From contig NZ_RHNO01000001.1 of the NCBI RefSeq assembly GCF_003946265.1, positions 62,001 to 126,000 on the forward strand: a stretch of DNA of 64,000 nucleotides, written 5' to 3'. The notes beneath the pieces were generated by a model. The model was not told the DNA's origin. It saw only the letters and a list, made by a program, of their open reading frames with translations, and did not search any database. A program made the position numbers and the translations under genes. The DNA comes from Levilactobacillus yonginensis (GTDB taxonomy: Bacteria > Bacillota > Bacilli > Lactobacillales > Lactobacillaceae). This document shows positions 1-64,000 of this stretch, piece after piece. Numbering within the stretch: position 1 is the first letter of the stretch; each line of letters opens with the position of its first letter.

Positions 1-505
1 GTTGGATACCGTGGTCAATAACGGCGCCATGATTTTGAACGGAACGAATTACTTCTACAATAAGCAGTTGTCCAGTCAGAACACCGTGGTCTACACGCAA
101 CACGTGACGGACGGACAGATCTACTCGCGGTACGGTGAGATTCGCTTTAGTCTGACCAACGATGGCACGGTGACCGGCTACACGCAGGGCTACCTGTCAG
201 ACGTGTCGACCTTACGTGAAAAGACGGAAACCATTTCCGAGCGGAAGGCGTTGATCTGGTTGTATCAGTACAATCAGATTTCGAATAACACCAAGATCGT
301 GTGGACCAAGCTGGCGTACACCCGCTACTTCACTTTGAAGAACAGCAGCGTGTACATTCCGACCTGGGTCATTGCGGTCAAGGCCAACAGTGGGAACAAC
401 GCCGGGGTCTTACAGCTGAAACACGTTAACGCGTTCACGGGGGCTATCTTGACCAACGACAGTAACGTGAAGACGGTCAGTGGGACCACGTCAACGAGTG
501 ATTAA
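1..505 (+). CDS. yycI: YycI, WalRK two-component accessory protein (5' truncated)
   Basis: This is the C-terminal ~167 residues of a reading frame already open at the window edge; the true start lies upstream. The fragment has the extracytoplasmic YycI/YycH fold pattern (alternating strands ending in a segment with YIPTWVIAV and HVNAFTGAI). In Firmicutes YycI sits on the outer membrane face with YycH and modulates the WalK histidine kinase that controls cell-wall turnover. The next genes, walJ and htrA, complete the usual walRK-yycH-yycI-walJ-htrA order, which is the main support for the name. No membrane anchor is visible because the N-terminus is missing. YycH is the alternative, but the position directly before walJ favours YycI. 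Confidence 0.85.
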   Translation, partial: LDTVVNNGAMILNGTNYFYNKQLSSQNTVVYTQHVTDGQIYSRYGEIRFSLTNDGTVTGYTQGYLSDVSTLREKTETISERKALIWLYQYNQISNNTKIVWTKLAYTRYFTLKNSSVYIPTWVIAVKANSGNNAGVLQLKHVNAFTGAILTNDSNVKTVSGTTSTSD

Positions 506-519
506 ACGCATGATGAATC

Positions 520-549
520 GGGGGGCGGCCAGCTGGTTGCCCCCTTTTT
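520..549 (+). terminator. Intrinsic terminator between yycI and walJ
   Basis: A GGGGGC/GCCCCC stem is followed by five T residues, just after the yycI stop. It could attenuate readthrough into walJ, which has its own ribosome site. Confidence 0.6.
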
Positions 550-627
550 ACTTGGTTGCGGACGGCGTTAGTTACAAAGCCGGCCAGATGCGGTATGATA
601 ACGGTATTGAATTTAAGGAGAGGTCGA

Positions 628-1452
628 ATGGACTTGCGGACAGAAACAACAGCAGATGACTTACGCATCAGTATTCTTTCCAGTGGGAGCACGGGTAACG
701 TGGCCTACGTGGAGAGCCCTAACGAAAAGATTATGATCGACGCGGGACTGAGTGGTAAGAAAATTGAAAAATTAATGGGCGACATTGACCGCAATATGAG
801 CGACGTCAACGCCCTCCTGGTAACGCATGAACATTCTGATCACCGCCAGGCTGTGGGTATTTTGGCGCGACGGTATGAACAACTGAACGTGTACGCCAAC
901 CAGGGGACCTGGGATGCCATGTCTTCCAAGATTGGGAAGGTCGATTTGGCCCAGAAGCATATGTTTGCGCCGGACACGGTTCAGACGTTTGGGGACATCG
1001 ACGTGGAGAGCTTTTCCGTGTCTCACGATGCCGCTGAACCCCAGTTCTACGCCATCCACTACCATGGCAAGACCTTCGTCATCCTGACCGATACCGGCTA
1101 CGTCTCCGAGCACGTGGAGGGCGTCATCAAGGATGCCGACGCCTACCTGCTGGAATGTAACCATGACGTGGAAATGCTGCGGATGGGTGAGTACTCATGG
1201 CCACTGAAGCAACGAATCTTGGGTGACAAAGGGCACCTCTCCAACGAGGAAGGCGCCGACGCCCTGATGGACGTGCTGGGTAACCGGACCAAGAAAATCT
1301 ATCTGGGCCACCGGAGCCTGCACAACAACATGCAGTCGCTGTGTCACTTGACGGTTGCCTCCATGATGAAGAACCGGGATTTTGGTGTGGGTCACGATTT
1401 CCAGCTGATCGATACCAACCCCGAAGAGGCCACGCCCTTAGTTGCTTTATAG
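628..1452 (+). CDS. walJ: WalJ (YycJ) metallo-beta-lactamase-fold hydrolase
   Basis: This is a 274-aa cytoplasmic protein of the metallo-beta-lactamase superfamily. The metal-binding signature THEHSDH is near residue 65, with later ligands in LTDTGY and LLECNHD and a C-terminal LGHRS. WalJ proteins are linked to coordinating cell division and wall metabolism with replication, and nuclease activity has been proposed for the family. The start chosen is ATG 628, preceded by AAGGAGAGG at a normal distance; the frame is open further upstream, but without a ribosome site. It follows yycI and precedes htrA, as in most Firmicutes. Length and motifs are complete. Confidence 0.92.
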   Translation: MDLRTETTADDLRISILSSGSTGNVAYVESPNEKIMIDAGLSGKKIEKLMGDIDRNMSDVNALLVTHEHSDHRQAVGILARRYEQLNVYANQGTWDAMSSKIGKVDLAQKHMFAPDTVQTFGDIDVESFSVSHDAAEPQFYAIHYHGKTFVILTDTGYVSEHVEGVIKDADAYLLECNHDVEMLRMGEYSWPLKQRILGDKGHLSNEEGADALMDVLGNRTKKIYLGHRSLHNNMQSLCHLTVASMMKNRDFGVGHDFQLIDTNPEEATPLVAL

Positions 1453-1599
1453 GTTAAGAAAGCGTAAATTTTAGGACTTGTGCATGAAATTATCAAAAAA
1501 AATTCACACTCACTCGCTATGATTAAGTTTATAAAATAAGCGGTTGAAGGTATTTTTCAACTGACGGATAAGGGAGGGTTCGCGCGTTAGCGCAATGTG

Positions 1600-2952
1600 A
1601 TGGATAACAACAATAATCAAAATAATGATAACAACCAAACAACTGATAATAACCAAGCAACTCCAACGCCTACTCCAGAACCACGGAAGAAGCGGGGCGG
1701 ACTGACTTTGACCAAGGTTGCCGTGACGGCACTGGTGGCCGGGCTACTCGGTGGGGGTGCCGCTTACGGTGGTATCACTTACATCAACAACAGTGGTCTC
1801 AACGATACGGCGGTACCTGCCGGGAGTAATAAGAGTGGGAATGCGTCGACCTCTAATGTGACGGTCAACGTGTCCAGCCAATCCACCAAGGCCTTTAACA
1901 AGGTCAAGGGGGCGATGGTCTCTGTTATTAATTTACAAAAACAAAGTAGTAGTAACAGTACGTTGGGCCAATTATTTGGCGAAGACTCTTCGGGCTCATC
2001 GACCAGTAAGGCGGCCCTGCAGGAAGCTTCTGAAGGTTCCGGGGTCGTTTACAAGAAGAGTGGGAACTCGGCGTACATCGTGACCAACAATCACGTGGTG
2101 TCCGGGTCATCGGCGCTGCGGGTCGTCACCAGCTCAGGTAAGCAGCTACAGGCGAAATTAGTTGGGAAGGATTCCGTGACCGACCTGGCCGTCTTAAAGG
2201 TCAACGGCGCGGACTTGAAGACCATTGCGTCGTTTGGTGATTCTGACAAGGTGAAGGTCGGCGAAACGGCCTTGGCCATTGGGTCACCACTGGGTAGCCA
2301 GTACGCAACGTCTCTGACGGAAGGGATCATCTCTGCCAAGAAGCGGACGATTGAGACCACTAATTCTAACGGGGCTCAGACGGGGAACGCCACGGTTATT
2401 CAAACCGATGCGGCGATTAACCCTGGGAACTCTGGTGGGGCGCTGATCAACGTCGGTGGCCAAGTCGTCGGGATCACGTCTTCCAAGATTGCCAGCGATG
2501 CTGAAGGGACCAGCGTTGAAGGGATGGGCTTTGCCATTCCATCTAACGAAGTGGTCAACATCATCAATCAGTTGGTCAAGCGGGGCAAGGTCGTTCGGCC
2601 AGCGTTGGGGATCACCTACGTGGACTTGGCGAACGTCTCCAGCTCACAACAGAAGTCGATTTTGAAGTTGCCAGCTAACGTGGACAGCGGTGTGGTTGTG
2701 ATGAGCGCCACGGCAGGGTCACCAGCTAAGAAGGCCGGACTGACTAAGTACGATGTCATCACTGCCATGGGTGGTCACGAAATTTCGAACCAATCCACGT
2801 TGCGGGACATTCTGTACAAGTACAAGCTGAACGATACCGTTTCGATGACGTACTACCACAATGGTAAGAAGAAGACCACGAAGGTCAAGTTGACTGAGAC
2901 CTCTTCACAATTGAAGACCACGTCCGGGACAACGACGAATTCCGAAAGCTAA
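1600..2952 (+). CDS. htrA: HtrA/DegP-like membrane-anchored serine protease
   Basis: The ~450-aa protein starts with a low-complexity Asn/Gln/Thr/Pro cytoplasmic tail and has one membrane segment near residues 35-57. A trypsin-like domain follows with a complete triad: His about 165 in TNNHVV, Asp about 195 in TDLAVL and Ser about 278 in NPGNSGG. A single PDZ domain ends the protein. HtrA degrades misfolded surface and secreted proteins. GTG 1597 or ATG 1600 is the start. The only good ribosome site (AGGGAGG, 1571-1577) lies about 20 nt away, further than usual, and an ATG directly followed by TGA lies between them. It is the last gene of the wal block before a strong terminator. Confidence 0.93.
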   Translation: MDNNNNQNNDNNQTTDNNQATPTPTPEPRKKRGGLTLTKVAVTALVAGLLGGGAAYGGITYINNSGLNDTAVPAGSNKSGNASTSNVTVNVSSQSTKAFNKVKGAMVSVINLQKQSSSNSTLGQLFGEDSSGSSTSKAALQEASEGSGVVYKKSGNSAYIVTNNHVVSGSSALRVVTSSGKQLQAKLVGKDSVTDLAVLKVNGADLKTIASFGDSDKVKVGETALAIGSPLGSQYATSLTEGIISAKKRTIETTNSNGAQTGNATVIQTDAAINPGNSGGALINVGGQVVGITSSKIASDAEGTSVEGMGFAIPSNEVVNIINQLVKRGKVVRPALGITYVDLANVSSSQQKSILKLPANVDSGVVVMSATAGSPAKKAGLTKYDVITAMGGHEISNQSTLRDILYKYKLNDTVSMTYYHNGKKKTTKVKLTETSSQLKTTSGTTTNSES

Positions 2953-2973
2953 CCGAATAATCTCTGAAAAATG

Positions 2974-3008
2974 AAAAACGGCAGTCGGATTTTCCGACTG
3001 CCGTTTTT
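2974..3008 (+). terminator. Terminator after htrA
   Basis: A perfect 12-bp stem (ACGGCAGTCGGA and its complement) with a short T loop has an A tract before it and a T tract after it, closing the wal operon. Confidence 0.9.
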
Positions 3009-3151
3009 GTGTATGATAAACTGTTTAGTGAAAAGCCGAAGTTTAAGGTCGGCTTAAGGGGGATGAAAACGTCCCCGCCGGTTCGGTAACCGAACGAAAA
3101 ATTTGTGAGTGGCCTGCGTAATTCAGGGCCGAAAATAATTGAATTTGTATC

Positions 3152-3479
3152 TGTGGATAACTTGGGGGATAATCAGAGGGCTGACCCGGTGGAAAACTCA
3201 AAAATTGGGTAATACCGGCAATGAAACCGGTGCAAAAGTTATCCACAGGTACGGTGGGTAACTGTGGATAGAAAAAGTTGTTCGCCATTTTAGACGCTCG
3301 AAACCCTTATACAATGCGGTTTGTAAGCGGGAACCCCGAACGTCCGTTTCGGTGGACAACGGTGGATAACTAATTTGAGATTGACTTTTTAACAAAAAAT
3401 ATATGTGGTGGGTGGTCCGACGACTCACCCCAATATCTAGGAAACCAGGTTGTCCACCTGTGGATAACTTTGTGGACAA
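3152..3479. promoter_or_regulatory. DnaA-box cluster upstream of rlmH
   Basis: The 492-bp gap between htrA and rlmH is packed with DnaA-box sequences. Perfect nonamers are TGTGGATAA at 3152-3160 and 3459-3467, and TTATCCACA at 3239-3247. One-mismatch boxes lie at 3263-3271 (TGTGGATAG), 3361-3369 (GGTGGATAA) and 3471-3479 (TGTGGACAA). A GGTGGACAA at 3351-3359 has two mismatches. An AT-rich stretch at about 3385-3405 could unwind. This is seen directly; a role in replication initiation, DnaA titration or DnaA control of rlmH is inference. The last boxes end about 10 bp before the rlmH ribosome site, so DnaA could affect rlmH transcription. Confidence 0.75.
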
Positions 3480-3500
3480 CCTGTGTACAGGAGGCTAATT

Positions 3501-3980
3501 ATGAACATCAAGTTTGTGGTTGTGGGCAAATTGAAGGAAAAGTACTTCAAACAGGGCATCGCGGAGTATGCCAAAAGATTGTCGCGGTTCTGTAAATTTT
3601 CAATCGTCGAGGTCCCAGATGAAAAGGCACCAGAGAATTTGTCGCAGGCGGAGATGGATCAGGTCATGGCGGCAGAAGGCGAACGAATCTTGAGTAAGAT
3701 CAAGGACCGTGAATACGTCTACGCATTGGCCATCTTAGGCAAGGAACGCTCGTCGGAGGAGTTTGCCAAGGAACTGAAGGACTTGACCACGTACGGCCAC
3801 TCAGACATCACGTTCGTCATCGGGGGCTCATTGGGACTGACACCAGCCGTTCTGAAGCGTGCGGACGCCCAGATTTCGTTTGGCCGGTTCACGCTGCCTC
3901 ACCAGTTGATGCGGTTGGTGCTGACGGAACAGGTTTATCGGGCGTTTATGATTAATGAGGGGTCTCCGTATCATAAGTGA
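3501..3980 (+). CDS. rlmH: RlmH, 23S rRNA pseudouridine-1915 N3-methyltransferase
   Basis: This is a 159-aa SPOUT methyltransferase that modifies pseudouridine 1915 of 23S rRNA in assembled 70S ribosomes using S-adenosylmethionine. The cofactor-binding motif IGGSLG and the family C-terminus ending in SPYHK are present; length is normal. ATG 3501 is chosen because it follows AGGAGG closely; the frame opens 18 nt earlier. In staphylococci this gene is orfX, whose last codons are the integration site of SCC cassettes. Here too the last codons and stop (CCGTATCATAAGTGA) are repeated downstream, so the gene probably doubles as an attachment site. Confidence 0.96.
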
Positions 3981-3990
3981 TGCGGTTTTT
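3960..3990 (+). repeat. Site A: rlmH 3'-end attachment-like core
   Basis: The last rlmH codons and stop, with core CCGTATCATAAGT at 3966-3978 followed by GATGCGGTTTTT. Three similar sequences lie downstream (sites B, C, D). The sequence resembles the orfX-end site used by SCC integrases. Unlike the other copies, it lacks the TACGG arm because it is coding sequence. Confidence 0.75.
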
Positions 3991-4013
3991 CCTGGGATTA
4001 ATCGCTAAGTGGG

Positions 4014-4045
4014 TAGTTACGGGAGTCCGTATCATAAGTAAGTCG
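4014..4045 (+). repeat. Site B: attachment-like repeat with inverted arms
   Basis: Core CCGTATCATAAGT at 4027-4039, identical to site A, is preceded by TACGG four bases upstream, giving the dyad TACGG-N4-CCGTA. It lies 61 bp from site A, so it marks either a cassette end or a tiny remnant cassette. Confidence 0.7.
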
Positions 4046-4099
4046 AGCTATAGCCATGGAATTATGGAAAAGTATTTTTGATAAAAGGGGGTTACGTCA

Positions 4100-6313
4100 A
4101 TGAATAGGCATGAGAAGGTGTGGTATGACGAGTTCGATAACCTGGGATGTTTGGGTCAAGGGGGAAATGGGGATACATTCAGAGTAGTCGAAAAAAAATC
4201 TGGTAAAGAGTTTGCATTGAAAGAGCTTAGAGAGAAGAGTAAAGAGAAGAAGAGACGATTCGTCAGGGAAGTGGACTTGGTTTCTGAGTTTTCGTCATGT
4301 ATTGAAGGGATTATTCCAATATATAAATATTCAAAAGAGAATTTTTGGTATACCATGCCGATTGCAATTCCCATTGATAAATACATTCAGAAAGGGAATA
4401 AAGAGGTTGATGACATTGTATCTGGAATCATTCAAGTTGCCGAAACATTATGTAAATTACATTTGAATGGAATAAGTCATAGAGATGTAAAACCATTTAA
4501 TATTTATTTTTTTGACAATCAATATTACATAGGTGATTTAGGCTTAGCAGGTGATGAAAGAAACTTGGATGACGATACAAAGTCTGATAGAGCATTGGGC
4601 GCGATATTTACAATGGCGCCCGAAATGAAACGAAATCCTAAAGTGGCTGATGGAAAAAAAGCAGATGTTTTTTCATTGGCTAAAACGTTGTGGATGTTGT
4701 TAACTGGAGATACAAAGGGATTCGATGGTGTATACAATCCATCTGATCAAAGTTACGGATTGAAATATATATCAAAGTTCAAGGGAATGCATTTAGTCGA
4801 ATTAGAGGATTTGTTGAAAAGCGCTACAAATAATGATCCAGAAACGCGGCCAACGATGTTGGAATTTAAAGAATCCTTGAGTGAGTGGTTAGTTATTAAA
4901 AAGGACTTTGAGAAGTCTCAATTGAGTGATTGGAAAGCTATCAATAAACATTTATTTGGCACAAATAAAGTCGAATCAGTTGTGTGGAAAGATCTTCAAT
5001 CTATTATTAACACGATGAATGTATTAGGGGAATCACCAGTGTTTAATCATATGCTTTTTTCCGAAGGTGGTGGTCAGGATTTTACTAGAGTGACAAAGGC
5101 AAATGAACTAGGATGTATCTACTTATATGATGATAGTGGAACTGCTTCTGTAATAAAGCCTAAAGCACTATACTATGAGACCTTTGGAAATAGGTATTCG
5201 TGGAATTATTTTCTTTTAGAGGCCACTCCACTTAATTCAATTCTAGGGGATACAACGGAAGAAGGTTATGAGCGGCTTGTTGAAGATAAGTCAAATCCAG
5301 TGCATTACGTATCAGCTGCAGACGCTCAATATGGGGTTTATGATTACGATAGTGGGGATAAATTACCAGATGGGTACAAAGTTGTATATCGATACACAAC
5401 CGGGAAGTTTTTAATGGTTTTAAAAAATGGTCCGTACAATCAAATTTCAGGGACCTATGATGGTCGACATGGTATGTGTAATGAATGTGAATTTAGAAAG
5501 TATATTGAGAGTTTGGCGGATGTTACTGAGCGATTGGAGCAGCAGGGATATAAAAAAGAAGAAATTTTACGGCTTAAATATTTTGATATAAATCCTTTTG
5601 AGAAAAAAACTAGTGTAGGCAGGGATATAAAGGAGAAAGAAGATATAGATGCAGTGGCATCGTTTATTATCAATAACTATGAAGAATGGAATTTTAAGGA
5701 GATATTTGTAGCTAAGGATTGTACTCATGATTTGGCCTATGAATTTGAGTTCTATAAAGATTCAAATTTTCAGCTTAATAGGTACTTTATTAATGTGGAT
5801 GGCTTCATAGAATTAAATACGGGTAAGACAAAGAATTATGTAGTTTATAGTCGGTCTTCAGCGATTGAATTTCTGCAAAGATTAGAGGCTTTTCTAGAGA
5901 AAAAGTTTAAGGCTGGAGGCATGGTTAGCACACAGTTTAAATCCTATTTTAGACCAGTATTGAGAAAAGTTAGAAAGCCTCAGCACTTGTTTAATTTAGA
6001 GGAAGTAAAAGGTGCGATGAGAGGGGCGGATGATCGTGTAAATAATACGTTAGTTATCGATGAAAACGGGTATGTCAGTATTATTAAGAGAAATGAAAAT
6101 GTAGATCTATATCCTGTAAGGTTAGAGACTTGGATAGCTGGTAATAATTATGTTGGTAAGTATTCTAATTTAATAACGGCTGATGAAACGTATACAGCAT
6201 GTTTATCAGGCTGGCTTGATTTTTTGAAATCGGGAAAAGACAGCTTCGTGGATTATTTTTATACGGAATATAGCAATGAACAGCTGGTTAGCATGATTAA
6301 CAAGTATTACTGA
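4100..6313 (+). CDS. Ser/Thr protein kinase with long uncharacterised C-terminus
   Basis: The first ~270 of 737 residues form a eukaryote-like kinase domain. It has a glycine loop at 18-26, the ATP-binding Lys41 in ALKEL, the catalytic loop HRDVKPFN (127-134), DLG in place of DFG at 146-148, and APE at 173-175. The remaining ~460 residues match no family I recognise; they contain a CNEC pair (Cys460, Cys463) and no membrane segment, so the protein should be cytosolic and unlike the PASTA kinase PrkC/Stk1. ATG 4100 follows AAAAGGGGG at good spacing. The gene is strikingly AT-rich compared with the flanks and lies alone between attachment-like sites B and C, which points to horizontal acquisition. 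By analogy with staphylococcal Stk2, a phage-defence role is possible but unproven. Confidence 0.8.
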   Translation: MNRHEKVWYDEFDNLGCLGQGGNGDTFRVVEKKSGKEFALKELREKSKEKKRRFVREVDLVSEFSSCIEGIIPIYKYSKENFWYTMPIAIPIDKYIQKGNKEVDDIVSGIIQVAETLCKLHLNGISHRDVKPFNIYFFDNQYYIGDLGLAGDERNLDDDTKSDRALGAIFTMAPEMKRNPKVADGKKADVFSLAKTLWMLLTGDTKGFDGVYNPSDQSYGLKYISKFKGMHLVELEDLLKSATNNDPETRPTMLEFKESLSEWLVIKKDFEKSQLSDWKAINKHLFGTNKVESVVWKDLQSIINTMNVLGESPVFNHMLFSEGGGQDFTRVTKANELGCIYLYDDSGTASVIKPKALYYETFGNRYSWNYFLLEATPLNSILGDTTEEGYERLVEDKSNPVHYVSAADAQYGVYDYDSGDKLPDGYKVVYRYTTGKFLMVLKNGPYNQISGTYDGRHGMCNECEFRKYIESLADVTERLEQQGYKKEEILRLKYFDINPFEKKTSVGRDIKEKEDIDAVASFIINNYEEWNFKEIFVAKDCTHDLAYEFEFYKDSNFQLNRYFINVDGFIELNTGKTKNYVVYSRSSAIEFLQRLEAFLEKKFKAGGMVSTQFKSYFRPVLRKVRKPQHLFNLEEVKGAMRGADDRVNNTLVIDENGYVSIIKRNENVDLYPVRLETWIAGNNYVGKYSNLITADETYTACLSGWLDFLKSGKDSFVDYFYTEYSNEQLVSMINKYY

Positions 6314-6530
6314 TAATATGTAGTAATCAATTTTCAGATACTTGTTTGAGGGGTTCGACAAGCGGATATTAGTTTGATTAGGTTTTAACTTTTAACGTGA
6401 TGTAATCAAATAGATACCGTCCCCTTGAATGATGATAGGATTATTGTGGAAATTAGGAGTGTCTATGAATTATTATGACTATTTTAGAATCAGATCAAAT
6501 CAATTGATTGGGGGAATCGCAGAATAGTCT

Positions 6531-6562
6531 GTTACGGTTCTCCGTATCATAAGTGACGCGGT
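6531..6562 (+). repeat. Site C: attachment-like repeat with inverted arms
   Basis: Core CCGTATCATAAGT at 6542-6554 is followed by GACGCGGTTTT, close to the rlmH end, and preceded by TACGG-N4. It bounds the kinase segment on its right side. Confidence 0.75.
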
Positions 6563-6571
6563 TTTAGATAA

Positions 6572-6606
6572 AAATACCAGATAGTCGTCATATGACTGTC
6601 TGGTAT
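6572..6606. terminator. Hairpin next to site C
   Basis: TACCAGATAGTC pairs with GACTGTCTGGTA around a short loop, with A residues before and a weak T run after. A terminator for the kinase transcript is possible; the T run is poor. Confidence 0.4.
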
Positions 6607-6816
6607 TTACTAGTTATGCTCAGTTACGTAAGAACTACTTTTGAATATGTTTTCTAATGAGTTTTATGTACTTGATGATTTTTAAGTAGTATTTTTCACC
6701 TGAGTTGACACAAATAGTATGCTTAGAATTGTTTGTCTTTGATAGAGAAGGTTTCATTTTCTGTTCTATATGTGTCTTGAGCAGTTTGAATCGATTTGAT
6801 CAATGGTGTAAACGCT

Positions 6817-6869
6817 GAAATCCGTAGAATAGTAATTGCTCTTACAGCAGTTACTATTCTACGGATTTC
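6817..6869. repeat. Long 23-bp inverted repeat (7-nt loop)
   Basis: Arms 6817-6839 and 6847-6869 match in 22 of 23 positions around the loop TCTTACA. No T tract follows. It sits in the otherwise gene-poor stretch 6314-6922, where I see no convincing gene; it may be a mobile-element remnant or a structured RNA. Confidence 0.7.
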
Positions 6870-6922
6870 ATGGGGAATTCTCCGCTGTGGTAGAATTTCT
6901 TATCATAGACTTGTATTAATTA

Positions 6923-7324
6923 TCAGCGTCGGTACATTTGACTCCCCTTATAGCCAAGAGCATGGACAAATAGGTACAAATGCTTCTTTTTATCGTGATA
7001 GAACTTGTTCTTATAGAATTTCAGTTTTAAATTGTACACGGGCATATTATCTGCATATACTCGAATATGATTCTTACTGTATGTACGTGAAAAACCAACG
7101 CCAGCATATATAGAGCGGTCTGACAGATAGCCAGTTGACATGCTATGTTTGGTAAACCTTATCCAATCACCATCCCAGGTTCCTCATTTATGACGGTACT
7201 TTTTGGGAACGTACTTTACAACGTGGGAAGCAGATGCATTAGTGGAACCAGAATTTAGAGTAATTCCGGTTCCGAGTACAAGACCAAAGAGCATTAGGAA
7301 TACAAGTGTAGTTGTTTTTTTCAT
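6923..7324 (-). pseudogene. Small secreted protein, broken by an in-frame stop
   Basis: Read on the minus strand from ATG 7324 (ribosome site AGGAGG just upstream), the frame gives a signal peptide starting MKKTTTLVFLMLFGLVLG and ending near TNASA. It then reads YVPKKYRHK, a TGA stop, GTWDGDW, and continues in frame to the stop at 6923. Removing that one stop gives a ~133-aa basic secreted protein of the same style as those at 9480, 10152, 20808 and 42078 (PKxxR followed by an aromatic near the mature N-terminus). Function unknown. A nonsense mutation is the simplest reading. Confidence 0.7.
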
Positions 7325-7522
7325 AAAAATCCTCCTAGTTTACAGTTTTAGTATACAAGAGCTGGTAGCTTATTCAAGCGAGCAGTAGCAAGTTCTTTTC
7401 ATTATGATTGACCTAATGAAGATGAATTATCTGTGTTTTCAAATATATATTATTACCATGAAGACTTAGTATATCTTGTTATGCAATGGATTATAGGAAC
7501 ATAGAAAAGGGAGAATGATATT

Positions 7523-7675
7523 ATGACAGAATCAGCAGTGACAAGTCCTGTAAGTTTCAAACTTGAGGGGCCAGTGAAGTTCAATAAGGCAAAGACTCAT
7601 CGGTATGAGTTGAGAATTACGTGGAAGCAGCTAGCCAAGAAATTAGCGATGATCACTGACAATTTTGCCGGGTAG
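7523..7675 (+). pseudogene. Truncated 50-aa N-terminal fragment, DUF1643-like
   Basis: A good ribosome site (AAAAGGGAG) precedes ATG 7523. The product begins MTESAVTSPVSFKLEGPVK, contains KTHRYELRITW and KKLAMITDNF, then stops at tandem TAG codons. The pattern recalls the N-terminus of DUF1643 proteins, which are much longer and occur on many mobile islands; that assignment is from memory and tentative. The sequence then changes abruptly to the 3' end of the merR gene, suggesting a deletion or recombination junction near 7676-7719. Confidence 0.4.
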
Positions 7676-7719
7676 TAGTGATGGCATAGTCATGGATTTG
7701 ACGACAGTGCTTAAGTCGC

Positions 7720-8100
7720 TCACATCACCGCACTGTCTCCGGCTAAATACCGCTCAAGCTTATGATCTATCACTTTCAGCTGTTCCTGCTTATCAGCAAT
7801 CGCAGCGACGACTTGCTTACGCTGTTCACGCATTAATTCAATTCGTTGCGGTAAGCTGCTAGCGCCTTCACGTACTAAGGCGGTGTAGTGTTGCAACTCA
7901 ACGATTGACATGCCAGCTTCTCGCAAGTAATGTAAATTAGTTATCCAGTGTAGATCTTCATTATTAAAGACCCGTTGATTATTTTTATTACGTTTTTCTG
8001 GTGGTAATAAGTCACATTCTAAGTAATACCGGACTGTTCGAATAGTAACATTAGCGGTTTTCGCAAACTCACCGATTCGCATCAATTTATTATTAGCCAT
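7720..8100 (-). CDS. MerR-family transcriptional regulator
   Basis: A 126-aa regulator with an N-terminal winged helix (MRIGEFAKTANVTIRTVRYY), the conserved second half (RVFNNEDLHWI, LREAGMSI) and a C-terminal dimerisation coiled coil. No cysteine pair typical of metal sensors is visible, so it probably senses an organic compound or stress. ATG 8100 is chosen because GGGAGG lies just upstream; the frame continues into the intergenic region without a ribosome site. It is divergent from the dehydrogenase at 8165, whose promoter has the 19-bp spacer typical of MerR control. Confidence 0.88.
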   Translation of the reverse strand: MANNKLMRIGEFAKTANVTIRTVRYYLECDLLPPEKRNKNNQRVFNNEDLHWITNLHYLREAGMSIVELQHYTALVREGASSLPQRIELMREQRKQVVAAIADKQEQLKVIDHKLERYLAGDSAVM

Positions 8101-8106
8101 TTTGGC

Positions 8107-8137
8107 TTGACCTCCCGTTACGTTAGGCTGATATAGT
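8107..8137 (+). promoter_or_regulatory. MerR-type promoter with 19-bp spacer
   Basis: TTGACC (8107-8112) and TATAGT (8132-8137) are separated by exactly 19 bp. The spacer holds an imperfect dyad (CCTCCCG and CGTTAGG). The overlong spacing is the hallmark of MerR-activated promoters. It drives the gene at 8165 and overlaps the merR ribosome site, allowing autoregulation. Confidence 0.7.
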
Positions 8138-8164
8138 AGGTCCATCATAACAGAAAAGGAAGCT

Positions 8165-8881
8165 ATGGATATGACTATCAAGACATTAATTACTGGTGCT
8201 GATCGCGGGATGGGTTACGAATTAGCCCTAGAACTTGGTTTGAAAGGCCAGTTTATCTATGTTGGTTCTAGGAATTTAGCTCGGGGACAGGCCGCTGTTG
8301 CCCGGCTCAAGGCTGCTGGTGTTCAAGCTCAGGCGGTACAGTTAGACGTGACCGATCATGAGTCGATTGTTGACGCGAAAACGAGTATCACTAATTTAGA
8401 TATTTTAATCAATAACGCTGGGATTGCCGTTGATCATGAGACTAAGCCGTCAGAACTGTCACTAGACGCAATTCGGCAAGATTTTAACGTGAATTATTTC
8501 GGCTTGATTGACGTCACGCAGGTCTTCTTACCACTTTTGAAGGCAGCACCGGCTGGCCGGATTATCAATATCTCTAGTGCAGTGGGGTCATTGACTCTGG
8601 CCAGTGATGCCAATACCAGCATTCACAAGCTACAAGCATCAGGCTATCAGGCTTCCAAGTCAGCGGTCAATATGTTCACCGTCAAACTCGCCGCCGAACT
8701 TGAGGGAACGTCTGTCACGGTAAATGCCGTCAATCCTGGGTGGGTAGACACCAGTTTTGGTGGTGGCGGTGGTAATCGGACCGTGCAAGTGGGTGTGGCG
8801 CGGACTGTGGAATTGGCCACTTCTGATGCGTTAACTGATTCTGGCACGTTTTCGGATATTGATGGTATTGTGCCTTGGTAA
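8165..8881 (+). CDS. Short-chain dehydrogenase/reductase
   Basis: A 238-aa classical SDR: cofactor motif TGADRGMG near the N-terminus, the NNAG motif, the active-site Ser in ISSA and the catalytic pair in YQASK. It should be a soluble NAD(P)(H)-dependent oxidoreductase; substrate not predictable. ATG 8165 or the ATG two codons later could start it; AAAAGGA precedes both. It is the likely target of the divergent MerR regulator and the last intact gene before site D. Confidence 0.88.
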   Translation: MDMTIKTLITGADRGMGYELALELGLKGQFIYVGSRNLARGQAAVARLKAAGVQAQAVQLDVTDHESIVDAKTSITNLDILINNAGIAVDHETKPSELSLDAIRQDFNVNYFGLIDVTQVFLPLLKAAPAGRIINISSAVGSLTLASDANTSIHKLQASGYQASKSAVNMFTVKLAAELEGTSVTVNAVNPGWVDTSFGGGGGNRTVQVGVARTVELATSDALTDSGTFSDIDGIVPW

Positions 8882-8980
8882 CCTTTTTAAACGCCAGATG
8901 ATACCTGAAATCTAGAAGTTGGTTATCCGACCATTTATGTGGCATTAATTCCTTGCAATAATTTCAGTTCAAAACATATA

Positions 8981-9015
8981 AAAGAAGACTTAGCTTTTCG
9001 ACTAAGTCTTCTTTT
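8981..9015 (+). terminator. Terminator after the SDR gene
   Basis: AAAGAAGACTTAG pairs with CTAAGTCTTCTTT around a short loop, T-rich at the 3' side. The stretch 9016-9323 shows no gene or notable structure. Confidence 0.85.
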
Positions 9016-9323
9016 ATGCGTCGTGCAGGTTAGCTCGCTGCCAAGTATCCTGGTTTGTAGAATTGATCTGAACGCTGTTTTAATAAAATTCACCAATTCA
9101 TTTTAGATGATTAGTCAGGAATGTCTTAGTTTGATTATCCTCGTATATTTGCTAGAACCATCTTAGCTATCGCGTCAGAGTGCAGGTGCTTCAACTCCTT
9201 ACGAAATGAACAAGACTCGGTCATTCCTTAGATTGTTGCTATTGAGTTCTGCGTAATTTGAGGAGATCATGATTATGTTAGACTGAGTATTTTACTATAG
9301 GGTTAGGCAGATTTAAGCTGCCT

Positions 9324-9356
9324 GATACGGAGCACCGTGCCATAAGTGACGCAATT
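9324..9356 (+). repeat. Site D: diverged attachment-like repeat, outer boundary
   Basis: Core CCGTGCCATAAGT at 9335-9347, preceded by TACGG-N4 and followed by GACGCAATTTTT. The next ~30 bases (GATTAGTAGCTAAGCGG region) resemble those after site A (GATTAATCGCTAAGTGG). This suggests that D is the displaced original right flank of rlmH, or an older cassette end. Confidence 0.65.
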
Positions 9357-9439
9357 TTTCTTGCGATTAGTAGCTAAGCGGCGTTAGTGAGAGGCTATAA
9401 GGCAGAATAATCCTGAATTTAGAACTTTTAATATATAGA

Positions 9440-9476
9440 GAGAAGGTCGCTCAAAATATATGGGCGGCCTTCTTCA
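9440..9476. terminator. Terminator of the 9480 gene (minus strand)
   Basis: AGAAGGTCGC pairs with GCGGCCTTCT directly after the stop codon of the reverse-strand gene. Confidence 0.7.
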
Positions 9477-9479
9477 TGG

Positions 9480-9854
9480 TTACTTGATATGCTTGAGCAC
9501 AGTAAATGAACCCTTTTTGAAGTGGGCACTGTAGCCATATTTACTAGTAAACTTATATTTGTGGGGGCTTTTTACTATAAACGCATAACCATCATGAGCG
9601 TAGTATGTAATTTTAACGACAGAGCCCTTATGTAAAGTGTAGTGCCCTGAAACCTTATTTAGATAGGCGTACTTTCCCTTTTTAATGCGGTCAACCCTGG
9701 TATTTTTTTTAATTTTCACTTTATAGAAACCGTCAGAATACTTCGTTTGCCATGCGGCTGCATGGGCTTCTTGAGCTGGATCGACAAGTGGTGCAAAAGC
9801 CGAAATTCCTAAGATGGCAGTCGCCGTAAGGGTAACTAATTTAATTTTTTTCAT
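9480..9854 (-). CDS. Small secreted basic protein, unknown function
   Basis: 124 aa with a clear signal peptide (MKKIKLVTLTATAILGISAF, cleavage near EAHAAA). The mature part of ~90 residues is Lys/Tyr-rich and probably beta-structured, with no LPxTG and no membrane anchor, so it should be released or held by charge. ATG 9854 follows GAGGAGG. No family recognised. It resembles in size and composition the secreted proteins at 10152, 20808 and 42078. Confidence 0.75.
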   Translation of the reverse strand: MKKIKLVTLTATAILGISAFAPLVDPAQEAHAAAWQTKYSDGFYKVKIKKNTRVDRIKKGKYAYLNKVSGHYTLHKGSVVKITYYAHDGYAFIVKSPHKYKFTSKYGYSAHFKKGSFTVLKHIK

Positions 9855-10151
9855 GGATAATCCTCCTCGTTGATAGTCTTAGTATACAAAATCTAGCTAA
9901 CTATTCAATCGGGAAATAACGTATGCCCTTATTGATAAACTACACCAATGAAACTGAGCTGTTCCTAAGCATTCAAATCCCAACGTTTATCCGAGTTGCT
10001 AGAATATAACAAGTGAACGGACGGGGGCTTTCCTGCGCGTCGTCCAACAATATCACAACCGAAAATTATTTATGTATTCCGACTGTTAACCCAGTGCTAT
10101 AATTATGATGTAATTGATGAATTAAACTATAGTCAATTGGAGGAATACATA

Positions 10152-10631
10152 ATGAAAGTTAAATATTTGGTTGCAGCGGCTGCCTTAAGTTTGGGCCTTG
10201 CCGGAGCGGTGACGACCTTTGATCAACCGGTCAATGCCGCAGCGAAGACGAAGCGGATTACGACCTACAAGACGATGCCTAAGGCTCTACGAGGGACTTG
10301 GCAAGAGAAGAGCTACTCTAAGTACAAGAAGGGTATCAAGGTTAGATGGAGCTATACTTTCAACAAAAACTCTTATTCCATGAGAATGGACTTTAAGGGT
10401 GGTCCTAGAAAGTCTAAAACCATTCATTTTCCTAAAAACCAAATTGGTGGCATGAACTATGACCACCACTACAAAGTGTATAACGTCTTTCCTGGCGGGT
10501 CATCGATTCCTAAGAGCAAGCTGCCCTATGCCGCTTACCTGACGTTTACTGCTGGTCGCCACAATGGAAAAAAGGCATTGGGACAACATGGCATTGCCGA
10601 TGATAAGATTACGTATTTCTACCGTAAATAA
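10152..10631 (+). CDS. Small secreted protein, PKxxRGTW type
   Basis: 159 aa: signal peptide ending near PVNAAA, then TYKTMPKALRGTWQEKSY and a Lys/Tyr-rich body. The PKALRGTW motif after the signal peptide recurs in spirit as PKSFRHNWYE (42078), PKVVRNRTY (20808) and PKKYRHK (pseudogene 6923), so I treat them as one loose secreted family. The start is ATG 10152 with TGGAGGAA upstream; the frame opens 15 nt earlier. Function unknown; lipocalin-like folds often open with a GTW motif, but this is not proof. Confidence 0.75.
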   Translation: MKVKYLVAAAALSLGLAGAVTTFDQPVNAAAKTKRITTYKTMPKALRGTWQEKSYSKYKKGIKVRWSYTFNKNSYSMRMDFKGGPRKSKTIHFPKNQIGGMNYDHHYKVYNVFPGGSSIPKSKLPYAAYLTFTAGRHNGKKALGQHGIADDKITYFYRK

Positions 10632-10686
10632 CCGACCACAGCTAGGCTAGCTACGTCAGTAAGTCTGGAATAATCTAAATACTCAC

Positions 10687-10722
10687 AGGAGGTCGTCTAA
10701 CAACGTTGGGCGACCTTTTTCC
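10687..10722 (+). terminator. Terminator after the 10152 gene
   Basis: AGGTCGTCTAAC pairs with GTTGGGCGACCT and is followed by T residues. From 10723 to 11108 I see only an AT-rich leader for the pilus operon, with a possible -35 TTGACA near 10955. Confidence 0.75.
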
Positions 10723-11108
10723 TGTCCTTAAGCATTATCAAGCGGCTCTACACAGGCTTTCATCTAAGTTATCCACGCAACTATCCCGTACAAGCCAATC
10801 AAGAAGCGAAAGAAATAATCAACGAAACCAGTCGCCAGTACCTCAAAACTCAGAACAATCGATTCCTAACTATCCCCGAAAACCCCATCTTTCCGCCAAA
10901 CGCCCCTACTTTATAGAAGCAACGCCACCCACAACTGTTCAATATATTTAGAGGTTGACATAATCGTTTTAGTATATAACACAACAACCTTGTTAATATT
11001 ATTATAAAATACATATGGTGTTCATAAGTTATTCACATTTCGTTGGTATTCTGAAATCACTCGAAAAAAGACAGAACGAAACCCACAGGGGATATGGAGG
11101 ATTACCGC

Positions 11109-13787
11109 ATGAAAAAACTATTACGAATTATTGCGATACTGGGATGTTTCCTTGGCTTGGCATCACTGCTACGGATTCAGGCGCAAAAGCGAGAAGACAT
11201 TATTAAAACGGCGGCCCTCCAAGACCAGGCGGGCAAAGTTGTTGAAAAGATTAGCAGTCACGACCCCCAGGAGCTACAGATGGCGTTGACCATCAAGCTA
11301 CCCACTGGGGAGACGATGATGACGTTAGCCGACCAGGACAACGTAAAGCTTAAGACCGGGGAAATCGTTGACCTGCAGCCTAACGAAGACATCACGGCAC
11401 GAGTTGACCAACAAAACCAACTCGTTATCCAAAACGACCGAGGCCGCGTAAAGAAAGTGAAGCTGGTCGTGCCAGTCGAAGTGACGAACCCACTACTGGT
11501 AGCCAAGCTACAACTGGACTTACACGTTGCCGACTCAAAAGAAACTTACACGCTTCCCGAAATCGCGGTTACGGCTGAGGAAACTAAGGAAGTCGCCGAA
11601 GAAAAGACCGAGGAATCAACGGAAGGTTTAGTTAAAGAACCAGCGGAAGACACGACTAAGGAATCAGCTACGAAAGTTCCTGAAAAATCCGCGAAGAAGA
11701 TGACCGAAGAAACTACTAAGGAAACTACTAAAGAAACGACCAAAGAAGTTACACCAGCGTCGGACACGACCAACGACACCAAGACGACTGACAAGCAACA
11801 ATCAAATTCACCAAAAGAGGGGCAAACAACGACCACCAGTGATCAACCAGCAACTACTAAGGAAGACACTGACGAAAAGGCAGCTAAGACGGCTACCACC
11901 ACTAAATCCACGATGGCCGCGGCGCCGACAGATGCGCTATCTGGCGCAAATATCGACGTTCACCGGGCGCAAATCCAGGTGGACAGCTGGTCAGACAGCC
12001 TAATTGTTGCTGGTTCACTGCCTGCTAAAGATAATGTGAACGTGTTAGAAAAGGAATTAGGCGTTAAGGGTATCATTTCAGGTGGTTACTACGGTGGAGA
12101 TAACTTTGATAACTTCGAAAAGCACTACCACCTATCCTACATGCGGAAGGGCGATGGCACGGGCACTGGAAATGGTGAAAAGGCCTACGCCGTGGCGGTT
12201 GACGGCGAGCCGACTAGTAATAAAACAGACGACATTCTAGTTTATTACCAAAACGTCGGGGCCTACACAGATTCAACAACGGCCGACAATCCAACGGAAC
12301 CAATGGGGGCCATTGTGAAAATCTCCAACATTCAGTACCATACAAAGATTACCGGCAAACCTAAAGATGGCAAGGCCTTCATTGATTTTTCCAACAACTT
12401 CTACTCTGGAATGGTCTACAACGGGATTGAGACCCTCGATATCGACGTGACGTTTACCACTTCTGACTGGAAGCAAGCGCTTGTTTTCCCACCACTTGAT
12501 GGTGACGGGGATGCTCGTAGCTACTTCACGTTTGGGTCACTGAACGGGAATACAGAAGGCGAACACGAATGGGCTGGTAGTCGATTGGAACTACCAGGAA
12601 AATTAGCGCCCAATGCCAAGATAGAAAAGCATGACGGTGGTTGGTACGAAGGTACCGGTATTGGAGTCGTTGATAAAGAAGAGTATGAACAGAAACGAAA
12701 AGAAGGCGATCCGCCAGCCGACTGGGGGGACTACCTCGGTTCTAGTGACTACGAATTAGGCGCCGTTTCCTTCCCACTGGTTGGGCGTGACCAACTATTC
12801 AAGTTAAAAAGTGAATCAGGCTTTACTTGGCAGTCCTTCTCTAGCGGCTACATCATGCCACTAGAGCAACCAGCACCACAAAAAAATGTTCACCGAGACA
12901 AAGAGTTGGGACTAGACAAGAACAATTTAGACGGCGTGACGATTGACCGGGACAATGACGACCAGAACAAGCTGTTCTACACGATTTACCAAAAGACCTA
13001 CAGTATTCCCAACGAATCAATCGCGAAACCGAATGAGATTATTTTTCGGGACAAATTGCCAGCTGGCGTAACTGTTGCAGATGGTGGCTTTCGACTATTC
13101 AACACGGATGGCGGAAAAATGGAGCCGTTGACTGGTGATCTCGAAATTACCCCTGAAGGCAAAATCACGTACAAGTTCTCTGAAAAAGAAATTGAAGAGT
13201 TGAAATTTGACGGTGGCCACTTCGCAGTTCAAATAGAAACGAAGATCGGTAACGACTTTGTCGGAACCCTTAAGAATCGAGCTAGCATCGAATTCAACTC
13301 TGGTGAGAAGCACAGATGGCGGAAACGCACGAACAAAGTGGTAACCCATTTCATCCGGGGCAGTTACGAGTTCCAGAAGGTCGATGGCACCACTGGCAAG
13401 GCCCTCGCCGGCTCCACGTTTATCATTCAAAACGCGGATGGCAAGTACCTGACCTTTGATGGCAACAATCACCAAACTGGATTAGTCGCTCTGAAATCAC
13501 GGGCGACCCGCCTGCAGGGCGACAGCGACGGCAACTTTAAGGTCGCCGGCCTCGCGAAAGGCACGTACAAGTTAATTGAAACTAAAGCGCCCGATGGCTA
13601 TGTAATCGGGAAGCCAACTGAATTCACCATTTCTGGTAAGGTTCAGACCACACCAACGCAAATTGAAAATGACCCGTACAGTCTTCCCGTAACCGGGGGG
13701 CAAGGAATCTTCTGGTTCATTGTCGTTGGGCTCATACTCACCCTATCGTCTCTCGCCATTTGGCGCACTTACCCTAGAGGAGGATAA
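11109..13787 (+). CDS. Pilus tip/ancillary adhesin, LPxTG anchored
   Basis: An 892-aa surface protein. It has an N-terminal hydrophobic export segment, a Lys/Glu/Thr-rich linker with TKET repeats (about 155-280), and a large adhesin-like region. Near the end is a Cna_B/SpaA-type domain (FQKVDGTTGKALAGSTF ... YKLIETKAPDGY). The sorting signal LPVTG is at 859-863, followed by a hydrophobic stretch and a basic tail. First gene of a four-gene pilus operon; the next gene starts 3 nt after its stop. ATG 11109 follows ATGGAGG. Role as tip or ancillary pilin is inferred from gene order, size and lack of a pilin-motif lysine that I can recognise. Confidence 0.85.
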   Translation: MKKLLRIIAILGCFLGLASLLRIQAQKREDIIKTAALQDQAGKVVEKISSHDPQELQMALTIKLPTGETMMTLADQDNVKLKTGEIVDLQPNEDITARVDQQNQLVIQNDRGRVKKVKLVVPVEVTNPLLVAKLQLDLHVADSKETYTLPEIAVTAEETKEVAEEKTEESTEGLVKEPAEDTTKESATKVPEKSAKKMTEETTKETTKETTKEVTPASDTTNDTKTTDKQQSNSPKEGQTTTTSDQPATTKEDTDEKAAKTATTTKSTMAAAPTDALSGANIDVHRAQIQVDSWSDSLIVAGSLPAKDNVNVLEKELGVKGIISGGYYGGDNFDNFEKHYHLSYMRKGDGTGTGNGEKAYAVAVDGEPTSNKTDDILVYYQNVGAYTDSTTADNPTEPMGAIVKISNIQYHTKITGKPKDGKAFIDFSNNFYSGMVYNGIETLDIDVTFTTSDWKQALVFPPLDGDGDARSYFTFGSLNGNTEGEHEWAGSRLELPGKLAPNAKIEKHDGGWYEGTGIGVVDKEEYEQKRKEGDPPADWGDYLGSSDYELGAVSFPLVGRDQLFKLKSESGFTWQSFSSGYIMPLEQPAPQKNVHRDKELGLDKNNLDGVTIDRDNDDQNKLFYTIYQKTYSIPNESIAKPNEIIFRDKLPAGVTVADGGFRLFNTDGGKMEPLTGDLEITPEGKITYKFSEKEIEELKFDGGHFAVQIETKIGNDFVGTLKNRASIEFNSGEKHRWRKRTNKVVTHFIRGSYEFQKVDGTTGKALAGSTFIIQNADGKYLTFDGNNHQTGLVALKSRATRLQGDSDGNFKVAGLAKGTYKLIETKAPDGYVIGKPTEFTISGKVQTTPTQIENDPYSLPVTGGQGIFWFIVVGLILTLSSLAIWRTYPRGG

Positions 13788-13790
13788 CCC

Positions 13791-15242
13791 ATGAAATTCA
13801 CTAAAATTAGACAGCTGGTGCTCGCGACCTTCGCCGTTTGTGGCTTGGCGCTAGGCGGTCGGGCCGTTGCCCACGCCAGCACGCAAGCGCCAAGCACGGT
13901 CACCATGGAACTGCACAAGCTAGACAACAACTCGGAGGATCAAACGACAGAAACGATCAAGAACACTGGGGATGAAGTTTCCCTGCCAACTGGCGTGATA
14001 CCTTACGACGCTGACAAGTACGGTAAGGTCACCTATAGTGTTTATGACTTGACCGACGTGATGAAACAGCGGGGCATCATCAGTGGCGAAGTAACTAGCG
14101 AAGCCTTTGAAGCCGCCCGGACCCAGCTACTGAAAGATATTACAGATGATCAGACTGATCCAAAGGCCTTACTCGCCGCCCAGGAAGCCTTCGTGAAGGC
14201 CAACGGGTTAACCAGCATTGCTGATAAAACGTTGGAAGGCCAGTCTAGTTCCCTAACTTTTCCTGGCATCCGCAACAGCGGCTTCTACCTGATCATGGAA
14301 ACGGTCGCCCCGACGCACCATTTGACGAAGCTGTCGGCGCCCCTGATCATCGGGTTACCGTTGAGTGACAAGGCGACCATTCACCTGTACCCCAAGAACC
14401 TGATCGCCCGGGATGTCGACCCTGAGATCCACAAGGTGGGACGTAACCCTGAAAATCCGACCAGTAAGACATACCTGCCATTAGGCAAGGTGGAATTCAC
14501 CCTGGCACAGAAGAATGGCGAAGGTGAAGTACGGACCCTGAAGACCGACAAAAACGGGGACATCGAGTTTGGTGGCCTGGAAGTCGGAATCGAGTACGTG
14601 TTAACTGAGTCAGCTAACAAGCGCTACCCGTGGTACCAACAAGCGGATACCAAGAAGCACAAACTATCATTGACCTTTACGGTTGATAAGGACGGCAACA
14701 TCAAAGCACTCAAAACGTTGCCAAATAGAGCCCACTTTGACATCCAGGGCACGCGAATCGGAATCAAAAACGACCTGATTCTCGGGGGCGCCGAATTCAA
14801 GAAGGTGGACGCGCAGACCGAGAAAGGCTTAGCCGGAGCGAAGTTTAAGGTCCAAAAGATCAGCCCAAAGGGCAAAACTTACTGGGCCGTCTTCAAAGGC
14901 AAGACCTTCGTGAAATGGGTGACGAGCAAGGCCGCCGCGACTGAATTAACGTCCGCAGAGGATGGGACCTTTGACTTCACCGGCGTCCCTTACGTGTATG
15001 ACCAACGGCATGGCAAGGTGACCTACAACTTGGTTGAAACGCAAGCCCCCGCGGGTTACGCGTTGTTGAAGGAAGCGACACCATTTGAAATTAATGAAGA
15101 AACAAATATCCAGACGATCAAAAACGAAAGCTACGCCCTCCCAACCACTGGGGGGATGGGTATCTGGCTATTCCTCCTCATCGGGAGTCTCCTGATGGGT
15201 GGCGCCGGTTACCTCTACTACCGACAACGGAAGGCGGCCTAA
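13791..15242 (+). CDS. Major (backbone) pilin
   Basis: 483 aa with a signal peptide (cleavage near AHAS), the pilin motif YPKN with Lys202 as the likely polymerising residue, and two Cna_B-type domains. An E-box-like VETQAPAGY precedes the sorting signal LPTTG at 450-454, followed by a hydrophobic segment and a basic tail. Backbone pilins of SpaA type are joined by isopeptide bonds between this Lys and the LPxTG Thr of the next subunit, catalysed by the class C sortase encoded just downstream. Confidence 0.92.
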   Translation: MKFTKIRQLVLATFAVCGLALGGRAVAHASTQAPSTVTMELHKLDNNSEDQTTETIKNTGDEVSLPTGVIPYDADKYGKVTYSVYDLTDVMKQRGIISGEVTSEAFEAARTQLLKDITDDQTDPKALLAAQEAFVKANGLTSIADKTLEGQSSSLTFPGIRNSGFYLIMETVAPTHHLTKLSAPLIIGLPLSDKATIHLYPKNLIARDVDPEIHKVGRNPENPTSKTYLPLGKVEFTLAQKNGEGEVRTLKTDKNGDIEFGGLEVGIEYVLTESANKRYPWYQQADTKKHKLSLTFTVDKDGNIKALKTLPNRAHFDIQGTRIGIKNDLILGGAEFKKVDAQTEKGLAGAKFKVQKISPKGKTYWAVFKGKTFVKWVTSKAAATELTSAEDGTFDFTGVPYVYDQRHGKVTYNLVETQAPAGYALLKEATPFEINEETNIQTIKNESYALPTTGGMGIWLFLLIGSLLMGGAGYLYYRQRKAA

Positions 15243-15284
15243 CTGGTTAGCCACTTAGACAATTAGAGAAGGGAGGACCTCCAC

Positions 15285-16067
15285 ATGCGTAAATGGCTAG
15301 TGATTCTGCTATGTTGTTTCGGCTTAGGCCTGATTGCCTACCCAGCCGCCAGTAACCTGGTGATTGGTTGGCGTCAGCAGGGGGTCCTGGTGGCGTATAA
15401 GAACCAGTTACGGACGGCGAGTACTAGGCAGCGAAAAGCACTCCAACGGTCCTTACAGCGGCAGGCAAGGGATACTCGGACCACCCTCTATAACCCGTTC
15501 AAACAGGAAAATGATCGGTTCATGGGGACGCCCCCTCTAGCGTTAGTGGCGATTCCCACGATCAACGTGGAACTTCCGGTGTTTGCCGGAACCAGTGACC
15601 CCGTTTTACAGAAATATGCGGGGCTGGTTCACGGGACGGACGTTCCTCAGGGCAAACGTAACCAGCACAGTCTGATTACGGCTCACCGGGGATCACCCAA
15701 CGCGACCCTGTTCACGGACCTACCGCGGTTACAACGGGGCGACCATTTCTATCTGAAGAATGCGTACGGGTTGATGACCTATCGGGTGACGAACATTCGG
15801 ACTGTGAAGGCGGCCACGCGTCAGCCAATCCTGCGGGACACGGCCAAGAATCAGGTGACGCTGATGACGTGTACGCCGTATATGATCAATACCCACCGGC
15901 TCTTGGTAACGGGCCACCGAATTCCGAACGAAACTAAGACGATTCCGCAAGGGAAGATGGTGTGGGACTGGTACAAGATTATCTTGTTGGTAATTGGAGC
16001 ACTCCTGTTGATTGGCGGCACGTGGGCCGGTTACCGGCGATTCAGACAAGCAAGGGAGGGCAACTAA
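15285..16067 (+). CDS. srtC: Class C (pilin-polymerising) sortase
   Basis: 260 aa with an N-terminal membrane segment, catalytic TAHRG (His) and TCTPY (Cys), the Arg downstream, and a C-terminal membrane helix typical of class C. The lid before the domain reads NPF where class C enzymes usually carry DPW/DPF, which may alter gating. It should polymerise the backbone pilin at 13791. GGGAGG lies upstream of ATG 15285. Confidence 0.93.
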   Translation: MRKWLVILLCCFGLGLIAYPAASNLVIGWRQQGVLVAYKNQLRTASTRQRKALQRSLQRQARDTRTTLYNPFKQENDRFMGTPPLALVAIPTINVELPVFAGTSDPVLQKYAGLVHGTDVPQGKRNQHSLITAHRGSPNATLFTDLPRLQRGDHFYLKNAYGLMTYRVTNIRTVKAATRQPILRDTAKNQVTLMTCTPYMINTHRLLVTGHRIPNETKTIPQGKMVWDWYKIILLVIGALLLIGGTWAGYRRFRQAREGN

Positions 16068-16775
16068 ATGACGAAACGTAAACGACGCTTCAAAAAAGGT
16101 TCCCTCTGGTTGCTGGCGATGTTTCTCGTCGGGAGTGGGTTGGTCTTACTAGGGTTGACGCAAAATTCCTCGGTAACCCGGATGGGTGATACGGCTAAGC
16201 GGGAGATGACGGTTGAGAGTGTTCAGCGAGCTAAGCGGTCGGCCCAAAGCAAAACAGAGCAAGGTAAGACGGCCCCGTTTGATTACGCCAAGACCTCGCA
16301 GCTGACGCCCCTCACGGTCGGTGGGTATCGCCTACGTGAGTTGACCGGGAATAGCGGCTACGATGGCGCGGTGGGTCAGCTGAAGGTCCCAGCGGTGGGA
16401 CTGGACTTGCCGATCGGCATTGGTGTCAGTAATACCGTGCTGGTTCGGGGGGCGGGAACGCTGAAGGCGGACCAACGGATGGGCCAGGGTAATTACGCAC
16501 TGGCCGGGCATTACATGGCGGCTAAGCGGCTCCTGTTTTCCCCGCTAAAGGGCGTTCAACGAGGAGATAGTGTCTACCTGACGGACAAGCAGCAGGTGTA
16601 CCAGTACCAAGTCTCGCGGGTCCGGGTGGTGGATCGCCACCAGGTCAACGTCATCGATGACGTCCCCGGCAAGAAGTTGGTGACACTGGTAACTTGTGCT
16701 TCCGCCAAGCGCGGCGAACCTAAGCGGTTGGTGGTGCAGGGAGAACTGGTGTCGGTCCGGCGGGTTCGGGCTTGA
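16068..16775 (+). CDS. Second sortase, class A-like
   Basis: 235 aa with one N-terminal membrane segment, catalytic His in LAGHYM and Cys in TLVTCAS, and the conserved Arg in GEPKRLVVQG. It lacks the lid and C-terminal helix of class C enzymes, so it looks like a class A transpeptidase that would attach finished pili, or other LPxTG proteins, to the wall. Its ATG directly follows the stop of srtC, so the two are translationally linked. Whether this is the only housekeeping sortase cannot be told from the window. Confidence 0.88.
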   Translation: MTKRKRRFKKGSLWLLAMFLVGSGLVLLGLTQNSSVTRMGDTAKREMTVESVQRAKRSAQSKTEQGKTAPFDYAKTSQLTPLTVGGYRLRELTGNSGYDGAVGQLKVPAVGLDLPIGIGVSNTVLVRGAGTLKADQRMGQGNYALAGHYMAAKRLLFSPLKGVQRGDSVYLTDKQQVYQYQVSRVRVVDRHQVNVIDDVPGKKLVTLVTCASAKRGEPKRLVVQGELVSVRRVRA

Positions 16776-16804
16776 GGCAGGATGAATAGGTGAAGGTAAA
16801 CGAA

Positions 16805-16830
16805 ACGAGCAGATACCGTGCTCGTTTTTT
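16805..16830 (+). terminator. Terminator of the pilus operon
   Basis: AACGAGCA pairs with TGCTCGTT and is followed by a T run. Confidence 0.85.
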
Positions 16831-16941
16831 GTTGCGGATAAAATCAATAAGCGTCGTCAGTTGACTGTCCCGCAACGTTATAGTTTATGATTACCTACAA
16901 CAGTTCGATTACTGAAGTCTGAAGGTAGGGTGGCGTCGTAC

Positions 16942-18261
16942 ATGAAACAGGAATCACTTTTCTCAAATCAACCGGAGAACACGCCGTTGGCTAGTCGGGT
17001 TCGGCCCCAAGACCTGGACCAATTCGTTGGCCAGCAACATCTACTGGGTCCTGGCAAGATTTTGCGAGAAATTATTGAAAATGACCAAGTCTCGTCCATA
17101 GTTTTCTGGGGACCGCCGGGTGTTGGGAAGACCACACTGGCTGAAATTATTGCGCGCAAAACGCAATCCAGTTTCTTGAGCTTTAGTGCCGTGGATAGCA
17201 GTATCAGCAAGATCAAGAAGATTATGAAGCAAGCTGAATTGGACCGAGAAATTGGGCAACGAACGATTGTTTTTGTGGATGAAATCCACCGGTTTAACAA
17301 GGCCCAGCAGGATGCGTTTTTGCCCTACGTTGAGCGGGGGAGCATCATTTTAATTGGGGCAACGACGGAAAATCCCTCGTTTGAAATCAACTCGGCCTTG
17401 TTGTCACGGTGTAAGGTATTTGTACTGAAAGCCTTGAAACAGGCGGACATTATCACACTGGTCGAGAATGCCCTGCATAATCCCAACGGTTACGGGAAAC
17501 AGACCATAAAAATCGGTGACGAAGAGATCCAGGCGATTGCCAACTTCGCCGACGGGGATGCCAGAATGGCGTTGAATACGCTAGAAATGGCGATTCTCAA
17601 TGGTGAAAAGGTTGATGGGGCCACGACGGTGACCATGGATAATCTCAGCCAGTTAATTACGAAAAAGTTTGTGTTGTACGACAAGAATGGTGAGGAACAC
17701 TACAACATCATTTCTGCGCTGCATAAATCTATGCGTAATAGTGACACCGATGCCGCTATTTACTGGCTGTCGCGAATGCTAGAGGGCGGCGAGGACCCGT
17801 TGTATATTGCTCGGCGGCTCGTTCGATTTGCCAGTGAAGACGTTGGGTTAGCCGATACGAATGCCCTCAACGTGGCAATTAACGTCTTTCAGGCCTGCCA
17901 GTTTCTGGGGATGCCGGAGTGTGACATTCATCTGGTTGAGGCCGTGACCTACCTATCCCTGGCCCCCAAGTCCAATGCTATTTATAAGGCCAGACTCGCG
18001 GCGGCTAAGGACGTGAAACAGACGGTGAATGATCCGGTGCCGCTACAGATTCGGAACGCACCGACTAAGCTGATGAAAGATTTAGGGTACGGCAAGGACT
18101 ATGAATTAGCCCACTATGCCAAAGATAAGCTGACGACGATGAAAACTATGCCACCTTCCTTAGAGGGGCATGAATATTATTTGCCGACGACTGAGGGCCA
18201 TGAACGGCGTTTCAAAGAGCGATTGGCACAGATCAAGGCTTGGCATGAACAGAATGGGTAA
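16942..18261 (+). CDS. rarA: RarA (MgsA) replication-associated AAA+ ATPase
   Basis: A 439-aa clamp-loader-like ATPase acting at stalled replication forks. Visible motifs are Walker A GPPGVGKTT, Walker B with DEIHRF, sensor TTENPSFE and an arginine-finger region LLSRC, then the C-terminal tetramerisation domain with SLAPKSNAIY. ATG 16942 has AGGGTGG at normal spacing; an in-frame GTG four codons earlier is possible. It is transcribed alone and ends in a strong terminator. Confidence 0.95.
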   Translation: MKQESLFSNQPENTPLASRVRPQDLDQFVGQQHLLGPGKILREIIENDQVSSIVFWGPPGVGKTTLAEIIARKTQSSFLSFSAVDSSISKIKKIMKQAELDREIGQRTIVFVDEIHRFNKAQQDAFLPYVERGSIILIGATTENPSFEINSALLSRCKVFVLKALKQADIITLVENALHNPNGYGKQTIKIGDEEIQAIANFADGDARMALNTLEMAILNGEKVDGATTVTMDNLSQLITKKFVLYDKNGEEHYNIISALHKSMRNSDTDAAIYWLSRMLEGGEDPLYIARRLVRFASEDVGLADTNALNVAINVFQACQFLGMPECDIHLVEAVTYLSLAPKSNAIYKARLAAAKDVKQTVNDPVPLQIRNAPTKLMKDLGYGKDYELAHYAKDKLTTMKTMPPSLEGHEYYLPTTEGHERRFKERLAQIKAWHEQNG

Positions 18262-18300
18262 CAAAAATGGGTATCCTCAATGAGGACACCCATTTTTGTT
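18261..18300 (+). terminator. Terminator after rarA
   Basis: ACAAAAATGGGTATCCTC pairs with its near complement ending in ATTTTTGT around a CAAT loop; it can work in both directions. Confidence 0.88.
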
Positions 18301-18350
18301 AGACTTCAGGATGATTAAGATGTAACGTGTACTGCTCCTTAAGTTTCAGC

Positions 18351-18779
18351 CTAAACCAACGTTTTCTTCTGGCCGAAATCCATGTCCATTGGTCGGATGA
18401 AGGACCACGTTGAGTGAATGACCTTCCAGTCAGCACCTTCGCGTTCATAAACCTCAATGCAGTTGTAGCGCATCTCATTCAGTGAAGTCTTCGCAAACAG
18501 TTGGTAAGTTAGCACGGCCATGTCGCCTTTAATTTGAACGCGGGGGTCCTCGAAGTCGTAGGTGTCGGCGAATAGTTTGCCTTCCACGTTAGCGAGAACA
18601 AACTCTTTGATTTCAGCGTAAGTGTCGACCCGGTGCGGTTTAGCGCTGTCAAAGTAGGAAAAGTTCTTCTGGGACCAGATGGTTAGGTAGCCGGAAGTGT
18701 CTCCCTTGAACCATTTGTCCAGGGCGCCCTTTTCAAGCGCAATAATCTTTGTGGTTAAGTCAGTATTTTCGTTAGTCAT
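18351..18779 (-). CDS. SnoaL/NTF2-like protein
   Basis: 142 aa. A helical N-terminus with KWFKGDTSGYLTIW, a middle beta region and the C-terminal DWKVIHSTWSFI are the pattern of the NTF2-like/SnoaL family (DUF4440-type), small cone-shaped domains that bind or convert small molecules. ATG 18779 follows AGGAGAAAAACC. The specific function is unknown; it is monocistronic. Confidence 0.75.
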   Translation of the reverse strand: MTNENTDLTTKIIALEKGALDKWFKGDTSGYLTIWSQKNFSYFDSAKPHRVDTYAEIKEFVLANVEGKLFADTYDFEDPRVQIKGDMAVLTYQLFAKTSLNEMRYNCIEVYEREGADWKVIHSTWSFIRPMDMDFGQKKTLV

Positions 18780-18944
18780 GGTTTTTCTCCTATCTTTAAT
18801 TAAGTAGCAGGGCCGGTTCTCCATAGGGGTGTTGCATAGAATGGGGAAGTAAGCTCGTGTATAACCATGAGTTTAGACTATGCCGTAACGTTACAGTCAA
18901 GCGTAATTCTTTGAAATTAGTGATATTGGTAAAGTAGCTACTGT

Positions 18945-18960
18945 TGTTTCGCATGAAACA
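18945..18960. promoter_or_regulatory. parS-like site (variant)
   Basis: TGTTTCGCATGAAACA resembles the ParB site TGTTTCACGTGAAACA; both outer hexamers match and the centre differs. Weakest of three such sites in the window, but plausible this close to the origin. Confidence 0.45.
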
Positions 18961-18980
18961 TTACTGCTAGCGGTATACTA

Positions 18981-19035
18981 AAAAGGCGATTCACCTAGTT
19001 ACCCTGGAAACGGGTATTAGGTGAGTCGCCTTCGC
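18981..19035 (-). terminator. Terminator of the DUF2075 gene
   Basis: AAGGCGATTCACCTA pairs with TAGGTGAGTCGCCTT with an internal bulged loop, just past the stop of the reverse-strand gene. Confidence 0.8.
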
Positions 19036-19050
19036 TTAGGTTAGATGTAA

Positions 19051-20220
19051 TTATTTGCCAGTTTCAGCTAATTCAAGTAGCCGTTGCCGTAAAGCATCGT
19101 CGTAGGCCGTCAGGTACAGGCCGTATTTCCCACGCTTCATCAGGACGTTCAGGACGTTAGCGATAAACGTTTTGTATTCGTCACGGCTAAATTGGATGTC
19201 CTTCCGTTTTTTGAAGATTTCCTTGTGGGAGTATTTTTCGGGAATGATGGTCATTGTATCTGTCTTAGGGTCGTAGCCAAATGATGGCCCAATGATCATA
19301 CCCACGTAGTTGAGGTCAAAGCCCTGTAGGGTGTAAATGGTACCAACCTGGGTGATGGAGCCTTCACGCTTGGCCCAGTGGGTTCGTTGGGGGTCCCATT
19401 CGTCCCAAGGCAGGTTGAACGTATCCATCTCAACGTTGTGGCGGCCATCAATGCGAGGGAAACCAGAGGTGGCTACGACGCGGCTTATCCCGAATTCCTT
19501 GTTGCGCTTCTTAATGTTTTCGAACAATTCGCCGGCAGTATCAAACATTTTGAATTCGAAGTCGCTGTTGTCGGGGAAGGGTTTCAATGGCTTTTCAGCG
19601 GACAAGTCATCCATCCAAGCAACCTGTTCGTCGCTGGCAACCATCCGGTACTGGAAGTTCATGTTGAACAGCTTGTGTGGGTGGGAGCCGATGGTCTTGT
19701 AAAGCAGGTCTTTATCCCAGTACATCTTAGATTGGAAGACTTGTTCAAAGTCGTACACGACGACCACAACCTTAGCCAAGTTCATGAGGTCGGTCAGTTG
19801 GTTTTGGCCGCGGTAATGGGCGTAGGGTTCTGATTTGGAATAGAGCAAATGAGCTTCATCGACGAAAATAATGTCGTATTTTTTGTGGTTCTTTTGCGCG
19901 TAATTGATCAGAGCAGTGGGCCGCCGAATGGATTTTACCTTCATGTTCGGAATTGATTCAGCGAGGTCCTGATAGGCTTTGTATAACTCGGGGTGGTTGA
20001 CCACCAGTGAGGTTTGGTAGCGACTATCGGTCATGTACTGACGAACGAGTTCCATCAGGACAACGGACTTCCCGGTTCCAGCAGCGCCTTCAATGATTGC
20101 TACGGAAGACTGGTTGCCGTTCAGCCCTTGCTTGATGTAGTCGTTGATATTGGTGATAACAGTCTTCTGGTCGTCTGACAGGTCATCGACGAAGAACTGT
20201 GCCTTTAAAATTTTATTCAT
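19051..20220 (-). CDS. DUF2075 P-loop ATPase/helicase-like protein
   Basis: 389 aa. Walker A EGAAGTGKSVV lies near residue 45 and Walker B IIFVDEAHLLY near 120. The mid-region MNFQYRM and the late segment YTLQGFDLNYVGMIIG resemble superfamily 1 helicase motifs, as in DUF2075 proteins, here without an added nuclease domain. A role in nucleic-acid transactions is likely, the exact one unknown. ATG 20220 follows AAGGGAG. Codon use and base content look native. Confidence 0.85.
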   Translation of the reverse strand: MNKILKAQFFVDDLSDDQKTVITNINDYIKQGLNGNQSSVAIIEGAAGTGKSVVLMELVRQYMTDSRYQTSLVVNHPELYKAYQDLAESIPNMKVKSIRRPTALINYAQKNHKKYDIIFVDEAHLLYSKSEPYAHYRGQNQLTDLMNLAKVVVVVYDFEQVFQSKMYWDKDLLYKTIGSHPHKLFNMNFQYRMVASDEQVAWMDDLSAEKPLKPFPDNSDFEFKMFDTAGELFENIKKRNKEFGISRVVATSGFPRIDGRHNVEMDTFNLPWDEWDPQRTHWAKREGSITQVGTIYTLQGFDLNYVGMIIGPSFGYDPKTDTMTIIPEKYSHKEIFKKRKDIQFSRDEYKTFIANVLNVLMKRGKYGLYLTAYDDALRQRLLELAETGK

Positions 20221-20575
20221 TCTGAAACTCCCTTATGCCTTAGTTGATTTGCGTACGTAAACGAGACTAGATTCCTCTGTGAAAATTGCTATTACTAGTA
20301 TAGCAGTTATGGGGTGGGAGACTGTAGAATTTTGAAAAGAGGGGAGTGGAGCGGAACCGTCAGACTTGATTGTGGATAGAGAATCGCTGATGTATCCTTA
20401 AAATATGAAGTGAAAATTACAGGCATGGCAACTATCAAAACATGGTGTGACGGTGATTGAGGGACTTGATAGCAGGTAAACCAGACGGTCATTACTGCTC
20501 TTTCAAACGACATATAGAGGTTGTTAATAAATTGACGTCGAAGTTTAAGGCGGTTAACGCATTGGGGATGAAAGA

Positions 20576-20689
20576 ATGAATCAAAAGCCGGAGTTCGATG
20601 GCGATGGATTGGGTTGTGTTCACGTGATAGTATCATTGGCAATCGTCTATGTCTTATTTCAATTATTCATTGGCGTGTTGACCTATTAG
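20576..20689 (+). CDS. 37-aa single-pass membrane microprotein
   Basis: GGGG seven bases upstream of ATG 20576 may be the ribosome site. The product opens with MNQKPEFDGDGLGC and ends in a hydrophobic helix of about 20 residues. Its FDG-GDG-GC pattern and layout match the 34-aa product at 25250, which argues that both are real genes. Function unknown. The rest of the gap 20221-20575 shows nothing I can name. Confidence 0.5.
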   Translation: MNQKPEFDGDGLGCVHVIVSLAIVYVLFQLFIGVLTY

Positions 20690-20807
20690 TTACGGGAAAT
20701 ATAAAGCTGTCCTAAAAATAATATATTGTTATTCGAAATAGGTACGAATATAATTAATCCCATGAATCAAGGTGCATAACGAAGTTAGTTTCTCAGGAGG
20801 AGTAGAA

Positions 20808-21242
20808 ATGCGTAAATTAATTCGTATCGCAGTGGTTGGCCTGATAGTTTTGCTGATTGGCGGGATTTACTTTGCCACGGGAACCACGGCCGACGCGGCC
20901 AAATGGCACAAGGGTGTGCCTAAGGTTGTTCGTAATCGGACTTATATGATCAGTCATGTTACTGACAAAAATTTGATGGCTTACGTGGGTTACACGTTCA
21001 CCAACAAATCGTTGTTTGCCGGTCATACCATGGATGGCGGTCATTTCGTCAAGCATCTAAAGTATAAAAAGGTTGGCAAGCAGACCTATTCAATCAAGGG
21101 AAGTGTTTCAGGCGACAAGGAACGGTTAAAGCTCAAGGTTACCAACAAAAATAAGCTTACAGTCAAGGACCTCGACAATGGCGGGTTCAAAGGCTATGCT
21201 CCGTACAAATATTCTGGTAAGGCCTGGCCTCGGGTGCATTAA
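20808..21242 (+). CDS. Small secreted or anchored protein
   Basis: 144 aa. An N-terminal hydrophobic segment (VVGLIVLLIGGIYFATG) ends near ADAAK, so it is either cleaved or a membrane anchor. The mature part opens with WHKGVPKVVRNRTY and is Lys/Tyr-rich. ATG 20808 follows AGGAGGAGTAG, an excellent ribosome site. It belongs to the loose family of small basic secreted proteins seen at 9480, 10152 and 42078. Function unknown. Confidence 0.72.
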   Translation: MRKLIRIAVVGLIVLLIGGIYFATGTTADAAKWHKGVPKVVRNRTYMISHVTDKNLMAYVGYTFTNKSLFAGHTMDGGHFVKHLKYKKVGKQTYSIKGSVSGDKERLKLKVTNKNKLTVKDLDNGGFKGYAPYKYSGKAWPRVH

Positions 21243-21277
21243 GCACCATAGTCAGTTAATTGAGTTGCACAACCAAA

Positions 21278-21314
21278 AGAATCTGTCACCGATTTGGTGG
21301 ACGGGTTCTTTTTT
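21278..21314 (+). terminator. Terminator after the 20808 gene
   Basis: AGAATCTGTCACC pairs with GGTGGACGGGTTCT and runs into a T tract. Confidence 0.8.
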
Positions 21315-21582
21315 CGTCTATGTAAGAATTAGAAATATCAAAAATAATATGGCTAAAAAACATTGATTTAGCAACGCTGATAGACTGGACTTGTTGGGCT
21401 GAACGATTGCCCGCCATGAGAATTTATAATAAAAGTAAATTAGCTTTATTATCGGTTATGATATATACTAGTTGTAACAGAGTGTTTATAATTCACGTGT
21501 ATAAGCATTTGATTAAGATGACTATTACTTATTTATTTTTGTTTGGACACCCTAAGCAAACCCTGAAAGGGGAGGAAATATC

Positions 21583-23655
21583 GTGTTGAATCAGATGAGT
21601 ACGAAGCGTCATTATAAGATGTATAAAAAAGGAAAGCATTGGCTATTTGCCAGTGTTATTGCAACTTCATTGGCATTGGGCGCAGTTGATGTGACCGCTA
21701 ATGCCGATACGACGGCAGATGAGACCACGCCAGTGACAACTGAGACTGATGAAACACAGTCCCAGCTTCAGGATAAGCAGGTCAGTTTGACACCAACGCC
21801 GGCTAAACCAGCTGCTGATGAATCGGATACGCCAGAACCGGCAGCCACCACGGCAGAGTCAGAGACTCAGGTGCCCACTGCAGTTGGTTCGGTTAAGAAT
21901 GGAGAATCAGCTAAACCGGTAAACAGTGAGGAAAAGGCGACGCATTCACCGGCCACTGTGGCAACTCCTAAGCCTGCCGCTAGAACAGCCAATGTCACAC
22001 TGCCAACGGCGCGGACGAGTGCGCCGACTACGGCAGTAAAGGCGATGGCAGCGCCAGTGGTTAAAGTGTCCACCGATGACTGGTTGCCCAACAAGACGTT
22101 GCAGATAACTGTGCTGAATGCATTGAATGATTTGGGGATTGGTCGGACCTGGGCTACACCTGAAGATATCACCCAGGAAGACATGGCTTTGCTGAAACGT
22201 TTGGATGTGGCCGGGAGTCCTAACTCTGGTTCAAAGGATACTTACATTGATGGCACCACGGAATTTTCGTTGAAAGGTCTGGAGTACGCCGTTAATATCA
22301 CCCGGCTGAGCTTAAAATCCAACCTGAACGCCTCGGGCCAATACTTTGGTGACGTGACCGATATCTCAGCGCTGGCGAATATGAAGAACCTGACGGATCT
22401 GGACTTAGCCGGTAACCGAATCACGGATATCAGTCCGTTGGTGGGCTTGAAGAATCTGAAGAATGTGGATATTCAATACAACAGTATTCTAGATTTGTCG
22501 GGCTTTTATGGTATGAACTTGACGTCGTTGAAGACCTGGTTCCAGTACGTGGTGCTGCCCGTCGTGCGGGTTGACCGGGCGACTAAATCAGGAACGCTGA
22601 CGGCGGCATTTATCGATGAAGATAATTACCATTGGAATCTTTCTTCAGCCACTAAATGGTGGGTGGCGACTGATTCGAAAGTTCCCGGCACGACTTACGG
22701 CTTGGGATACTATCGTGGTGGTGACCGACAGTTTAACCCGGACGGTACGCTTACTTTTAACAATATGCCGGAGCAAGAACCGGGTGTGACGACGTATCCG
22801 CAAAAGAATATTCACGTCCAGCAATATAAGTATTTCATGATTGGTATCGTCAACGAAAATGGCACTAACCGACTGGCAATGTTCCAGCCCTATGTGTTGT
22901 CAGACAAGGCCGGCGCGGTCACCGTTTCCTACCAGGATAAGGTGGGGAATAAGTTAGCGGATGACGTTGTTTTGGATGCGAAATTAGTTGGCGACAGTTA
23001 CACCACGGTAGCCAAGGATATTGCGAGCTATACACTGACCGCTCAGCCGGAGAACGCCACGGGAACGTACGCTGCGGAGGATATTTCCGTCGTGTACGTG
23101 TATGAGAAGACGCCGGTGAACCCACCAATCAATCCGCCAATCGTGACGCCTAGTGAAACGATTAAGGTGACGGTACACTATCAAACAAGTACAGGATTGA
23201 CGGTGGCGAATGACGATGTTTTGACTGGCAAGGCTGGCGATAGCTACACCACCACGCCAGCAGTTGTCGTGGGTTACGAACTGATTGCGACGCCAGCAAA
23301 TGCGAATGGTGTGTTCGGGGATCAGGATAGCGAGGTGACTTACGTCTACGCGAAGGATGGCGGAGACGGCGGCCTGGTTGATCCTGGCACAGAACCGGAT
23401 GAGCCGGATATTGATCAGCCGACTGGGGAGACCCCAGACAAGGACGTCACGGGTGGCGATGCCGCGACGATTAGTAAGATGCCAACTGCGAAAGCTAAAG
23501 GAAATGCGGTGGTAAACTTAGAGACAACTAAGTCAGTGACAGCCAAGGAAACTTTGCCACAGACGGATGAAAAAACAGTCTCGCCGTTGTGGGGATTGGC
23601 TGTATTGGGATCATTGCTGGGATTAGCGGTGATTGGACGTAAACGGAAGAAATAA
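21583..23655 (+). CDS. LRR/MucBP cell-wall adhesin, LPxTG anchored
   Basis: 690 aa. The KxYKxGKxW-type signal (KMYKKGKHW) is followed by a Thr/Pro/Ala-rich spacer and a short internalin-like leucine-rich repeat block (DISALANMKNLTDLDL, ISPLVGLKNLKNVDI). Two MucBP domains (about 445-510 and 525-590) and an acidic linker precede the sorting signal LPQTD with a hydrophobic helix and a KRKK tail. It should bind mucus or carbohydrate and be anchored by sortase. The start is GTG 21583 after GGGGAGG, with TTG and ATG codons close behind. A weak GGGC/GCCC hairpin with T residues follows near 23688. Confidence 0.88.
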   Translation: MLNQMSTKRHYKMYKKGKHWLFASVIATSLALGAVDVTANADTTADETTPVTTETDETQSQLQDKQVSLTPTPAKPAADESDTPEPAATTAESETQVPTAVGSVKNGESAKPVNSEEKATHSPATVATPKPAARTANVTLPTARTSAPTTAVKAMAAPVVKVSTDDWLPNKTLQITVLNALNDLGIGRTWATPEDITQEDMALLKRLDVAGSPNSGSKDTYIDGTTEFSLKGLEYAVNITRLSLKSNLNASGQYFGDVTDISALANMKNLTDLDLAGNRITDISPLVGLKNLKNVDIQYNSILDLSGFYGMNLTSLKTWFQYVVLPVVRVDRATKSGTLTAAFIDEDNYHWNLSSATKWWVATDSKVPGTTYGLGYYRGGDRQFNPDGTLTFNNMPEQEPGVTTYPQKNIHVQQYKYFMIGIVNENGTNRLAMFQPYVLSDKAGAVTVSYQDKVGNKLADDVVLDAKLVGDSYTTVAKDIASYTLTAQPENATGTYAAEDISVVYVYEKTPVNPPINPPIVTPSETIKVTVHYQTSTGLTVANDDVLTGKAGDSYTTTPAVVVGYELIATPANANGVFGDQDSEVTYVYAKDGGDGGLVDPGTEPDEPDIDQPTGETPDKDVTGGDAATISKMPTAKAKGNAVVNLETTKSVTAKETLPQTDEKTVSPLWGLAVLGSLLGLAVIGRKRKK

Positions 23656-23900
23656 TTTGGAATTTTTGTAGGGAATCGGTCGAGGGCCGGTGCCCTTTTT
23701 TTGTCTAGGGTTAAGCGGAACCATTAAACAGAAACTGTTGAAGAATACCGTGAGGAGGTTAATTAGAAGATAGTTGCAATGTAATTTTGGGTCATAAATT
23801 CAGTGTGAAATTTAGTTTATGGGTAGGTATTAAATACATTGTTAACTAGGTGCTTGTCAGGTATGCTTGAGAAGCAAACTAAAGGAATTTAGGTGCCTGG

Positions 23901-23937
23901 GAAATTTTGAATGCTGTTAAATCAACGTTTGTTTAGT
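23901..23937 (+). promoter_or_regulatory. CRISPR array 1 leader end
   Basis: The 37 bases before the first repeat share about two thirds identity with those before array 2, including ATGCTG and the repeat-proximal CGTTT-N-TTTAGT. This marks the integration end. The AT-rich stretch 23704-23900 upstream is probably the rest of the leader, with the array promoter. Confidence 0.7.
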
Positions 23938-25245
23938 GTATTCCCCACGGATGTGGGGGTGATCCCGCTGACCTTGGCAGAGTAACCCGGCAAGAACAGT
24001 ATTCCCCACGGATGTGGGGGTGATCCTCCTCCCACACTGTGAACACTGGGCTTTTGTCGGTATTCCCCACGGATGTGGGGGTGATCCACTTTTGTGGCTC
24101 GACCCGCTCTGCTAGTGGTGGTATTCCCCACGGATGTGGGGGTGATCCTTCGACCATGCCGCGAGTAATCATCTCGATTGTGTATTCCCCACGGATGTGG
24201 GGGTGATCCTCGGGTTAACCTGTACCTTGGCAATCACTAACGGTATTCCCCACGGATGTGGGGGTGATCCCCACCACAGGGGAGCACAAACCATACGACG
24301 AGGGTATTCCCCACGGATGTGGGGGTGATCCTTTGAAAACAGAGTAAGGGATTTAAACGATTAAGTATTCCCCACGGATGTGGGGGTGATCCCAAGTCAG
24401 TTGAATAATGCTTAGTCATGGCGATGTATTCCCCACGGATGTGGGGGTGATCCCATCGTTTCCAACCTTTACCCAGATCTGACCTTGTATTCCCCACGGA
24501 TGTGGGGGTGATCCCGTTATATGGCCACCCTTTAGGCAGGGTGGCTTGTATTCCCCACGGATGTGGGGGTGATCCTCATCGCAAGGGCAAGTGGCTTAAA
24601 ATATATTGGTATTCCCCACGGATGTGGGGGTGATCCTACTAACACGAGGTGAAAATTATGGCTAGCAAAGTATTCCCCACGGATGTGGGGGTGATCCTCA
24701 TTGCCAGCCCCTTTGCAGTTATGAGTCACTGTATTCCCCACGGATGTGGGGGTGATCCCTCGTTGCCGACAAGTACGGCACCCAGGTGTTTGTATTCCCC
24801 ACGGATGTGGGGGTGATCCTTACTTGCCAGAGTAGGGTTTCGACTTCCGGGTGTATTCCCCACGGATGTGGGGGTGATCCCGAAATGCCAAAAAAGCACA
24901 AGCAACACCGGAAGTATTCCCCACGGATGTGGGGGTGATCCTTAAAAATTACACTGACCATAACTTCTACGCTGGTATTCCCCACGGATGTGGGGGTGAT
25001 CCCCCCGTGACCATTGTGTCACTGCTGGCCGGCTCGTATTCCCCACGGATGTGGGGGTGATCCTGGAAGAAACACGCTCTATTTTTGTCACTCATAGTAT
25101 TCCCCACGGATGTGGGGGTGATCCTGACATTCACTATTGGAATAGTGGGAAGGCTGCGTATTTCCCACAGATGTGGGGTGATCCCAGCTGGTCAAGGATT
25201 TGGATTGTGCTGTCACGGTGTTCTCCAGAGATGCGGAGGTGATTC
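23938..25245 (+). CRISPR. Type I-E CRISPR array 1 (20 intact repeats, 2 decayed)
   Basis: Twenty identical 28-bp repeats start every 61 bp from 23938 to 25097, with 33-bp spacers. Each begins GTATTCCCCACGG and ends GGGGGTGATCC, with a short internal palindrome. Two decayed repeats follow at 25158 and 25218, and a possible third near 25353. Decay at the right end places the leader at the left and transcription on the plus strand, towards cas3. The spacer at 24759-24791 is a diverged version of the first spacer of array 2. The spacer at 24637-24669 spans a ribosome site and start codon of its source gene. Minus-strand frames rich in HPHIRGEY here are artefacts of the repeat. Confidence 0.98.
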
Positions 25246-25249
25246 TGAT

Positions 25250-25354
25250 ATGAAATTTGATGGTTATGAAGGCGATGGATGTGGTTGTACCAGCATTATT
25301 ATTTCGGGTTTAGTATTATGGTTCCTACTTAAATGCCTACTGTCATTGCTATAG
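25250..25354 (+). CDS. 34-aa membrane microprotein at the end of array 1
   Basis: ATG 25250 lies seven bases after GGAGGTGA, a near-ideal ribosome site formed by the decayed last CRISPR repeat. The product opens MKFDGYEGDGCGC and continues as a hydrophobic helix to the end. It shares the FDG-GDG-GC pattern and layout with the 37-aa product at 20576. Function unknown; whether it is expressed is not known. Confidence 0.5.
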   Translation: MKFDGYEGDGCGCTSIIISGLVLWFLLKCLLSLL

Positions 25355-25517
25355 CATTCTCCATAGATGTAGGGACAAAATAAAGCGGTAAAAATGAAAA
25401 TATGATTTATGAACATGTTTTCATTTTGCTTTTTGACATATTTTTCTAAAACATTATGACCTAATCTTTGACTAGTACTGGGACCATTACATAAATTACC
25501 TGTGCTTGTATATAGCG

Positions 25518-25546
25518 ACGTATCAAGTATCTATCAGTAGATACGT
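25518..25546. promoter_or_regulatory. Palindromes upstream of cas3
   Basis: GTATCTA-TCAG-TAGATAC (25527-25544) is a perfect 7-bp dyad. ACGTATC (25518) and GATACGT (25540) form an overlapping second pairing. It sits in the AT-rich 360-bp gap before cas3, about 170 bp from the start, where a cas promoter and operator are expected. No terminator-like T tract follows. Confidence 0.45.
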
Positions 25547-25715
25547 TTCAAAAGAAAAAACAATAAATAAACATTATGAATTATTTTGTCGATTTACTAC
25601 ATTGACGTAAGAGTACTTAATCTGTATTGTTGGTAAAAAGAAAGTAACTACGTTGTGACATTTTTAAACTGTTGAAGGTATTTTTGGCAAACTTGATACG
25701 AAGGGAGGTTGGGTA

Positions 25716-28460
25716 ATGGAACTATCTAAACAAGCCAGCGCTTTATGGGCTAAAAAACGCTCAGAAGATGGACGCCAGCATTGGTTGCCTTTAATAATCC
25801 ATTTGTTGGATACGAAAAAAACAATCAATTGGCTATTTAATAACTGGCTTAGCCGTAGTCAAAAGCGACTGTTGATGAGCTCGTTTTCGGAAAAAGAAAT
25901 ACAGAATCTTGTTAAATTTTTGGGATTTAGTCATGATTTGGGGAAAGCAACAGCGGCCTTTCAGTCAAAGAAGTCTTATGAGCATGATGATTCGTTAGAT
26001 CTAGATTTAAGACAACGATTATTGCGGAGTGGTTTTACACAAATAGAAGACCTGTACCTGGCTTCTGCTAAGGAATCGCCTCACGCTTTGGCTGGTGAAG
26101 CTCTTTTGGAAGACTTCGGTGGCCCAGCCTCAATTGGCGCTATTATTGGTGGCCATCATGGTAAACCGGCTACTGAGGCTCCTGATGAGCAGCTCGATGT
26201 TTATTCAGCCAACTTTTGGCAAAGTGATAATGATCCAATGATCCAAGCGCCTTGGAAGAATGTTCAAAGAGAATTATTTGAATATGGGCTAGCTATTTCT
26301 GAGTATCAAGATGCTAAGGATATTCCGGAGGTCACACAGCCACAAGCTGTCATCCTAGAAGGCCTCTTGATTATGGCCGATTGGCTAGCCTCCAGTGAAT
26401 ACCTAGATTTTCAACAAACCAAGCCCCTTTTTCCGCTGATTTCACTGGACCAATCCTGTCACGATATTAGTTTGAAAGAACGCTTCCGCAGCGCACTAGA
26501 AAACTGGAGTGTAGATGATGAATGGGAGCCCAGTCGAGTTGAGTTAGATACGGCTTATGAAGCGCGTTGGAAGTTTAAACCGCGTTCTGTGCAGCGCATC
26601 ATGAGTCAAGAAATCAGTAAGGCAATTGATCCAGGAATGGTGATTATTGAGGCGCCTATGGGAATTGGCAAAACTGAGATTGCATTATTGGCAGCCGAAC
26701 AGCTAGCTTATATTACTGGGAGTGATGGTCTCTTTATGGGATTACCTACGCAAGCGACGAGTGATGCCATGTTTAATCGGGTGAGCGAGTGGTTGGCATT
26801 TTTAGCGAAGATTCAGAGTGGAAACTTTGTGATTAAGTTAATGCATAGTAAAGCGCAATTTAATCAAAAGTATCGTGAATTACCAAATGCTTCGGGTGTT
26901 TACGATGAGTATAAATCCGGATAAGTAGTGATTAATGGTTGGTTTTCCGGTAAAAAATCCATTTTAGCTAAGTTTACGGTAGGAACAATTGATAATTTAT
27001 TGTTGATGGGACTAAAGCAGAAGCACCTATTTTTACGGCATCTAGGTTTTAGCGGCAAAGTGGTGGTAGTTGATGAAGTTCATGCTTATGACGCCTATAT
27101 GAATCAGTATCTTTATAAAGCATTGGAATGGTTGGGGGCTTATCACGTACCAGTTATCATTCTTTCAGCAACCTTGCCTAAGGCGAAAAGAAATGAACTA
27201 CTGACATCCTATCTGAAAGGTAAGTATGGCAAGACGTATAAAAAACAATTAAAGGCACCTGAAGGTTGGTCAGATGTACAAGCGTATCCACTATTGAGTG
27301 TTTTAGACGGTCCTGAAATTCATCAGATTACGTCATTTCCAGATGCAGGTAAGCAGGCAACAACTTCCCTTCAGGTCCAGCGATTGCAATTGTTGGATGA
27401 AGAAGTGATTTCACATGTTGTCGACAAACTTCAATCGGGCGGAATTGCCGGCGTTATCGTGAATACAGTTAAACGAGCACAAGCCTTGGCTCAGTTAGTA
27501 CCCACGGATATTCAGTTGATGGTTTTACATTCAGCATTTCTAGCTCCATATCGGTCAGTTCAGGAAACTAGGCTTCAAAATGCAATTGGGAAGAAGGCTC
27601 ACCGACCGGCAAAAATGATTGTGATTGGGACCCAAGTCTTGGAGCAATCATTAGATATCGATTTTGACGTGTTATATACCGATATTGCGCCGATGGACCT
27701 CATTCTTCAGCGTGCTGGCCGACTGCATCGTCATCAGGTTGAACGGCCGCAAGCCTTACAGGTACCACAGGTTTTTGTCATGGGGATTGAGGGGCCCAAT
27801 GCTTATGGCGATGGTAACGAAAGTGTCTATGGGAAGTATTTGCTCATGAAAACGGACCATTTTTTAAAGGCCGAGATTATCTTGCCAACTGATATTTCAC
27901 CATTAGTGCAATTGGTTTATGATCCGACGAATGATTGTGAGGTTCCTGATATTACTGAAGCTCAGAATAGGTTTGAGACAAAGCTTAAACGTGAAGAACG
28001 TAAGGCCCATACTTTTCAGATTGCGAGTCCGAAATTGAAATTGGGCAAAACTATTCACGGTTGGCTAGATCGCAATCAAGGCAACCTTGATCAAAATGAA
28101 CAGAGGGCGAGCGCCGCTGTGCGGGACATTCGAGAAACGTTGGAAGTAATTTTGATTCGGAGGACTACTGAGGGCAATTTTCTATTGGATGGGCGCAGGA
28201 TGGCGGACGTTGCACCACAGGTTGTTGCTCAGCAGACGATAAGATTACCTTCAGTGGTCACGCTAGGACGCGGCAGACTTGACCAAGTGATTAAAGCTTT
28301 AGAAACAGTGACAAATCGATATTTTTTAGAATGGCAGGACAATATTTGGCTTAAAGGCGCGTTAGCCCTGCCAATGGATGAGGACTTGTCGACGGTCCTT
28401 GAAGGTTGGCGGCTAACCTATTCGACAAGCTTGGGCCTTACGTATGCAAGGGAGGATTGA
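25716..28460 (+). pseudogene. cas3: cas3 helicase-nuclease, split by an in-frame stop
   Basis: The two halves, 25716-26924 and 26928-28460, are in the same frame, separated by TAA at 26922-26924 (KSG, stop, VVINGWFSG). The first half has the HD nuclease (HDLGKATAAF) and Walker A (GIGKTE). The second has DEVHAYD, ILSATLP and QRAGRLHRH. Joined, the ~914-aa length is that of a full Cas3, the enzyme that unwinds and degrades DNA marked by Cascade. The stop separates Walker A from DEVH, so neither half can be a working helicase unless the stop is read through. A CAA to TAA change would explain it. ATG 25716 has GGGAGG upstream. A sequencing error remains possible. Confidence 0.93.
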
Positions 28461-28465
28461 GGAAA

Positions 28466-30187
28466 GTGGACAATAAAAGCTTTAACTTAACGACTAATCC
28501 ATGGATCAAAGTAATTGCAGTTGATACGCAACGGGAACAGACAGTTTCGTTAATTGAATTATTTGAGAACGCTCAAAATTACCGTCAATTAGCTGGTGAA
28601 ATGTGTAGTCAAGACTTAGCAATTTTACGATTGCTGTTGGCAATCTTAACGACGGTTTATTCACGATATACTGCCAGCGGCGAATCTTATGACTGGCTGG
28701 TAGCTAGTGGTGATTCAGAATTCGCAATCAATGAGGATAAATTCGATGAAGATGACAGTCAGGATGATTTATTTGAAACTTGGCGACAGCTGCAACAGGC
28801 CGGCCGTTTTTCTCAGGTAGTCACGGAGTACTTGAAAACGCAGGCCGATAAATTTGATTTCTTTGGTGAGCGCCCCTTCTATCAGGTGACAACGGCAGAA
28901 TATGATGACTTGGTGCCTGAGAATAAAAGTGTGGCTAGGGGAAAAGGGCAAGTTTCTATCAAGCAGATCAATCGCCGGATTTCAGAGAGTGCTAATACAC
29001 CAGCGATTTTCGCACCTAGCGCTGGGAATGCTAAAAATGAGCTTCAGGTAGATGAACAAGTACGTTGGATAATTTCATACCAAAACTTTACGGGAGTTAC
29101 CGATAAGACAAAAGTTACGACTGAAGAAAAATTCTCGAATTCTGCCGGTTGGGTTTATCAGATTAATCCAGTATTTGCGCTGGGAAAAACACTTTTTGAA
29201 ACGCTGCTTTTAAATCTGATTCTGGTGAATGATTGGCAAGATGATGTGGTGTATACGTTGCAAAAACCAGTTTGGGAATTCAAATCCGTACGTGAATATA
29301 TTACGCAGAGAAAGTCACAAATTATTCCTGATAATTTGGCTGAATTATATACCGGTTGGTCGAGAATTCTTCACATAGAGTGGAATGAAGCTGGTCGTCC
29401 TCAAATTTTTAGTGCAGGTATTCCAATTTATGGCGATGAAAATGCCTTTATAGAGCCAATGACGACCTGGCGTTTGGATAAAAAAACTAGTGAATATCGG
29501 CCAGTGGTTAAGAGGCTACCCTCATTAGGAATTGCAATGTGGCGTGATTTTGGGCAGTACGTCAAAGTTACACAATCAAAGGATACGCAAGAACCAGGAA
29601 TAGTGGTTTGGCTACGTTATCTAAAACGGAAAAAGTTAATTTCACACGATTACCCACTTATTTTAAATTCAGTAGCGTTGATCAGTGATGGAAACGCTAC
29701 TTCACAGTCACCAGCGGCAGAAGTAAGTGATGATATGCAATTAGCAACAGATGTCATATTTGATGAGGATGGAACTAGGCAAGACCCAACTTCTCGGTGG
29801 CCATCTCGGATTGAAGAAGTTATTGATCTGACACAGGTTATTGGCCAACATTACTATCGCTTTGCCAGCAATATTGGCAAAATTCGTAACCTGGATACTC
29901 GCACATTTGCGGGTAGAATGAGTGCCAAATTTTATAATCGATTGAATGAACCCTTCAAGGTATGGCTGGCTGGTTTGTCGGGGCAGGATGACCGAGAAGA
30001 AAAGATTAGATTATGGAAAAGTGAACTTCAAAAAATTGTATCGGCTGCTGTCACAGACGTTATGGAGGCGAGTTCCCCCAGAGATATGAAGGGAATTGAT
30101 ACGGATCGTGGACCATTAAATATTTTTACGGCCAAGAGTCATTTAGAATATAGCGTTCGAAAAGACCTTGAGTTGGATAAGGAGTGA
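28466..30187 (+). CDS. cas8e: Cas8e (Cse1/CasA), Cascade large subunit
   Basis: 573 aa, beginning KSFNLTTNPWIKV, the typical Cse1 N-terminus. The large subunit recognises the PAM and recruits Cas3. GTG 28466 is chosen because GGAGG lies ten bases upstream, inside the end of cas3; the open frame extends further back without a ribosome site. It is followed by cse2 after 9 bp. Length and conserved segments look complete. Confidence 0.95.
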   Translation: MDNKSFNLTTNPWIKVIAVDTQREQTVSLIELFENAQNYRQLAGEMCSQDLAILRLLLAILTTVYSRYTASGESYDWLVASGDSEFAINEDKFDEDDSQDDLFETWRQLQQAGRFSQVVTEYLKTQADKFDFFGERPFYQVTTAEYDDLVPENKSVARGKGQVSIKQINRRISESANTPAIFAPSAGNAKNELQVDEQVRWIISYQNFTGVTDKTKVTTEEKFSNSAGWVYQINPVFALGKTLFETLLLNLILVNDWQDDVVYTLQKPVWEFKSVREYITQRKSQIIPDNLAELYTGWSRILHIEWNEAGRPQIFSAGIPIYGDENAFIEPMTTWRLDKKTSEYRPVVKRLPSLGIAMWRDFGQYVKVTQSKDTQEPGIVVWLRYLKRKKLISHDYPLILNSVALISDGNATSQSPAAEVSDDMQLATDVIFDEDGTRQDPTSRWPSRIEEVIDLTQVIGQHYYRFASNIGKIRNLDTRTFAGRMSAKFYNRLNEPFKVWLAGLSGQDDREEKIRLWKSELQKIVSAAVTDVMEASSPRDMKGIDTDRGPLNIFTAKSHLEYSVRKDLELDKE

Positions 30188-30196
30188 TGAAAACTT

Positions 30197-30805
30197 ATGC
30201 TATATAAAATTAAAGAAACGACCGCTCAAATCATTACCGAACTTTACCGGGATGGTCAGCCTGATAAAGCGGTATTAGCAAGTTTAAGAAATGCACCTAC
30301 CATTGCCAGTCAACATGCTCAAGCAGTTTGGCCACTTTTAATGGCTAAACTAAATGAAAGTCAACTTAGTCAAAGTGGAGTCCCTACCCGGGCGGAAGTC
30401 GCTGTGTATACGGCAATTCGGTTCTATGCTATTCACCAACAAGCCAATCATACGCAATCGGTCAGTGCGTCGGCTTATGGTCATGGAGCAGAGGGAGAGA
30501 CTTTCTTTGCAGCTTTGGCAAGACTACGGGGAATTGAGGGGCTACGGACGGCAATGGATCGTCGCGTACAGCCGCTTTTGGCAACAACCAATTCTGCTGG
30601 CATAATCAACGAACTTTCCCATTTAGTTAGTATTTTAAAGGCTAATGGTGGCTCACAAAAGGTTGACTATGCCTGGTTAGCACAGGATCTGTATGGTCTG
30701 CAGGGAAGCTATGAGCAAGCTAGCCAAGTTCGTTTACGTTGGGGGCAACAGTACTTTTGGGTAAAACAATCAGTAAAAGTTGAAGGAGAGAAAACTAATG
30801 ACTAA
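30197..30805 (+). CDS. cse2: Cse2 (Cas11e), Cascade small subunit
   Basis: A 202-aa helical, basic protein in the expected place between cas8e and cas7e. Cse2 dimers line the belly of Cascade and hold the displaced DNA strand. The family is poorly conserved, and position supplies much of the identification. The stop overlaps the start of cas7e by 8 bp, showing tight operon packing. Confidence 0.9.
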   Translation: MLYKIKETTAQIITELYRDGQPDKAVLASLRNAPTIASQHAQAVWPLLMAKLNESQLSQSGVPTRAEVAVYTAIRFYAIHQQANHTQSVSASAYGHGAEGETFFAALARLRGIEGLRTAMDRRVQPLLATTNSAGIINELSHLVSILKANGGSQKVDYAWLAQDLYGLQGSYEQASQVRLRWGQQYFWVKQSVKVEGEKTND

Positions 30806-31871
30806 ATCAAATTTATATGTTGACGTAAGTGTGTTACAGACGGTTCCATCTTCAAATATTAATCGAGATGATACAGGCGCGCCTAAAACAGCACTTTATG
30901 GCGGGGTTTCTCGGGCGCGAGTTTCTTCTCAAAGCTGGAAAAAGGCTGTTCGAGATGCTTTCAAGCAAGACAACGTTTTAGTAGGTACGCGAACAAAAAA
31001 GGCGGCTAGCCTGTTAGGTGAAGAATTAAAATCGCTGAATTCTCTTCTGGACGATGATACTGTCGCAACTAAAGTTAGCGAGATTTTTAAGGCAGCCGGA
31101 ATTAAATTGAATAAAGATAACGAAACCGGGGCTTTACTATTGGTTAGTCATGGTCAGATTAATAAATTGGCGCAGTACGCATTGGATAATGAGGAGTTGG
31201 ATAAGAAAGCTGTAAAAAGTGTTTTGACAACTGACCACTCTTTGGACTTAGCTTTGTTTGGTCGAATGGTGGCTGACAATCCTGAATTAAACGTTGATGC
31301 TTCAGCTCAAGTAGCCCATGCGGTATCAACACATGAAGTTGTTCCAGAATACGATTACTTCACAGCATTAGATGACGAACAACCCAAGGATAATGCTGGG
31401 GCGGCTATGCTTGGAAGTATCGATTTCAATTCAGCAACGCTTTATCGATATGCAAACGTGAATGTAAATGAATTGGCACATAATTTGAATGCAACAGATG
31501 CAGTTCATGGGGTAGCAGATTTCATCAAAGACTTCGTACTTTCAATGCCAACTGGGAAGCAAAATACTTTTGCCAACAAGACTTTGCCAAGTTACGTGTT
31601 AGTGACAATTCGGACTGATACACCGGTCAACTTAGTTTCTGCGTTTGAGGCTCCGGTATCAGCTGCCGGGGGATATATTGAGCATTCTATTGAGAAATTG
31701 GAAGCTGAGTATCAACGGACTAGTGGTTTTGTGGAAGAACCAAGTAAGACGCTGGTTCTTGGAAAGACTGACTCGCAGATTGGTACCGTTGTAACTAACC
31801 TGTCTGAACTTTTGGAAGGTATCACGGATAAGTTGTCAGAGGTAGTTCAAGATGAAGACACTAACGATTAA
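30798..31871 (+). CDS. cas7e: Cas7e (Cse4/CasC), Cascade backbone
   Basis: 357 aa. The N-terminus VDVSVLQTVPSSNINRDD and the GGVSRARVSSQSWK segment are characteristic of type I-E Cas7, which forms the helical backbone on the crRNA. ATG 30798 follows GAAGGAGAG within the end of cse2. It overlaps cas5e by 20 bp. Confidence 0.96.
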   Translation: MTKSNLYVDVSVLQTVPSSNINRDDTGAPKTALYGGVSRARVSSQSWKKAVRDAFKQDNVLVGTRTKKAASLLGEELKSLNSLLDDDTVATKVSEIFKAAGIKLNKDNETGALLLVSHGQINKLAQYALDNEELDKKAVKSVLTTDHSLDLALFGRMVADNPELNVDASAQVAHAVSTHEVVPEYDYFTALDDEQPKDNAGAAMLGSIDFNSATLYRYANVNVNELAHNLNATDAVHGVADFIKDFVLSMPTGKQNTFANKTLPSYVLVTIRTDTPVNLVSAFEAPVSAAGGYIEHSIEKLEAEYQRTSGFVEEPSKTLVLGKTDSQIGTVVTNLSELLEGITDKLSEVVQDEDTND

Positions 31872-32562
31872 TTTAACGGCGCCACTACAATCGTATGGAA
31901 ATGAGGCGGCTTTTACACGGCGGACAACAAATGATTACCCAACCAAAAGTGCCGTGATTGGAATGATTTCAGCAGCTTTCGGATATAGACGTATGGATGA
32001 CCGGATTGTGGGTTTAAACAATTTGAGTTTTGCAGTCAGAATCGATCAAGTTGGCCGAAATTTGACAGATTTTCAAACTGTTGAGTGGAAACCGGGTACT
32101 CGAAAAATAACGTATCGGGATTATGTTCAAGATGCAATCTTTGTTGTGGCATTGGGTAGTGAAGACGATGTCTTGATTGATCAAATCAAATTTGCACTCA
32201 AACATCCTAAATTTCAACTGTGTCTTGGACGTCGGTCTAACGCTCCAGCCGGTGTCTTAAAATTACAGGAGTTTTCTGAAGTAACGCCCCTTGAGGCGTT
32301 CAAGCAGCTAGCTTGGCAGGCGGCCCCTTGGTATCGGAAAAAACGGCATCCAGAAACACTCGAAGTTATAGCTGATGCTGATTTGATTGAAAACAGTCAG
32401 GGCGTAATGGTCAAAGACCGCGTAGTATCTTTTGATCAACGTAACCGGCGGTATGGGTTTCGGGCAATTGCTAGAACCAGAATCAAATTAGATGAGTTTG
32501 AAACTCAGGGTGCTGAGGCTGATACGCGACACGATATTATGGAGGCCCTGGGAGAGGAGTAA
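31852..32562 (+). CDS. cas5e: Cas5e (CasD), crRNA 5'-handle binding subunit
   Basis: 236 aa. The N-terminal TAPLQSYG and the PTKSAVIGMISAAFG motif are those of Cas5e, which caps the crRNA 5' handle in Cascade. Its start lies inside cas7e, implying translational coupling; cas6e follows after 2 bp. Confidence 0.95.
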   Translation: MKTLTINLTAPLQSYGNEAAFTRRTTNDYPTKSAVIGMISAAFGYRRMDDRIVGLNNLSFAVRIDQVGRNLTDFQTVEWKPGTRKITYRDYVQDAIFVVALGSEDDVLIDQIKFALKHPKFQLCLGRRSNAPAGVLKLQEFSEVTPLEAFKQLAWQAAPWYRKKRHPETLEVIADADLIENSQGVMVKDRVVSFDQRNRRYGFRAIARTRIKLDEFETQGAEADTRHDIMEALGEE

Positions 32563-32564
32563 GT

Positions 32565-35077
<2,513 letters not shown>

Positions 35078-35079
<2 letters not shown>

Positions 35080-35114
35080 AAATTCAGATGCTGGTATGGC
35101 GGCGTTTCTTTAGT
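35078..35114 (+). promoter_or_regulatory. CRISPR array 2 leader end
   Basis: These 37 bases, beginning inside the cas2 stop codon, resemble the array 1 leader end (shared GAAA, ATGCTG, CGTTT-N-TTTAGT). The leader is very short or extends into the cas2 coding sequence, so array 2 may depend on readthrough from the cas operon. Confidence 0.65.
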
Positions 35115-35996
35115 GTATTCCCCACAGGTGTGGGGGTGATCCCTAGTCGCCGAAAAGTACGGCACCCGGGTATTTGTATTCCCCACAGGTGTGGGGGTGA
35201 TCCCTATTCAAATGAGATTTTCAAAAACTTTCCTCCGTATTCCCCACAGGTGTGGGGGTGATCCCCCCGTTTAGTTGCACTTTCACGCAATCATCAGGTA
35301 TTCCCCACAGGTGTGGGGGTGATCCCGAGGTGGAATAATGAACGCGAATTATGAAGCAGTATTCCCCACAGGTGTGGGGGTGATCCCGAGGTGGAATAAT
35401 GAACGCGAATTATGAAGCAGTATTCCCCACAGGTGTGGGGGTGATCCCGAGGTGGAATAATGAACGCGAATTATGAAGCAGTATTCCCCACAGGTGTGGG
35501 GGTGATCCCGAGGTGGAATAATGAACGCGAATTATGAAGCAGTATTCCCCACAGGTGTGGGGGTGATCCTCGCTTTCCGCGGCTTATGCCGCCCTATCTT
35601 AAGTATTCCCCACAGGTGTGGGGGTGATCCTGCACGAGTTGACACCTGATATGGGGTATGACAGTATTCCCCACAGGTGTGGGGGTGATTCTCAGTTTGA
35701 AACTATACCATTTATCTTTTTCTAGTATTCCCCACAGGTGTGGGGGTGATCCTATCAGAGCATCGCTTGAGATTCGATCAGGAGGGTATTCCCCACAGGT
35801 GTGGGGGTGATCCCGTTGACCTGACCGGTATCACGAAGAACGGGTAGTATTCCCCACAGGTGTGGGGGTGATCCCGTGGATGGCAATACCAATATCTTTA
35901 AGGTTACGTATTCCCCACAGGTGTGGGGTTGATTCCCTTAGCTGATGAATAAAGTATAACGACGTTAAGTGTTCCCCACAGCAGTAGGGCAAAAAT
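35115..35996 (+). CRISPR. Type I-E CRISPR array 2 (15 repeats, one spacer in four copies)
   Basis: Fifteen 28-bp repeats start every 61 bp from 35115 to 35969; the last two are decayed. The repeat differs from array 1 at two central bases (ACAGGTGTG for ACGGATGTG). The spacers at 35326, 35387, 35448 and 35509 are identical 33-mers that include a ribosome-site-like AGGTGG and an ATG. The first spacer (35143-35175) is a diverged relative of one in array 1. Decay at the right end again places the leader on the left. Confidence 0.98.
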
Positions 35997-36010
35997 TTTA
36001 AACCCACCAA

Positions 36011-36052
36011 AAAGAGTAGCCAGGCAAGCACAATCGCCTAGCTACTCTTTTC
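36011..36052. terminator. Terminator between array 2 and the 36069 gene
   Basis: AAAGAGTAGC-CAGGC pairs with GCCTA-GCTACTCTTT; A-rich on the left and T-rich on the right, so it can act for both converging units. Confidence 0.8.
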
Positions 36053-36068
36053 GAATAAACAACTAAAT

Positions 36069-36554
36069 TTACCCATTCAGCTGATGATGCCTATGCCCGT
36101 TCCGGAACCCCAACATAGCTGGTAGAACCACCAATATAATTGGCGCAAAAGTAAATTCCACCAACACCCGCAACAAGCTGGGTAACAGGTGGCCCTCACT
36201 CCCGGAAAAATCTTGAATGGGGGTCATTGGTAAACCAGCGGCATAAGTCTTAGCCTTGGGCGCTACTGATTTGGGCTGATTCATCGGGTGATAGTTTGCA
36301 TTGGCACGACGAACCAAGAGGTGATCGAACAACACGTGAACCCAGGGAAAGGCCAAGTAGCTGATTACCAGATACCACGACTCTGCGTTCCAGGTGAAGA
36401 CGAAGCGTCCCACCGTAAACTGACAATTCAATAAAATTAAAATGATTAAGATTGGCAACGCCTTGACGTATAGCGCCAAATAATGGGCTGCTCGGGCAGT
36501 CAACAGTCCCCTTAACGGCTTATCAGATACTTGGTATAAGCTTTTCATCCCCAT
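36069..36554 (-). CDS. Multi-pass membrane protein, unknown
   Basis: 161 aa with about four hydrophobic segments (ALYVKALPILIILILL, SWYLVISYLAFPWVHVLF, LLRVLVEFTFAPIILVVL) and a soluble Pro/Lys-rich middle. No enzyme motif recognised. The start is ATG 36554 or the ATG two codons later; AGAAG lies upstream. The next gap, 36555-37098, is AT-rich and holds no gene I can support, presumably only the promoter of the surface protein at 37099. Confidence 0.65.
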   Translation of the reverse strand: MGMKSLYQVSDKPLRGLLTARAAHYLALYVKALPILIILILLNCQFTVGRFVFTWNAESWYLVISYLAFPWVHVLFDHLLVRRANANYHPMNQPKSVAPKAKTYAAGLPMTPIQDFSGSEGHLLPSLLRVLVEFTFAPIILVVLPAMLGFRNGHRHHQLNG

Positions 36555-37098
36555 CGTCTTCTTTCATCGAGATTTGGATTCAGTATAGGCCGTCTGACTA
36601 CTGGCAGTGCGTATTTCAAGCTGGACAGCATGCGTTTGTTCTGTGTTCATGTCAACAGTAGCCCATCTGTTGGCCGTATTGATGCTTAATTGGACCAACG
36701 TTTGCCGTTAAAGCAGATGCAACAGTTAGTAATTATCTGTAGATGAGAATTTTAATTTGTCTTTAATCGATGCTATGTCCACCCGGAAATAAGGGGAAAT
36801 TACGTGGGCTGGGTTAGTTTCCACGTGGTCGTCGTGTTAAAAAGCGTGATTTATCAACGTTCTGACAATTATTTCTGATGAAAATGTAATTGCCATAAAC
36901 CAGATTACACCAAAACCTTCTTGAGGTATCCACATTTGCAGAGTTGTGCAAGCACAATAAAAATATGAAATCGGATTCATTTAGCTTTAATTTTTGTGAT
37001 GAAATCGCGGCATACTAGCATTTTAGCCTACTATTCCACCTGCGAATATGCTATAGTAACAGTAAATAATTAAAGAAAAAGTATATGGGGTGAGCTAA

Positions 37099-38931
37099 AT
37101 GAACCGAGTTTTGAAGCAAATCACAGTGTCAGGATTAACCTTGTTACTACTAGGAGGCATCGTTAGTCCGAGCGCTGCTCGTGCAGATACGACTGATTTG
37201 CCCGCTGTGGCTAAGACCGCCGCTGCTGCGAAAACGACTGGGGACACTGATGTACAGGTTAGTGGGTTGGAGATGCCTTATACGGCCCTTCAGGATAAGA
37301 CCGGGAAACAGACTAAGGTTTACATTTATTCCAAATTACCAAGTGTTGTAACTGCTGAGCAACTGGACGATGCAGATTATGTCACGTGGTTCAAGGACCA
37401 GTATCCTGCCAACGAGACGTTGAAAAGCTTGGCGACTGTTGGTGGCTCTGCTGTGAAGGGGTTGTCTGGTAAATATGATCTGAGTGTGCCGTTCATTGAT
37501 TTTATGATAAAATCCACAGGTGGTGCTCTGACGGTTCAAAGCGTTGAAGCGCAGGCGGGTGGTCAGATGGCTGCGTTCGCCTGGATAATTGGTGATGGAA
37601 TTAAATTTAATAAACACGAGTTAACCCAAGCCGACATTAAGGCTGATTTTGAAAAAAATGTTCAACCATTTCTCGAGAAGAGTCCTGAATTGGCGGGGAT
37701 GTTGACTCAATATCAACGAGACATCAACTTAGACTCAGAGAGTTTTGAGCCACAGTTTAGTCAGATGGTCGATCAGACGGTTGCATTGCTATTTGGTGAA
37801 GACTATCCGAGTGATCAGTTAGCTAACCTGGATAGTCAAGCCTCATACGATGCGACTATTGCGGCCTACAGACAGCCACTTAGTCACTTTGTACAGAAGC
37901 AAACTGATGGCACCTACGTACTAGATCCAGCCATGGCAGGTCTTTCTGGTGTGAGCGTTTTTGCCGAGGCACCTGAGACACATACGACTAAGCCGACACC
38001 GACGCCTGAAACGAGCCAACCGGTGACTGTGCATTACGTTGATGCGCAGGGCAATCAGATTGCGAAGGACAAGACGCTAACTGGTAAGTTGGGCGCGACG
38101 TATCAAACGGCCGCCCTCGACATTACGGGTTATCATTTGAACCAGACGCCAGCGAATGCCACTGGAAAGTTCACCAGCTCTAAACAGTCGGTCACGTACA
38201 CTTATGATGCCGTGGTACAATCTGGTTCAGCTGGTGCAACGATTGCGCCTAAGGGAACCGTGATTTATGCCACTCAGAAGATTGGTTTGTACAAGCAAGC
38301 CACCTTCACGAAGAAAGCTCGCAAGCAGTGGTACCATAAGAAGTCACGGATGAATCGGCCGATGTTTGTGGTCACAGGTTACGCTAAATCGAAGAACGGC
38401 GTGAAACGCTACCAGGTCAGAGACGTCAATCATCATAGTCGCACGGCGGGTAAGACTGGTTACGTAACGGCTAACGCGAAATATACAGTACCTGTATACT
38501 ATGCAACCAAGCATTCGCAGATTACGGTAATCAATCCGCAAGGTATCAATGCCTACAGTAAGAAGACTTTGACTGGCAAGCGGACACATTACCGTCAGGG
38601 GCAAGTACTCAAGGTCAAAAAAATTGTGACACATAATTTAACGACGCGCTTTGTTCTCAGTAATGGGCGTTATGTGACTGCCAACAAGCAATTGGTTCAA
38701 GCGGGCAAGCAAGCGATGCCGAAAAAAATTGTGGTTAAGCACGCCATTAACCGTTACGGCACTGCCAACTTGACTAAGCGTAACCGGCATTATCGTGCTG
38801 GTGAGGTGTTGAAGGTCAAAGGCTGGACGTATTCCAATGCGCATAACTTTGGCAAGAACGACACACTGCGGTACCGGGTGAACGGGGGTTACGTAACCGC
38901 CAACCAACATTTTGTACGGACTGTTAAATAG
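37099..38931 (+). CDS. Secreted MucBP/DUF5776 surface protein
   Basis: 610 aa. A signal peptide (cleavage near ARA) is followed by a unique N-terminal region of ~280 residues and one MucBP domain (about 310-375). The C-terminal DUF5776 module with its repeated basic/aromatic segments (NRPMFVVTGYAKS, TRFVLSNGRYVTANKQL) ends the protein. There is no LPxTG; DUF5776-type ends probably bind the wall non-covalently. The start ATG 37099 has a GGGG-type ribosome site. The same C-terminal module ends the amidase at 61292 and survives as a fragment at 56770. Confidence 0.82.
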   Translation: MNRVLKQITVSGLTLLLLGGIVSPSAARADTTDLPAVAKTAAAAKTTGDTDVQVSGLEMPYTALQDKTGKQTKVYIYSKLPSVVTAEQLDDADYVTWFKDQYPANETLKSLATVGGSAVKGLSGKYDLSVPFIDFMIKSTGGALTVQSVEAQAGGQMAAFAWIIGDGIKFNKHELTQADIKADFEKNVQPFLEKSPELAGMLTQYQRDINLDSESFEPQFSQMVDQTVALLFGEDYPSDQLANLDSQASYDATIAAYRQPLSHFVQKQTDGTYVLDPAMAGLSGVSVFAEAPETHTTKPTPTPETSQPVTVHYVDAQGNQIAKDKTLTGKLGATYQTAALDITGYHLNQTPANATGKFTSSKQSVTYTYDAVVQSGSAGATIAPKGTVIYATQKIGLYKQATFTKKARKQWYHKKSRMNRPMFVVTGYAKSKNGVKRYQVRDVNHHSRTAGKTGYVTANAKYTVPVYYATKHSQITVINPQGINAYSKKTLTGKRTHYRQGQVLKVKKIVTHNLTTRFVLSNGRYVTANKQLVQAGKQAMPKKIVVKHAINRYGTANLTKRNRHYRAGEVLKVKGWTYSNAHNFGKNDTLRYRVNGGYVTANQHFVRTVK

Positions 38932-38980
38932 AAACTAGTACGAGATAATTGAGCGTAGGTTGCGTCCATTATTAGCAAAT

Positions 38981-39030
38981 AAAACGAGGTCGTTAGGACT
39001 GGTTCATTCCAATCCTAACGACCTCGTTTT
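38981..39030. terminator. Bidirectional terminator
   Basis: AAAACGAGGTCGTTAGGA pairs perfectly with its complement around a loop, between two converging genes. Confidence 0.92.
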
Positions 39031-39032
39031 AG

Positions 39033-40436
39033 CTAGTGAGAGTGGTTAGTGGTATTTTTAATCAGTGAAACATCCTTCAACTGAATCCACCGTTTCTTGC
39101 CGTGGGGACTTTGAACCTCAACGTAGGTCTTGGTCTTTCCGTTGAGTCGCAGTTTGGCTTGTTTGATGAGCTGCCATTTAGCGCGGGGATGACGACCAGT
39201 CTTGCCAGATTTACCGACTTTGTGTTTGAGATGCAAGTCGAAGAAGTAGGCACGGTGAGCTTTTAAATGAACGGCCTTGGCGTGCTTCAATTTCTTCACC
39301 GATAGGACTTTCACTTTAGTTTTACCAGCCTGATGTGGCTTAGTAACGACGAGGTCCGGTTGACCGGTGTGAATCGGTGTGGGACTGGTTACTGGTTTGG
39401 CCGGTGTTGAGACAGTTGGTGCTGGCGTTGGCTTTTCAACGGGTTTAGGAGCAGGGGCTGGTGTTGGCTTTTCGCTTGGATGTGGAGTGGGAACTGGCGT
39501 AGGTTTTTCGCTCGGGTGTGGAACAGGCAACCCTGATGGTACTAAGTATTTGGCCCGTAAGGCAGCTTGCTGGTCAGCACTGAAGTTTAACCCTTTAGGA
39601 CTAGTGATGTAGTCATTCAGGCTACCAAATTTTTCATCGATTTGACCGATGTAGGTTTTGAGCCAAGAGTATTCAACCTTCTTGTCGACGTAGTTATTCG
39701 ACATTAAATAGTCGTTGATGATGTCCTGATTACGCATCCCCAGAATTGACATCAACAGTACCGTCGCAATTCCCGTTCGATCGTTCCCGTGTTTACAGTG
39801 GTAGAGGACGGGGCCTGGCGCATTGAGTAGGTCCGTTAGAAAATCGTGGTAGCCACTCAGTGCAGTTCTGGAGAAGGCAATTGAGCCGCCATTGGCGCGG
39901 TTGTAGTGTTGGACGCCTGAAAAAACTTTATCTTCTGACCTAGAGTAGATGGAATCGTTTTTGGATTTAGCTTTGCCAACATAAATATCAGGATGTTTTT
40001 GTCTCTTCTTATCGGTACGCAAATCGATTATCAGACTAATATTCAGCGCATTTAAAACTTTATTGTCCGTTGGTGTTAAGTCGGTTAGTCGTGCTGAACG
40101 GAATAGTGTGCCAGGTTTGATTTTTTTGGTAGTATCGCGAGTTAGATAGCCAGCTAAACTTCGAGTGTTAGCGTTATAGCCATCGGAACTAGTCGACAGC
40201 GTAATCCGGTTCCCAGGCTCCCCCGCCGCTGGCACCTTAGGCGTTGTCACGGTTTCCGGCATCTGCTCGCCATTTAGCATGGGCACGCGGTCTGGGTCGG
40301 CCTTATCCGGTGTTTTACCGGGGACTTGGGTAGTCGGTGTCGTGGCGGCTAAACTAGTGACGACGGGGGTCCCCAGCCCCATCAAGGTTAGAGTCAGCAT
40401 GCTGATGCTAAAAGTTCGTTGCAGTCGATGAGTCAT
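39033..40436 (-). CDS. Secreted tyrosine/dual-specificity phosphatase with SH3-like tail
   Basis: 467 aa: signal peptide, phosphatase domain with the P-loop CKHGNDRTG (a complete CX5R motif) preceded by IDLRTDKK, then a Pro-rich repeat region (PTPVPTPHPSEKP units). A basic C-terminal domain (KRWIQLKDVSLI) is probably wall-binding. It belongs to the Y-phosphatase-3/PTP family found in actinobacteria and lactobacilli. The secreted location means its substrate is extracellular or host-derived, or that phosphate scavenging is the role. ATG 40436 follows TTGGAGG. The gap 40437-40857 shows no supported feature. Confidence 0.85.
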   Translation of the reverse strand: MTHRLQRTFSISMLTLTLMGLGTPVVTSLAATTPTTQVPGKTPDKADPDRVPMLNGEQMPETVTTPKVPAAGEPGNRITLSTSSDGYNANTRSLAGYLTRDTTKKIKPGTLFRSARLTDLTPTDNKVLNALNISLIIDLRTDKKRQKHPDIYVGKAKSKNDSIYSRSEDKVFSGVQHYNRANGGSIAFSRTALSGYHDFLTDLLNAPGPVLYHCKHGNDRTGIATVLLMSILGMRNQDIINDYLMSNNYVDKKVEYSWLKTYIGQIDEKFGSLNDYITSPKGLNFSADQQAALRAKYLVPSGLPVPHPSEKPTPVPTPHPSEKPTPAPAPKPVEKPTPAPTVSTPAKPVTSPTPIHTGQPDLVVTKPHQAGKTKVKVLSVKKLKHAKAVHLKAHRAYFFDLHLKHKVGKSGKTGRHPRAKWQLIKQAKLRLNGKTKTYVEVQSPHGKKRWIQLKDVSLIKNTTNHSH

Positions 40437-40857
40437 CAAATTCCTCCAATTTGTTCGTCTAGGTAGTGCTTATGTACAGCAAGTTGCTTCCCCAGAATAA
40501 CGAATAGATGTAGGGATTTGATGGCTGGTACGTATTATCTTGGTAAATGTTTTATTTATTAATATTTGAAAGCGGATTATATAAATAAACCAGTTACGTT
40601 GGTTTAAAATCGCGTGTGCTTGGGTTTTAACAGCTCCCCGGATTTCGCAGGCCAAACCTAGCTAAAGGTGGTTTCTACGTGGTAGGAATGGCAGGCTTCT
40701 ACCCTCCAAATCAGCTAAATTTCATTAAAATTAAATTTTAACCCCTCAGATCGACTGAATGACATAATGTGTCATACCCATGTTGTACGATAGACCTATC
40801 GTAAGTCAGGCTATGCGCCGATGTTAGCAAAATTATTAGTGATTGAAGGTATTAGCT

Positions 40858-42066
40858 ATGGATGATGAAAAACAACTGGTGCGAACCAATAAAGATGTGC
40901 AACGAATCTATCAGCAAGCCAAAACGTTACAGCAGTCCGATGATTGGCAAATGCCGCAGCACGATTGGAACGTTGAGAAATTGCAGCAACTTCAAGTGAT
41001 GGCGTTACCTGAATTAATTGAGCATTTACGAGTCACCGTGGCCACGAAGGTTACTTTGGACAACTTAAAGGACACTAATCGGCAGAAGACAGTCAACTAT
41101 GTGCGAGCTTTTAACGACGAGCTCGATGAGTTAAAGAAACGGTTTAAACACTATACATATTTGAATCAGCATCCAGTTGAAATTGCCTATCGTCGGGAGC
41201 ATCACGTGAAACACCTCCCAACGGCTAAACACATTGATAATCGGAGTACGAAGATAGCTAAGATTGGCTTTTTCGCAACCATAATTTTGGCAAGTTATGA
41301 TTTTTCTAGCTGGGGGAATTTTCTCTCGAATCCAATTTACACGGGTTTACCCTTAATGTTGTTGATTGTACTTGGCTTCGTGGGTTTTGGACTCTTGTAC
41401 TTCGCAGCGAAACTAAATTTGCCGTTCTCTCAGCCTTGGGCCATGTACCATAACCATCGCATCAAATCCTTAGTGAATCGAATTCATCGTGCGGATGAGC
41501 GTTATTGTCAGGAAAATAAATGTGACGAGGCGACTTTAAGGAAAAGGTTTAAGTTCCATGAGAGTGTAACTGCCAGCCGCGGTGTTTATTTTGAAAAAAT
41601 GAACGCGGAAGAGATCCAAACACGGGAGAATTTAAACGGTTACGTCACGACGCTGAAGGAGCATGTAGCCTACTTTCCCATGGATGATATGCAGGATGTG
41701 CGGCACGTTTTTCGTATCTATAAGCTACTGATAAATGGTCGTGCGACGAACTGGAAAGAGGCGGCCGTCCTGGTTGATGAGGATGAACGGATTCATCAAT
41801 TAAAGCAGACGTTGGTTGATGAAATTCACGCTGCTAAGGGCGATATTATCAATTCAATTACTCAGGCCAGTGAGAAAATTACGCAGAGCGTGCAAGCGGC
41901 AACCAAATCAATTTCCGACGTCCAGAGTTCTTTAGAGGATCAAACCAGAAGAATGGATGAGTGGAATCAGGAACAGACGGAAATCATGTACTACCAAACA
42001 GGAATCATGCAAGACAGCAACGACCGCATCAATGAGTTCTATGGTCGCAAGCAAAAATATTACTAA
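40858..42066 (+). CDS. Membrane protein with coiled-coil flanks, unknown
   Basis: 402 aa. A charged helical N-terminus, two adjacent membrane segments (IGFFATIILASYDF and LPLMLLIVLGFVGFGLLYFA), then a long charged C-terminal part. Its end (INSITQASEKITQSVQAA) looks like a coiled coil similar to tail-fibre or signalling helices. No known domain recognised. ATG 40858 follows TTGAAGG; the frame opens 15 nt earlier with TTG. The secreted protein at 42078 starts 11 bp later, so the two are likely co-transcribed. Confidence 0.7.
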   Translation: MDDEKQLVRTNKDVQRIYQQAKTLQQSDDWQMPQHDWNVEKLQQLQVMALPELIEHLRVTVATKVTLDNLKDTNRQKTVNYVRAFNDELDELKKRFKHYTYLNQHPVEIAYRREHHVKHLPTAKHIDNRSTKIAKIGFFATIILASYDFSSWGNFLSNPIYTGLPLMLLIVLGFVGFGLLYFAAKLNLPFSQPWAMYHNHRIKSLVNRIHRADERYCQENKCDEATLRKRFKFHESVTASRGVYFEKMNAEEIQTRENLNGYVTTLKEHVAYFPMDDMQDVRHVFRIYKLLINGRATNWKEAAVLVDEDERIHQLKQTLVDEIHAAKGDIINSITQASEKITQSVQAATKSISDVQSSLEDQTRRMDEWNQEQTEIMYYQTGIMQDSNDRINEFYGRKQKYY

Positions 42067-42077
42067 GGAGTAAATCA

Positions 42078-42572
42078 ATGAAAATAGCAAAAATTTTAAG
42101 CGTGACCGTTCTCGCCACGGGCCTTGGCCTGGCGGGTGTGTTTGCGGGTCCGAATACCACCCAAGCAGAAGCAAAATCAACGCTAAAGACGTTTCCAAAA
42201 TCGTTTCGACACAATTGGTATGAATCAGCCGGAAAGCGTGGGAACGCCATAAAAATTACGGCTAAAAAGGCTTCTATGCGCTACGATACCAACACTAGGT
42301 TCACTCATTTTCAGTTACACGCGCGCAAGCTACCGATTCATAAAATTAAGAATACGAACAAGTGGTCGTGGATGTATGCCACGAAGCACCATGGGACAAT
42401 CCATATCAAGCCGTGGGGTACCATGCAGACGCTACCGCTAGAGGGAAGTTACCGGGTTAAGACGAAGACGTATAAGAACCATAAGATTAAAGTCCTGCAG
42501 AATGTTTCTGGCGGGCAAGTAAACGAATCTTATTACACCACGAAAAAACTAGCATCACATTTTAATAAATAA
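42078..42572 (+). CDS. Small secreted protein, PKxxR type
   Basis: 164 aa: signal peptide (cleavage near AEA), then LKTFPKSFRHNWYESAGK and a basic, His/Thr/Lys-rich body. It resembles the product at 10152 in length, start of the mature chain and composition. AAGGAG precedes ATG 42078. It follows the membrane protein at 40858 closely. Function unknown. Confidence 0.75.
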   Translation: MKIAKILSVTVLATGLGLAGVFAGPNTTQAEAKSTLKTFPKSFRHNWYESAGKRGNAIKITAKKASMRYDTNTRFTHFQLHARKLPIHKIKNTNKWSWMYATKHHGTIHIKPWGTMQTLPLEGSYRVKTKTYKNHKIKVLQNVSGGQVNESYYTTKKLASHFNK

Positions 42573-42586
42573 TCGTCAATTCAAAA

Positions 42587-42640
42587 CTAGCCATCTAGTG
42601 ATTTCCCAACGAGGAATCATCAGATGGCTAGTTTTTTTGA
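42587..42640 (+). terminator. Terminator after the 42078 gene
   Basis: AACTAGCCATCTAGTGATT pairs with AATCATCAGATGGCTAGTT, then a T run. Confidence 0.9.
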
Positions 42641-42810
42641 GATGTTGCGGCATTTGGTGGCGGGCGCCTGTTACTTGGTCGAATGGGTTATTTATTAATT
42701 TTAAAAAGCGGCTTATGATGGGTGTAGTTGATTATCAATAAAATTTATGTACCAACTGGCGAGTTGATTTTCTCCGTCCCGCCACACTCACCACGCTAAG
42801 GAGGTTGTCC

Positions 42811-43287
42811 ATGTTAACCCTGAAATGCTATCAAAACGTACCAGCAGATAATGCCTTGCTGACCACCTACCAACTGTCGGACCCAACCTACACCGCCACA
42901 CCCGAGCAGGCGCTAGCCATTGCCAACACCACCCCCGACCGGTTACCGGTCATGGCCTTAAATGGGAATCAGTTGGTTGGCTTCCTAGTTCTCATCAAGG
43001 GGGCCGATGTCCAAGAGGTTGGTGCTGATCCCGCAACGGCCGTTCTGGTGCGTTCATTTTCCATTTCCGAGACGCACCGTGGCCAAGGCTTTGCGACCCA
43101 AATGCTGGAACAACTGCCCACGCTAGTGCGGACCCAGCTCCCATTTGCCCGCGAAATCGTCCTGTCCGTAGACCACGGCAATCACCCCGCCCAAGGGCTC
43201 TACCACAAGGTGGGGTTCACCGACACCGGTCGCCGCGAGTTCGGCCAGTATGGGGAGCAGTTTGTCCTGACCCTGAGCCTCGATTAA
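42811..43287 (+). CDS. GNAT-family N-acetyltransferase
   Basis: 158 aa. The acetyl-CoA motif is present as SISETHRGQGFATQML, and the C-terminus (NHPAQGLYHKVGFTDTG) is the usual GNAT ending. It acetylates an amine from acetyl-CoA; substrate unknown. ATG 42811 follows AAGGAGG. The maltose-type acetyltransferase starts 14 bp after its stop, so they share an operon. Confidence 0.9.
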   Translation: MLTLKCYQNVPADNALLTTYQLSDPTYTATPEQALAIANTTPDRLPVMALNGNQLVGFLVLIKGADVQEVGADPATAVLVRSFSISETHRGQGFATQMLEQLPTLVRTQLPFAREIVLSVDHGNHPAQGLYHKVGFTDTGRREFGQYGEQFVLTLSLD

Positions 43288-43301
43288 GAAAGGATGATTC
43301 C

Positions 43302-43919
43302 ATGTCTAACCGTGATAAATTACATACCGGGGACCTCTATTTACCGGATGACCCCGCCATTGAAGTTGAGCAAAAACGGTACCTTGACCGACTCTACGAC
43401 TTCAATCAAACGCGTCCCAGTGAGCCCGAACAGCAACAGAAAATCCTCCACGAACTCTTTGCTGATATGGGTCCCAACTGTTACGTCGAACCACCGCTGC
43501 ACGCTAATTTCGGCGGCCATCACGTCCATTTTGGCGCGGATATCTACGCCAATTTCAACCTGACACTGGTCGATGATACCCACATCTACGTGGGCGACCA
43601 CACCATGATTGGGCCGAACGTCACGTTGGCCACAGCCGGGCATCCCATCGATCCTGAGCTACGGGCTAAAAACTATCAGTACAACATGGCCATTCACATT
43701 GGCAAGAATTGCTGGTTGGGTGCCGGCGTCATTGTGGTCCCCGGCGTCACGATTGGCGATAACGTGGTGATAGGGGCTGGTAGCGTGGTCACCAAGGACT
43801 TGCCGAGCAATGTTGTCGCGTTTGGTGATCCGTGTCGGGTTGCCCGGCCTGTTGGTGAGCATGATCGCGAGGTTTACTTTAAAGACCGACGAATCGATCC
43901 ACAACTATTTAATAATTAA
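43302..43919 (+). CDS. Sugar O-acetyltransferase (maltose/galactoside type)
   Basis: 205 aa. Left-handed beta-helix hexapeptide repeats (IGKNCWLGAGVIVVPGVTIG) and the catalytic His segment TAGHPID mark the LacA/Maa family, which acetylates sugars from acetyl-CoA. ATG 43302 follows AAGGATG. The protein ends near FGDPCRVARPVG, as usual. Confidence 0.92.
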   Translation: MSNRDKLHTGDLYLPDDPAIEVEQKRYLDRLYDFNQTRPSEPEQQQKILHELFADMGPNCYVEPPLHANFGGHHVHFGADIYANFNLTLVDDTHIYVGDHTMIGPNVTLATAGHPIDPELRAKNYQYNMAIHIGKNCWLGAGVIVVPGVTIGDNVVIGAGSVVTKDLPSNVVAFGDPCRVARPVGEHDREVYFKDRRIDPQLFNN

Positions 43920-43935
43920 GGGCGTGAGCTCACCA

Positions 43936-43972
43936 AAAACGTTTGCCACTGTGAATTGGGCGAACGTTTTTT
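43936..43972. terminator. Convergent terminator
   Basis: AAAAACGTTTGCC pairs with GGGCGAACGTTTTT between two converging genes. Confidence 0.8.
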
Positions 43973-43981
43973 AGTAGTGAT

Positions 43982-44869
43982 TTAATTGGTGGATGTTGGT
44001 ACCATCAAGCTAGTCGTCAGTAACTGAACTAGCCGCTGTACGGCAACGTTTTGGTTAGCCTTTCTAACAAGGAGTTGAACGTGCAGGTCACTGGGAACTT
44101 CGGTGGCTAGTCGTTTTAGCTGACCGCTCGCCAACTCCGATTGCATGACGTAGTCCGGGAGAAATGAAAACCCTAAACCGGCCGCTACAGTCTGTTTGAT
44201 GGCGGCCAGGCTCCAGACCTCCATGGTTTGAACGTTCTGACTGTTGGTCTGCTTCAGGAAACGCTCAAAGGCCTGGCGGTAACCGCATTCCGGTTCATTG
44301 ATGACGAAGTGGGGGTGCCTCGTCGCTAGAAGGTCCGCCAGTGTGGCCGGTCCGTTCGTACTAGTGACTAGGGAACAGGGCTGGGCCCCGAAATCGTGAA
44401 CCGCTAGTTGAGAAGATGGGGCTACTTGGGGCCACAGCATGAGCGCAATGTCTGCCTGGTCGGCAATTACGCGCTCACGATTCCGGATACAGGTGGCGTT
44501 GTTGATGGTGAGGTCGACCTGCGGATAGTCGCGCACAAACTTGGTGAACAGGGGCCCCAGTCCGTACAGCATGAGCGATTCGGGAACGGATACCCGGACT
44601 GGTCCGCTGATTTGATCTGGTTGATTTAGCGCGGCAATTTTAGCGTAATCGCTCAGGATCTGTTCCGCTAAAGGAACCAGCTTACGACCAGCGTTTGTGA
44701 GGTGTAGGTGTTTGCCATAGAAGGTAAATGGTGGTTCACCAATCAAGGCCTCAAGGCGCTTCATCTGCGCGGTCACGGTCGATTGGGTGTAGTTTAGCTG
44801 TTTAGCGGCACCGGAATAGGTCCCAGTCGTAAGAATTATACGAAAAGTTTTGAGATATTGAATATCCAT
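43982..44869 (-). CDS. LysR-family transcriptional regulator
   Basis: 295 aa. The N-terminal winged helix (MDIQYLKTFRIILTTGTYSGAAKQL) is followed by the effector-binding domain. ATG 44869 is the conserved LysR start and has GGGCGGG upstream, although the frame extends 16 codons further. It is divergent from the alpha/beta hydrolase at 45009, which it probably controls. A perfect dyad with a TNA centre lies in the shared 139-bp gap. Confidence 0.92.
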   Translation of the reverse strand: MDIQYLKTFRIILTTGTYSGAAKQLNYTQSTVTAQMKRLEALIGEPPFTFYGKHLHLTNAGRKLVPLAEQILSDYAKIAALNQPDQISGPVRVSVPESLMLYGLGPLFTKFVRDYPQVDLTINNATCIRNRERVIADQADIALMLWPQVAPSSQLAVHDFGAQPCSLVTSTNGPATLADLLATRHPHFVINEPECGYRQAFERFLKQTNSQNVQTMEVWSLAAIKQTVAAGLGFSFLPDYVMQSELASGQLKRLATEVPSDLHVQLLVRKANQNVAVQRLVQLLTTSLMVPTSTN

Positions 44870-44890
44870 GAGAACCCGCCCTTCAAAATA

Positions 44891-44909
44891 TTTGATAGTG
44901 ACTATCAAA
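44891..44909. promoter_or_regulatory. LysR operator candidate
   Basis: TTTGATAG-TGA-CTATCAAA is a perfect 8-bp dyad with a 3-bp centre. It lies 22 bp from the lysR start and 100 bp from the hydrolase start. Size and placement suit LysR autoregulation and control of the divergent gene. Confidence 0.7.
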
Positions 44910-45008
44910 ACGTTCAATTTTTATGATGCTTGAGTTGCTCCTATACTAGTCCTAATGACACCCGTTCGTAAATGTTCGAACGCCGGAAATTGGTTGAGGA
45001 GGGGCAAC

Positions 45009-45887
45009 ATGACTGAAAAATTTATGACCACTGACAAATTACGTATTGCGTACGAAGTGAGCGGACCCACGACCGGAGAACCGGTAATCCTACTGCACGG
45101 TTGGCCGGATGATGTTCGGACCTGGGATGGCGTTCTACCGGGACTACACGCAGCCGGTTACCGAACCTACGTCCCTTCGTTGCGAGGCTTTGGTCAGACC
45201 ACATTTTTGAGTCAACAGACTCGCCGGACTGGTGGGGCCTTGGCGTTTGCCGATGACTTACGGCAATTTATCCAGGCACTAGATTTGGCGCCTGTGCGAC
45301 TGATTGGTCAGGACTGGGGCGCGTTCACGGCCTTGACGCTGAGTGCAGTAATGCCCACCATGGTTAAATCACAGGTGATCTTAGCCGAGGGGTGGCAACT
45401 CTTTAGCGACTTGAACCTACAGCAGATTCAGAACTTTTGGTATCAGTGGTACTTCACGACGGAGCAGGGGGCCACTTATCTGCGGCAGCGGCGTGATGAG
45501 TTCACTCAATATCTCTGGCAGTTGTGGAGTCCGCAGCATCAGCTGACAGAAGCGGAAACGACCGACTTGGCGGCGGCCTTTCAAAATCCGGATTGGGCGG
45601 AGATAACGTTGAACACCTACCGTGAACGCTGGGGCTATGCGCCGTTTGACGGGGCCTACGCCGACTGGGCTGAACGGTTACGGCAGTCTGCGCAAATCGA
45701 CGCGCCCACGTTAAACATTATCGGCAAGTCAGATACCTGTACCGATTACCGGTTGGCGCCGCAGATGGCCCCTTACTTTGAGGGTGCTTTCAAGCAAGAA
45801 TTCTGGGACGCGACTGGTCACTTCATCCAAAGGGAAGCGCCTACGCGACTCAGTCGAGCTGCCGTTTCCTGGTTTCGGGGGCATTAG
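45009..45887 (+). CDS. Alpha/beta hydrolase, epoxide hydrolase/dehalogenase type
   Basis: 292 aa. HGWPD (30-34) forms the oxyanion region. The nucleophile elbow reads GQDWG with Asp102 in the nucleophile position, as in soluble epoxide hydrolases and haloalkane dehalogenases rather than Ser esterases. The late TGHFIQ carries the catalytic His. A cytosolic detoxifying hydrolase controlled by the divergent LysR regulator is likely; substrate unknown. ATG 45009 follows GAGGAGG. Confidence 0.88.
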   Translation: MTEKFMTTDKLRIAYEVSGPTTGEPVILLHGWPDDVRTWDGVLPGLHAAGYRTYVPSLRGFGQTTFLSQQTRRTGGALAFADDLRQFIQALDLAPVRLIGQDWGAFTALTLSAVMPTMVKSQVILAEGWQLFSDLNLQQIQNFWYQWYFTTEQGATYLRQRRDEFTQYLWQLWSPQHQLTEAETTDLAAAFQNPDWAEITLNTYRERWGYAPFDGAYADWAERLRQSAQIDAPTLNIIGKSDTCTDYRLAPQMAPYFEGAFKQEFWDATGHFIQREAPTRLSRAAVSWFRGH

Positions 45888-45888
45888 T

Positions 45889-46275
45889 TAAAGGTTGAAA
45901 GCACTGAAACACCCACTATGCCTGATACAACGAGGATTGGGAAAGTCAGACATAGTGGAAAATTACCGCCTTACCGGTCGCCAAATTTGGACTGGAACGC
46001 GGTGGGAAGGGCGGGACAAGCCAAAGGGCGGTCTTGCCCCTCGCTTGAAGCCGCAAAGGCACGTCTTCAAGTCGCCATTTTCAAGAAAATCACTTGAAAA
46101 TCCCACGGCTGAGTCCAAATTTGACTCACTCTCGGCTACTTAGTGGCGCCAATACTACTGAGTAAGTGCTGTCATTCAGGCATGTAAGCAGGTTTAGTTT
46201 CCAAGAACCCGTTTAACCGAAATCTCTGACAGCCGCAGGTGGCTGGGTGAGACCAATTTTAAGTCTATAACGCCG
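45889..46275. repeat. Dispersed intergenic repeat R1, copy 1
   Basis: Its reverse complement matches 52723-53128 in three blocks: the GCCGTTATAGACTTA end, the GGTTCTTGGAA region, and the GTATCAGGCATAGTGGGTG end. Between the blocks each copy has its own insertion, here 45982-46123. No coding sense. The remaining gap to 46457 shows nothing further. Confidence 0.8.
45982..46123. mobile_element. 142-bp insert in R1 copy 1 with 12-bp terminal inverted repeats
   Basis: Begins CAAATTTGGACT and ends AGTCCAAATTTG, exact inverted repeats; absent from copy 2, which has a single CCAAATTTGG there. It contains further stems (CTTGAAG/CTTCAAG, TTTTCAAG/CTTGAAAA). Non-coding and MITE-like; a mobile origin is inference. 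Confidence 0.6.
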
Positions 46276-46457
46276 TACCATTCTTGGGTTGATAACGGTT
46301 TTCTTTAGTGCATTAGTTACAACGCTGAATCACTAGCACGATAACGCGATTCTTCTTGCGTTTACCGGCTACTTTGCGCTACACTTTTAGATAACTTAAT
46401 AACACATCGGAAGACTATTTAGTTAGATAAGGTGCTCGTTGAGCATCGGAGGGTTAC

Positions 46458-46499
46458 GGCCAGATAAGATTATTCATTTAATCTTATTTGGCCTTTTTT
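46458..46499 (+). terminator. Leader terminator before the MFS gene (possible attenuator)
   Basis: GGCCAGATAAGATTA pairs with TAATCTTATTTGGCC, then TTTTTT. It ends 25 bp before the MFS start codon. Upstream is a small stem (TGCTC-GTT-GAGCA, 46434-46446) and a GTG-initiated 11-codon frame at 46432-46467 overlapping the hairpin. Conditional termination of the pump gene is plausible. Confidence 0.65.
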
Positions 46500-46523
46500 G
46501 TCTTCCGGAGAGGAGCGCAACGC

Positions 46524-47666
46524 GTGAAGGAATCGTATTGGAGTCGTAATTTCATTTTAATTTTAATTGGGAACGCCCTGTTGTTCATGGTTTACAACAT
46601 GCAAGTGCCCGTCCTCCCGTTATACGGGAAGCAACTGGGACTTTCCCCCGCTCAAATTGGGGTCTTCGTGGGCGCCATTATGTTCGCTGCGTTGGTAACG
46701 CGACTGTTCGTGCCGTGGTTTTCTGAACGGTTTAGTAAAAAGGTGTTGCTCGTCGTTGGGATTTTACTGTATCTACTGGCGGCGGTCGGGTACCCGCTGT
46801 TGAGTGGCTTTGGTTTGTTGGTCCTGTTGCGGCTATTCAACGGCCTGGGACACGGCATCACGACCACCTATTTTGCCACCTCTGCGGCCGATGAACTGCC
46901 CAATCAGAAGATCGGTGAGGGGATGGGGTACTTCGGAATCGGCACCATGGTGACGGCCTCGCTGGCGCCATTACTCGCTTTGGCCCTGGTTCACCGGTTC
47001 GGGTTTCCAGCGTTTTTCCTGGCCTGCATCGTTATCCTGTTTGCGGCGATGGTCACGATTCTAGGAACGACGACGGCCAAACGAACACCGGTCAAGGCCG
47101 TAGCGACTGGTCCCGTCTTTGACCGTCAGTTTTTGCCGCAATGTGGGTTGGTCTTCATCCTGGGAGTGCTGATGAGCGGCGTTATGACCTTCACACCGAT
47201 CTACGCCCAACTGCAACACCTGACTGGCATCTCCGGGTTCTTCTTCATTGCGGCAATTGCGGGGGTCGTGATTCGACCCATCGTCGGGCACACGTTTGAC
47301 CGGCAGGGACCACGGTTGATTTTGCTAGTGAGCACGGTGTTACTGACGATTGGGATGGTATTGATCGCCCTGATCGACCGCAATTGGTTGCTGTTACTAG
47401 CGGGCGTGTTCTACGGTGTGGCCGATGGGGCCATTTATCCGACGCTGCAGGCCTGGCTCTTCAAGCTGACCACACTGGAAAATCGGGACACGGCGACCGG
47501 GATGTTCCTCAATTCCTACGATTTGGGGATGGGATTGGGCGCCGTGGTCCTCGGCTGGGTCGTCGAGGCCGTGGCCTACCAGGGGATGTTCTGGGTGCTC
47601 ACGGCGATTTCACTCCTGTACATTGCGTTGGCGCTGGGGTGTAGTCGTCGGCTTAAACTAGCCTAA
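46524..47666 (+). CDS. MFS transporter
   Basis: 380 aa, about 12 membrane segments. The motif between helices 2 and 3 (RLFVPWFSERFSKK) is a variant of the usual MFS loop, as in the multidrug/arabinose-efflux-like group. Substrate unknown; a drug efflux role would fit the ribosomal protection gene that follows. GTG 46524 is chosen because GGAGAGGAG lies just upstream and the protein then starts with a normal short tail. The open frame begins earlier, within the leader terminator. Confidence 0.85.
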   Translation: MKESYWSRNFILILIGNALLFMVYNMQVPVLPLYGKQLGLSPAQIGVFVGAIMFAALVTRLFVPWFSERFSKKVLLVVGILLYLLAAVGYPLLSGFGLLVLLRLFNGLGHGITTTYFATSAADELPNQKIGEGMGYFGIGTMVTASLAPLLALALVHRFGFPAFFLACIVILFAAMVTILGTTTAKRTPVKAVATGPVFDRQFLPQCGLVFILGVLMSGVMTFTPIYAQLQHLTGISGFFFIAAIAGVVIRPIVGHTFDRQGPRLILLVSTVLLTIGMVLIALIDRNWLLLLAGVFYGVADGAIYPTLQAWLFKLTTLENRDTATGMFLNSYDLGMGLGAVVLGWVVEAVAYQGMFWVLTAISLLYIALALGCSRRLKLA

Positions 47667-47673
47667 ATTAACG

Positions 47674-47709
47674 AACTGCGAGAACGGATGTCTGTTTTCG
47701 CAGTTTTTT
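47674..47709 (+). terminator. Terminator after the MFS gene
   Basis: AACTGCGAGAAC pairs with GTTTTCGCAGTT, then a T run. Confidence 0.88.
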
Positions 47710-47837
47710 GATATTTAGGGGTGACAAATGGGCGTTGGATTTCGTTAGTAAGAGTAGGGATGGTATGATAATTAAGACTAACTGGATTTATTAATTTATT
47801 CAAAAACTACTTAACCTCTAAAAGGAGCCAACTAACC

Positions 47838-49808
47838 ATGAAACACATTGTAGCGGGAATCGTTGCCCACGTTGATGCTGGCAAGACCACGCTATCCGAG
47901 GGCCTGTTGTATCAGTCTGGTGTGTTGCGCCAACTGGGGCGAGTCGACAAAGGGGACGCATTTCTCGACCCCGACGACCTCGAAAAACAGCGCGGCATTA
48001 CCATTTTTTCTCACCAGGCCAGCTTTACACACGGTGACCTGAACGTGACGTTACTGGACACCCCTGGGCACGTGGATTTTGCTTCGCAGACTGAACAGGT
48101 TTTAAGCGTCTTGGATTACGCCATCTTAGTGGTTTCCGCCACGGATGGTATCCAGGGATACACGCGGACCCTCTGGCGGCTGCTGGATCACTATCAAGTG
48201 CCCACGTTTGTTTTTGTGAATAAAATGGACGCAGATACGGCCGACCGCGACCGGGTATTGGCTGAGCTGCAGACCGTCTTTTCTGCGGGCTGTATTGCGT
48301 TTGGTGATGATGCAACCGCCGCGGCCGAAGATATTGCCATGCAAGATGATACCGTGTTGGAACAGTATTTGGATACGGGTGAACTGAGTGATGAGACGAT
48401 TCGTGGCATGATTCAACAGCGGCAGGTCTTCCCGTGTTACTTTGGGGCGGCACTGAAATTAGATGGCGTAGATGCTTTAATGGCAGGGCTAGAAAAGTGG
48501 ACGCAAGCCCCAACTTATCCGACTGAATTTGGTGCAAAAGTTTTTAAAATTTCCCACGATAAGGGCGAACGATTAACTTGGTTGCGCCTGACTGGTGGCC
48601 AATTAGCGACCAAGGCGGTGCTGTTGGGCGAGCAGAAGGTCAACCAACTGCGCGTTTACGATGGCACGAAATACGTGGTCAAGCAAACGGTGACGGCGGG
48701 GGACGTCTGCGCCATTCCAAATTTGACGGACACGCATCCGGGACAGGGATTAGGCCGTCAACCTGATGGTCGTACGCCGGAAATTCAACCAGTCTTGAAC
48801 TACACGTTGGATCCTAAGGACCACGACATTCACGATTGCCTGACGATTCTGCGGCAGTTGGAGGATGAGGATCCACAACTGCACGTAGCGTGGTCGAGTC
48901 AGCTCCAAGAGATTCGTGTGCAGATCATGGGTGCCGTCCAACTGGAAATCTTGCAACAAATATTGCGAGACCGGTTTAATTTGGATGTCGGTTTTGGCGA
49001 GGGCAGCATTCTCTACAAAGAGACCATCAGCCAACCAGTCGAAGGGGTCGGTCACTTTGAACCGCTACGGCACTATTCCGAAGTCCACCTCCTGATGGAA
49101 CCCGCACCACGCGGCAGCGGCGTGACGATTGCGGCCGACTGTTCGCTAGAGATTTTAGGGAAAAACTGGCAACATCAGGTGCTCAGCAATTTGCGGGCGA
49201 AGGAACACTTAGGGGTCTTGGTCGGGGCACCGCTGACCGACGTGAAACTCACCTTAGTGACTGGTCGGGCCAGTATCGTCCACTCGGTCGGCGGTGACTT
49301 TCGTGAGGCCACTTGGCGCGCCGTTCGGCAGGGATTGATGATGCTCAGAGATCAGGGTGGCGACCAGCTCCTTGAACCGTGGTATCGTTTCCGACTTGAG
49401 GTGGGGCAAGACCAAGTCGGTCGGGCGATGACGGATATTCAAAAGATGAACGGCAGTTTTGAGACGCCAGATACGGCTGGTGACAGTGGCTTGGCGACGT
49501 TGACGGGGGTCGCGCCCGTTTCAGAGATGCAAGACTACGCGCAGGCAGTCAACGCCTATACGCACGGGCAGGGGCAATTGGAATGCCTGATCGATGGCTA
49601 CCGGCCTTGCCATAACACTGATGAGGTCGTGGCGGCCCAGGACTATGCGCCAGTGGCCGACCTCCCCAATACGCCGGATTCCGTATTTTGTGCGCACGGG
49701 GCCGGTTACCCGGTTCCGTGGGACGAGGTGCCGGAGATGGCGCACGTGGATTATGCCTATTCGGCGACAGATTTAGCGCAACTACAAATTGATAGGGGAG
49801 TAAAATGA
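47838..49808 (+). CDS. Tet(M)-like ribosomal protection GTPase
   Basis: 656 aa. Translation-GTPase motifs: AHVDAGKTT (G1), RGITI (G2), DTPGHVDF (G3), NKMD (G4), then EF-G-like domains. The short GTPase domain and overall length match the Tet(M)/Tet(W)/OtrA ribosomal protection family rather than EF-G. Such proteins dislodge tetracycline from ribosomes. Chromosomal relatives in lactobacilli are not always functional in resistance, so I leave the symbol empty. AAGGAG precedes ATG 47838. It overlaps the next gene by 4 bp. Confidence 0.85.
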   Translation: MKHIVAGIVAHVDAGKTTLSEGLLYQSGVLRQLGRVDKGDAFLDPDDLEKQRGITIFSHQASFTHGDLNVTLLDTPGHVDFASQTEQVLSVLDYAILVVSATDGIQGYTRTLWRLLDHYQVPTFVFVNKMDADTADRDRVLAELQTVFSAGCIAFGDDATAAAEDIAMQDDTVLEQYLDTGELSDETIRGMIQQRQVFPCYFGAALKLDGVDALMAGLEKWTQAPTYPTEFGAKVFKISHDKGERLTWLRLTGGQLATKAVLLGEQKVNQLRVYDGTKYVVKQTVTAGDVCAIPNLTDTHPGQGLGRQPDGRTPEIQPVLNYTLDPKDHDIHDCLTILRQLEDEDPQLHVAWSSQLQEIRVQIMGAVQLEILQQILRDRFNLDVGFGEGSILYKETISQPVEGVGHFEPLRHYSEVHLLMEPAPRGSGVTIAADCSLEILGKNWQHQVLSNLRAKEHLGVLVGAPLTDVKLTLVTGRASIVHSVGGDFREATWRAVRQGLMMLRDQGGDQLLEPWYRFRLEVGQDQVGRAMTDIQKMNGSFETPDTAGDSGLATLTGVAPVSEMQDYAQAVNAYTHGQGQLECLIDGYRPCHNTDEVVAAQDYAPVADLPNTPDSVFCAHGAGYPVPWDEVPEMAHVDYAYSATDLAQLQIDRGVK

Positions 49809-50506
49809 TGGACATCGTTTTTAATGAGAGTTTTGGCAACGCCTTGGCGGACGCCCTGAAACAACCCGTGATCGGTCTGCAATTGGACTTGCAGGTTGGT
49901 GACTTAGGTCGGCTGACCGGAGAATCAACCGACTTTTGGCAAATGAAAGCCCGGCTAGAGGGGACAACGATGGCCACCGAATTGGCCCAAGCTGTGCAAC
50001 AAGGAATCGGACAACTGCAAGCGGCCATTGAACGGGGCGATGCGATTCGCGTGTGGTGGAGTGACCATCCCGATGACCGGTTAGGTTTCATGTGGGTATG
50101 TGCCCTGATGAAAGATGTGCCTAATCGACTGACACAAATCAAGGTTCCCTTGGAACGGGTTACGAGTGGGTCACCGACTGCGTTTCAGCAGTTTGTGAGC
50201 CTGGCTGAATGGGACGGCGACGCAGCTTTGGCGTTCCTTGATGGGGCGACTGATGTGCCTGCCAGTGAACGTCTGGCGATTAGCGACGAGTGGGCGCATC
50301 AGGTAGCGGAAAATGCCCCATTGCGCGTGACGGTCAATGGTCACACACTGGGCGTGCCAGCCGATTTCTGGGACAATTTGATCGCCACGGAAATGCAGCC
50401 GAATAAATCGGTTATTTGGACGACTGGTCGGGTGCTGGGTGAGCTCCCGGTGGGTCTACCGGACTGGTGGGTGCGTGGCCGATTAGCAGGGCTACGTCAG
50501 GCCTAG
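49805..50506 (+). CDS. DUF1835/DUF3658-like protein
   Basis: 233 aa, soluble. The start MDIVFNESFGNALADAL and the middle RVWWSDHPDDRLGFMWV are typical of DUF1835, and the C-terminal half (ISDEWAHQVAENAPLR) fits DUF3658. No biochemical role is known to me. Its start overlaps the stop of the ribosomal protection gene (ATGA), so the two are translationally coupled, and a link to that GTPase is possible. GGGGAG lies upstream. Confidence 0.7.
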   Translation: MMDIVFNESFGNALADALKQPVIGLQLDLQVGDLGRLTGESTDFWQMKARLEGTTMATELAQAVQQGIGQLQAAIERGDAIRVWWSDHPDDRLGFMWVCALMKDVPNRLTQIKVPLERVTSGSPTAFQQFVSLAEWDGDAALAFLDGATDVPASERLAISDEWAHQVAENAPLRVTVNGHTLGVPADFWDNLIATEMQPNKSVIWTTGRVLGELPVGLPDWWVRGRLAGLRQA

Positions 50507-50526
50507 CTAGAGTGAATACAGGATGA

Positions 50527-50572
50527 GGGACATGGCTGATCAGGGAAACTGGCAGTGATGTCCTTTTTTTAA
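50527..50572 (+). terminator. Weak terminator
   Basis: GGACAT pairs with ATGTCC across a long loop, followed by seven T residues. Confidence 0.5.
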
Positions 50573-50662
50573 ATCAGCATAATTGGCGAAACAAATGAGT
50601 TGCCTTCGACTGGGACGAAGGGTGTACGCTTACGTCATAAATAATTCAGGAGTGTGATAATT

Positions 50663-51508
50663 TTGACAAAGACATGGTTAATTACGGGAACATCAACGGG
50701 TTTTGGTAAGTCGCTAGCAACCTTTTTAGCGCAAAAGGATGACGTGAACTTAGTGGCTACGGCTCGGCACACGGACCAGTTAGCTTATCTGGACCAATAC
50801 AATCACGGCCAGATCCTCAAACAGGTCTTGGATGTGACCAAGCCAGACGAAATTACGGCCGCTGTCGCAGCTACGACCGACAAGTTTGGCGCCCTCGATG
50901 TCCTGATCAACAACGCTGGTCTCGGGTACTTCGGGACGTTTGAAGAAAGTGACCGGGACGCCGTTCGGTACATGTTTGACGTGAACGTCTGGGGCCTGGT
51001 TGATATGACGCGCGCCGTATTACCAACGATGCGAAACCAAGGGGCGGGTATCATCGTGAACTTTTCATCGATTGCCGGATTGGCTTCCTTCCCAACGCTG
51101 TCCTTCTATCATGGTAGTAAGCACGCCGTTGAAGGCATTAGCGCGTCATTGGCACAAGAAGTGGCTGACCAAGGCATCAAGGTTATGTTGATCGAGCCAA
51201 GTGGTTTCCGGACTGATTGGGCCGGTCGTTCGTCACAAAAGGCCATGCCTAAGATTTCAGCGTACGCGCAGTTCGCCGATAGTATTGAAGGTAGTGAGAC
51301 CGGGGCGCACCACGAGCCTGGTGATCCTGACAAGGCAGCGGCCATCATTTACGATCAAGTGATGAACCACGCTGCAGAGTTACCGCTGCATTTGCCACTG
51401 GGTAAGTTTGCGACGGACACGGCCATTGCTAAGTATGAAAAGTCATTAGCTGACTTTAAGGCGGTTCGGGAGATTTCACTTTCCGCGGACCAACCGGAAG
51501 AAAAGTAG
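50663..51508 (+). CDS. Short-chain dehydrogenase/reductase
   Basis: 281 aa. Cofactor motif TGTSTGFG, NNAG, the catalytic Ser (SSIAGL) and YHGSK: a complete classical SDR, NADP(H)-type by its lack of an acidic residue after strand 2. The start is TTG 50663 (MTKTWLITG), with AGGAG ten bases upstream; an in-frame GTG at 50654 is too close to the ribosome site. Substrate unknown. Confidence 0.9.
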   Translation: MTKTWLITGTSTGFGKSLATFLAQKDDVNLVATARHTDQLAYLDQYNHGQILKQVLDVTKPDEITAAVAATTDKFGALDVLINNAGLGYFGTFEESDRDAVRYMFDVNVWGLVDMTRAVLPTMRNQGAGIIVNFSSIAGLASFPTLSFYHGSKHAVEGISASLAQEVADQGIKVMLIEPSGFRTDWAGRSSQKAMPKISAYAQFADSIEGSETGAHHEPGDPDKAAAIIYDQVMNHAAELPLHLPLGKFATDTAIAKYEKSLADFKAVREISLSADQPEEK

Positions 51509-51513
51509 GCTTT

Positions 51514-51693
51514 GAGAGCGTGAGATAAAAGGCGGTTAGTCAATGAGCAGTAATGGCGATAGACGAATAATCCCAATTTTGGATTGTTTGTCTATCAGGT
51601 TAAGCGGAGTTAACAGCCTTTTGTCGCACGTTTCGACCCTATATGGTCGGAGCGCAAAAGGGGGTAGGGATTTTGTCCTACCTCCTTTTTTGT
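51514..51693 (+). repeat. Dispersed structured repeat R2, copy A
   Basis: About 180 bp, closely similar to 60816-60995. Both contain AAGGCGGTTAGTCAATGAGC and a long stem, GATAGACGAATAATCC with its near complement. TTGTCGCACGTTTC follows, and a terminal hairpin with T run (here GGTAGG/CCTACC) ends it. The terminal stems differ in sequence but keep pairing. It follows the SDR stop and would terminate it. Confidence 0.8.
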
Positions 51694-51753
51694 CACCAAT
51701 TTTTCCAGCCGTTAAGGCGCATTAACTAACCCCCTGCTGCCCCAATCAATTTA

Positions 51754-51769
51754 TGTTTCATGTGAAACA
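51754..51769. promoter_or_regulatory. parS-like ParB site
   Basis: TGTTTCATGTGAAACA differs from the consensus TGTTTCACGTGAAACA at one base. Identical to the site at 63611. Lies 62 bp before the pip start. Confidence 0.65.
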
Positions 51770-51831
51770 ATGAAGACCTTTAGAACAACCGGGCAAGTGG
51801 GTATAATGAACCTAAAAGTGAGGTCGGTAAA

Positions 51832-52716
51832 ATGAAAATTCAAGAAGGTTACATGCCCTTCGGGTCGTATCAAACGTACTATCGTGTGGTGGGCGATCTA
51901 ACGAGTGGGTTAACGCCACTATTGCTGCTACATGGTGGCCCCGGGTCGACGCACAACTACTTCGAGGCATTTGATGAATTGGCGGCACAAACGGGGCGGC
52001 CCGTGGTCATGTACGATCAATTGGGATGTGGAAAATCATCGCACCCGGCGGATACTAGTCTGTGGCGAGCAGAAACCTGGGTGGCCGAGTTACAGGCTCT
52101 CCGTGACTATCTGCACCTCGACCGGGTTCATTTGTTGGGGCAATCCTGGGGTGGAATGCTGGCTATTATTTATCTGTGTGACTATCAACCAGCTGGTATC
52201 CAGAGCCTGATTCTGGCAAGCACGCTATCTTCCGCTAAGCTGTGGGCTCAGGAACAACATCGCATGATTCGTTTCATGGCGCCAGCTGATCAGGAAGCCA
52301 TCAAACTAGCGGAAGCAACGGGTGACTTCACCAGTGCTGCCTATCTGGCGGCTAATGACCGCTACATGGTGGCCCATGCCGCGGGACCAGTGACGGCGGA
52401 CTCTCCCGAGTTTCTTCGCCGGCCGAAACAGAGTGGCACCGTTGCTTATGAGACGGCCTGGGGGCCTAACGAGTATTTCCCGACCGGTACCCTAAAGAAC
52501 TACGACTACACAGAAAAATTGACGCAGTTGACGACACCAACCTTGGTGACGAGCGGGACCAATGATTTGTGTACGCCATTAGTCGCCAAAACCATGGTCG
52601 ATCACCTGCAACACGCGGAGTGGACGCTCTTTGCCCACAGCCGCCATATGGCGTTTATTGACGAAACGCCGGCCTATTTTGCACGCTTGACGCGGTGGTT
52701 AGCTGACCAAGAATAA
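51832..52716 (+). CDS. pip: Proline iminopeptidase (S33 family)
   Basis: 294 aa. HGGPG (34-38) and the nucleophile elbow GQSWGG with Ser105 are the signature of proline iminopeptidases, which release N-terminal proline from peptides. The acid is probably Asp in GTNDLCTP, and the His lies in HSRHMAF. Cytosolic, serving peptide use in a proteolytic lactic acid bacterium. ATG 51832 follows GAGGTCGG. It is followed by the R1 repeat. Confidence 0.9.
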   Translation: MKIQEGYMPFGSYQTYYRVVGDLTSGLTPLLLLHGGPGSTHNYFEAFDELAAQTGRPVVMYDQLGCGKSSHPADTSLWRAETWVAELQALRDYLHLDRVHLLGQSWGGMLAIIYLCDYQPAGIQSLILASTLSSAKLWAQEQHRMIRFMAPADQEAIKLAEATGDFTSAAYLAANDRYMVAHAAGPVTADSPEFLRRPKQSGTVAYETAWGPNEYFPTGTLKNYDYTEKLTQLTTPTLVTSGTNDLCTPLVAKTMVDHLQHAEWTLFAHSRHMAFIDETPAYFARLTRWLADQE

Positions 52717-52722
52717 TAAGCC

Positions 52723-53128
52723 GTTATAGACTTAAGGTTAGGCTCACTCAGCCACCTGCGGCGGTCAGAGGTTCCGCCTGCTGTGGGGAACGCCTGCGGC
52801 CTGAAAAGCGGTCCTTCGGCTCGGTTTGAAGCCTGGGGAAACCACCAGTCTCCAAACACGTCCCACGCTGTAAGCCGAGAATCGGCTAACACCGTCGACA
52901 CAGCAAGCTCCACCTCTGACCCCCTCCGGTTAAGCAGGTTCTTGGAAGCTAAGCTAGCTTAGATGTCTAAATCATAGCATTTACTCAATGTTGTTGACGC
53001 GCCACTAGGTAGCCGAGAGTGAGCCAAATTTGGTGAACGGTCAGGCGGGAATTTTCCACTATGTCCGACTAGACCCCCAGTACCCAATCCTTGTTGTATC
53101 AGGCATAGTGGGTGCTTCAATCTTTAGT
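52723..53128. repeat. Dispersed intergenic repeat R1, copy 2 (inverted relative to copy 1)
   Basis: Matches the reverse complement of 45889-46275 in its outer and middle blocks. It carries a different insertion (52763-52921) and lacks the one in copy 1. The two copies lie about 6.4 kb apart in opposite orientation, so recombination between them would invert the segment in between. Confidence 0.8.
52763..52921. mobile_element. 159-bp palindrome-ended insert in R1 copy 2
   Basis: Begins GGTCAGAGG and ends CCTCTGACC; the pairing continues inward with mismatches (GCCTGCTGTG with CACAGCAAGC). Copy 1 has only a single GTCAGAGA at this point. Non-coding, GC-rich, probably a hairpin element. Confidence 0.6.
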
Positions 53129-53138
53129 TAATTACGTT

Positions 53139-53186
53139 AAAACGCACGAACACCAGCCAAACTTGGCGGTGTCCGTGCGTTTTTGT
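53139..53186. terminator. Terminator of the YhgE-like gene
   Basis: AAAACGCACGAACACC pairs with GGTGTCCGTGCGTTTT around a loop; strong on both strands. Confidence 0.88.
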
Positions 53187-53260
53187 AGTGAAAATCGATT
53201 ACTGTTTTCTCAAAAAGGGGGTGACAAATCTCAACTGAATTTCGTTAGTAAGAGTAAGGG

Positions 53261-56020
53261 CTAAGTTTCCGAAATATCCATGGCACTGATTCGGCCGTGG
53301 CGGCGCGCGTAGAACAAGACGGCCATACCCGAGAATACCAAAGCAATCAGCAGGAGCACGCCCATTTCTGTTAGGGCGGAGTCTCCGATCATCAGCGTTT
53401 CACGCAACCCCGTGACTGAATAACTCATTGGCAACCAGGGATGAATGGCCTTGAAGAAACCGTTGGTCAACTGGAGGGGGTAGGTACCAGCCGACCCGCC
53501 TAACTGGAGGACCAGGAGGACCATGCTAAAGAAGGCACCCGGTTTGCCAAAGACAAGATTCAGCCAGTAGACGATACTCATGAACGCTGCACCGGTAATG
53601 ACTAGCATCAGGAACGTTGCCCACGGGTGAATGGGGGCTAGACCATCAATGGCTGCCATGAGTCCGGTCATGAAGAGGGCTTCACCTAGAACAAAGGCAC
53701 TCATGATGGAAGCTTTGCCTAGCCACCAACGCCAACCGCTCCGGGGGTATTTACGTGGTGTGTACATATCAAACATCAGGTTGAAGGCTAATGCGCCTAC
53801 AAAGAGAGAAACGGACATCATGTACGGGGCCATCCCCGTTCCGTTGTCCGGGGCGTCGTCGTGGTCACTGTGCTGGGTGGTGGTTGGTTTAGCAAATTGA
53901 CGGTAGGTCAACTGGGACGGGTGTACGGCTGCTTTACGTCCAGCCATGTTGAGTGATTTGGCCAGCTTCGCATTGCCCGCAGTGACCTTGGTAGCTCCGG
54001 TCGTGGCTTGTCCCGCACCAGTTGCCAGTTTTTGCGCACCCGCGGAGACTCGACCACTACCGTTAGCGACCGTTTGCAGGGCCGTCGTCAGTTGGGGCCC
54101 ACTGGTAGCTAACTTGGTGAGACCGCTGTTTAGAGTGGCTGCCCCATCTGCCAATTGGGTGACACCGGTGGTTAGTCGAGGGGTCTGGTCATTGAGTGTG
54201 GTGAGGCCGGACGCAACTGAAGTAGCACCGTTGGTGAGGGTGGCATTTTGTGCAGTTAGTTTTTGGCTACCGTCGGCCAGCTGGGTGGTTCCGTCTGCTA
54301 ATTTGGCAGTACCAGTCGTCAGTTCCGTACCGCTGTTGTTCAGCTTCGCCGTCCCCGTTGCTAGGCTATTGGCGCCGGTAGCAAGTTTAGCCGTGCTAGT
54401 GGCTAGGGCGGGTGTTTGCTGGTGTAAGGTTTGGAGACCATTATCCAGGCTAGTGAGGGCAGTATTAGCTTTTTGTAAGCCAGTGGTCAGCGACTGTGCG
54501 TTGGTGGTCAGAGTGGTGATACTGGTAGTTAGCGTATCCTGAGCGCTAGTGGCCGTAGCCAGTGACTTTTGCAGCTGGGCTGCGGCTGCAGTATCGGTGG
54601 CCAGGTCAGTCAAATCATTGCTGAGCTGTTTGGCAGCCTTTTGCGCAGCACCAACAGAACTGCTAGTGCTATCGTCAGCCGCTTTTAGCATAGCGGCCTT
54701 TTGTGAGGCGGTTAACCCTTGCGCATCAGCGGTACTGGCCAATTTGGATTGAAGAGCACCGCTGTCCGTGTCCGCCAAGGTGGTTAGAGCGGCTTCAAGG
54801 GCGGTGGCATCGGTTTTGACCGTTGCGGAACTCTGAGAACTAGTGGCCAATTTTTCAGAAGCCTGCTTGAGGGCGGCCTGTTGTTCTTGCGACGTTTTCA
54901 ATCCGGCTTGGACCTTTTGCAGGCCACTAGTGAGGGCGGCGGATCCGGTGGCAAGTTGGTCAAAATTGGTTACCAGTTGCTGACTACCATCTGCTAATTT
55001 GCCCACACTGGTATCGAGCGTCTGGGTGCTGCCCGCTAGTTTTGTCAGATTACCCTTAAGCTGTTGGGCACCGGTGTTGGCAGTGTGTACACCAGCGACG
55101 TAGGTTTGTGTGCCGTTCTGCACGGTACGACTGCCCCGTGTGAGTTGGCCACTAGCGGCGTTCATTTTGCTGGCGCCTTGCGTGTAGGCTGCCACGCCGG
55201 TTGCTAAACGCTCGCCACCAGTCTTGAGTTGGCCGATACCACTCACGAGTTGGTGGGATTGGCTGAGTAACTGGTCGAGGCCGGTGCTGATTTTTTGACT
55301 GCCGGCCTGGGCCTGTTTTACGCCCGTGACGTAGGCGTTTAATTTGGTCGTGATGGTGGTTTCACCGTTGGTCAATTTGACGTTGCTGGCAGCCAAATTG
55401 TTGAGACCCTGGGTAATTTTGCGGTCGGCACTGGTGAGTTGCTGACTCCCAGTTGCCAACTTCTGGCTACCAGTTCCAGCAGTCGAGAGTCCCACGCTGA
55501 GTTGCTTAATACTGGTAAAGAGGGTCTTGGCATAGCTTTGGGTGACCGCATTGCCGACGGACTGAGCGGCAGTCTTGGCAGCAGTGGTGGTCATTTTAGC
55601 GGCGGTGAAATTGTGGCCGGCACTGGTTTCATAGTGCAGAACCATCTTGTGCGGGGTTCGTTGCATCAAGGTGGTGGCGTTGTGCGAAAAATCTTGGGGA
55701 ACGGTAATGACCATGTAGTATTTTCCGTGTTGCAGACCGCGCTTGGCGGCGGCCTCATTGGTAACTGGGATGAATTTCATGGCATCGGAGTCTGACAAAT
55801 TGTGAACTAGGTTTTGACCGGCGGCGAGGTGCTGGCCCTGATAGGTGACGGGGCGGTCTTGGTTGACTACGGCAACGGGTAAGTCCGCAAGCTTGCCATA
55901 GGGATCCCACATGGATTTTAGAAAGGTGACTGCGTAAATCGATGGAATCAACATGATTACAATCAATACAATTAATAACAGTTTGTGTTTAATTAAATAA
56001 CGCCATTCGGCTCGAATCAT
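53261..56020 (-). CDS. YhgE/Pip-type ABC-2-like membrane protein
   Basis: 919 aa. The N-terminal cytoplasmic stub and first membrane helix (KLLLIVLIVIMLIPSIYAV) are followed by the YhgE region (DLPVAVVNQDRPV). A very long extracellular Ala/Thr/Leu-rich part has many near repeats of LATGSQQLT type that should form coiled coils. Five C-terminal membrane helices end the protein. The family relates to phage-infection protein Pip and to ESX-type EsaA; some members act as phage receptors. ATG 56020 follows GGAGGGAATC. It is divergent from the TetR gene, which probably represses it. Confidence 0.88.
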   Translation of the reverse strand: MIRAEWRYLIKHKLLLIVLIVIMLIPSIYAVTFLKSMWDPYGKLADLPVAVVNQDRPVTYQGQHLAAGQNLVHNLSDSDAMKFIPVTNEAAAKRGLQHGKYYMVITVPQDFSHNATTLMQRTPHKMVLHYETSAGHNFTAAKMTTTAAKTAAQSVGNAVTQSYAKTLFTSIKQLSVGLSTAGTGSQKLATGSQQLTSADRKITQGLNNLAASNVKLTNGETTITTKLNAYVTGVKQAQAGSQKISTGLDQLLSQSHQLVSGIGQLKTGGERLATGVAAYTQGASKMNAASGQLTRGSRTVQNGTQTYVAGVHTANTGAQQLKGNLTKLAGSTQTLDTSVGKLADGSQQLVTNFDQLATGSAALTSGLQKVQAGLKTSQEQQAALKQASEKLATSSQSSATVKTDATALEAALTTLADTDSGALQSKLASTADAQGLTASQKAAMLKAADDSTSSSVGAAQKAAKQLSNDLTDLATDTAAAAQLQKSLATATSAQDTLTTSITTLTTNAQSLTTGLQKANTALTSLDNGLQTLHQQTPALATSTAKLATGANSLATGTAKLNNSGTELTTGTAKLADGTTQLADGSQKLTAQNATLTNGATSVASGLTTLNDQTPRLTTGVTQLADGAATLNSGLTKLATSGPQLTTALQTVANGSGRVSAGAQKLATGAGQATTGATKVTAGNAKLAKSLNMAGRKAAVHPSQLTYRQFAKPTTTQHSDHDDAPDNGTGMAPYMMSVSLFVGALAFNLMFDMYTPRKYPRSGWRWWLGKASIMSAFVLGEALFMTGLMAAIDGLAPIHPWATFLMLVITGAAFMSIVYWLNLVFGKPGAFFSMVLLVLQLGGSAGTYPLQLTNGFFKAIHPWLPMSYSVTGLRETLMIGDSALTEMGVLLLIALVFSGMAVLFYARRHGRISAMDISET

Positions 56021-56184
56021 CGGTGATTCCCTCCTTGAACTGTGGTATGCTGTGAGCAAATATTTTATGCCTCACGTGTGGTTAAAGGATAAGGACTTGG
56101 GAACCAAGCGTCCACAACAAAAAGTGGCAACCTGAGGAGTAAGCCACACTTTTGCCACATCTGGGGTCTAACTGGAGGAATACC
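56021..56184. promoter_or_regulatory. Divergent promoter region of yhgE-like and tetR genes
   Basis: Contains AAAGTGGCAA (from 56119) and TTTTGCCACAT (from 56149), inverted to each other around GAGGAGTAAGCC, a candidate TetR operator. Exact promoter elements are not clear. Confidence 0.45.
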
Positions 56185-56769
56185 ATGACTGATCGACGCG
56201 TTATCAGAACTAACCAGGCACTGCGAGCGGCATTTAGAAAGTTGGCACAGCAGTACCGTTTTCGTGAGTTGACGGTGCAACAGTTGACGGATGAAGCGAA
56301 TATTAACCGCAAAACATTTTACTTACACTATGACTCGATTGATGACTTGGCAGATAGTTTTACGGCGGAGATTGCGGATCAGTTGTTAGAGCTGCTACTA
56401 CGTGAACCGGCTAATCATGATCCATTGCATCATCCAGGGGTTTGGTTTGACCGGTTGGACGCCTTCTTTGAGGAGGCACCGACCTTTTACACGTTCATTT
56501 TAAATTCGGATGACTACAGTTTTCTTTCACGGCGGGTCAAGCATCGAGTAGCAACGGGGCTGGCGGCTAGTTTTGAAACGGACTACGGCCTGAATGCGAC
56601 GGATGCCAAGCTCGCTGTGACGTTTCTGATCGACAATACCCTCACGTTATTTCGACTGTACATCACCGGTCAGTTGGACTTGTCGGTAGCGGCGTTTCGC
56701 GAGCGCATCGTGACGCTCAATCTTCGGGGGATGCAGGGATTTTTGGCGGAAGTAAAGCAGAAAAAATAA
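56185..56769 (+). CDS. TetR/AcrR-family regulator
   Basis: 194 aa. The N-terminal helix-turn-helix (FRELTVQQLTDEANINRKTFYLHY) is classical TetR; the rest is the helical ligand-binding domain, as in DhaS-like or TetR_C_7-like regulators. ATG 56185 follows TGGAGGAA; the frame opens 33 nt earlier. Its divergent neighbour is the likely target. Confidence 0.92.
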   Translation: MTDRRVIRTNQALRAAFRKLAQQYRFRELTVQQLTDEANINRKTFYLHYDSIDDLADSFTAEIADQLLELLLREPANHDPLHHPGVWFDRLDAFFEEAPTFYTFILNSDDYSFLSRRVKHRVATGLAASFETDYGLNATDAKLAVTFLIDNTLTLFRLYITGQLDLSVAAFRERIVTLNLRGMQGFLAEVKQKK

Positions 56770-56965
56770 ATTTTGAAACGTTTCTGTTGGCGTTATCCGG
56801 TCCGCGACGTCACTCAACATAGTCGAACGGCGGGGAAGGTTCATCACTTTGCGCAGGGGGCTAAGTTTATGGTGTGGGTATCAGCCATCACAATTTGATG
56901 ACACGATTCGTCCTGGAAAACGGCCACTATGTGACAGCGAATAGGAAGTTAGTTATGGCAGTTAC
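56770..56965 (+). pseudogene. Remnant of a DUF5776 surface-protein C-terminus
   Basis: One frame gives RYPVRDVTQHSRTAGK (from 56791), another HHNLMTRFVLENGHYVTANRKL (from 56886). Both align with the DUF5776 end of the protein at 37099 (YQVRDVNHHSRTAGK, HNLTTRFVLSNGRYVTANKQL). A deletion and a frame change separate the pieces; there is no start. A decayed gene end left between tetR and yaaA. Confidence 0.75.
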
Positions 56966-57006
56966 AAAAAAGACGAATCTGGGGAAAATCTCAGATTCGT
57001 CTTTTT
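56966..57006. terminator. Terminator of yaaA side
   Basis: AAAAGACGAATCTG-GGG pairs with CTC-AGATTCGTCTTTTT, A-rich left and T-rich right, usable from both sides. Confidence 0.85.
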
Positions 57007-57041
57007 ATATTTGAAAAGGTGCGTATCAGAAGGCGGCTAGT

Positions 57042-57791
57042 TTATTTCTGATGAATAAAGACCAGCTCATCATCGGTTGACCGCAGGGCATCAAACGCCC
57101 AATCGGGGTGATCAAAGGTAGTGACATCCTGGATATCGGTCGCATGGTGTTCCGCCAAGAACCGTACCATTTCGCCCCGTGCCATCTTAGCCAGTGTGGC
57201 CTTGGTCTTCACCTGACCGTCGACCAGACTGCCGAAAACGACCGTAACGAGTCGCTGCCCTGGCTGGAGGTAGGGCCGAATAGTCTTTGCGTATTCCTGT
57301 GAGGCTAAGTTAATGATGGGTTCCGTGGGCGGCGTTGCTAGCGCTTGGTACAGGCGGTCGCCCCAGAACGTGTAAAGGGAATTGGCACCCGCCACCTGAA
57401 GGTGTGACTGCATTTCCAGACGGTAGGGCACGATGCCGTCGAACGGTCGGAGAATCCCGTAAAAGCCGGATAGGATACGTAGGTTTTTGCGGATATAGTC
57501 TAGAGCCGCTGCTGTAAATAAGTCCGGGGCCATGTACTGGTATTGGATACCGGAGAACGCTAGGATGGCCGGGGTGAGTTGGCGGTTCAAGTCGAGTTTT
57601 TGTAACCAGTCATAGTTGGGTTGCGCGAGCTTGTCGCTGCAGTGCCAAAGTGCCTTGGCTTCCGCGTAGGTTAACTGCCGAAGTGCTGCCAGAATCTGCT
57701 GCGTTTGGGCCAGGTATTGGGGGTGACCGTCACAGCCAAACGTGTCCGTGTCGACCACCATTTTCTTGGCGGGAGCAATGATTATTTTCAT
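57042..57791 (-). CDS. yaaA: YaaA family peroxide-stress protein (UPF0246)
   Basis: 249 aa. The start MKIIIAPAKKM and the segments FSGIQYQYM, LRILSGFYGILRPFD and INLASQEYAK are the YaaA family marks. In E. coli YaaA limits free intracellular iron under hydrogen peroxide and binds DNA. Length is normal. The start is ATG 57791 with GAAGGTCCCGG upstream. Confidence 0.95.
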   Translation of the reverse strand: MKIIIAPAKKMVVDTDTFGCDGHPQYLAQTQQILAALRQLTYAEAKALWHCSDKLAQPNYDWLQKLDLNRQLTPAILAFSGIQYQYMAPDLFTAAALDYIRKNLRILSGFYGILRPFDGIVPYRLEMQSHLQVAGANSLYTFWGDRLYQALATPPTEPIINLASQEYAKTIRPYLQPGQRLVTVVFGSLVDGQVKTKATLAKMARGEMVRFLAEHHATDIQDVTTFDHPDWAFDALRSTDDELVFIHQK

Positions 57792-57848
57792 GGTGCCGGG
57801 ACCTTCTTTCTCGAGGTGCTTGTCCCATTAGTATACCAATAATTAACT

Positions 57849-57896
57849 AAAAAACGCCCCAGCACGGTGGGAATTTCCTAACCATGCTGGGGCGTA
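57849..57896 (-). terminator. Terminator of the 57913 MFS gene
   Basis: ACGCCCCAGCACGGT pairs with ACCATGCTGGGGCGT around a loop; an A run before it gives the T tract on the minus strand. Confidence 0.88.
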
Positions 57897-57912
57897 CGTT
57901 TAATTTTAAAAT

Positions 57913-59145
57913 TTAAGCTTCGTTGACTTGGCCAAGCTTACGGAAACTCGGAATCGTCAGCATGACCGTGAAGCTGATCAGGTAGAGCACGGACAGGAAG
58001 CCCATGACCACGACCAGACTGTAGTGGTCCATCAGAAAGCCGATGGCGACGGAAGAGAACCCCCCGATAGCCCGACCAACGTTGACGATGACGTTGTTGG
58101 CCGTGGAACGAATCTCCGTTGGGTAGAGGCGACTGATGACGGCGCCGTAACCCCCAAACATGCCGTTAGAGAAGAATCCGATAACGGCACCTGCGAGGAC
58201 CAGTGTGAACTGGTTAAAGGCCAGCGTAATACTGAAGACGGCGATGGCGCTGGCAATCAGAAAGATGCCAAATGCCCGCCGGGGACCAAAGTAGTCGAGA
58301 ATACTCCCGAACGTTAACATCCCAATGCTCATACCGACAATCGTGGCAATCATCCAAACAGACGAGCCAGCCACCGTCAAACCGAGCTTTTGCTGCATGA
58401 TGGCAGGTAGCCAGTTCATTAGGCCAAAGTAACCGGCAATCTGAACAATCACCATCACCATCAGCGCCAACGTCTGGTACGCCAGTTGTGGTGTCTTGAA
58501 CAGTGAGCGAATCTGGACTGGTTGGCGGTCGGCCTTGGGCGCGTGTTTAGCGGCTAAGAACTCATCGCTTTCGTGCAGGTGCCGCCGAATGAAGTAGGTC
58601 AGGGCGACTGGAATCAGCCCAAAGACGAAGAGGGCTTGCCAACCCAGCGTGGGAATGATGAAGGCTGCGGCAACAGCGGCGAGAATTGCGCCCACCTGGC
58701 CACCAATAGCGGCCAGGGAGGTCATCTTACCAATCTTGTTATGTGCAAAGTTTTCGGCAATCAGAGCGATTCCAACGCCATATTCACCACCGGCACCGAT
58801 GCCAGCGATGAAGCGAAACAGGTAAATCAGGTGAATATTGCTAGCGAAGGCCATGGCCGCCGTAGCGAAGGCGAAAATGAAGATGGTGTGCGAGAAGATC
58901 TTGACGCGGCCAAAGCGGTCGGCCAAAATACCAAATAAAATACCACCCACTAGCATACCCAGGTTCGTGATCGATGAAATCAAGCCAGCTTGGGCACCGC
59001 TGATATGTAAATCGGCGATGATCGATGAAAGTGCGAAGGATAGAAACATAACGTCCATGTTTTCCAAGGCAAATCCTGCTGAAGTTGAAGCGATGGTCCA
59101 CTTCTGGTGGGTGCTAAGCGCGCGGTCGTGCATAGTGTTCTCCAT
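57913..59145 (-). CDS. MFS transporter (sugar/aromatic-acid symporter type)
   Basis: 410 aa, 12 membrane segments, with the MFS loop motif GILADRFGRVKIF between helices 2 and 3 and GAGGEYGVG in helix 4-5, typical of the metabolite:H+ symporter and aromatic-acid branches. Substrate unknown. ATG 59145 has GGAGG nine bases upstream; a TTG two codons earlier is too close. A dyad GAATGT-N6-ACATTC lies just upstream. Confidence 0.88.
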   Translation of the reverse strand: MENTMHDRALSTHQKWTIASTSAGFALENMDVMFLSFALSSIIADLHISGAQAGLISSITNLGMLVGGILFGILADRFGRVKIFSHTIFIFAFATAAMAFASNIHLIYLFRFIAGIGAGGEYGVGIALIAENFAHNKIGKMTSLAAIGGQVGAILAAVAAAFIIPTLGWQALFVFGLIPVALTYFIRRHLHESDEFLAAKHAPKADRQPVQIRSLFKTPQLAYQTLALMVMVIVQIAGYFGLMNWLPAIMQQKLGLTVAGSSVWMIATIVGMSIGMLTFGSILDYFGPRRAFGIFLIASAIAVFSITLAFNQFTLVLAGAVIGFFSNGMFGGYGAVISRLYPTEIRSTANNVIVNVGRAIGGFSSVAIGFLMDHYSLVVVMGFLSVLYLISFTVMLTIPSFRKLGQVNEA

Positions 59146-59164
59146 ATTCAATTTCCTCCAAAAT

Positions 59165-59182
59165 GAATGTTCTCTGACATTC
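59165..59182. promoter_or_regulatory. Dyad upstream of the MFS gene
   Basis: GAATGT-TCTCTG-ACATTC, a perfect 6-bp dyad 20 bp upstream of the start; possible operator in the untranslated leader. Confidence 0.35.
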
Positions 59183-59327
59183 GTTATTTTTGCCGGTTTC
59201 CCGGGGTGTTGTTAGTATTGTGCCATGATACTCGCTAAAAAGCAACCGTTCGGGCGTTTATTAATTTAATTATACGGCTTGACGTTTTTACCAGTCTAAG
59301 GTAAACTCAATCAAAATCAACTTTAAC

Positions 59328-59430
59328 TTAGCCCTGTGAGACTAAAAAGGTGAACGGATGACCGCCCTCAGTGGAGATACTGGGGATGGTTAAAACCGGG
59401 TAGCCCGCTGCAGGCTACCCGGTTTTTTTG
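59328..59430 (+). promoter_or_regulatory. PyrR-type attenuator of pyrFE
   Basis: TTAG-CCCTGTGAGA-CTAA (59328-59345) has the PyrR-binding hairpin pattern (CCNGNGAG in the loop). It is followed by a strong terminator, ACCGGGTAGCC with GGCTACCCGGT and a T run (59395-59429), 19 bp before the pyrF start. In this arrangement, UMP-bound PyrR favours termination, so pyrimidine-replete cells would shut off pyrFE. PyrR itself is not in the window. Confidence 0.72.
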
Positions 59431-59447
59431 AGAGAAAGGTGGATTCG

Positions 59448-60161
59448 ATGCGACCCGTTATTATTGCGTTAGACTTTCAAAATCAGTCCCAAGTTTTCCA
59501 GTTTCTCGATCAATTTCCACACCAGGACCAGCTAATGGTCAAGGTGGGCATGGAAATTTTCTACGACGCTGGTCCCCAGATTTTACGGGAGTTGCAAGCC
59601 CGCCAGTTGCGCGTGTTCCTAGACCTCAAGCTCTACGACATTCCCCACACGGTCGAGCAGGCGATGGTGCAGCTTGGACGACAAGGCGTGGCCATGGTCA
59701 CGGTTCACGCGGCCGGTGGGGCGACCATGATTGCGGCGGCTAAACGGGGCCTCCTTCGTGGGAGTGAACTAGCAGGGGTCCAGCCAGCGCGTTTATTGGC
59801 CATCACGCAGCTGACCTCCACCTCTGAAACCCAGATGCAAGCGGAACAATTGGTCACGGCTGATCTGACCACTGCGGTCACCCATTTGGCCCAACTGGCA
59901 CATGCGAACGGGGCGGATGGTGTTATTTCTTCTGCCCTGGAAGACGCGCAGATCCACGCGGCCACGAGTCCCAAGTTTCTCTGCATCAATCCCGGGATTC
60001 GACTCGCAACGGATGATCCTAACGACCAACAGCGGGTGGTGACTCCGGCCCAAGCGGCCGCGCTTGGTAGTGATGGAATCGTCGTTGGCCGGTCCATCAC
60101 GCAGGCCAGTGATCCGGTTGCAGCGTATCAGCAGATTTTACAAGAATGGGAGCGGAAATAA
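59448..60161 (+). CDS. pyrF: Orotidine 5'-phosphate decarboxylase
   Basis: 237 aa. The catalytic segment FLDLKLYDIPHTV (Asp-Lys-Asp arrangement) and the C-terminal phosphate-binding GSDGIVVGRSIT identify the last step of UMP synthesis, OMP to UMP and CO2. ATG 59448 follows AAAGGTGG. It overlaps pyrE by one base (TAATG). Confidence 0.96.
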   Translation: MRPVIIALDFQNQSQVFQFLDQFPHQDQLMVKVGMEIFYDAGPQILRELQARQLRVFLDLKLYDIPHTVEQAMVQLGRQGVAMVTVHAAGGATMIAAAKRGLLRGSELAGVQPARLLAITQLTSTSETQMQAEQLVTADLTTAVTHLAQLAHANGADGVISSALEDAQIHAATSPKFLCINPGIRLATDDPNDQQRVVTPAQAAALGSDGIVVGRSITQASDPVAAYQQILQEWERK

Positions 60162-60799
60162 TGACAATTGACCAGCAAATCGCAACGGACCTCTTAGACA
60201 TTCAGGCGGTCACCTTGGCCCCTAACCACCCATTCCTGTGGGCTAGCGGGATGCAAGCCCCCATTTACACGGATAATCGTAAGACGATTGCGTACCCGCA
60301 AGTGCGCGCAGAGATTGCAGATGGGTTAGCAGCATTGATCAGGGAGCGGTATCCGGAAGCGACGGTGATCGGTGGGGTCGCGACCGCCGGAATCCCCCAT
60401 GCGGCGCTAGTTGCGGATCGGTTAAACTTGCCGATGAACTACGTGCGCGCTAAGCCTAAGGACCACGGTAAGGGCAAGCAAATTGAGGGGCAGATTTCCG
60501 CGGAAGAACGGGTCGTCTTGATCGATGATTTGATTTCAACTGGCGGCAGTGTGTTGGCCGCTGCCAAGGCCGTACAAGCGGTAGGCGCCAAGGTGTTGGG
60601 TGTCGTCGCCATTTTCTCGTACGAACTACCAGATAGTGTGGTCAACTTTCAACAGGCGGGCTTGACGCTGACGCCATTGACCACGTACAGCGCTTTGATT
60701 GCGGTCGCGCGGCAACAGGGGGAGATGACACCAGCCGAGTTTGCGTCACTGCAACAGTGGCGGGAAGATCCCTGGGGTTGGCCGAAGTCAGCTCAATAA
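60161..60799 (+). CDS. pyrE: Orotate phosphoribosyltransferase
   Basis: 212 aa. The PRPP-binding motif VVLIDDLISTGGS and the preceding VRAKPKDHGKG loop are clear. It converts orotate and PRPP to OMP, the substrate of PyrF. ATG 60161 is chosen because it gives the usual TAATG overlap with pyrF. Only pyrF and pyrE are present here; the other pyr genes must lie elsewhere. Confidence 0.96.
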   Translation: MTIDQQIATDLLDIQAVTLAPNHPFLWASGMQAPIYTDNRKTIAYPQVRAEIADGLAALIRERYPEATVIGGVATAGIPHAALVADRLNLPMNYVRAKPKDHGKGKQIEGQISAEERVVLIDDLISTGGSVLAAAKAVQAVGAKVLGVVAIFSYELPDSVVNFQQAGLTLTPLTTYSALIAVARQQGEMTPAEFASLQQWREDPWGWPKSAQ

Positions 60800-60815
60800 T
60801 GTGAGTAATAAGCTA

Positions 60816-60995
60816 AGAGAGTGGGACAGAAGGCGGTTAGTCAATGAGCATTAACGTCGATAGACGAATAATCCCGGTTTTGGATTGTTTGTCTATCGGG
60901 GTTAAGCGGAGTTGACTGCCTTTTGTCGCACGTTTCCGCAATATATGTTCGGAGCGCACGAAGGGTCTGAGACTTTTGTCCCAGACCCTTTTTGA
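60816..60995 (+). repeat. Dispersed structured repeat R2, copy B
   Basis: About 180 bp matching 51514-51693. It is bounded by GTGGGACAGAAGG at the left and CTTTTGTCCCAGACCC at the right. The terminal hairpin GGGTCTG/CAGACCC with T run would terminate pyrE. Confidence 0.8.
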
Positions 60996-61051
60996 AAAAT
61001 ATTTTTTTAAAAAACGGCTAATTCTGTGACGAAATGGGTGTGCTCATTTAA

Positions 61052-61080
61052 TAATTACTAATGTAATCAATTAGTAATTA
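61052..61080. promoter_or_regulatory. Perfect 10-bp dyad upstream of the amidase gene
   Basis: TAATTACTAA and TTAGTAATTA, exact inverted repeats 9 bp apart, in the AT-rich 290-bp leader of the amidase gene. MarR-like or other repressor site is a guess. Confidence 0.5.
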
Positions 61081-61291
61081 GCGTATAGGGAGAAAATAGG
61101 GGTATCGACGACAATTTGGCGGGAATTGCGTGTCTTGTCTGATGTGGATGGGCGATTAGCACTTGTAAATAATTAATATGAAATGGAATCCATAATCACT
61201 AACTTATCAAAATGCCGAATTAAGCGTTTTCAAACAAGTCCAAGTCTTGTAGTATTGGAGGGGAAGTTTGTACATAGTAGGAGGAGTTTTC

Positions 61292-63403
61292 ATGAAGCAA
61301 CTAACCTTTCAACACGTTAAACAGCGACTCATTCTAGTAACGGCAATTGTGGCCCTGGTTCTTGGAGGAACCGGCGTCACTTTGCCAGCCTTTGCCAGTG
61401 ATACGACGACACCAACGGTTTCAACGACAACGCCGACCGGGAGTCAAACGCTGACTCAGGCCCAGTACGAACACGCCACGGCCACGCAACTGGCCGATAT
61501 GGTGCGTTCTGGCAAAGTGACTAGCCAACAGCTGATTCAGTTAGCGTTGGCTAAAGTTAAGCAGGATAATCCACAACTCAATGCGGTCCTGACTATGCGG
61601 GAGGACGCGGCTTATAGTGAGGCCGCAGCGCTGAAGGATACCGGTCAGCCATTCTATGGCGTACCAGTCTTGATCAAGGGACTGGCGCAGGAATTGAAAG
61701 GGGAGCCCGCCACGCAAGGGTTACCTTATTCTAGCGACCGAGTGGCGAGCTACACGAAGCCATTTGTCACAAAACTACAGAGCTTAGGCTTCATTGTGAT
61801 CGGTCAGACGAACTATCCCGAATTGGGATTGACCAATATTACGGATTCAAAGCTCTACGGAGCCGCCAAGAATCCTTGGAACACGAGTGATAATCCTGGC
61901 GGTTCGTCTGGTGGGGCAGCGGCTAGTGTTGCCGATGATATGGTGCCACTGGCAACCGGGAACGATGCTGGTGGGTCACTGCGGATTCCTGCCTCCTGGT
62001 CGGGAGTCATTGGGTTAAAGCCGACTGCGGGGATGATTCAAGGTGATAGTGCTAGCAGCAGTATGGCTAGTTTTGCGGAAACTAAGAGCATGCAGGATAC
62101 GCAGACACTCTTTGACAACATGCTCAGCGGGAATGTGACCGCTGATGCCGCACCGCAGGATTTGAAATCAGTAAAGATTGCTTACTCAACGAAGTCACCC
62201 GTGGGCACGCCGGTGAGCCAGGATGCTGTGAACGCGGTGATGCGCAGCGTTTCGTTCCTGAAGGCTCAAGGATTCAACGTGGAACAGGCGGACAGCCCAG
62301 TAGATGGGAAAGCCTTGATGCAGGCCTACTACAAAGGGGCCACATCGAGCGGGTTTGCAGCGAACTCGTTTGCCAGATCAGCCTTCAAGCGGGACCTAGA
62401 GCCAGATGACGGTAGTATTATGACTTACGCGTTGTTCGAGGCTAGTAAGAAGCTGGCCGCGGATAGTCAGAATCAGGCAAGCTATCAGGCGGAAATTGCC
62501 ACGGCCAAGCAGCAGATGGCCGACTTCCATCAAAAATATCCGTTGTACCTAACGCCAACCACGGCGACTACCGCGCCTAGTAACACCGATCCGGCCTACT
62601 TACCGGAATACGTTGAGAAGATGCGTAACATCTCTTCGTTAGACAGTCAGGATCAGATGCAATTAATTTACGATGCCTGGTTGCATGGCTTGAGTAAGTC
62701 GCCATTTACGCAATTGGCTAACGTGACGGGGGAACCGGCCATCAGCTTGCCAACCTACGTTAGTGGCAACCAGATGCCATTAGGGATTCAGCTTGAAGCA
62801 GCTACGAGTCAGGACCGCTTACTCTTGGCGATGGGTGATCTCTTCGAAAAGCAGGGCCAATTGAAGTTCTTGGACGATCAGAAGCAACCGGCCACGACTA
62901 CGCCAGCGCAACCTACTACGCCAGCGAAGAAGCCAGCCGTCACGACAACGAGTCCCGATAAGTCCGTTACCGTACGTTTTCCGACACAGATATATGCTAA
63001 AACAGCGGTTAACCTCTATAAGGACGCCAATCTTACGAAACGCGTTCGGCATTATCGCGCTAAGCCACGGACTAAGAGTACAACGTTCAAGGTGTTAGGC
63101 GTCGCTTACTCCAAGCATGGGACGCTGCGTTACCGGGTCAAGGGTGGTTACGTGACTGCCAATTCGAAGCTAGTGGCGGCACTTTACTACCAGAAGAACC
63201 CTGGTAAAGTTCGGGTCATCAGCCGAGGTGGTCTTTACGAGTATCAACACTTGACGTTTAAGCAGAGTCAACGGGTTAAACACGTTAAGCAGGGACACGT
63301 GTTAAAAATCAAGTCAATTAAGGTTCATGGTCAACGGACTCGGTTAGTACTGACAAATGGTCACGTCATTACAGGAAACAAGCAATTTTTAATTAAGAAG
63401 TAG
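61292..63403 (+). CDS. Secreted amidase with DUF5776 wall-binding tail
   Basis: 703 aa: signal peptide (cleavage near AFAS), then a full amidase-signature enzyme with catalytic Lys in LIKGLA and the Ser-Ser pair in NPGGSSGG and NDAGGSLRIP. A Thr/Pro linker (about 540-570) and a DUF5776 C-terminus (LRYRVKGGYVTANSKL, TRLVLTNGHVITGNKQF) follow. Amidases of this family split C-N bonds; outside the cell, the target may be an amide nutrient or a wall component. ATG 61292 follows GGAGGAG. Shares its C-terminal module with the protein at 37099. Confidence 0.88.
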   Translation: MKQLTFQHVKQRLILVTAIVALVLGGTGVTLPAFASDTTTPTVSTTTPTGSQTLTQAQYEHATATQLADMVRSGKVTSQQLIQLALAKVKQDNPQLNAVLTMREDAAYSEAAALKDTGQPFYGVPVLIKGLAQELKGEPATQGLPYSSDRVASYTKPFVTKLQSLGFIVIGQTNYPELGLTNITDSKLYGAAKNPWNTSDNPGGSSGGAAASVADDMVPLATGNDAGGSLRIPASWSGVIGLKPTAGMIQGDSASSSMASFAETKSMQDTQTLFDNMLSGNVTADAAPQDLKSVKIAYSTKSPVGTPVSQDAVNAVMRSVSFLKAQGFNVEQADSPVDGKALMQAYYKGATSSGFAANSFARSAFKRDLEPDDGSIMTYALFEASKKLAADSQNQASYQAEIATAKQQMADFHQKYPLYLTPTTATTAPSNTDPAYLPEYVEKMRNISSLDSQDQMQLIYDAWLHGLSKSPFTQLANVTGEPAISLPTYVSGNQMPLGIQLEAATSQDRLLLAMGDLFEKQGQLKFLDDQKQPATTTPAQPTTPAKKPAVTTTSPDKSVTVRFPTQIYAKTAVNLYKDANLTKRVRHYRAKPRTKSTTFKVLGVAYSKHGTLRYRVKGGYVTANSKLVAALYYQKNPGKVRVISRGGLYEYQHLTFKQSQRVKHVKQGHVLKIKSIKVHGQRTRLVLTNGHVITGNKQFLIKK

Positions 63404-63408
63404 TGAAA

Positions 63409-63442
63409 TAACGTCGATACCATTTGGGTGTCGGCGTTTTTG
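63409..63442 (+). terminator. Terminator after the amidase gene
   Basis: AACGTCGATACC pairs with GGTGTCGGCGTT, then a T tract. Confidence 0.8.
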
Positions 63443-63458
63443 TGGTCTGAAAATAGAC

Positions 63459-63561
63459 AAAAAACAGCCCTACGCAGAGCGTAGAGCTGTCAGTGGTGAG
63501 GTGCGGCGACCTTCGGAATGCTTGCGCACCGATCGCGTACCCCCACCTTGGTTTGGCACCA
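63459..63561 (-). ncRNA. Candidate ~100-nt small RNA with own promoter and terminator
   Basis: On the minus strand, -35 TTGACT (63596-63591) and -10 GATACT (63573-63568) are exactly 17 bp apart. About 100 nt later comes an intrinsic terminator (CAGC-CTACGC stem, 63489-63465) and six T. In between is a GC-rich stem GGTGCG/CGCACC nested in GGTG/CACC. No reading frame with a ribosome site. It is not recognisably SRP RNA, 6S, tmRNA or tRNA. Confidence 0.55.
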
Positions 63562-63610
63562 GGAGCTAGTATCGCACGTGGCAAGAATGAAGTCAAGGAT
63601 ATTTAAGGAT

Positions 63611-63626
63611 TGTTTCATGTGAAACA
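63611..63626. promoter_or_regulatory. parS-like ParB site
   Basis: TGTTTCATGTGAAACA, one mismatch from the parS consensus, identical to the site at 51754. Lies just upstream of the -35 of the candidate small RNA. Confidence 0.65.
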
Positions 63627-63701
63627 TCCTGGCATGATATCTCCCCAAAGCCCCGGCCGTGTGCGATAATTGGAGAAAATAGTGCGGGGAGATGGCGTCA
63701 A

Positions 63702-64000
63702 ATGGAGTTAACCACGACGGTGTGGACGGCGGCAACTTATCAGGAATTCTTGCAAGACTTACGGGATTTGGGGGATGACCACTTCCGGGATCGGAGTGCA
63801 AAGATTGTAGCGACCGAGCGACCATTGTTGGGAATCCCAATGAAGACGCTGCGGTCACTTGGGGTGGCAATCAGTCAGGGGATGCCACACGATTTCTTAG
63901 CAGTAGCTGGGACAGAATATTATGAAGCGGTTATCATTCAGGGGTACGTGCTGAGTCGATTGCCACTGGATGTTGCTTACTTTACGAAGCTATGCGACGC
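63702..64000 (+). CDS. DNA alkylation repair protein, AlkD-like (3' truncated)
   Basis: The first ~100 residues run off the window end. TYQEFLQDLRDLGDDHFRDR, IPMKTLRSLG and EYYEAVIIQGYVL fit the helical-repeat AlkC/AlkD glycosylase family, which removes alkylated bases. ATG 63702 follows GGGGAGA. The catalytic Asp region lies beyond the window, so activity cannot be judged. Confidence 0.75.
   Translation, partial: MELTTTVWTAATYQEFLQDLRDLGDDHFRDRSAKIVATERPLLGIPMKTLRSLGVAISQGMPHDFLAVAGTEYYEAVIIQGYVLSRLPLDVAYFTKLCD

Follow-up and report, generated by a model that had tools for sequence, protein, structure and literature searches.

Several copies of the end of rlmH follow that gene in a 64,000-nucleotide stretch of a Levilactobacillus genome (the window), which raises the question of whether they record the insertion of mobile DNA. 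Islands resembling the staphylococcal cassette chromosome (SCC) occur in staphylococci, enterococci, and bacilli, and in the literature searched none was found described for Lactobacillaceae. The region from position 3966 to about 9900 is very probably a composite cassette-chromosome array made by CcrAB-type large serine recombinases at the rlmH 3′ end. The observations that carry this reading are the att-like sites, their bias in orientation, the boundaries where homology ends, homologous ccr elements at the corresponding place in relatives, and a search that found no ccr here. Because ccr elements lie at rlmH in relatives and none was found in the window's genome, the array can be understood as composite and recombinase-free (Table 1).

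Table 1. Features at and downstream of rlmH in the window
Feature	Position	Strand	Description
rlmH, integration target	3501..3980	+	159-aa SPOUT methyltransferase; Pfam PF02590, 8.7e-58
Site A	3966..3978	+	Core CCGTATCATAAGT within rlmH end; attL/attB-type, without left dyad arm
Core-to-core unit	3966..4039	+	Conserved; 61 bp from the start of A to the start of B
Site B	4018..4039 (core 4027)	+	Dyad TACGG-N4-CCGTATCATAAGT; putative left end of kinase cassette
Cargo of B-C	4100..6313	+	737-aa Ser/Thr kinase-domain protein; 35% G+C
Site C with left flank	6498..6554 (dyad 6533-6554, core 6542)	+	Flank common to att sites of relatives
N-terminus relic of 124-aa secreted protein (left end of ccr cassettes)	6777..6848	-	Weak; tblastn 67% over 24 aa, E 1.4e-4
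Broken small secreted-protein gene	6923..7324	-	One in-frame stop
DUF1643 gene relic	7476..7711	+	5′ part only; 84% nt to L142, 83% to L143
MerR regulator	7720-8103	-	Cargo common to several species at rlmH locus
SDR oxidoreductase	8165-8881	+	Cargo common to several species at rlmH locus
Right-end relic of ccr cassette	9093..9328	+	81% to L142, 79% to L143, 76% to L149
Site D	9323..9347 (core 9335)	+	Degenerate att dyad TGATACGG-N4-CCGTGCCATAAGT
Relic of core-to-core unit after D	9348..9381	+	79% over 47 bp with core of D
124-aa secreted-protein gene and upstream DNA	9480..9892	-	69% aa to L142 protein; homologous to left end of ccr cassettes

The initial annotation reported that the rlmH end recurs at 4027, 6542, and, in diverged form, 9335, and all four sites were recovered at these places. 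The core is perfect at 3966, 4027, and 6542 and carries two mismatches at 9335; the final codons of rlmH constitute site A, and the gene is intact. A dyad of the form TACGG-N4-CCGTA had been ascribed to all three downstream copies. It is present at 4027 and 6542 but not at 9335, where the left arm reads TGATACGG and the right one has decayed to CCGTG. The gene copy lacks the left arm, as had been claimed, and an inverted repeat found at non-gene sites and missing from the gene, as seen here with degeneration at D, is a pattern characteristic of cassette chromosomes. Across the genus, 3 of 8 left-arm positions match in all 34 rlmH copies examined, and 33 of 39 downstream sites match at 5 or more of the 8, a comparison that favours the latter because they were chosen by a model that itself includes the arm. 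The motif TATCATAA is whole in A, B, and C, and D has TGCCATAA, with its essential C kept.

Sites were scored with a 36-bp att model built from 25 sites of other genomes, which had been collected with a pattern taken from the window, so the model is not fully independent of the sites it ranks here (C 54.4, A 42.0, D 33.6, and B 25.7). The next-highest place in the window scores -1.9, and 60 random (Markov-1) windows reached 19.0 at most. Genome-wide, the exact core has three copies, all at the rlmH array; the scatter of repeats elsewhere that would have counted against an integration locus is not seen. Mismatched copies of the core alone show no excess over chance either in the window (19 matches with up to three mismatches, 14.7 expected) or in the genome (55 with up to two mismatches, 58 for the reversed pattern), and were rejected as proof of D. 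The identification of D depends on wider context, namely the 36-bp model and the sequence that follows. The latter is indeed related to the sequence after A, as first proposed, over a stretch that includes the core of D. The core-to-core unit from which it appears to derive adjoins either rlmH or a distal att site in relatives.

Comparisons were extended to 35 Levilactobacillus genomes, for which 34 rlmH-downstream regions were scanned, and to 397 Lactobacillaceae genomes (the window's included), with one genome per species. Downstream att-like sites were found in 24 of the 34 genus regions, always on the rlmH strand; the model found none in the other ten, three of which lie on stretches under 4 kb. 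When each genome was left out in turn and a threshold of 15 bits applied, 1.08 Mb downstream of rlmH yielded 52 sites on the rlmH strand (two belong to a record present twice) versus 0 on the other, and 48 of the 52 exceed the random-window maximum. The same scan of 0.71 Mb upstream of rlmH gave 0 sites on either strand. The region of site C matches att sites of relatives L126, L130, L142, L143, L151, and L155 at 78-88%, and homology between relatives stops at the core. No relative examined keeps the four repeats at the same spacing, an arrangement that the initial annotation had named as evidence against its own reading.

The ccr recombinase genes expected of a cassette chromosome were found nowhere in the window's genome, which extends the earlier claim that none lies between the repeats. 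All 8 candidates were scored, and three PF00239 proteins encoded on other contigs of the same genome were rejected as movers because their open frames, of only 181-197 aa, are too short for large serine recombinases. A search of relatives, suggested at the outset as a check, did reveal such enzymes in the genus: two of the 35 genomes (L142 and L143) carry adjacent CcrA- and CcrB-like large serine recombinases with a Cch-like helicase at rlmH, between sites of this kind. L142 is L. huananensis, and its ccrAB frames are open. The best-scoring NCBIfam families for the L142 genes are the staphylococcal NF047343, NF047344, and NF047345, all below cut-off (CcrB 536 of 900, CcrA 160 of 700, and Cch 214 of 700 bits). 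Another relative, L149, has a ccr cassette that retains both ends and lacks the helicase-ccr interior.

The association of these recombinases with rlmH holds beyond the genus. Among the 397 family genomes, the seven strongest CcrB relatives (E below 1e-90) all lie 4.9-12.3 kb downstream of rlmH, as does one broken CcrB fragment, and the 22 weaker matches are either far from rlmH (8) or on another contig (14). The model found no downstream site in two (L221 and L225) of the five genomes from other genera that have a strong CcrB, the L221 contig ending 8.5 kb past rlmH. The CcrB of L. brevis CD0817 is shortened by a stop. Copies on Staphylococcus plasmids are 43% identical to CcrB; a search of the plasmid collection for a source of CcrB in lactobacilli gave four records at 1e-60, three from Staphylococcus and one from Paenibacillus.

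The two segments between the repeats had been described as holding an AT-rich kinase, gene fragments, and a MerR/SDR pair, and all were found. Segment B-C is 2.5 kb long and encodes no recombinase, and its kinase contrasts in composition with flanks of 49-51% G+C. The best PADLOC matches of the kinase are mad6, PD-T4-6, and Stk2, with the matches shown spanning residues 1-287 of 737, and its score against NCBIfam MADS6 is 52.6 of 460 bits; the kinase might be a defence gene. The 34 other genus genomes gave no match at 1e-20, and the 396 other Lactobacillaceae genomes no relative at 1e-40. The plasmid collection gave 11 records, the best seven with 35-39% identity across no more than 63% of its length, and the three neighbourhoods inspected had no consistent partner.

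Both segment C-D and the DNA beyond D appear to be remnants, and C-D might represent a single decayed cassette. Just upstream of the broken secreted-protein gene, positions 7331-7476 match the left end of the ccr cassettes (82% to L142 and 78% to L143), and 7019-7476 match L129 at 80%. The DUF1643 relic, assigned through the L142 gene, keeps 80% aa identity over the first 50 of 186 residues and originates in the left part of the ccr cassette. The right-end relic corresponds to L142 sequence starting about 265 bp past the ccrB stop; it halts at D here and about 360 bp from the att core in L142, L143, and L149, a difference that counts against the proposed array. Cassette-like DNA continues beyond D to about 9900, with the 9480..9892 region 71-72% identical in nucleotides to L142 and L143. 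The MerR/SDR pair occurs in 11 of 33 relatives and is 88-94% identical among six species that share 79-83% identity in the stretch immediately upstream of rlmH. It lies just beyond the distal att site in L126, L142, L145, L155, and L157 and between C and D here, so C-D may instead reflect two partial events around a resident pair.

A plausible course of events can be outlined from these features. The rlmH end, as an attB without a left arm, would recombine with the dyad site of a circular cassette, leaving rlmH intact with attL and a dyad-bearing attR at the far end, and subsequent cassettes would stack in the same orientation. B-C would be a kinase cassette without a recombinase, C-D would hold MerR/SDR flanked by scraps from the two ends of a cassette that bore ccr, and another left-end scrap would follow D. 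The CcrAB of relatives presumably acts on these sites, and since this genome has no recombinase, excision or exchange would need CcrAB from another cassette. The original proposal of stacked ccr-less cassettes, either mobilised in trans or remnants, is upheld as to stacking and divides as to fate: C-D and the DNA after D resemble remnants, and B-C, whose kinase frame is intact and whose two cores are perfect, could remain mobilisable in trans.

Whether anything here can still move is a sub-question compatible with the array as proposed. The old integrations might have decayed until no substrate was left, which we rate at slightly under an even chance: no recombinase was found in the genome, genes in C-D are broken, and D is degenerate, but perfect cores persist at A, B, and C with 5-bp arms at B and C, the kinase frame is open over its full length, and the low G+C of that gene fits a recent arrival. 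Accounts without site-specific integration fare far worse. The repeats could be tandem duplications of the rlmH end, with variable DNA moved by homologous recombination in conserved flanks; longer rlmH-end pieces do occur elsewhere in G009, G012, G013, G016, and G020, and a block common to L151 and L155 takes in the rlmH end. This origin is nevertheless improbable given the left arm that downstream sites bear and the gene lacks, the end of homology at the core, and the ccrAB-like genes between such sites. Short inverted repeats past a gene end might also act as a transcription terminator, or belong to a small repeat family that has nothing to do with integration. That idea hardly deserves credence, because the exact copies in the genome occur at rlmH only, share a single orientation, lie kilobases apart around variable DNA, and are common to recombinase-encoding elements.

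The SCC-like architecture recognised initially (rlmH as target, repeated gene end, and inverted arms) is supported by the ccr elements at rlmH of relatives. By likeness of layout, att-bounded segments at rlmH without ccr correspond to composite or pseudo-SCC elements, although the name pseudo-SCC is reserved for staphylococci. The ccr-less att-bounded segments of relatives (1.6-6.4 kb) are smaller than typical SCC elements. Targeting of the rlmH 3′ end, repetition of the gene end, degenerate inverted repeats, stacking in tandem, and a helicase ahead of the recombinases are described for SCC and SCCmec (PMC10061031), and all but the last are shared by the array, the helicase-ccr order being shared by the relatives' elements. 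These differ in their Lactobacillaceae host and in diverged Ccr and Cch homologues. A ccr-less mecA region is reported in S. haemolyticus (PMC3637587). The Enterococcus cassette chromosome (ECC) likewise has the rlmH target, the TATCATAA core with its essential C (shared with SCC), inverted repeats at both attR and attECC, multiple attR sites (in 16 of 32 elements), and a remnant in a recipient strain, but it averages 42 kb, is recognised by ccrAB, and has demonstrated transfer and circles (PMC6222049), whereas movement of the Levilactobacillus array is a prediction from sequence. Islands at rlmH of other Bacillota with PolA-SSB primases also combine a large serine recombinase, a helicase, a repeat of the last ~12 bp of rlmH, and composite stacks (PMC10061031). 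The Levilactobacillus helicase, in contrast, belongs to the DUF927/Cch type.

Cassette chromosomes are best known as carriers of staphylococcal methicillin resistance. Food lactobacilli have the same target, the same ends, and the same family of recombinases, and a Lactobacillales-wide search places 17 of 20 CcrB matches at 1e-80 no more than 26 kb downstream of an rlmH (the other three are on another contig). Together, these findings suggest that SCCmec belongs, as one branch, to a broader system of exchange, with defence and metabolic modules among its cargo. Because lactobacilli can be handled easily and safely, they would be well suited to studies of cassette movement, recombinase loss, and helper dependence. 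More speculatively, and with doubt prevailing, the Levilactobacillus rlmH end might serve as an integron-like platform on which short recombinase-free, one-module cassettes, in many cases with a lone defence system, are exchanged between species through the action of CcrAB carried by few strains at a time, the recombinase being owned by the population rather than the strain.

Judged by their genes, comparable ccr-less cassettes in relatives bear single predicted defence systems or metabolic genes. The cargo survey drew on 18 genomes, whose att-bounded segments contain 76 frames of at least 120 aa, counting the ccr modules of L142 and L143; 20 frames, picked by size, were searched with PADLOC and Pfam, and 10 further frames from L136 and L137 with Pfam only. 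No match at the limits used was obtained for the sole genes scanned from L146 and L160 or for one gene each of L153 and L136. Among the frames scanned, defence-like genes were found in L130, L145, L151, L155, and L157, and regulators, transporters, or enzymes in L126, L133, L134, L136, L137, and L154. The L153 cassette carries a transposase, and with such a range of cargo, defence was rejected as the only purpose of the cassettes.

The rlmH gene of the window is matched at 92-100% protein identity in 34 of the 35 genomes of the host genus, Levilactobacillus, its own included. One match (G005) comes in two pieces, one genome (G008, 72% complete) gave none, and the L. tongjiangensis protein is identical. 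The last bases of the gene, CCGTATCATAAGT, recur exactly at two downstream sites and with two changes at a third, and the exact core occurs at A, B and C only in the whole genome. The initial annotation had described a TACGG arm four bases before the core in all downstream copies, which holds for sites B and C but not for D, where the arm reads TGATACGG; site A lacks a left arm. Segment A-B is a 61-bp core-to-core unit.

Coordinates of features at rlmH in the window and in other genomes (window positions unless a locus, L, or genome and contig, G and C, is named)
Feature	Position	Remark
rlmH end	3980	
Site A	3966	CCGTATCATAAGT, last bases of rlmH
Site B	4027	exact repeat
Site C	6542	exact repeat
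Left-end secreted protein, weak relic	6777-6848	
Upstream DNA of left-end secreted-protein gene	7331-7476	
Start of DUF1643 gene	7476-7711	
MerR/SDR gene pair	7720-8881	between DUF1643 start and right-end piece
Right-end piece	9093-9328	matches DNA starting ~265 bp after ccrB
Site D	9335	two changes
Further left-end piece	9480-9892	after D
CcrB of L. brevis CD0817	L143:9910-11382	frame ends early; last ~60 residues behind stop
L157 cassette	L157:668-2941 and 3545-4852	AAA_13 protein, type PDC-S06 (PADLOC), and adjoining Schlafen/AlbA protein (Pfam)
Truncated rlmH 3' copies	L142:4723-4824; L157:5924-5992; G016 C65:109016-109183; G009 C35:6070-6162; G013 C9:884-970	

A mismatched core was rejected as proof of site D, since such cores are common. 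A 36-bp att model built from 25 sites lying downstream of rlmH in other genomes, themselves chosen with a pattern taken from the window, scored site D at 33.6, compared to -1.9 for the best place in the window outside the four sites and a maximum of 19.0 in 60 random windows. Because of how these sites were chosen, the scan was repeated with each genome left out in turn, using 28 sites (the window's three downstream sites added) and a threshold of 15 bits. In 1.08 Mb downstream of rlmH (91 sequences), all 52 sites that this yielded were on the rlmH strand; two of them are from a duplicate record (L070 = L137). The 0.71 Mb scanned upstream of the gene, covering 72 of the 80 named loci, contained no site on either strand. 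Four of the 52 (in L142, L147, L086 and L104) score below 19.0. At least one downstream site is present in 24 of the 34 Levilactobacillus regions, the window's included, and in 23 of them a site exceeds 19.0; three of the ten regions in which the model gave none are on stretches shorter than 4 kb. The sole downstream site of L128, L150 and L156 is the second core directly after rlmH. Outside the genus, downstream sites were found in 6 of 49 general-set regions (L070 excluded) and 4 of 7 chosen regions.

Pairwise alignments place the divergence between relatives right at the core. The L145-L146 and L154-L155 alignments end a single base after the rlmH stop, and that of L155 with L156 reaches 13 bases past it, the rlmH end of L156 matching the distal site of L155 (3310). 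Among 91 regions, plus a duplicate and two short regions, the 61-bp unit was found immediately behind rlmH in 11 other genomes (two partial) and at a distal site in nine, one of which is a Paucilactobacillus (L092) whose first core is degenerate. L142 and L145 carry it at both positions, twice per genome (window copy, 3966-4039). This unit could be an empty cassette or a built-in double target, in which the target's native right side is equipped with its own second site. The 3' part of rlmH also recurs in truncated second copies of ~70-170 bp, located either on other contigs or downstream of the gene; as these exceed the att core in length, they may derive from chromosome ends picked up from other strains.

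The window's own genome has no PF07508 protein, no Cch helicase and, with three of four candidates scored, no CcrB relative at 1e-20; its three small resolvases (all eight candidates scored) lie elsewhere than the array. PF07508 proteins are present in 2 of the 35 genus genomes, L. huananensis (G012, locus L142) and L. brevis CD0817 (G031, locus L143). In both, a DUF927/Cch-type helicase precedes a pair of large serine recombinases (443 and 542 residues in L142, 461 and 490 in L143), with CcrB 8.4 and 9.4 kb downstream of rlmH, respectively, and flanking att sites 46 and 10,936 bases (L142) or 45 and 13,512 bases (L143) from the rlmH end. Judging from its reading frame, the recombinase of the L. 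brevis element may be impaired. The NCBIfam models closest to the L142 proteins are staphylococcal CcrB, CcrA and Cch1, with scores below the curated cut-offs, and these proteins are best called homologues, not members, of those families. Among solved structures, the helicase best matches 5dgk, described as an 'active helicase'.

The association of ccr with rlmH extends beyond the genus. With the L142 CcrB as query, 397 Lactobacillaceae genomes gave 30 matches at 1e-20; the seven with E < 1e-90 share the rlmH strand and are all located 4.9-12.3 kb downstream of the gene, and the eighth downstream match, 2 kb from rlmH, is a broken fragment (G278). The other 22 comprise eight distant on the rlmH contig and 14 on another contig, for which nearness is not judgeable. 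Across the order (395 genomes), a match at 1e-80 was present in 20, in no case above the curated cut-off. Of these, 17 lie at most 26 kb downstream of an rlmH, including three in opposite orientation and one adjoining a second rlmH copy, and three lie on another contig. The att model gave a downstream site in three of five strong-CcrB genomes outside Levilactobacillus (L222, L223 and L224) and none in L225 or L221, the contig of the latter ending 8.5 kb after rlmH. In G633, a second rlmH copy (C1:745437-745889) has ccrB behind it, and L. humaensis carries a second, diverged sequence resembling rlmH, either a gene or a pseudogene (L055:14480-14800, 35% identity).

By analogy with staphylococcal (SCC) and Enterococcus (ECC) cassette chromosomes, as treated in PMC6222049 and PMC10061031, CcrAB would join the rlmH end with the dyad site of a circular cassette. 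Such joining fits with rlmH being intact, with the stacking and single orientation, and with the arm being confined to downstream sites. Because no CcrAB was found in the window's genome, its array would, on this analogy, be either frozen or waiting for a helper. In the open-access literature, none of the matches listed describes an SCC/ccr-type rlmH element in Lactobacillaceae, and PMC3068701, on enterococcal ccrAB, contains no word starting 'Lactobac'. PMC10581047 reports SCC-like rlmH islands in Mammaliicoccus, Macrococcus and E. faecium, and also in B. cereus, Geobacillus vulcani and C. difficile, whereas the C. difficile example in PMC10061031 sits in ssrA. The type of element is therefore a known one, and Lactobacillaceae, as far as searched, are a new host family.

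Segment B-C (2.5 kb) has 35% G+C, versus 51% upstream and 49% downstream, and the product of its single intact gene has 737 residues and includes a Ser/Thr kinase domain. The best PADLOC matches, across that domain, are mad6, PD-T4-6 and Stk2, and searches of the other 34 genomes of the genus and of 396 other family genomes gave no relative. The relics in C-D stand in the same order as in ccr cassettes, and C-D may be one decayed cassette of this kind. A precedent for the decay, as far as alignment can tell, comes from L. suantsaiihabitans (L149), whose alignment to L142, at 561-2419 and 10,213-10,956, retains both cassette ends but lacks the helicase and both recombinases. However, L126, L142, L145, L155 and L157 have the MerR/SDR pair (regulator and oxidoreductase) immediately beyond the distal site, and ~360 bp next to D are missing from the right-end scrap, both of which count against C-D being a single cassette. 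Collinearity with the near relatives L146 and L145 is restored from 9932 and 9963, respectively. Past the array, 11094-16067 encodes two LPXTG-type cell-wall proteins and then a sortase-like gene, a possible pilus operon (translations judged by eye).

The MerR/SDR pair was found by blastn in 11 of 33 relatives' regions. Among 26 named loci compared, seven showed the pair: in six species it is 88-94% identical to the window's, versus 79-83% for DNA just upstream of rlmH, and in the near relative L. tongjiangensis both are 95-96%. Similarly, a SIR2-HerA cassette (PADLOC) with its rlmH end is 90% identical between L151 and L155, and the DNA beyond 64-70%. Other cargo includes an AriA/OLD-like ATPase in L130 (PADLOC), a SIR2-like protein with a DEDDh exonuclease in L145, and the AAA_13 and Schlafen/AlbA proteins of L157, which possibly form one defence system. 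Regulators, hydrolases, oxidoreductases and a transporter occur in other cassettes, and defence is a common but not the sole cargo in a scan that covered part of the frames.
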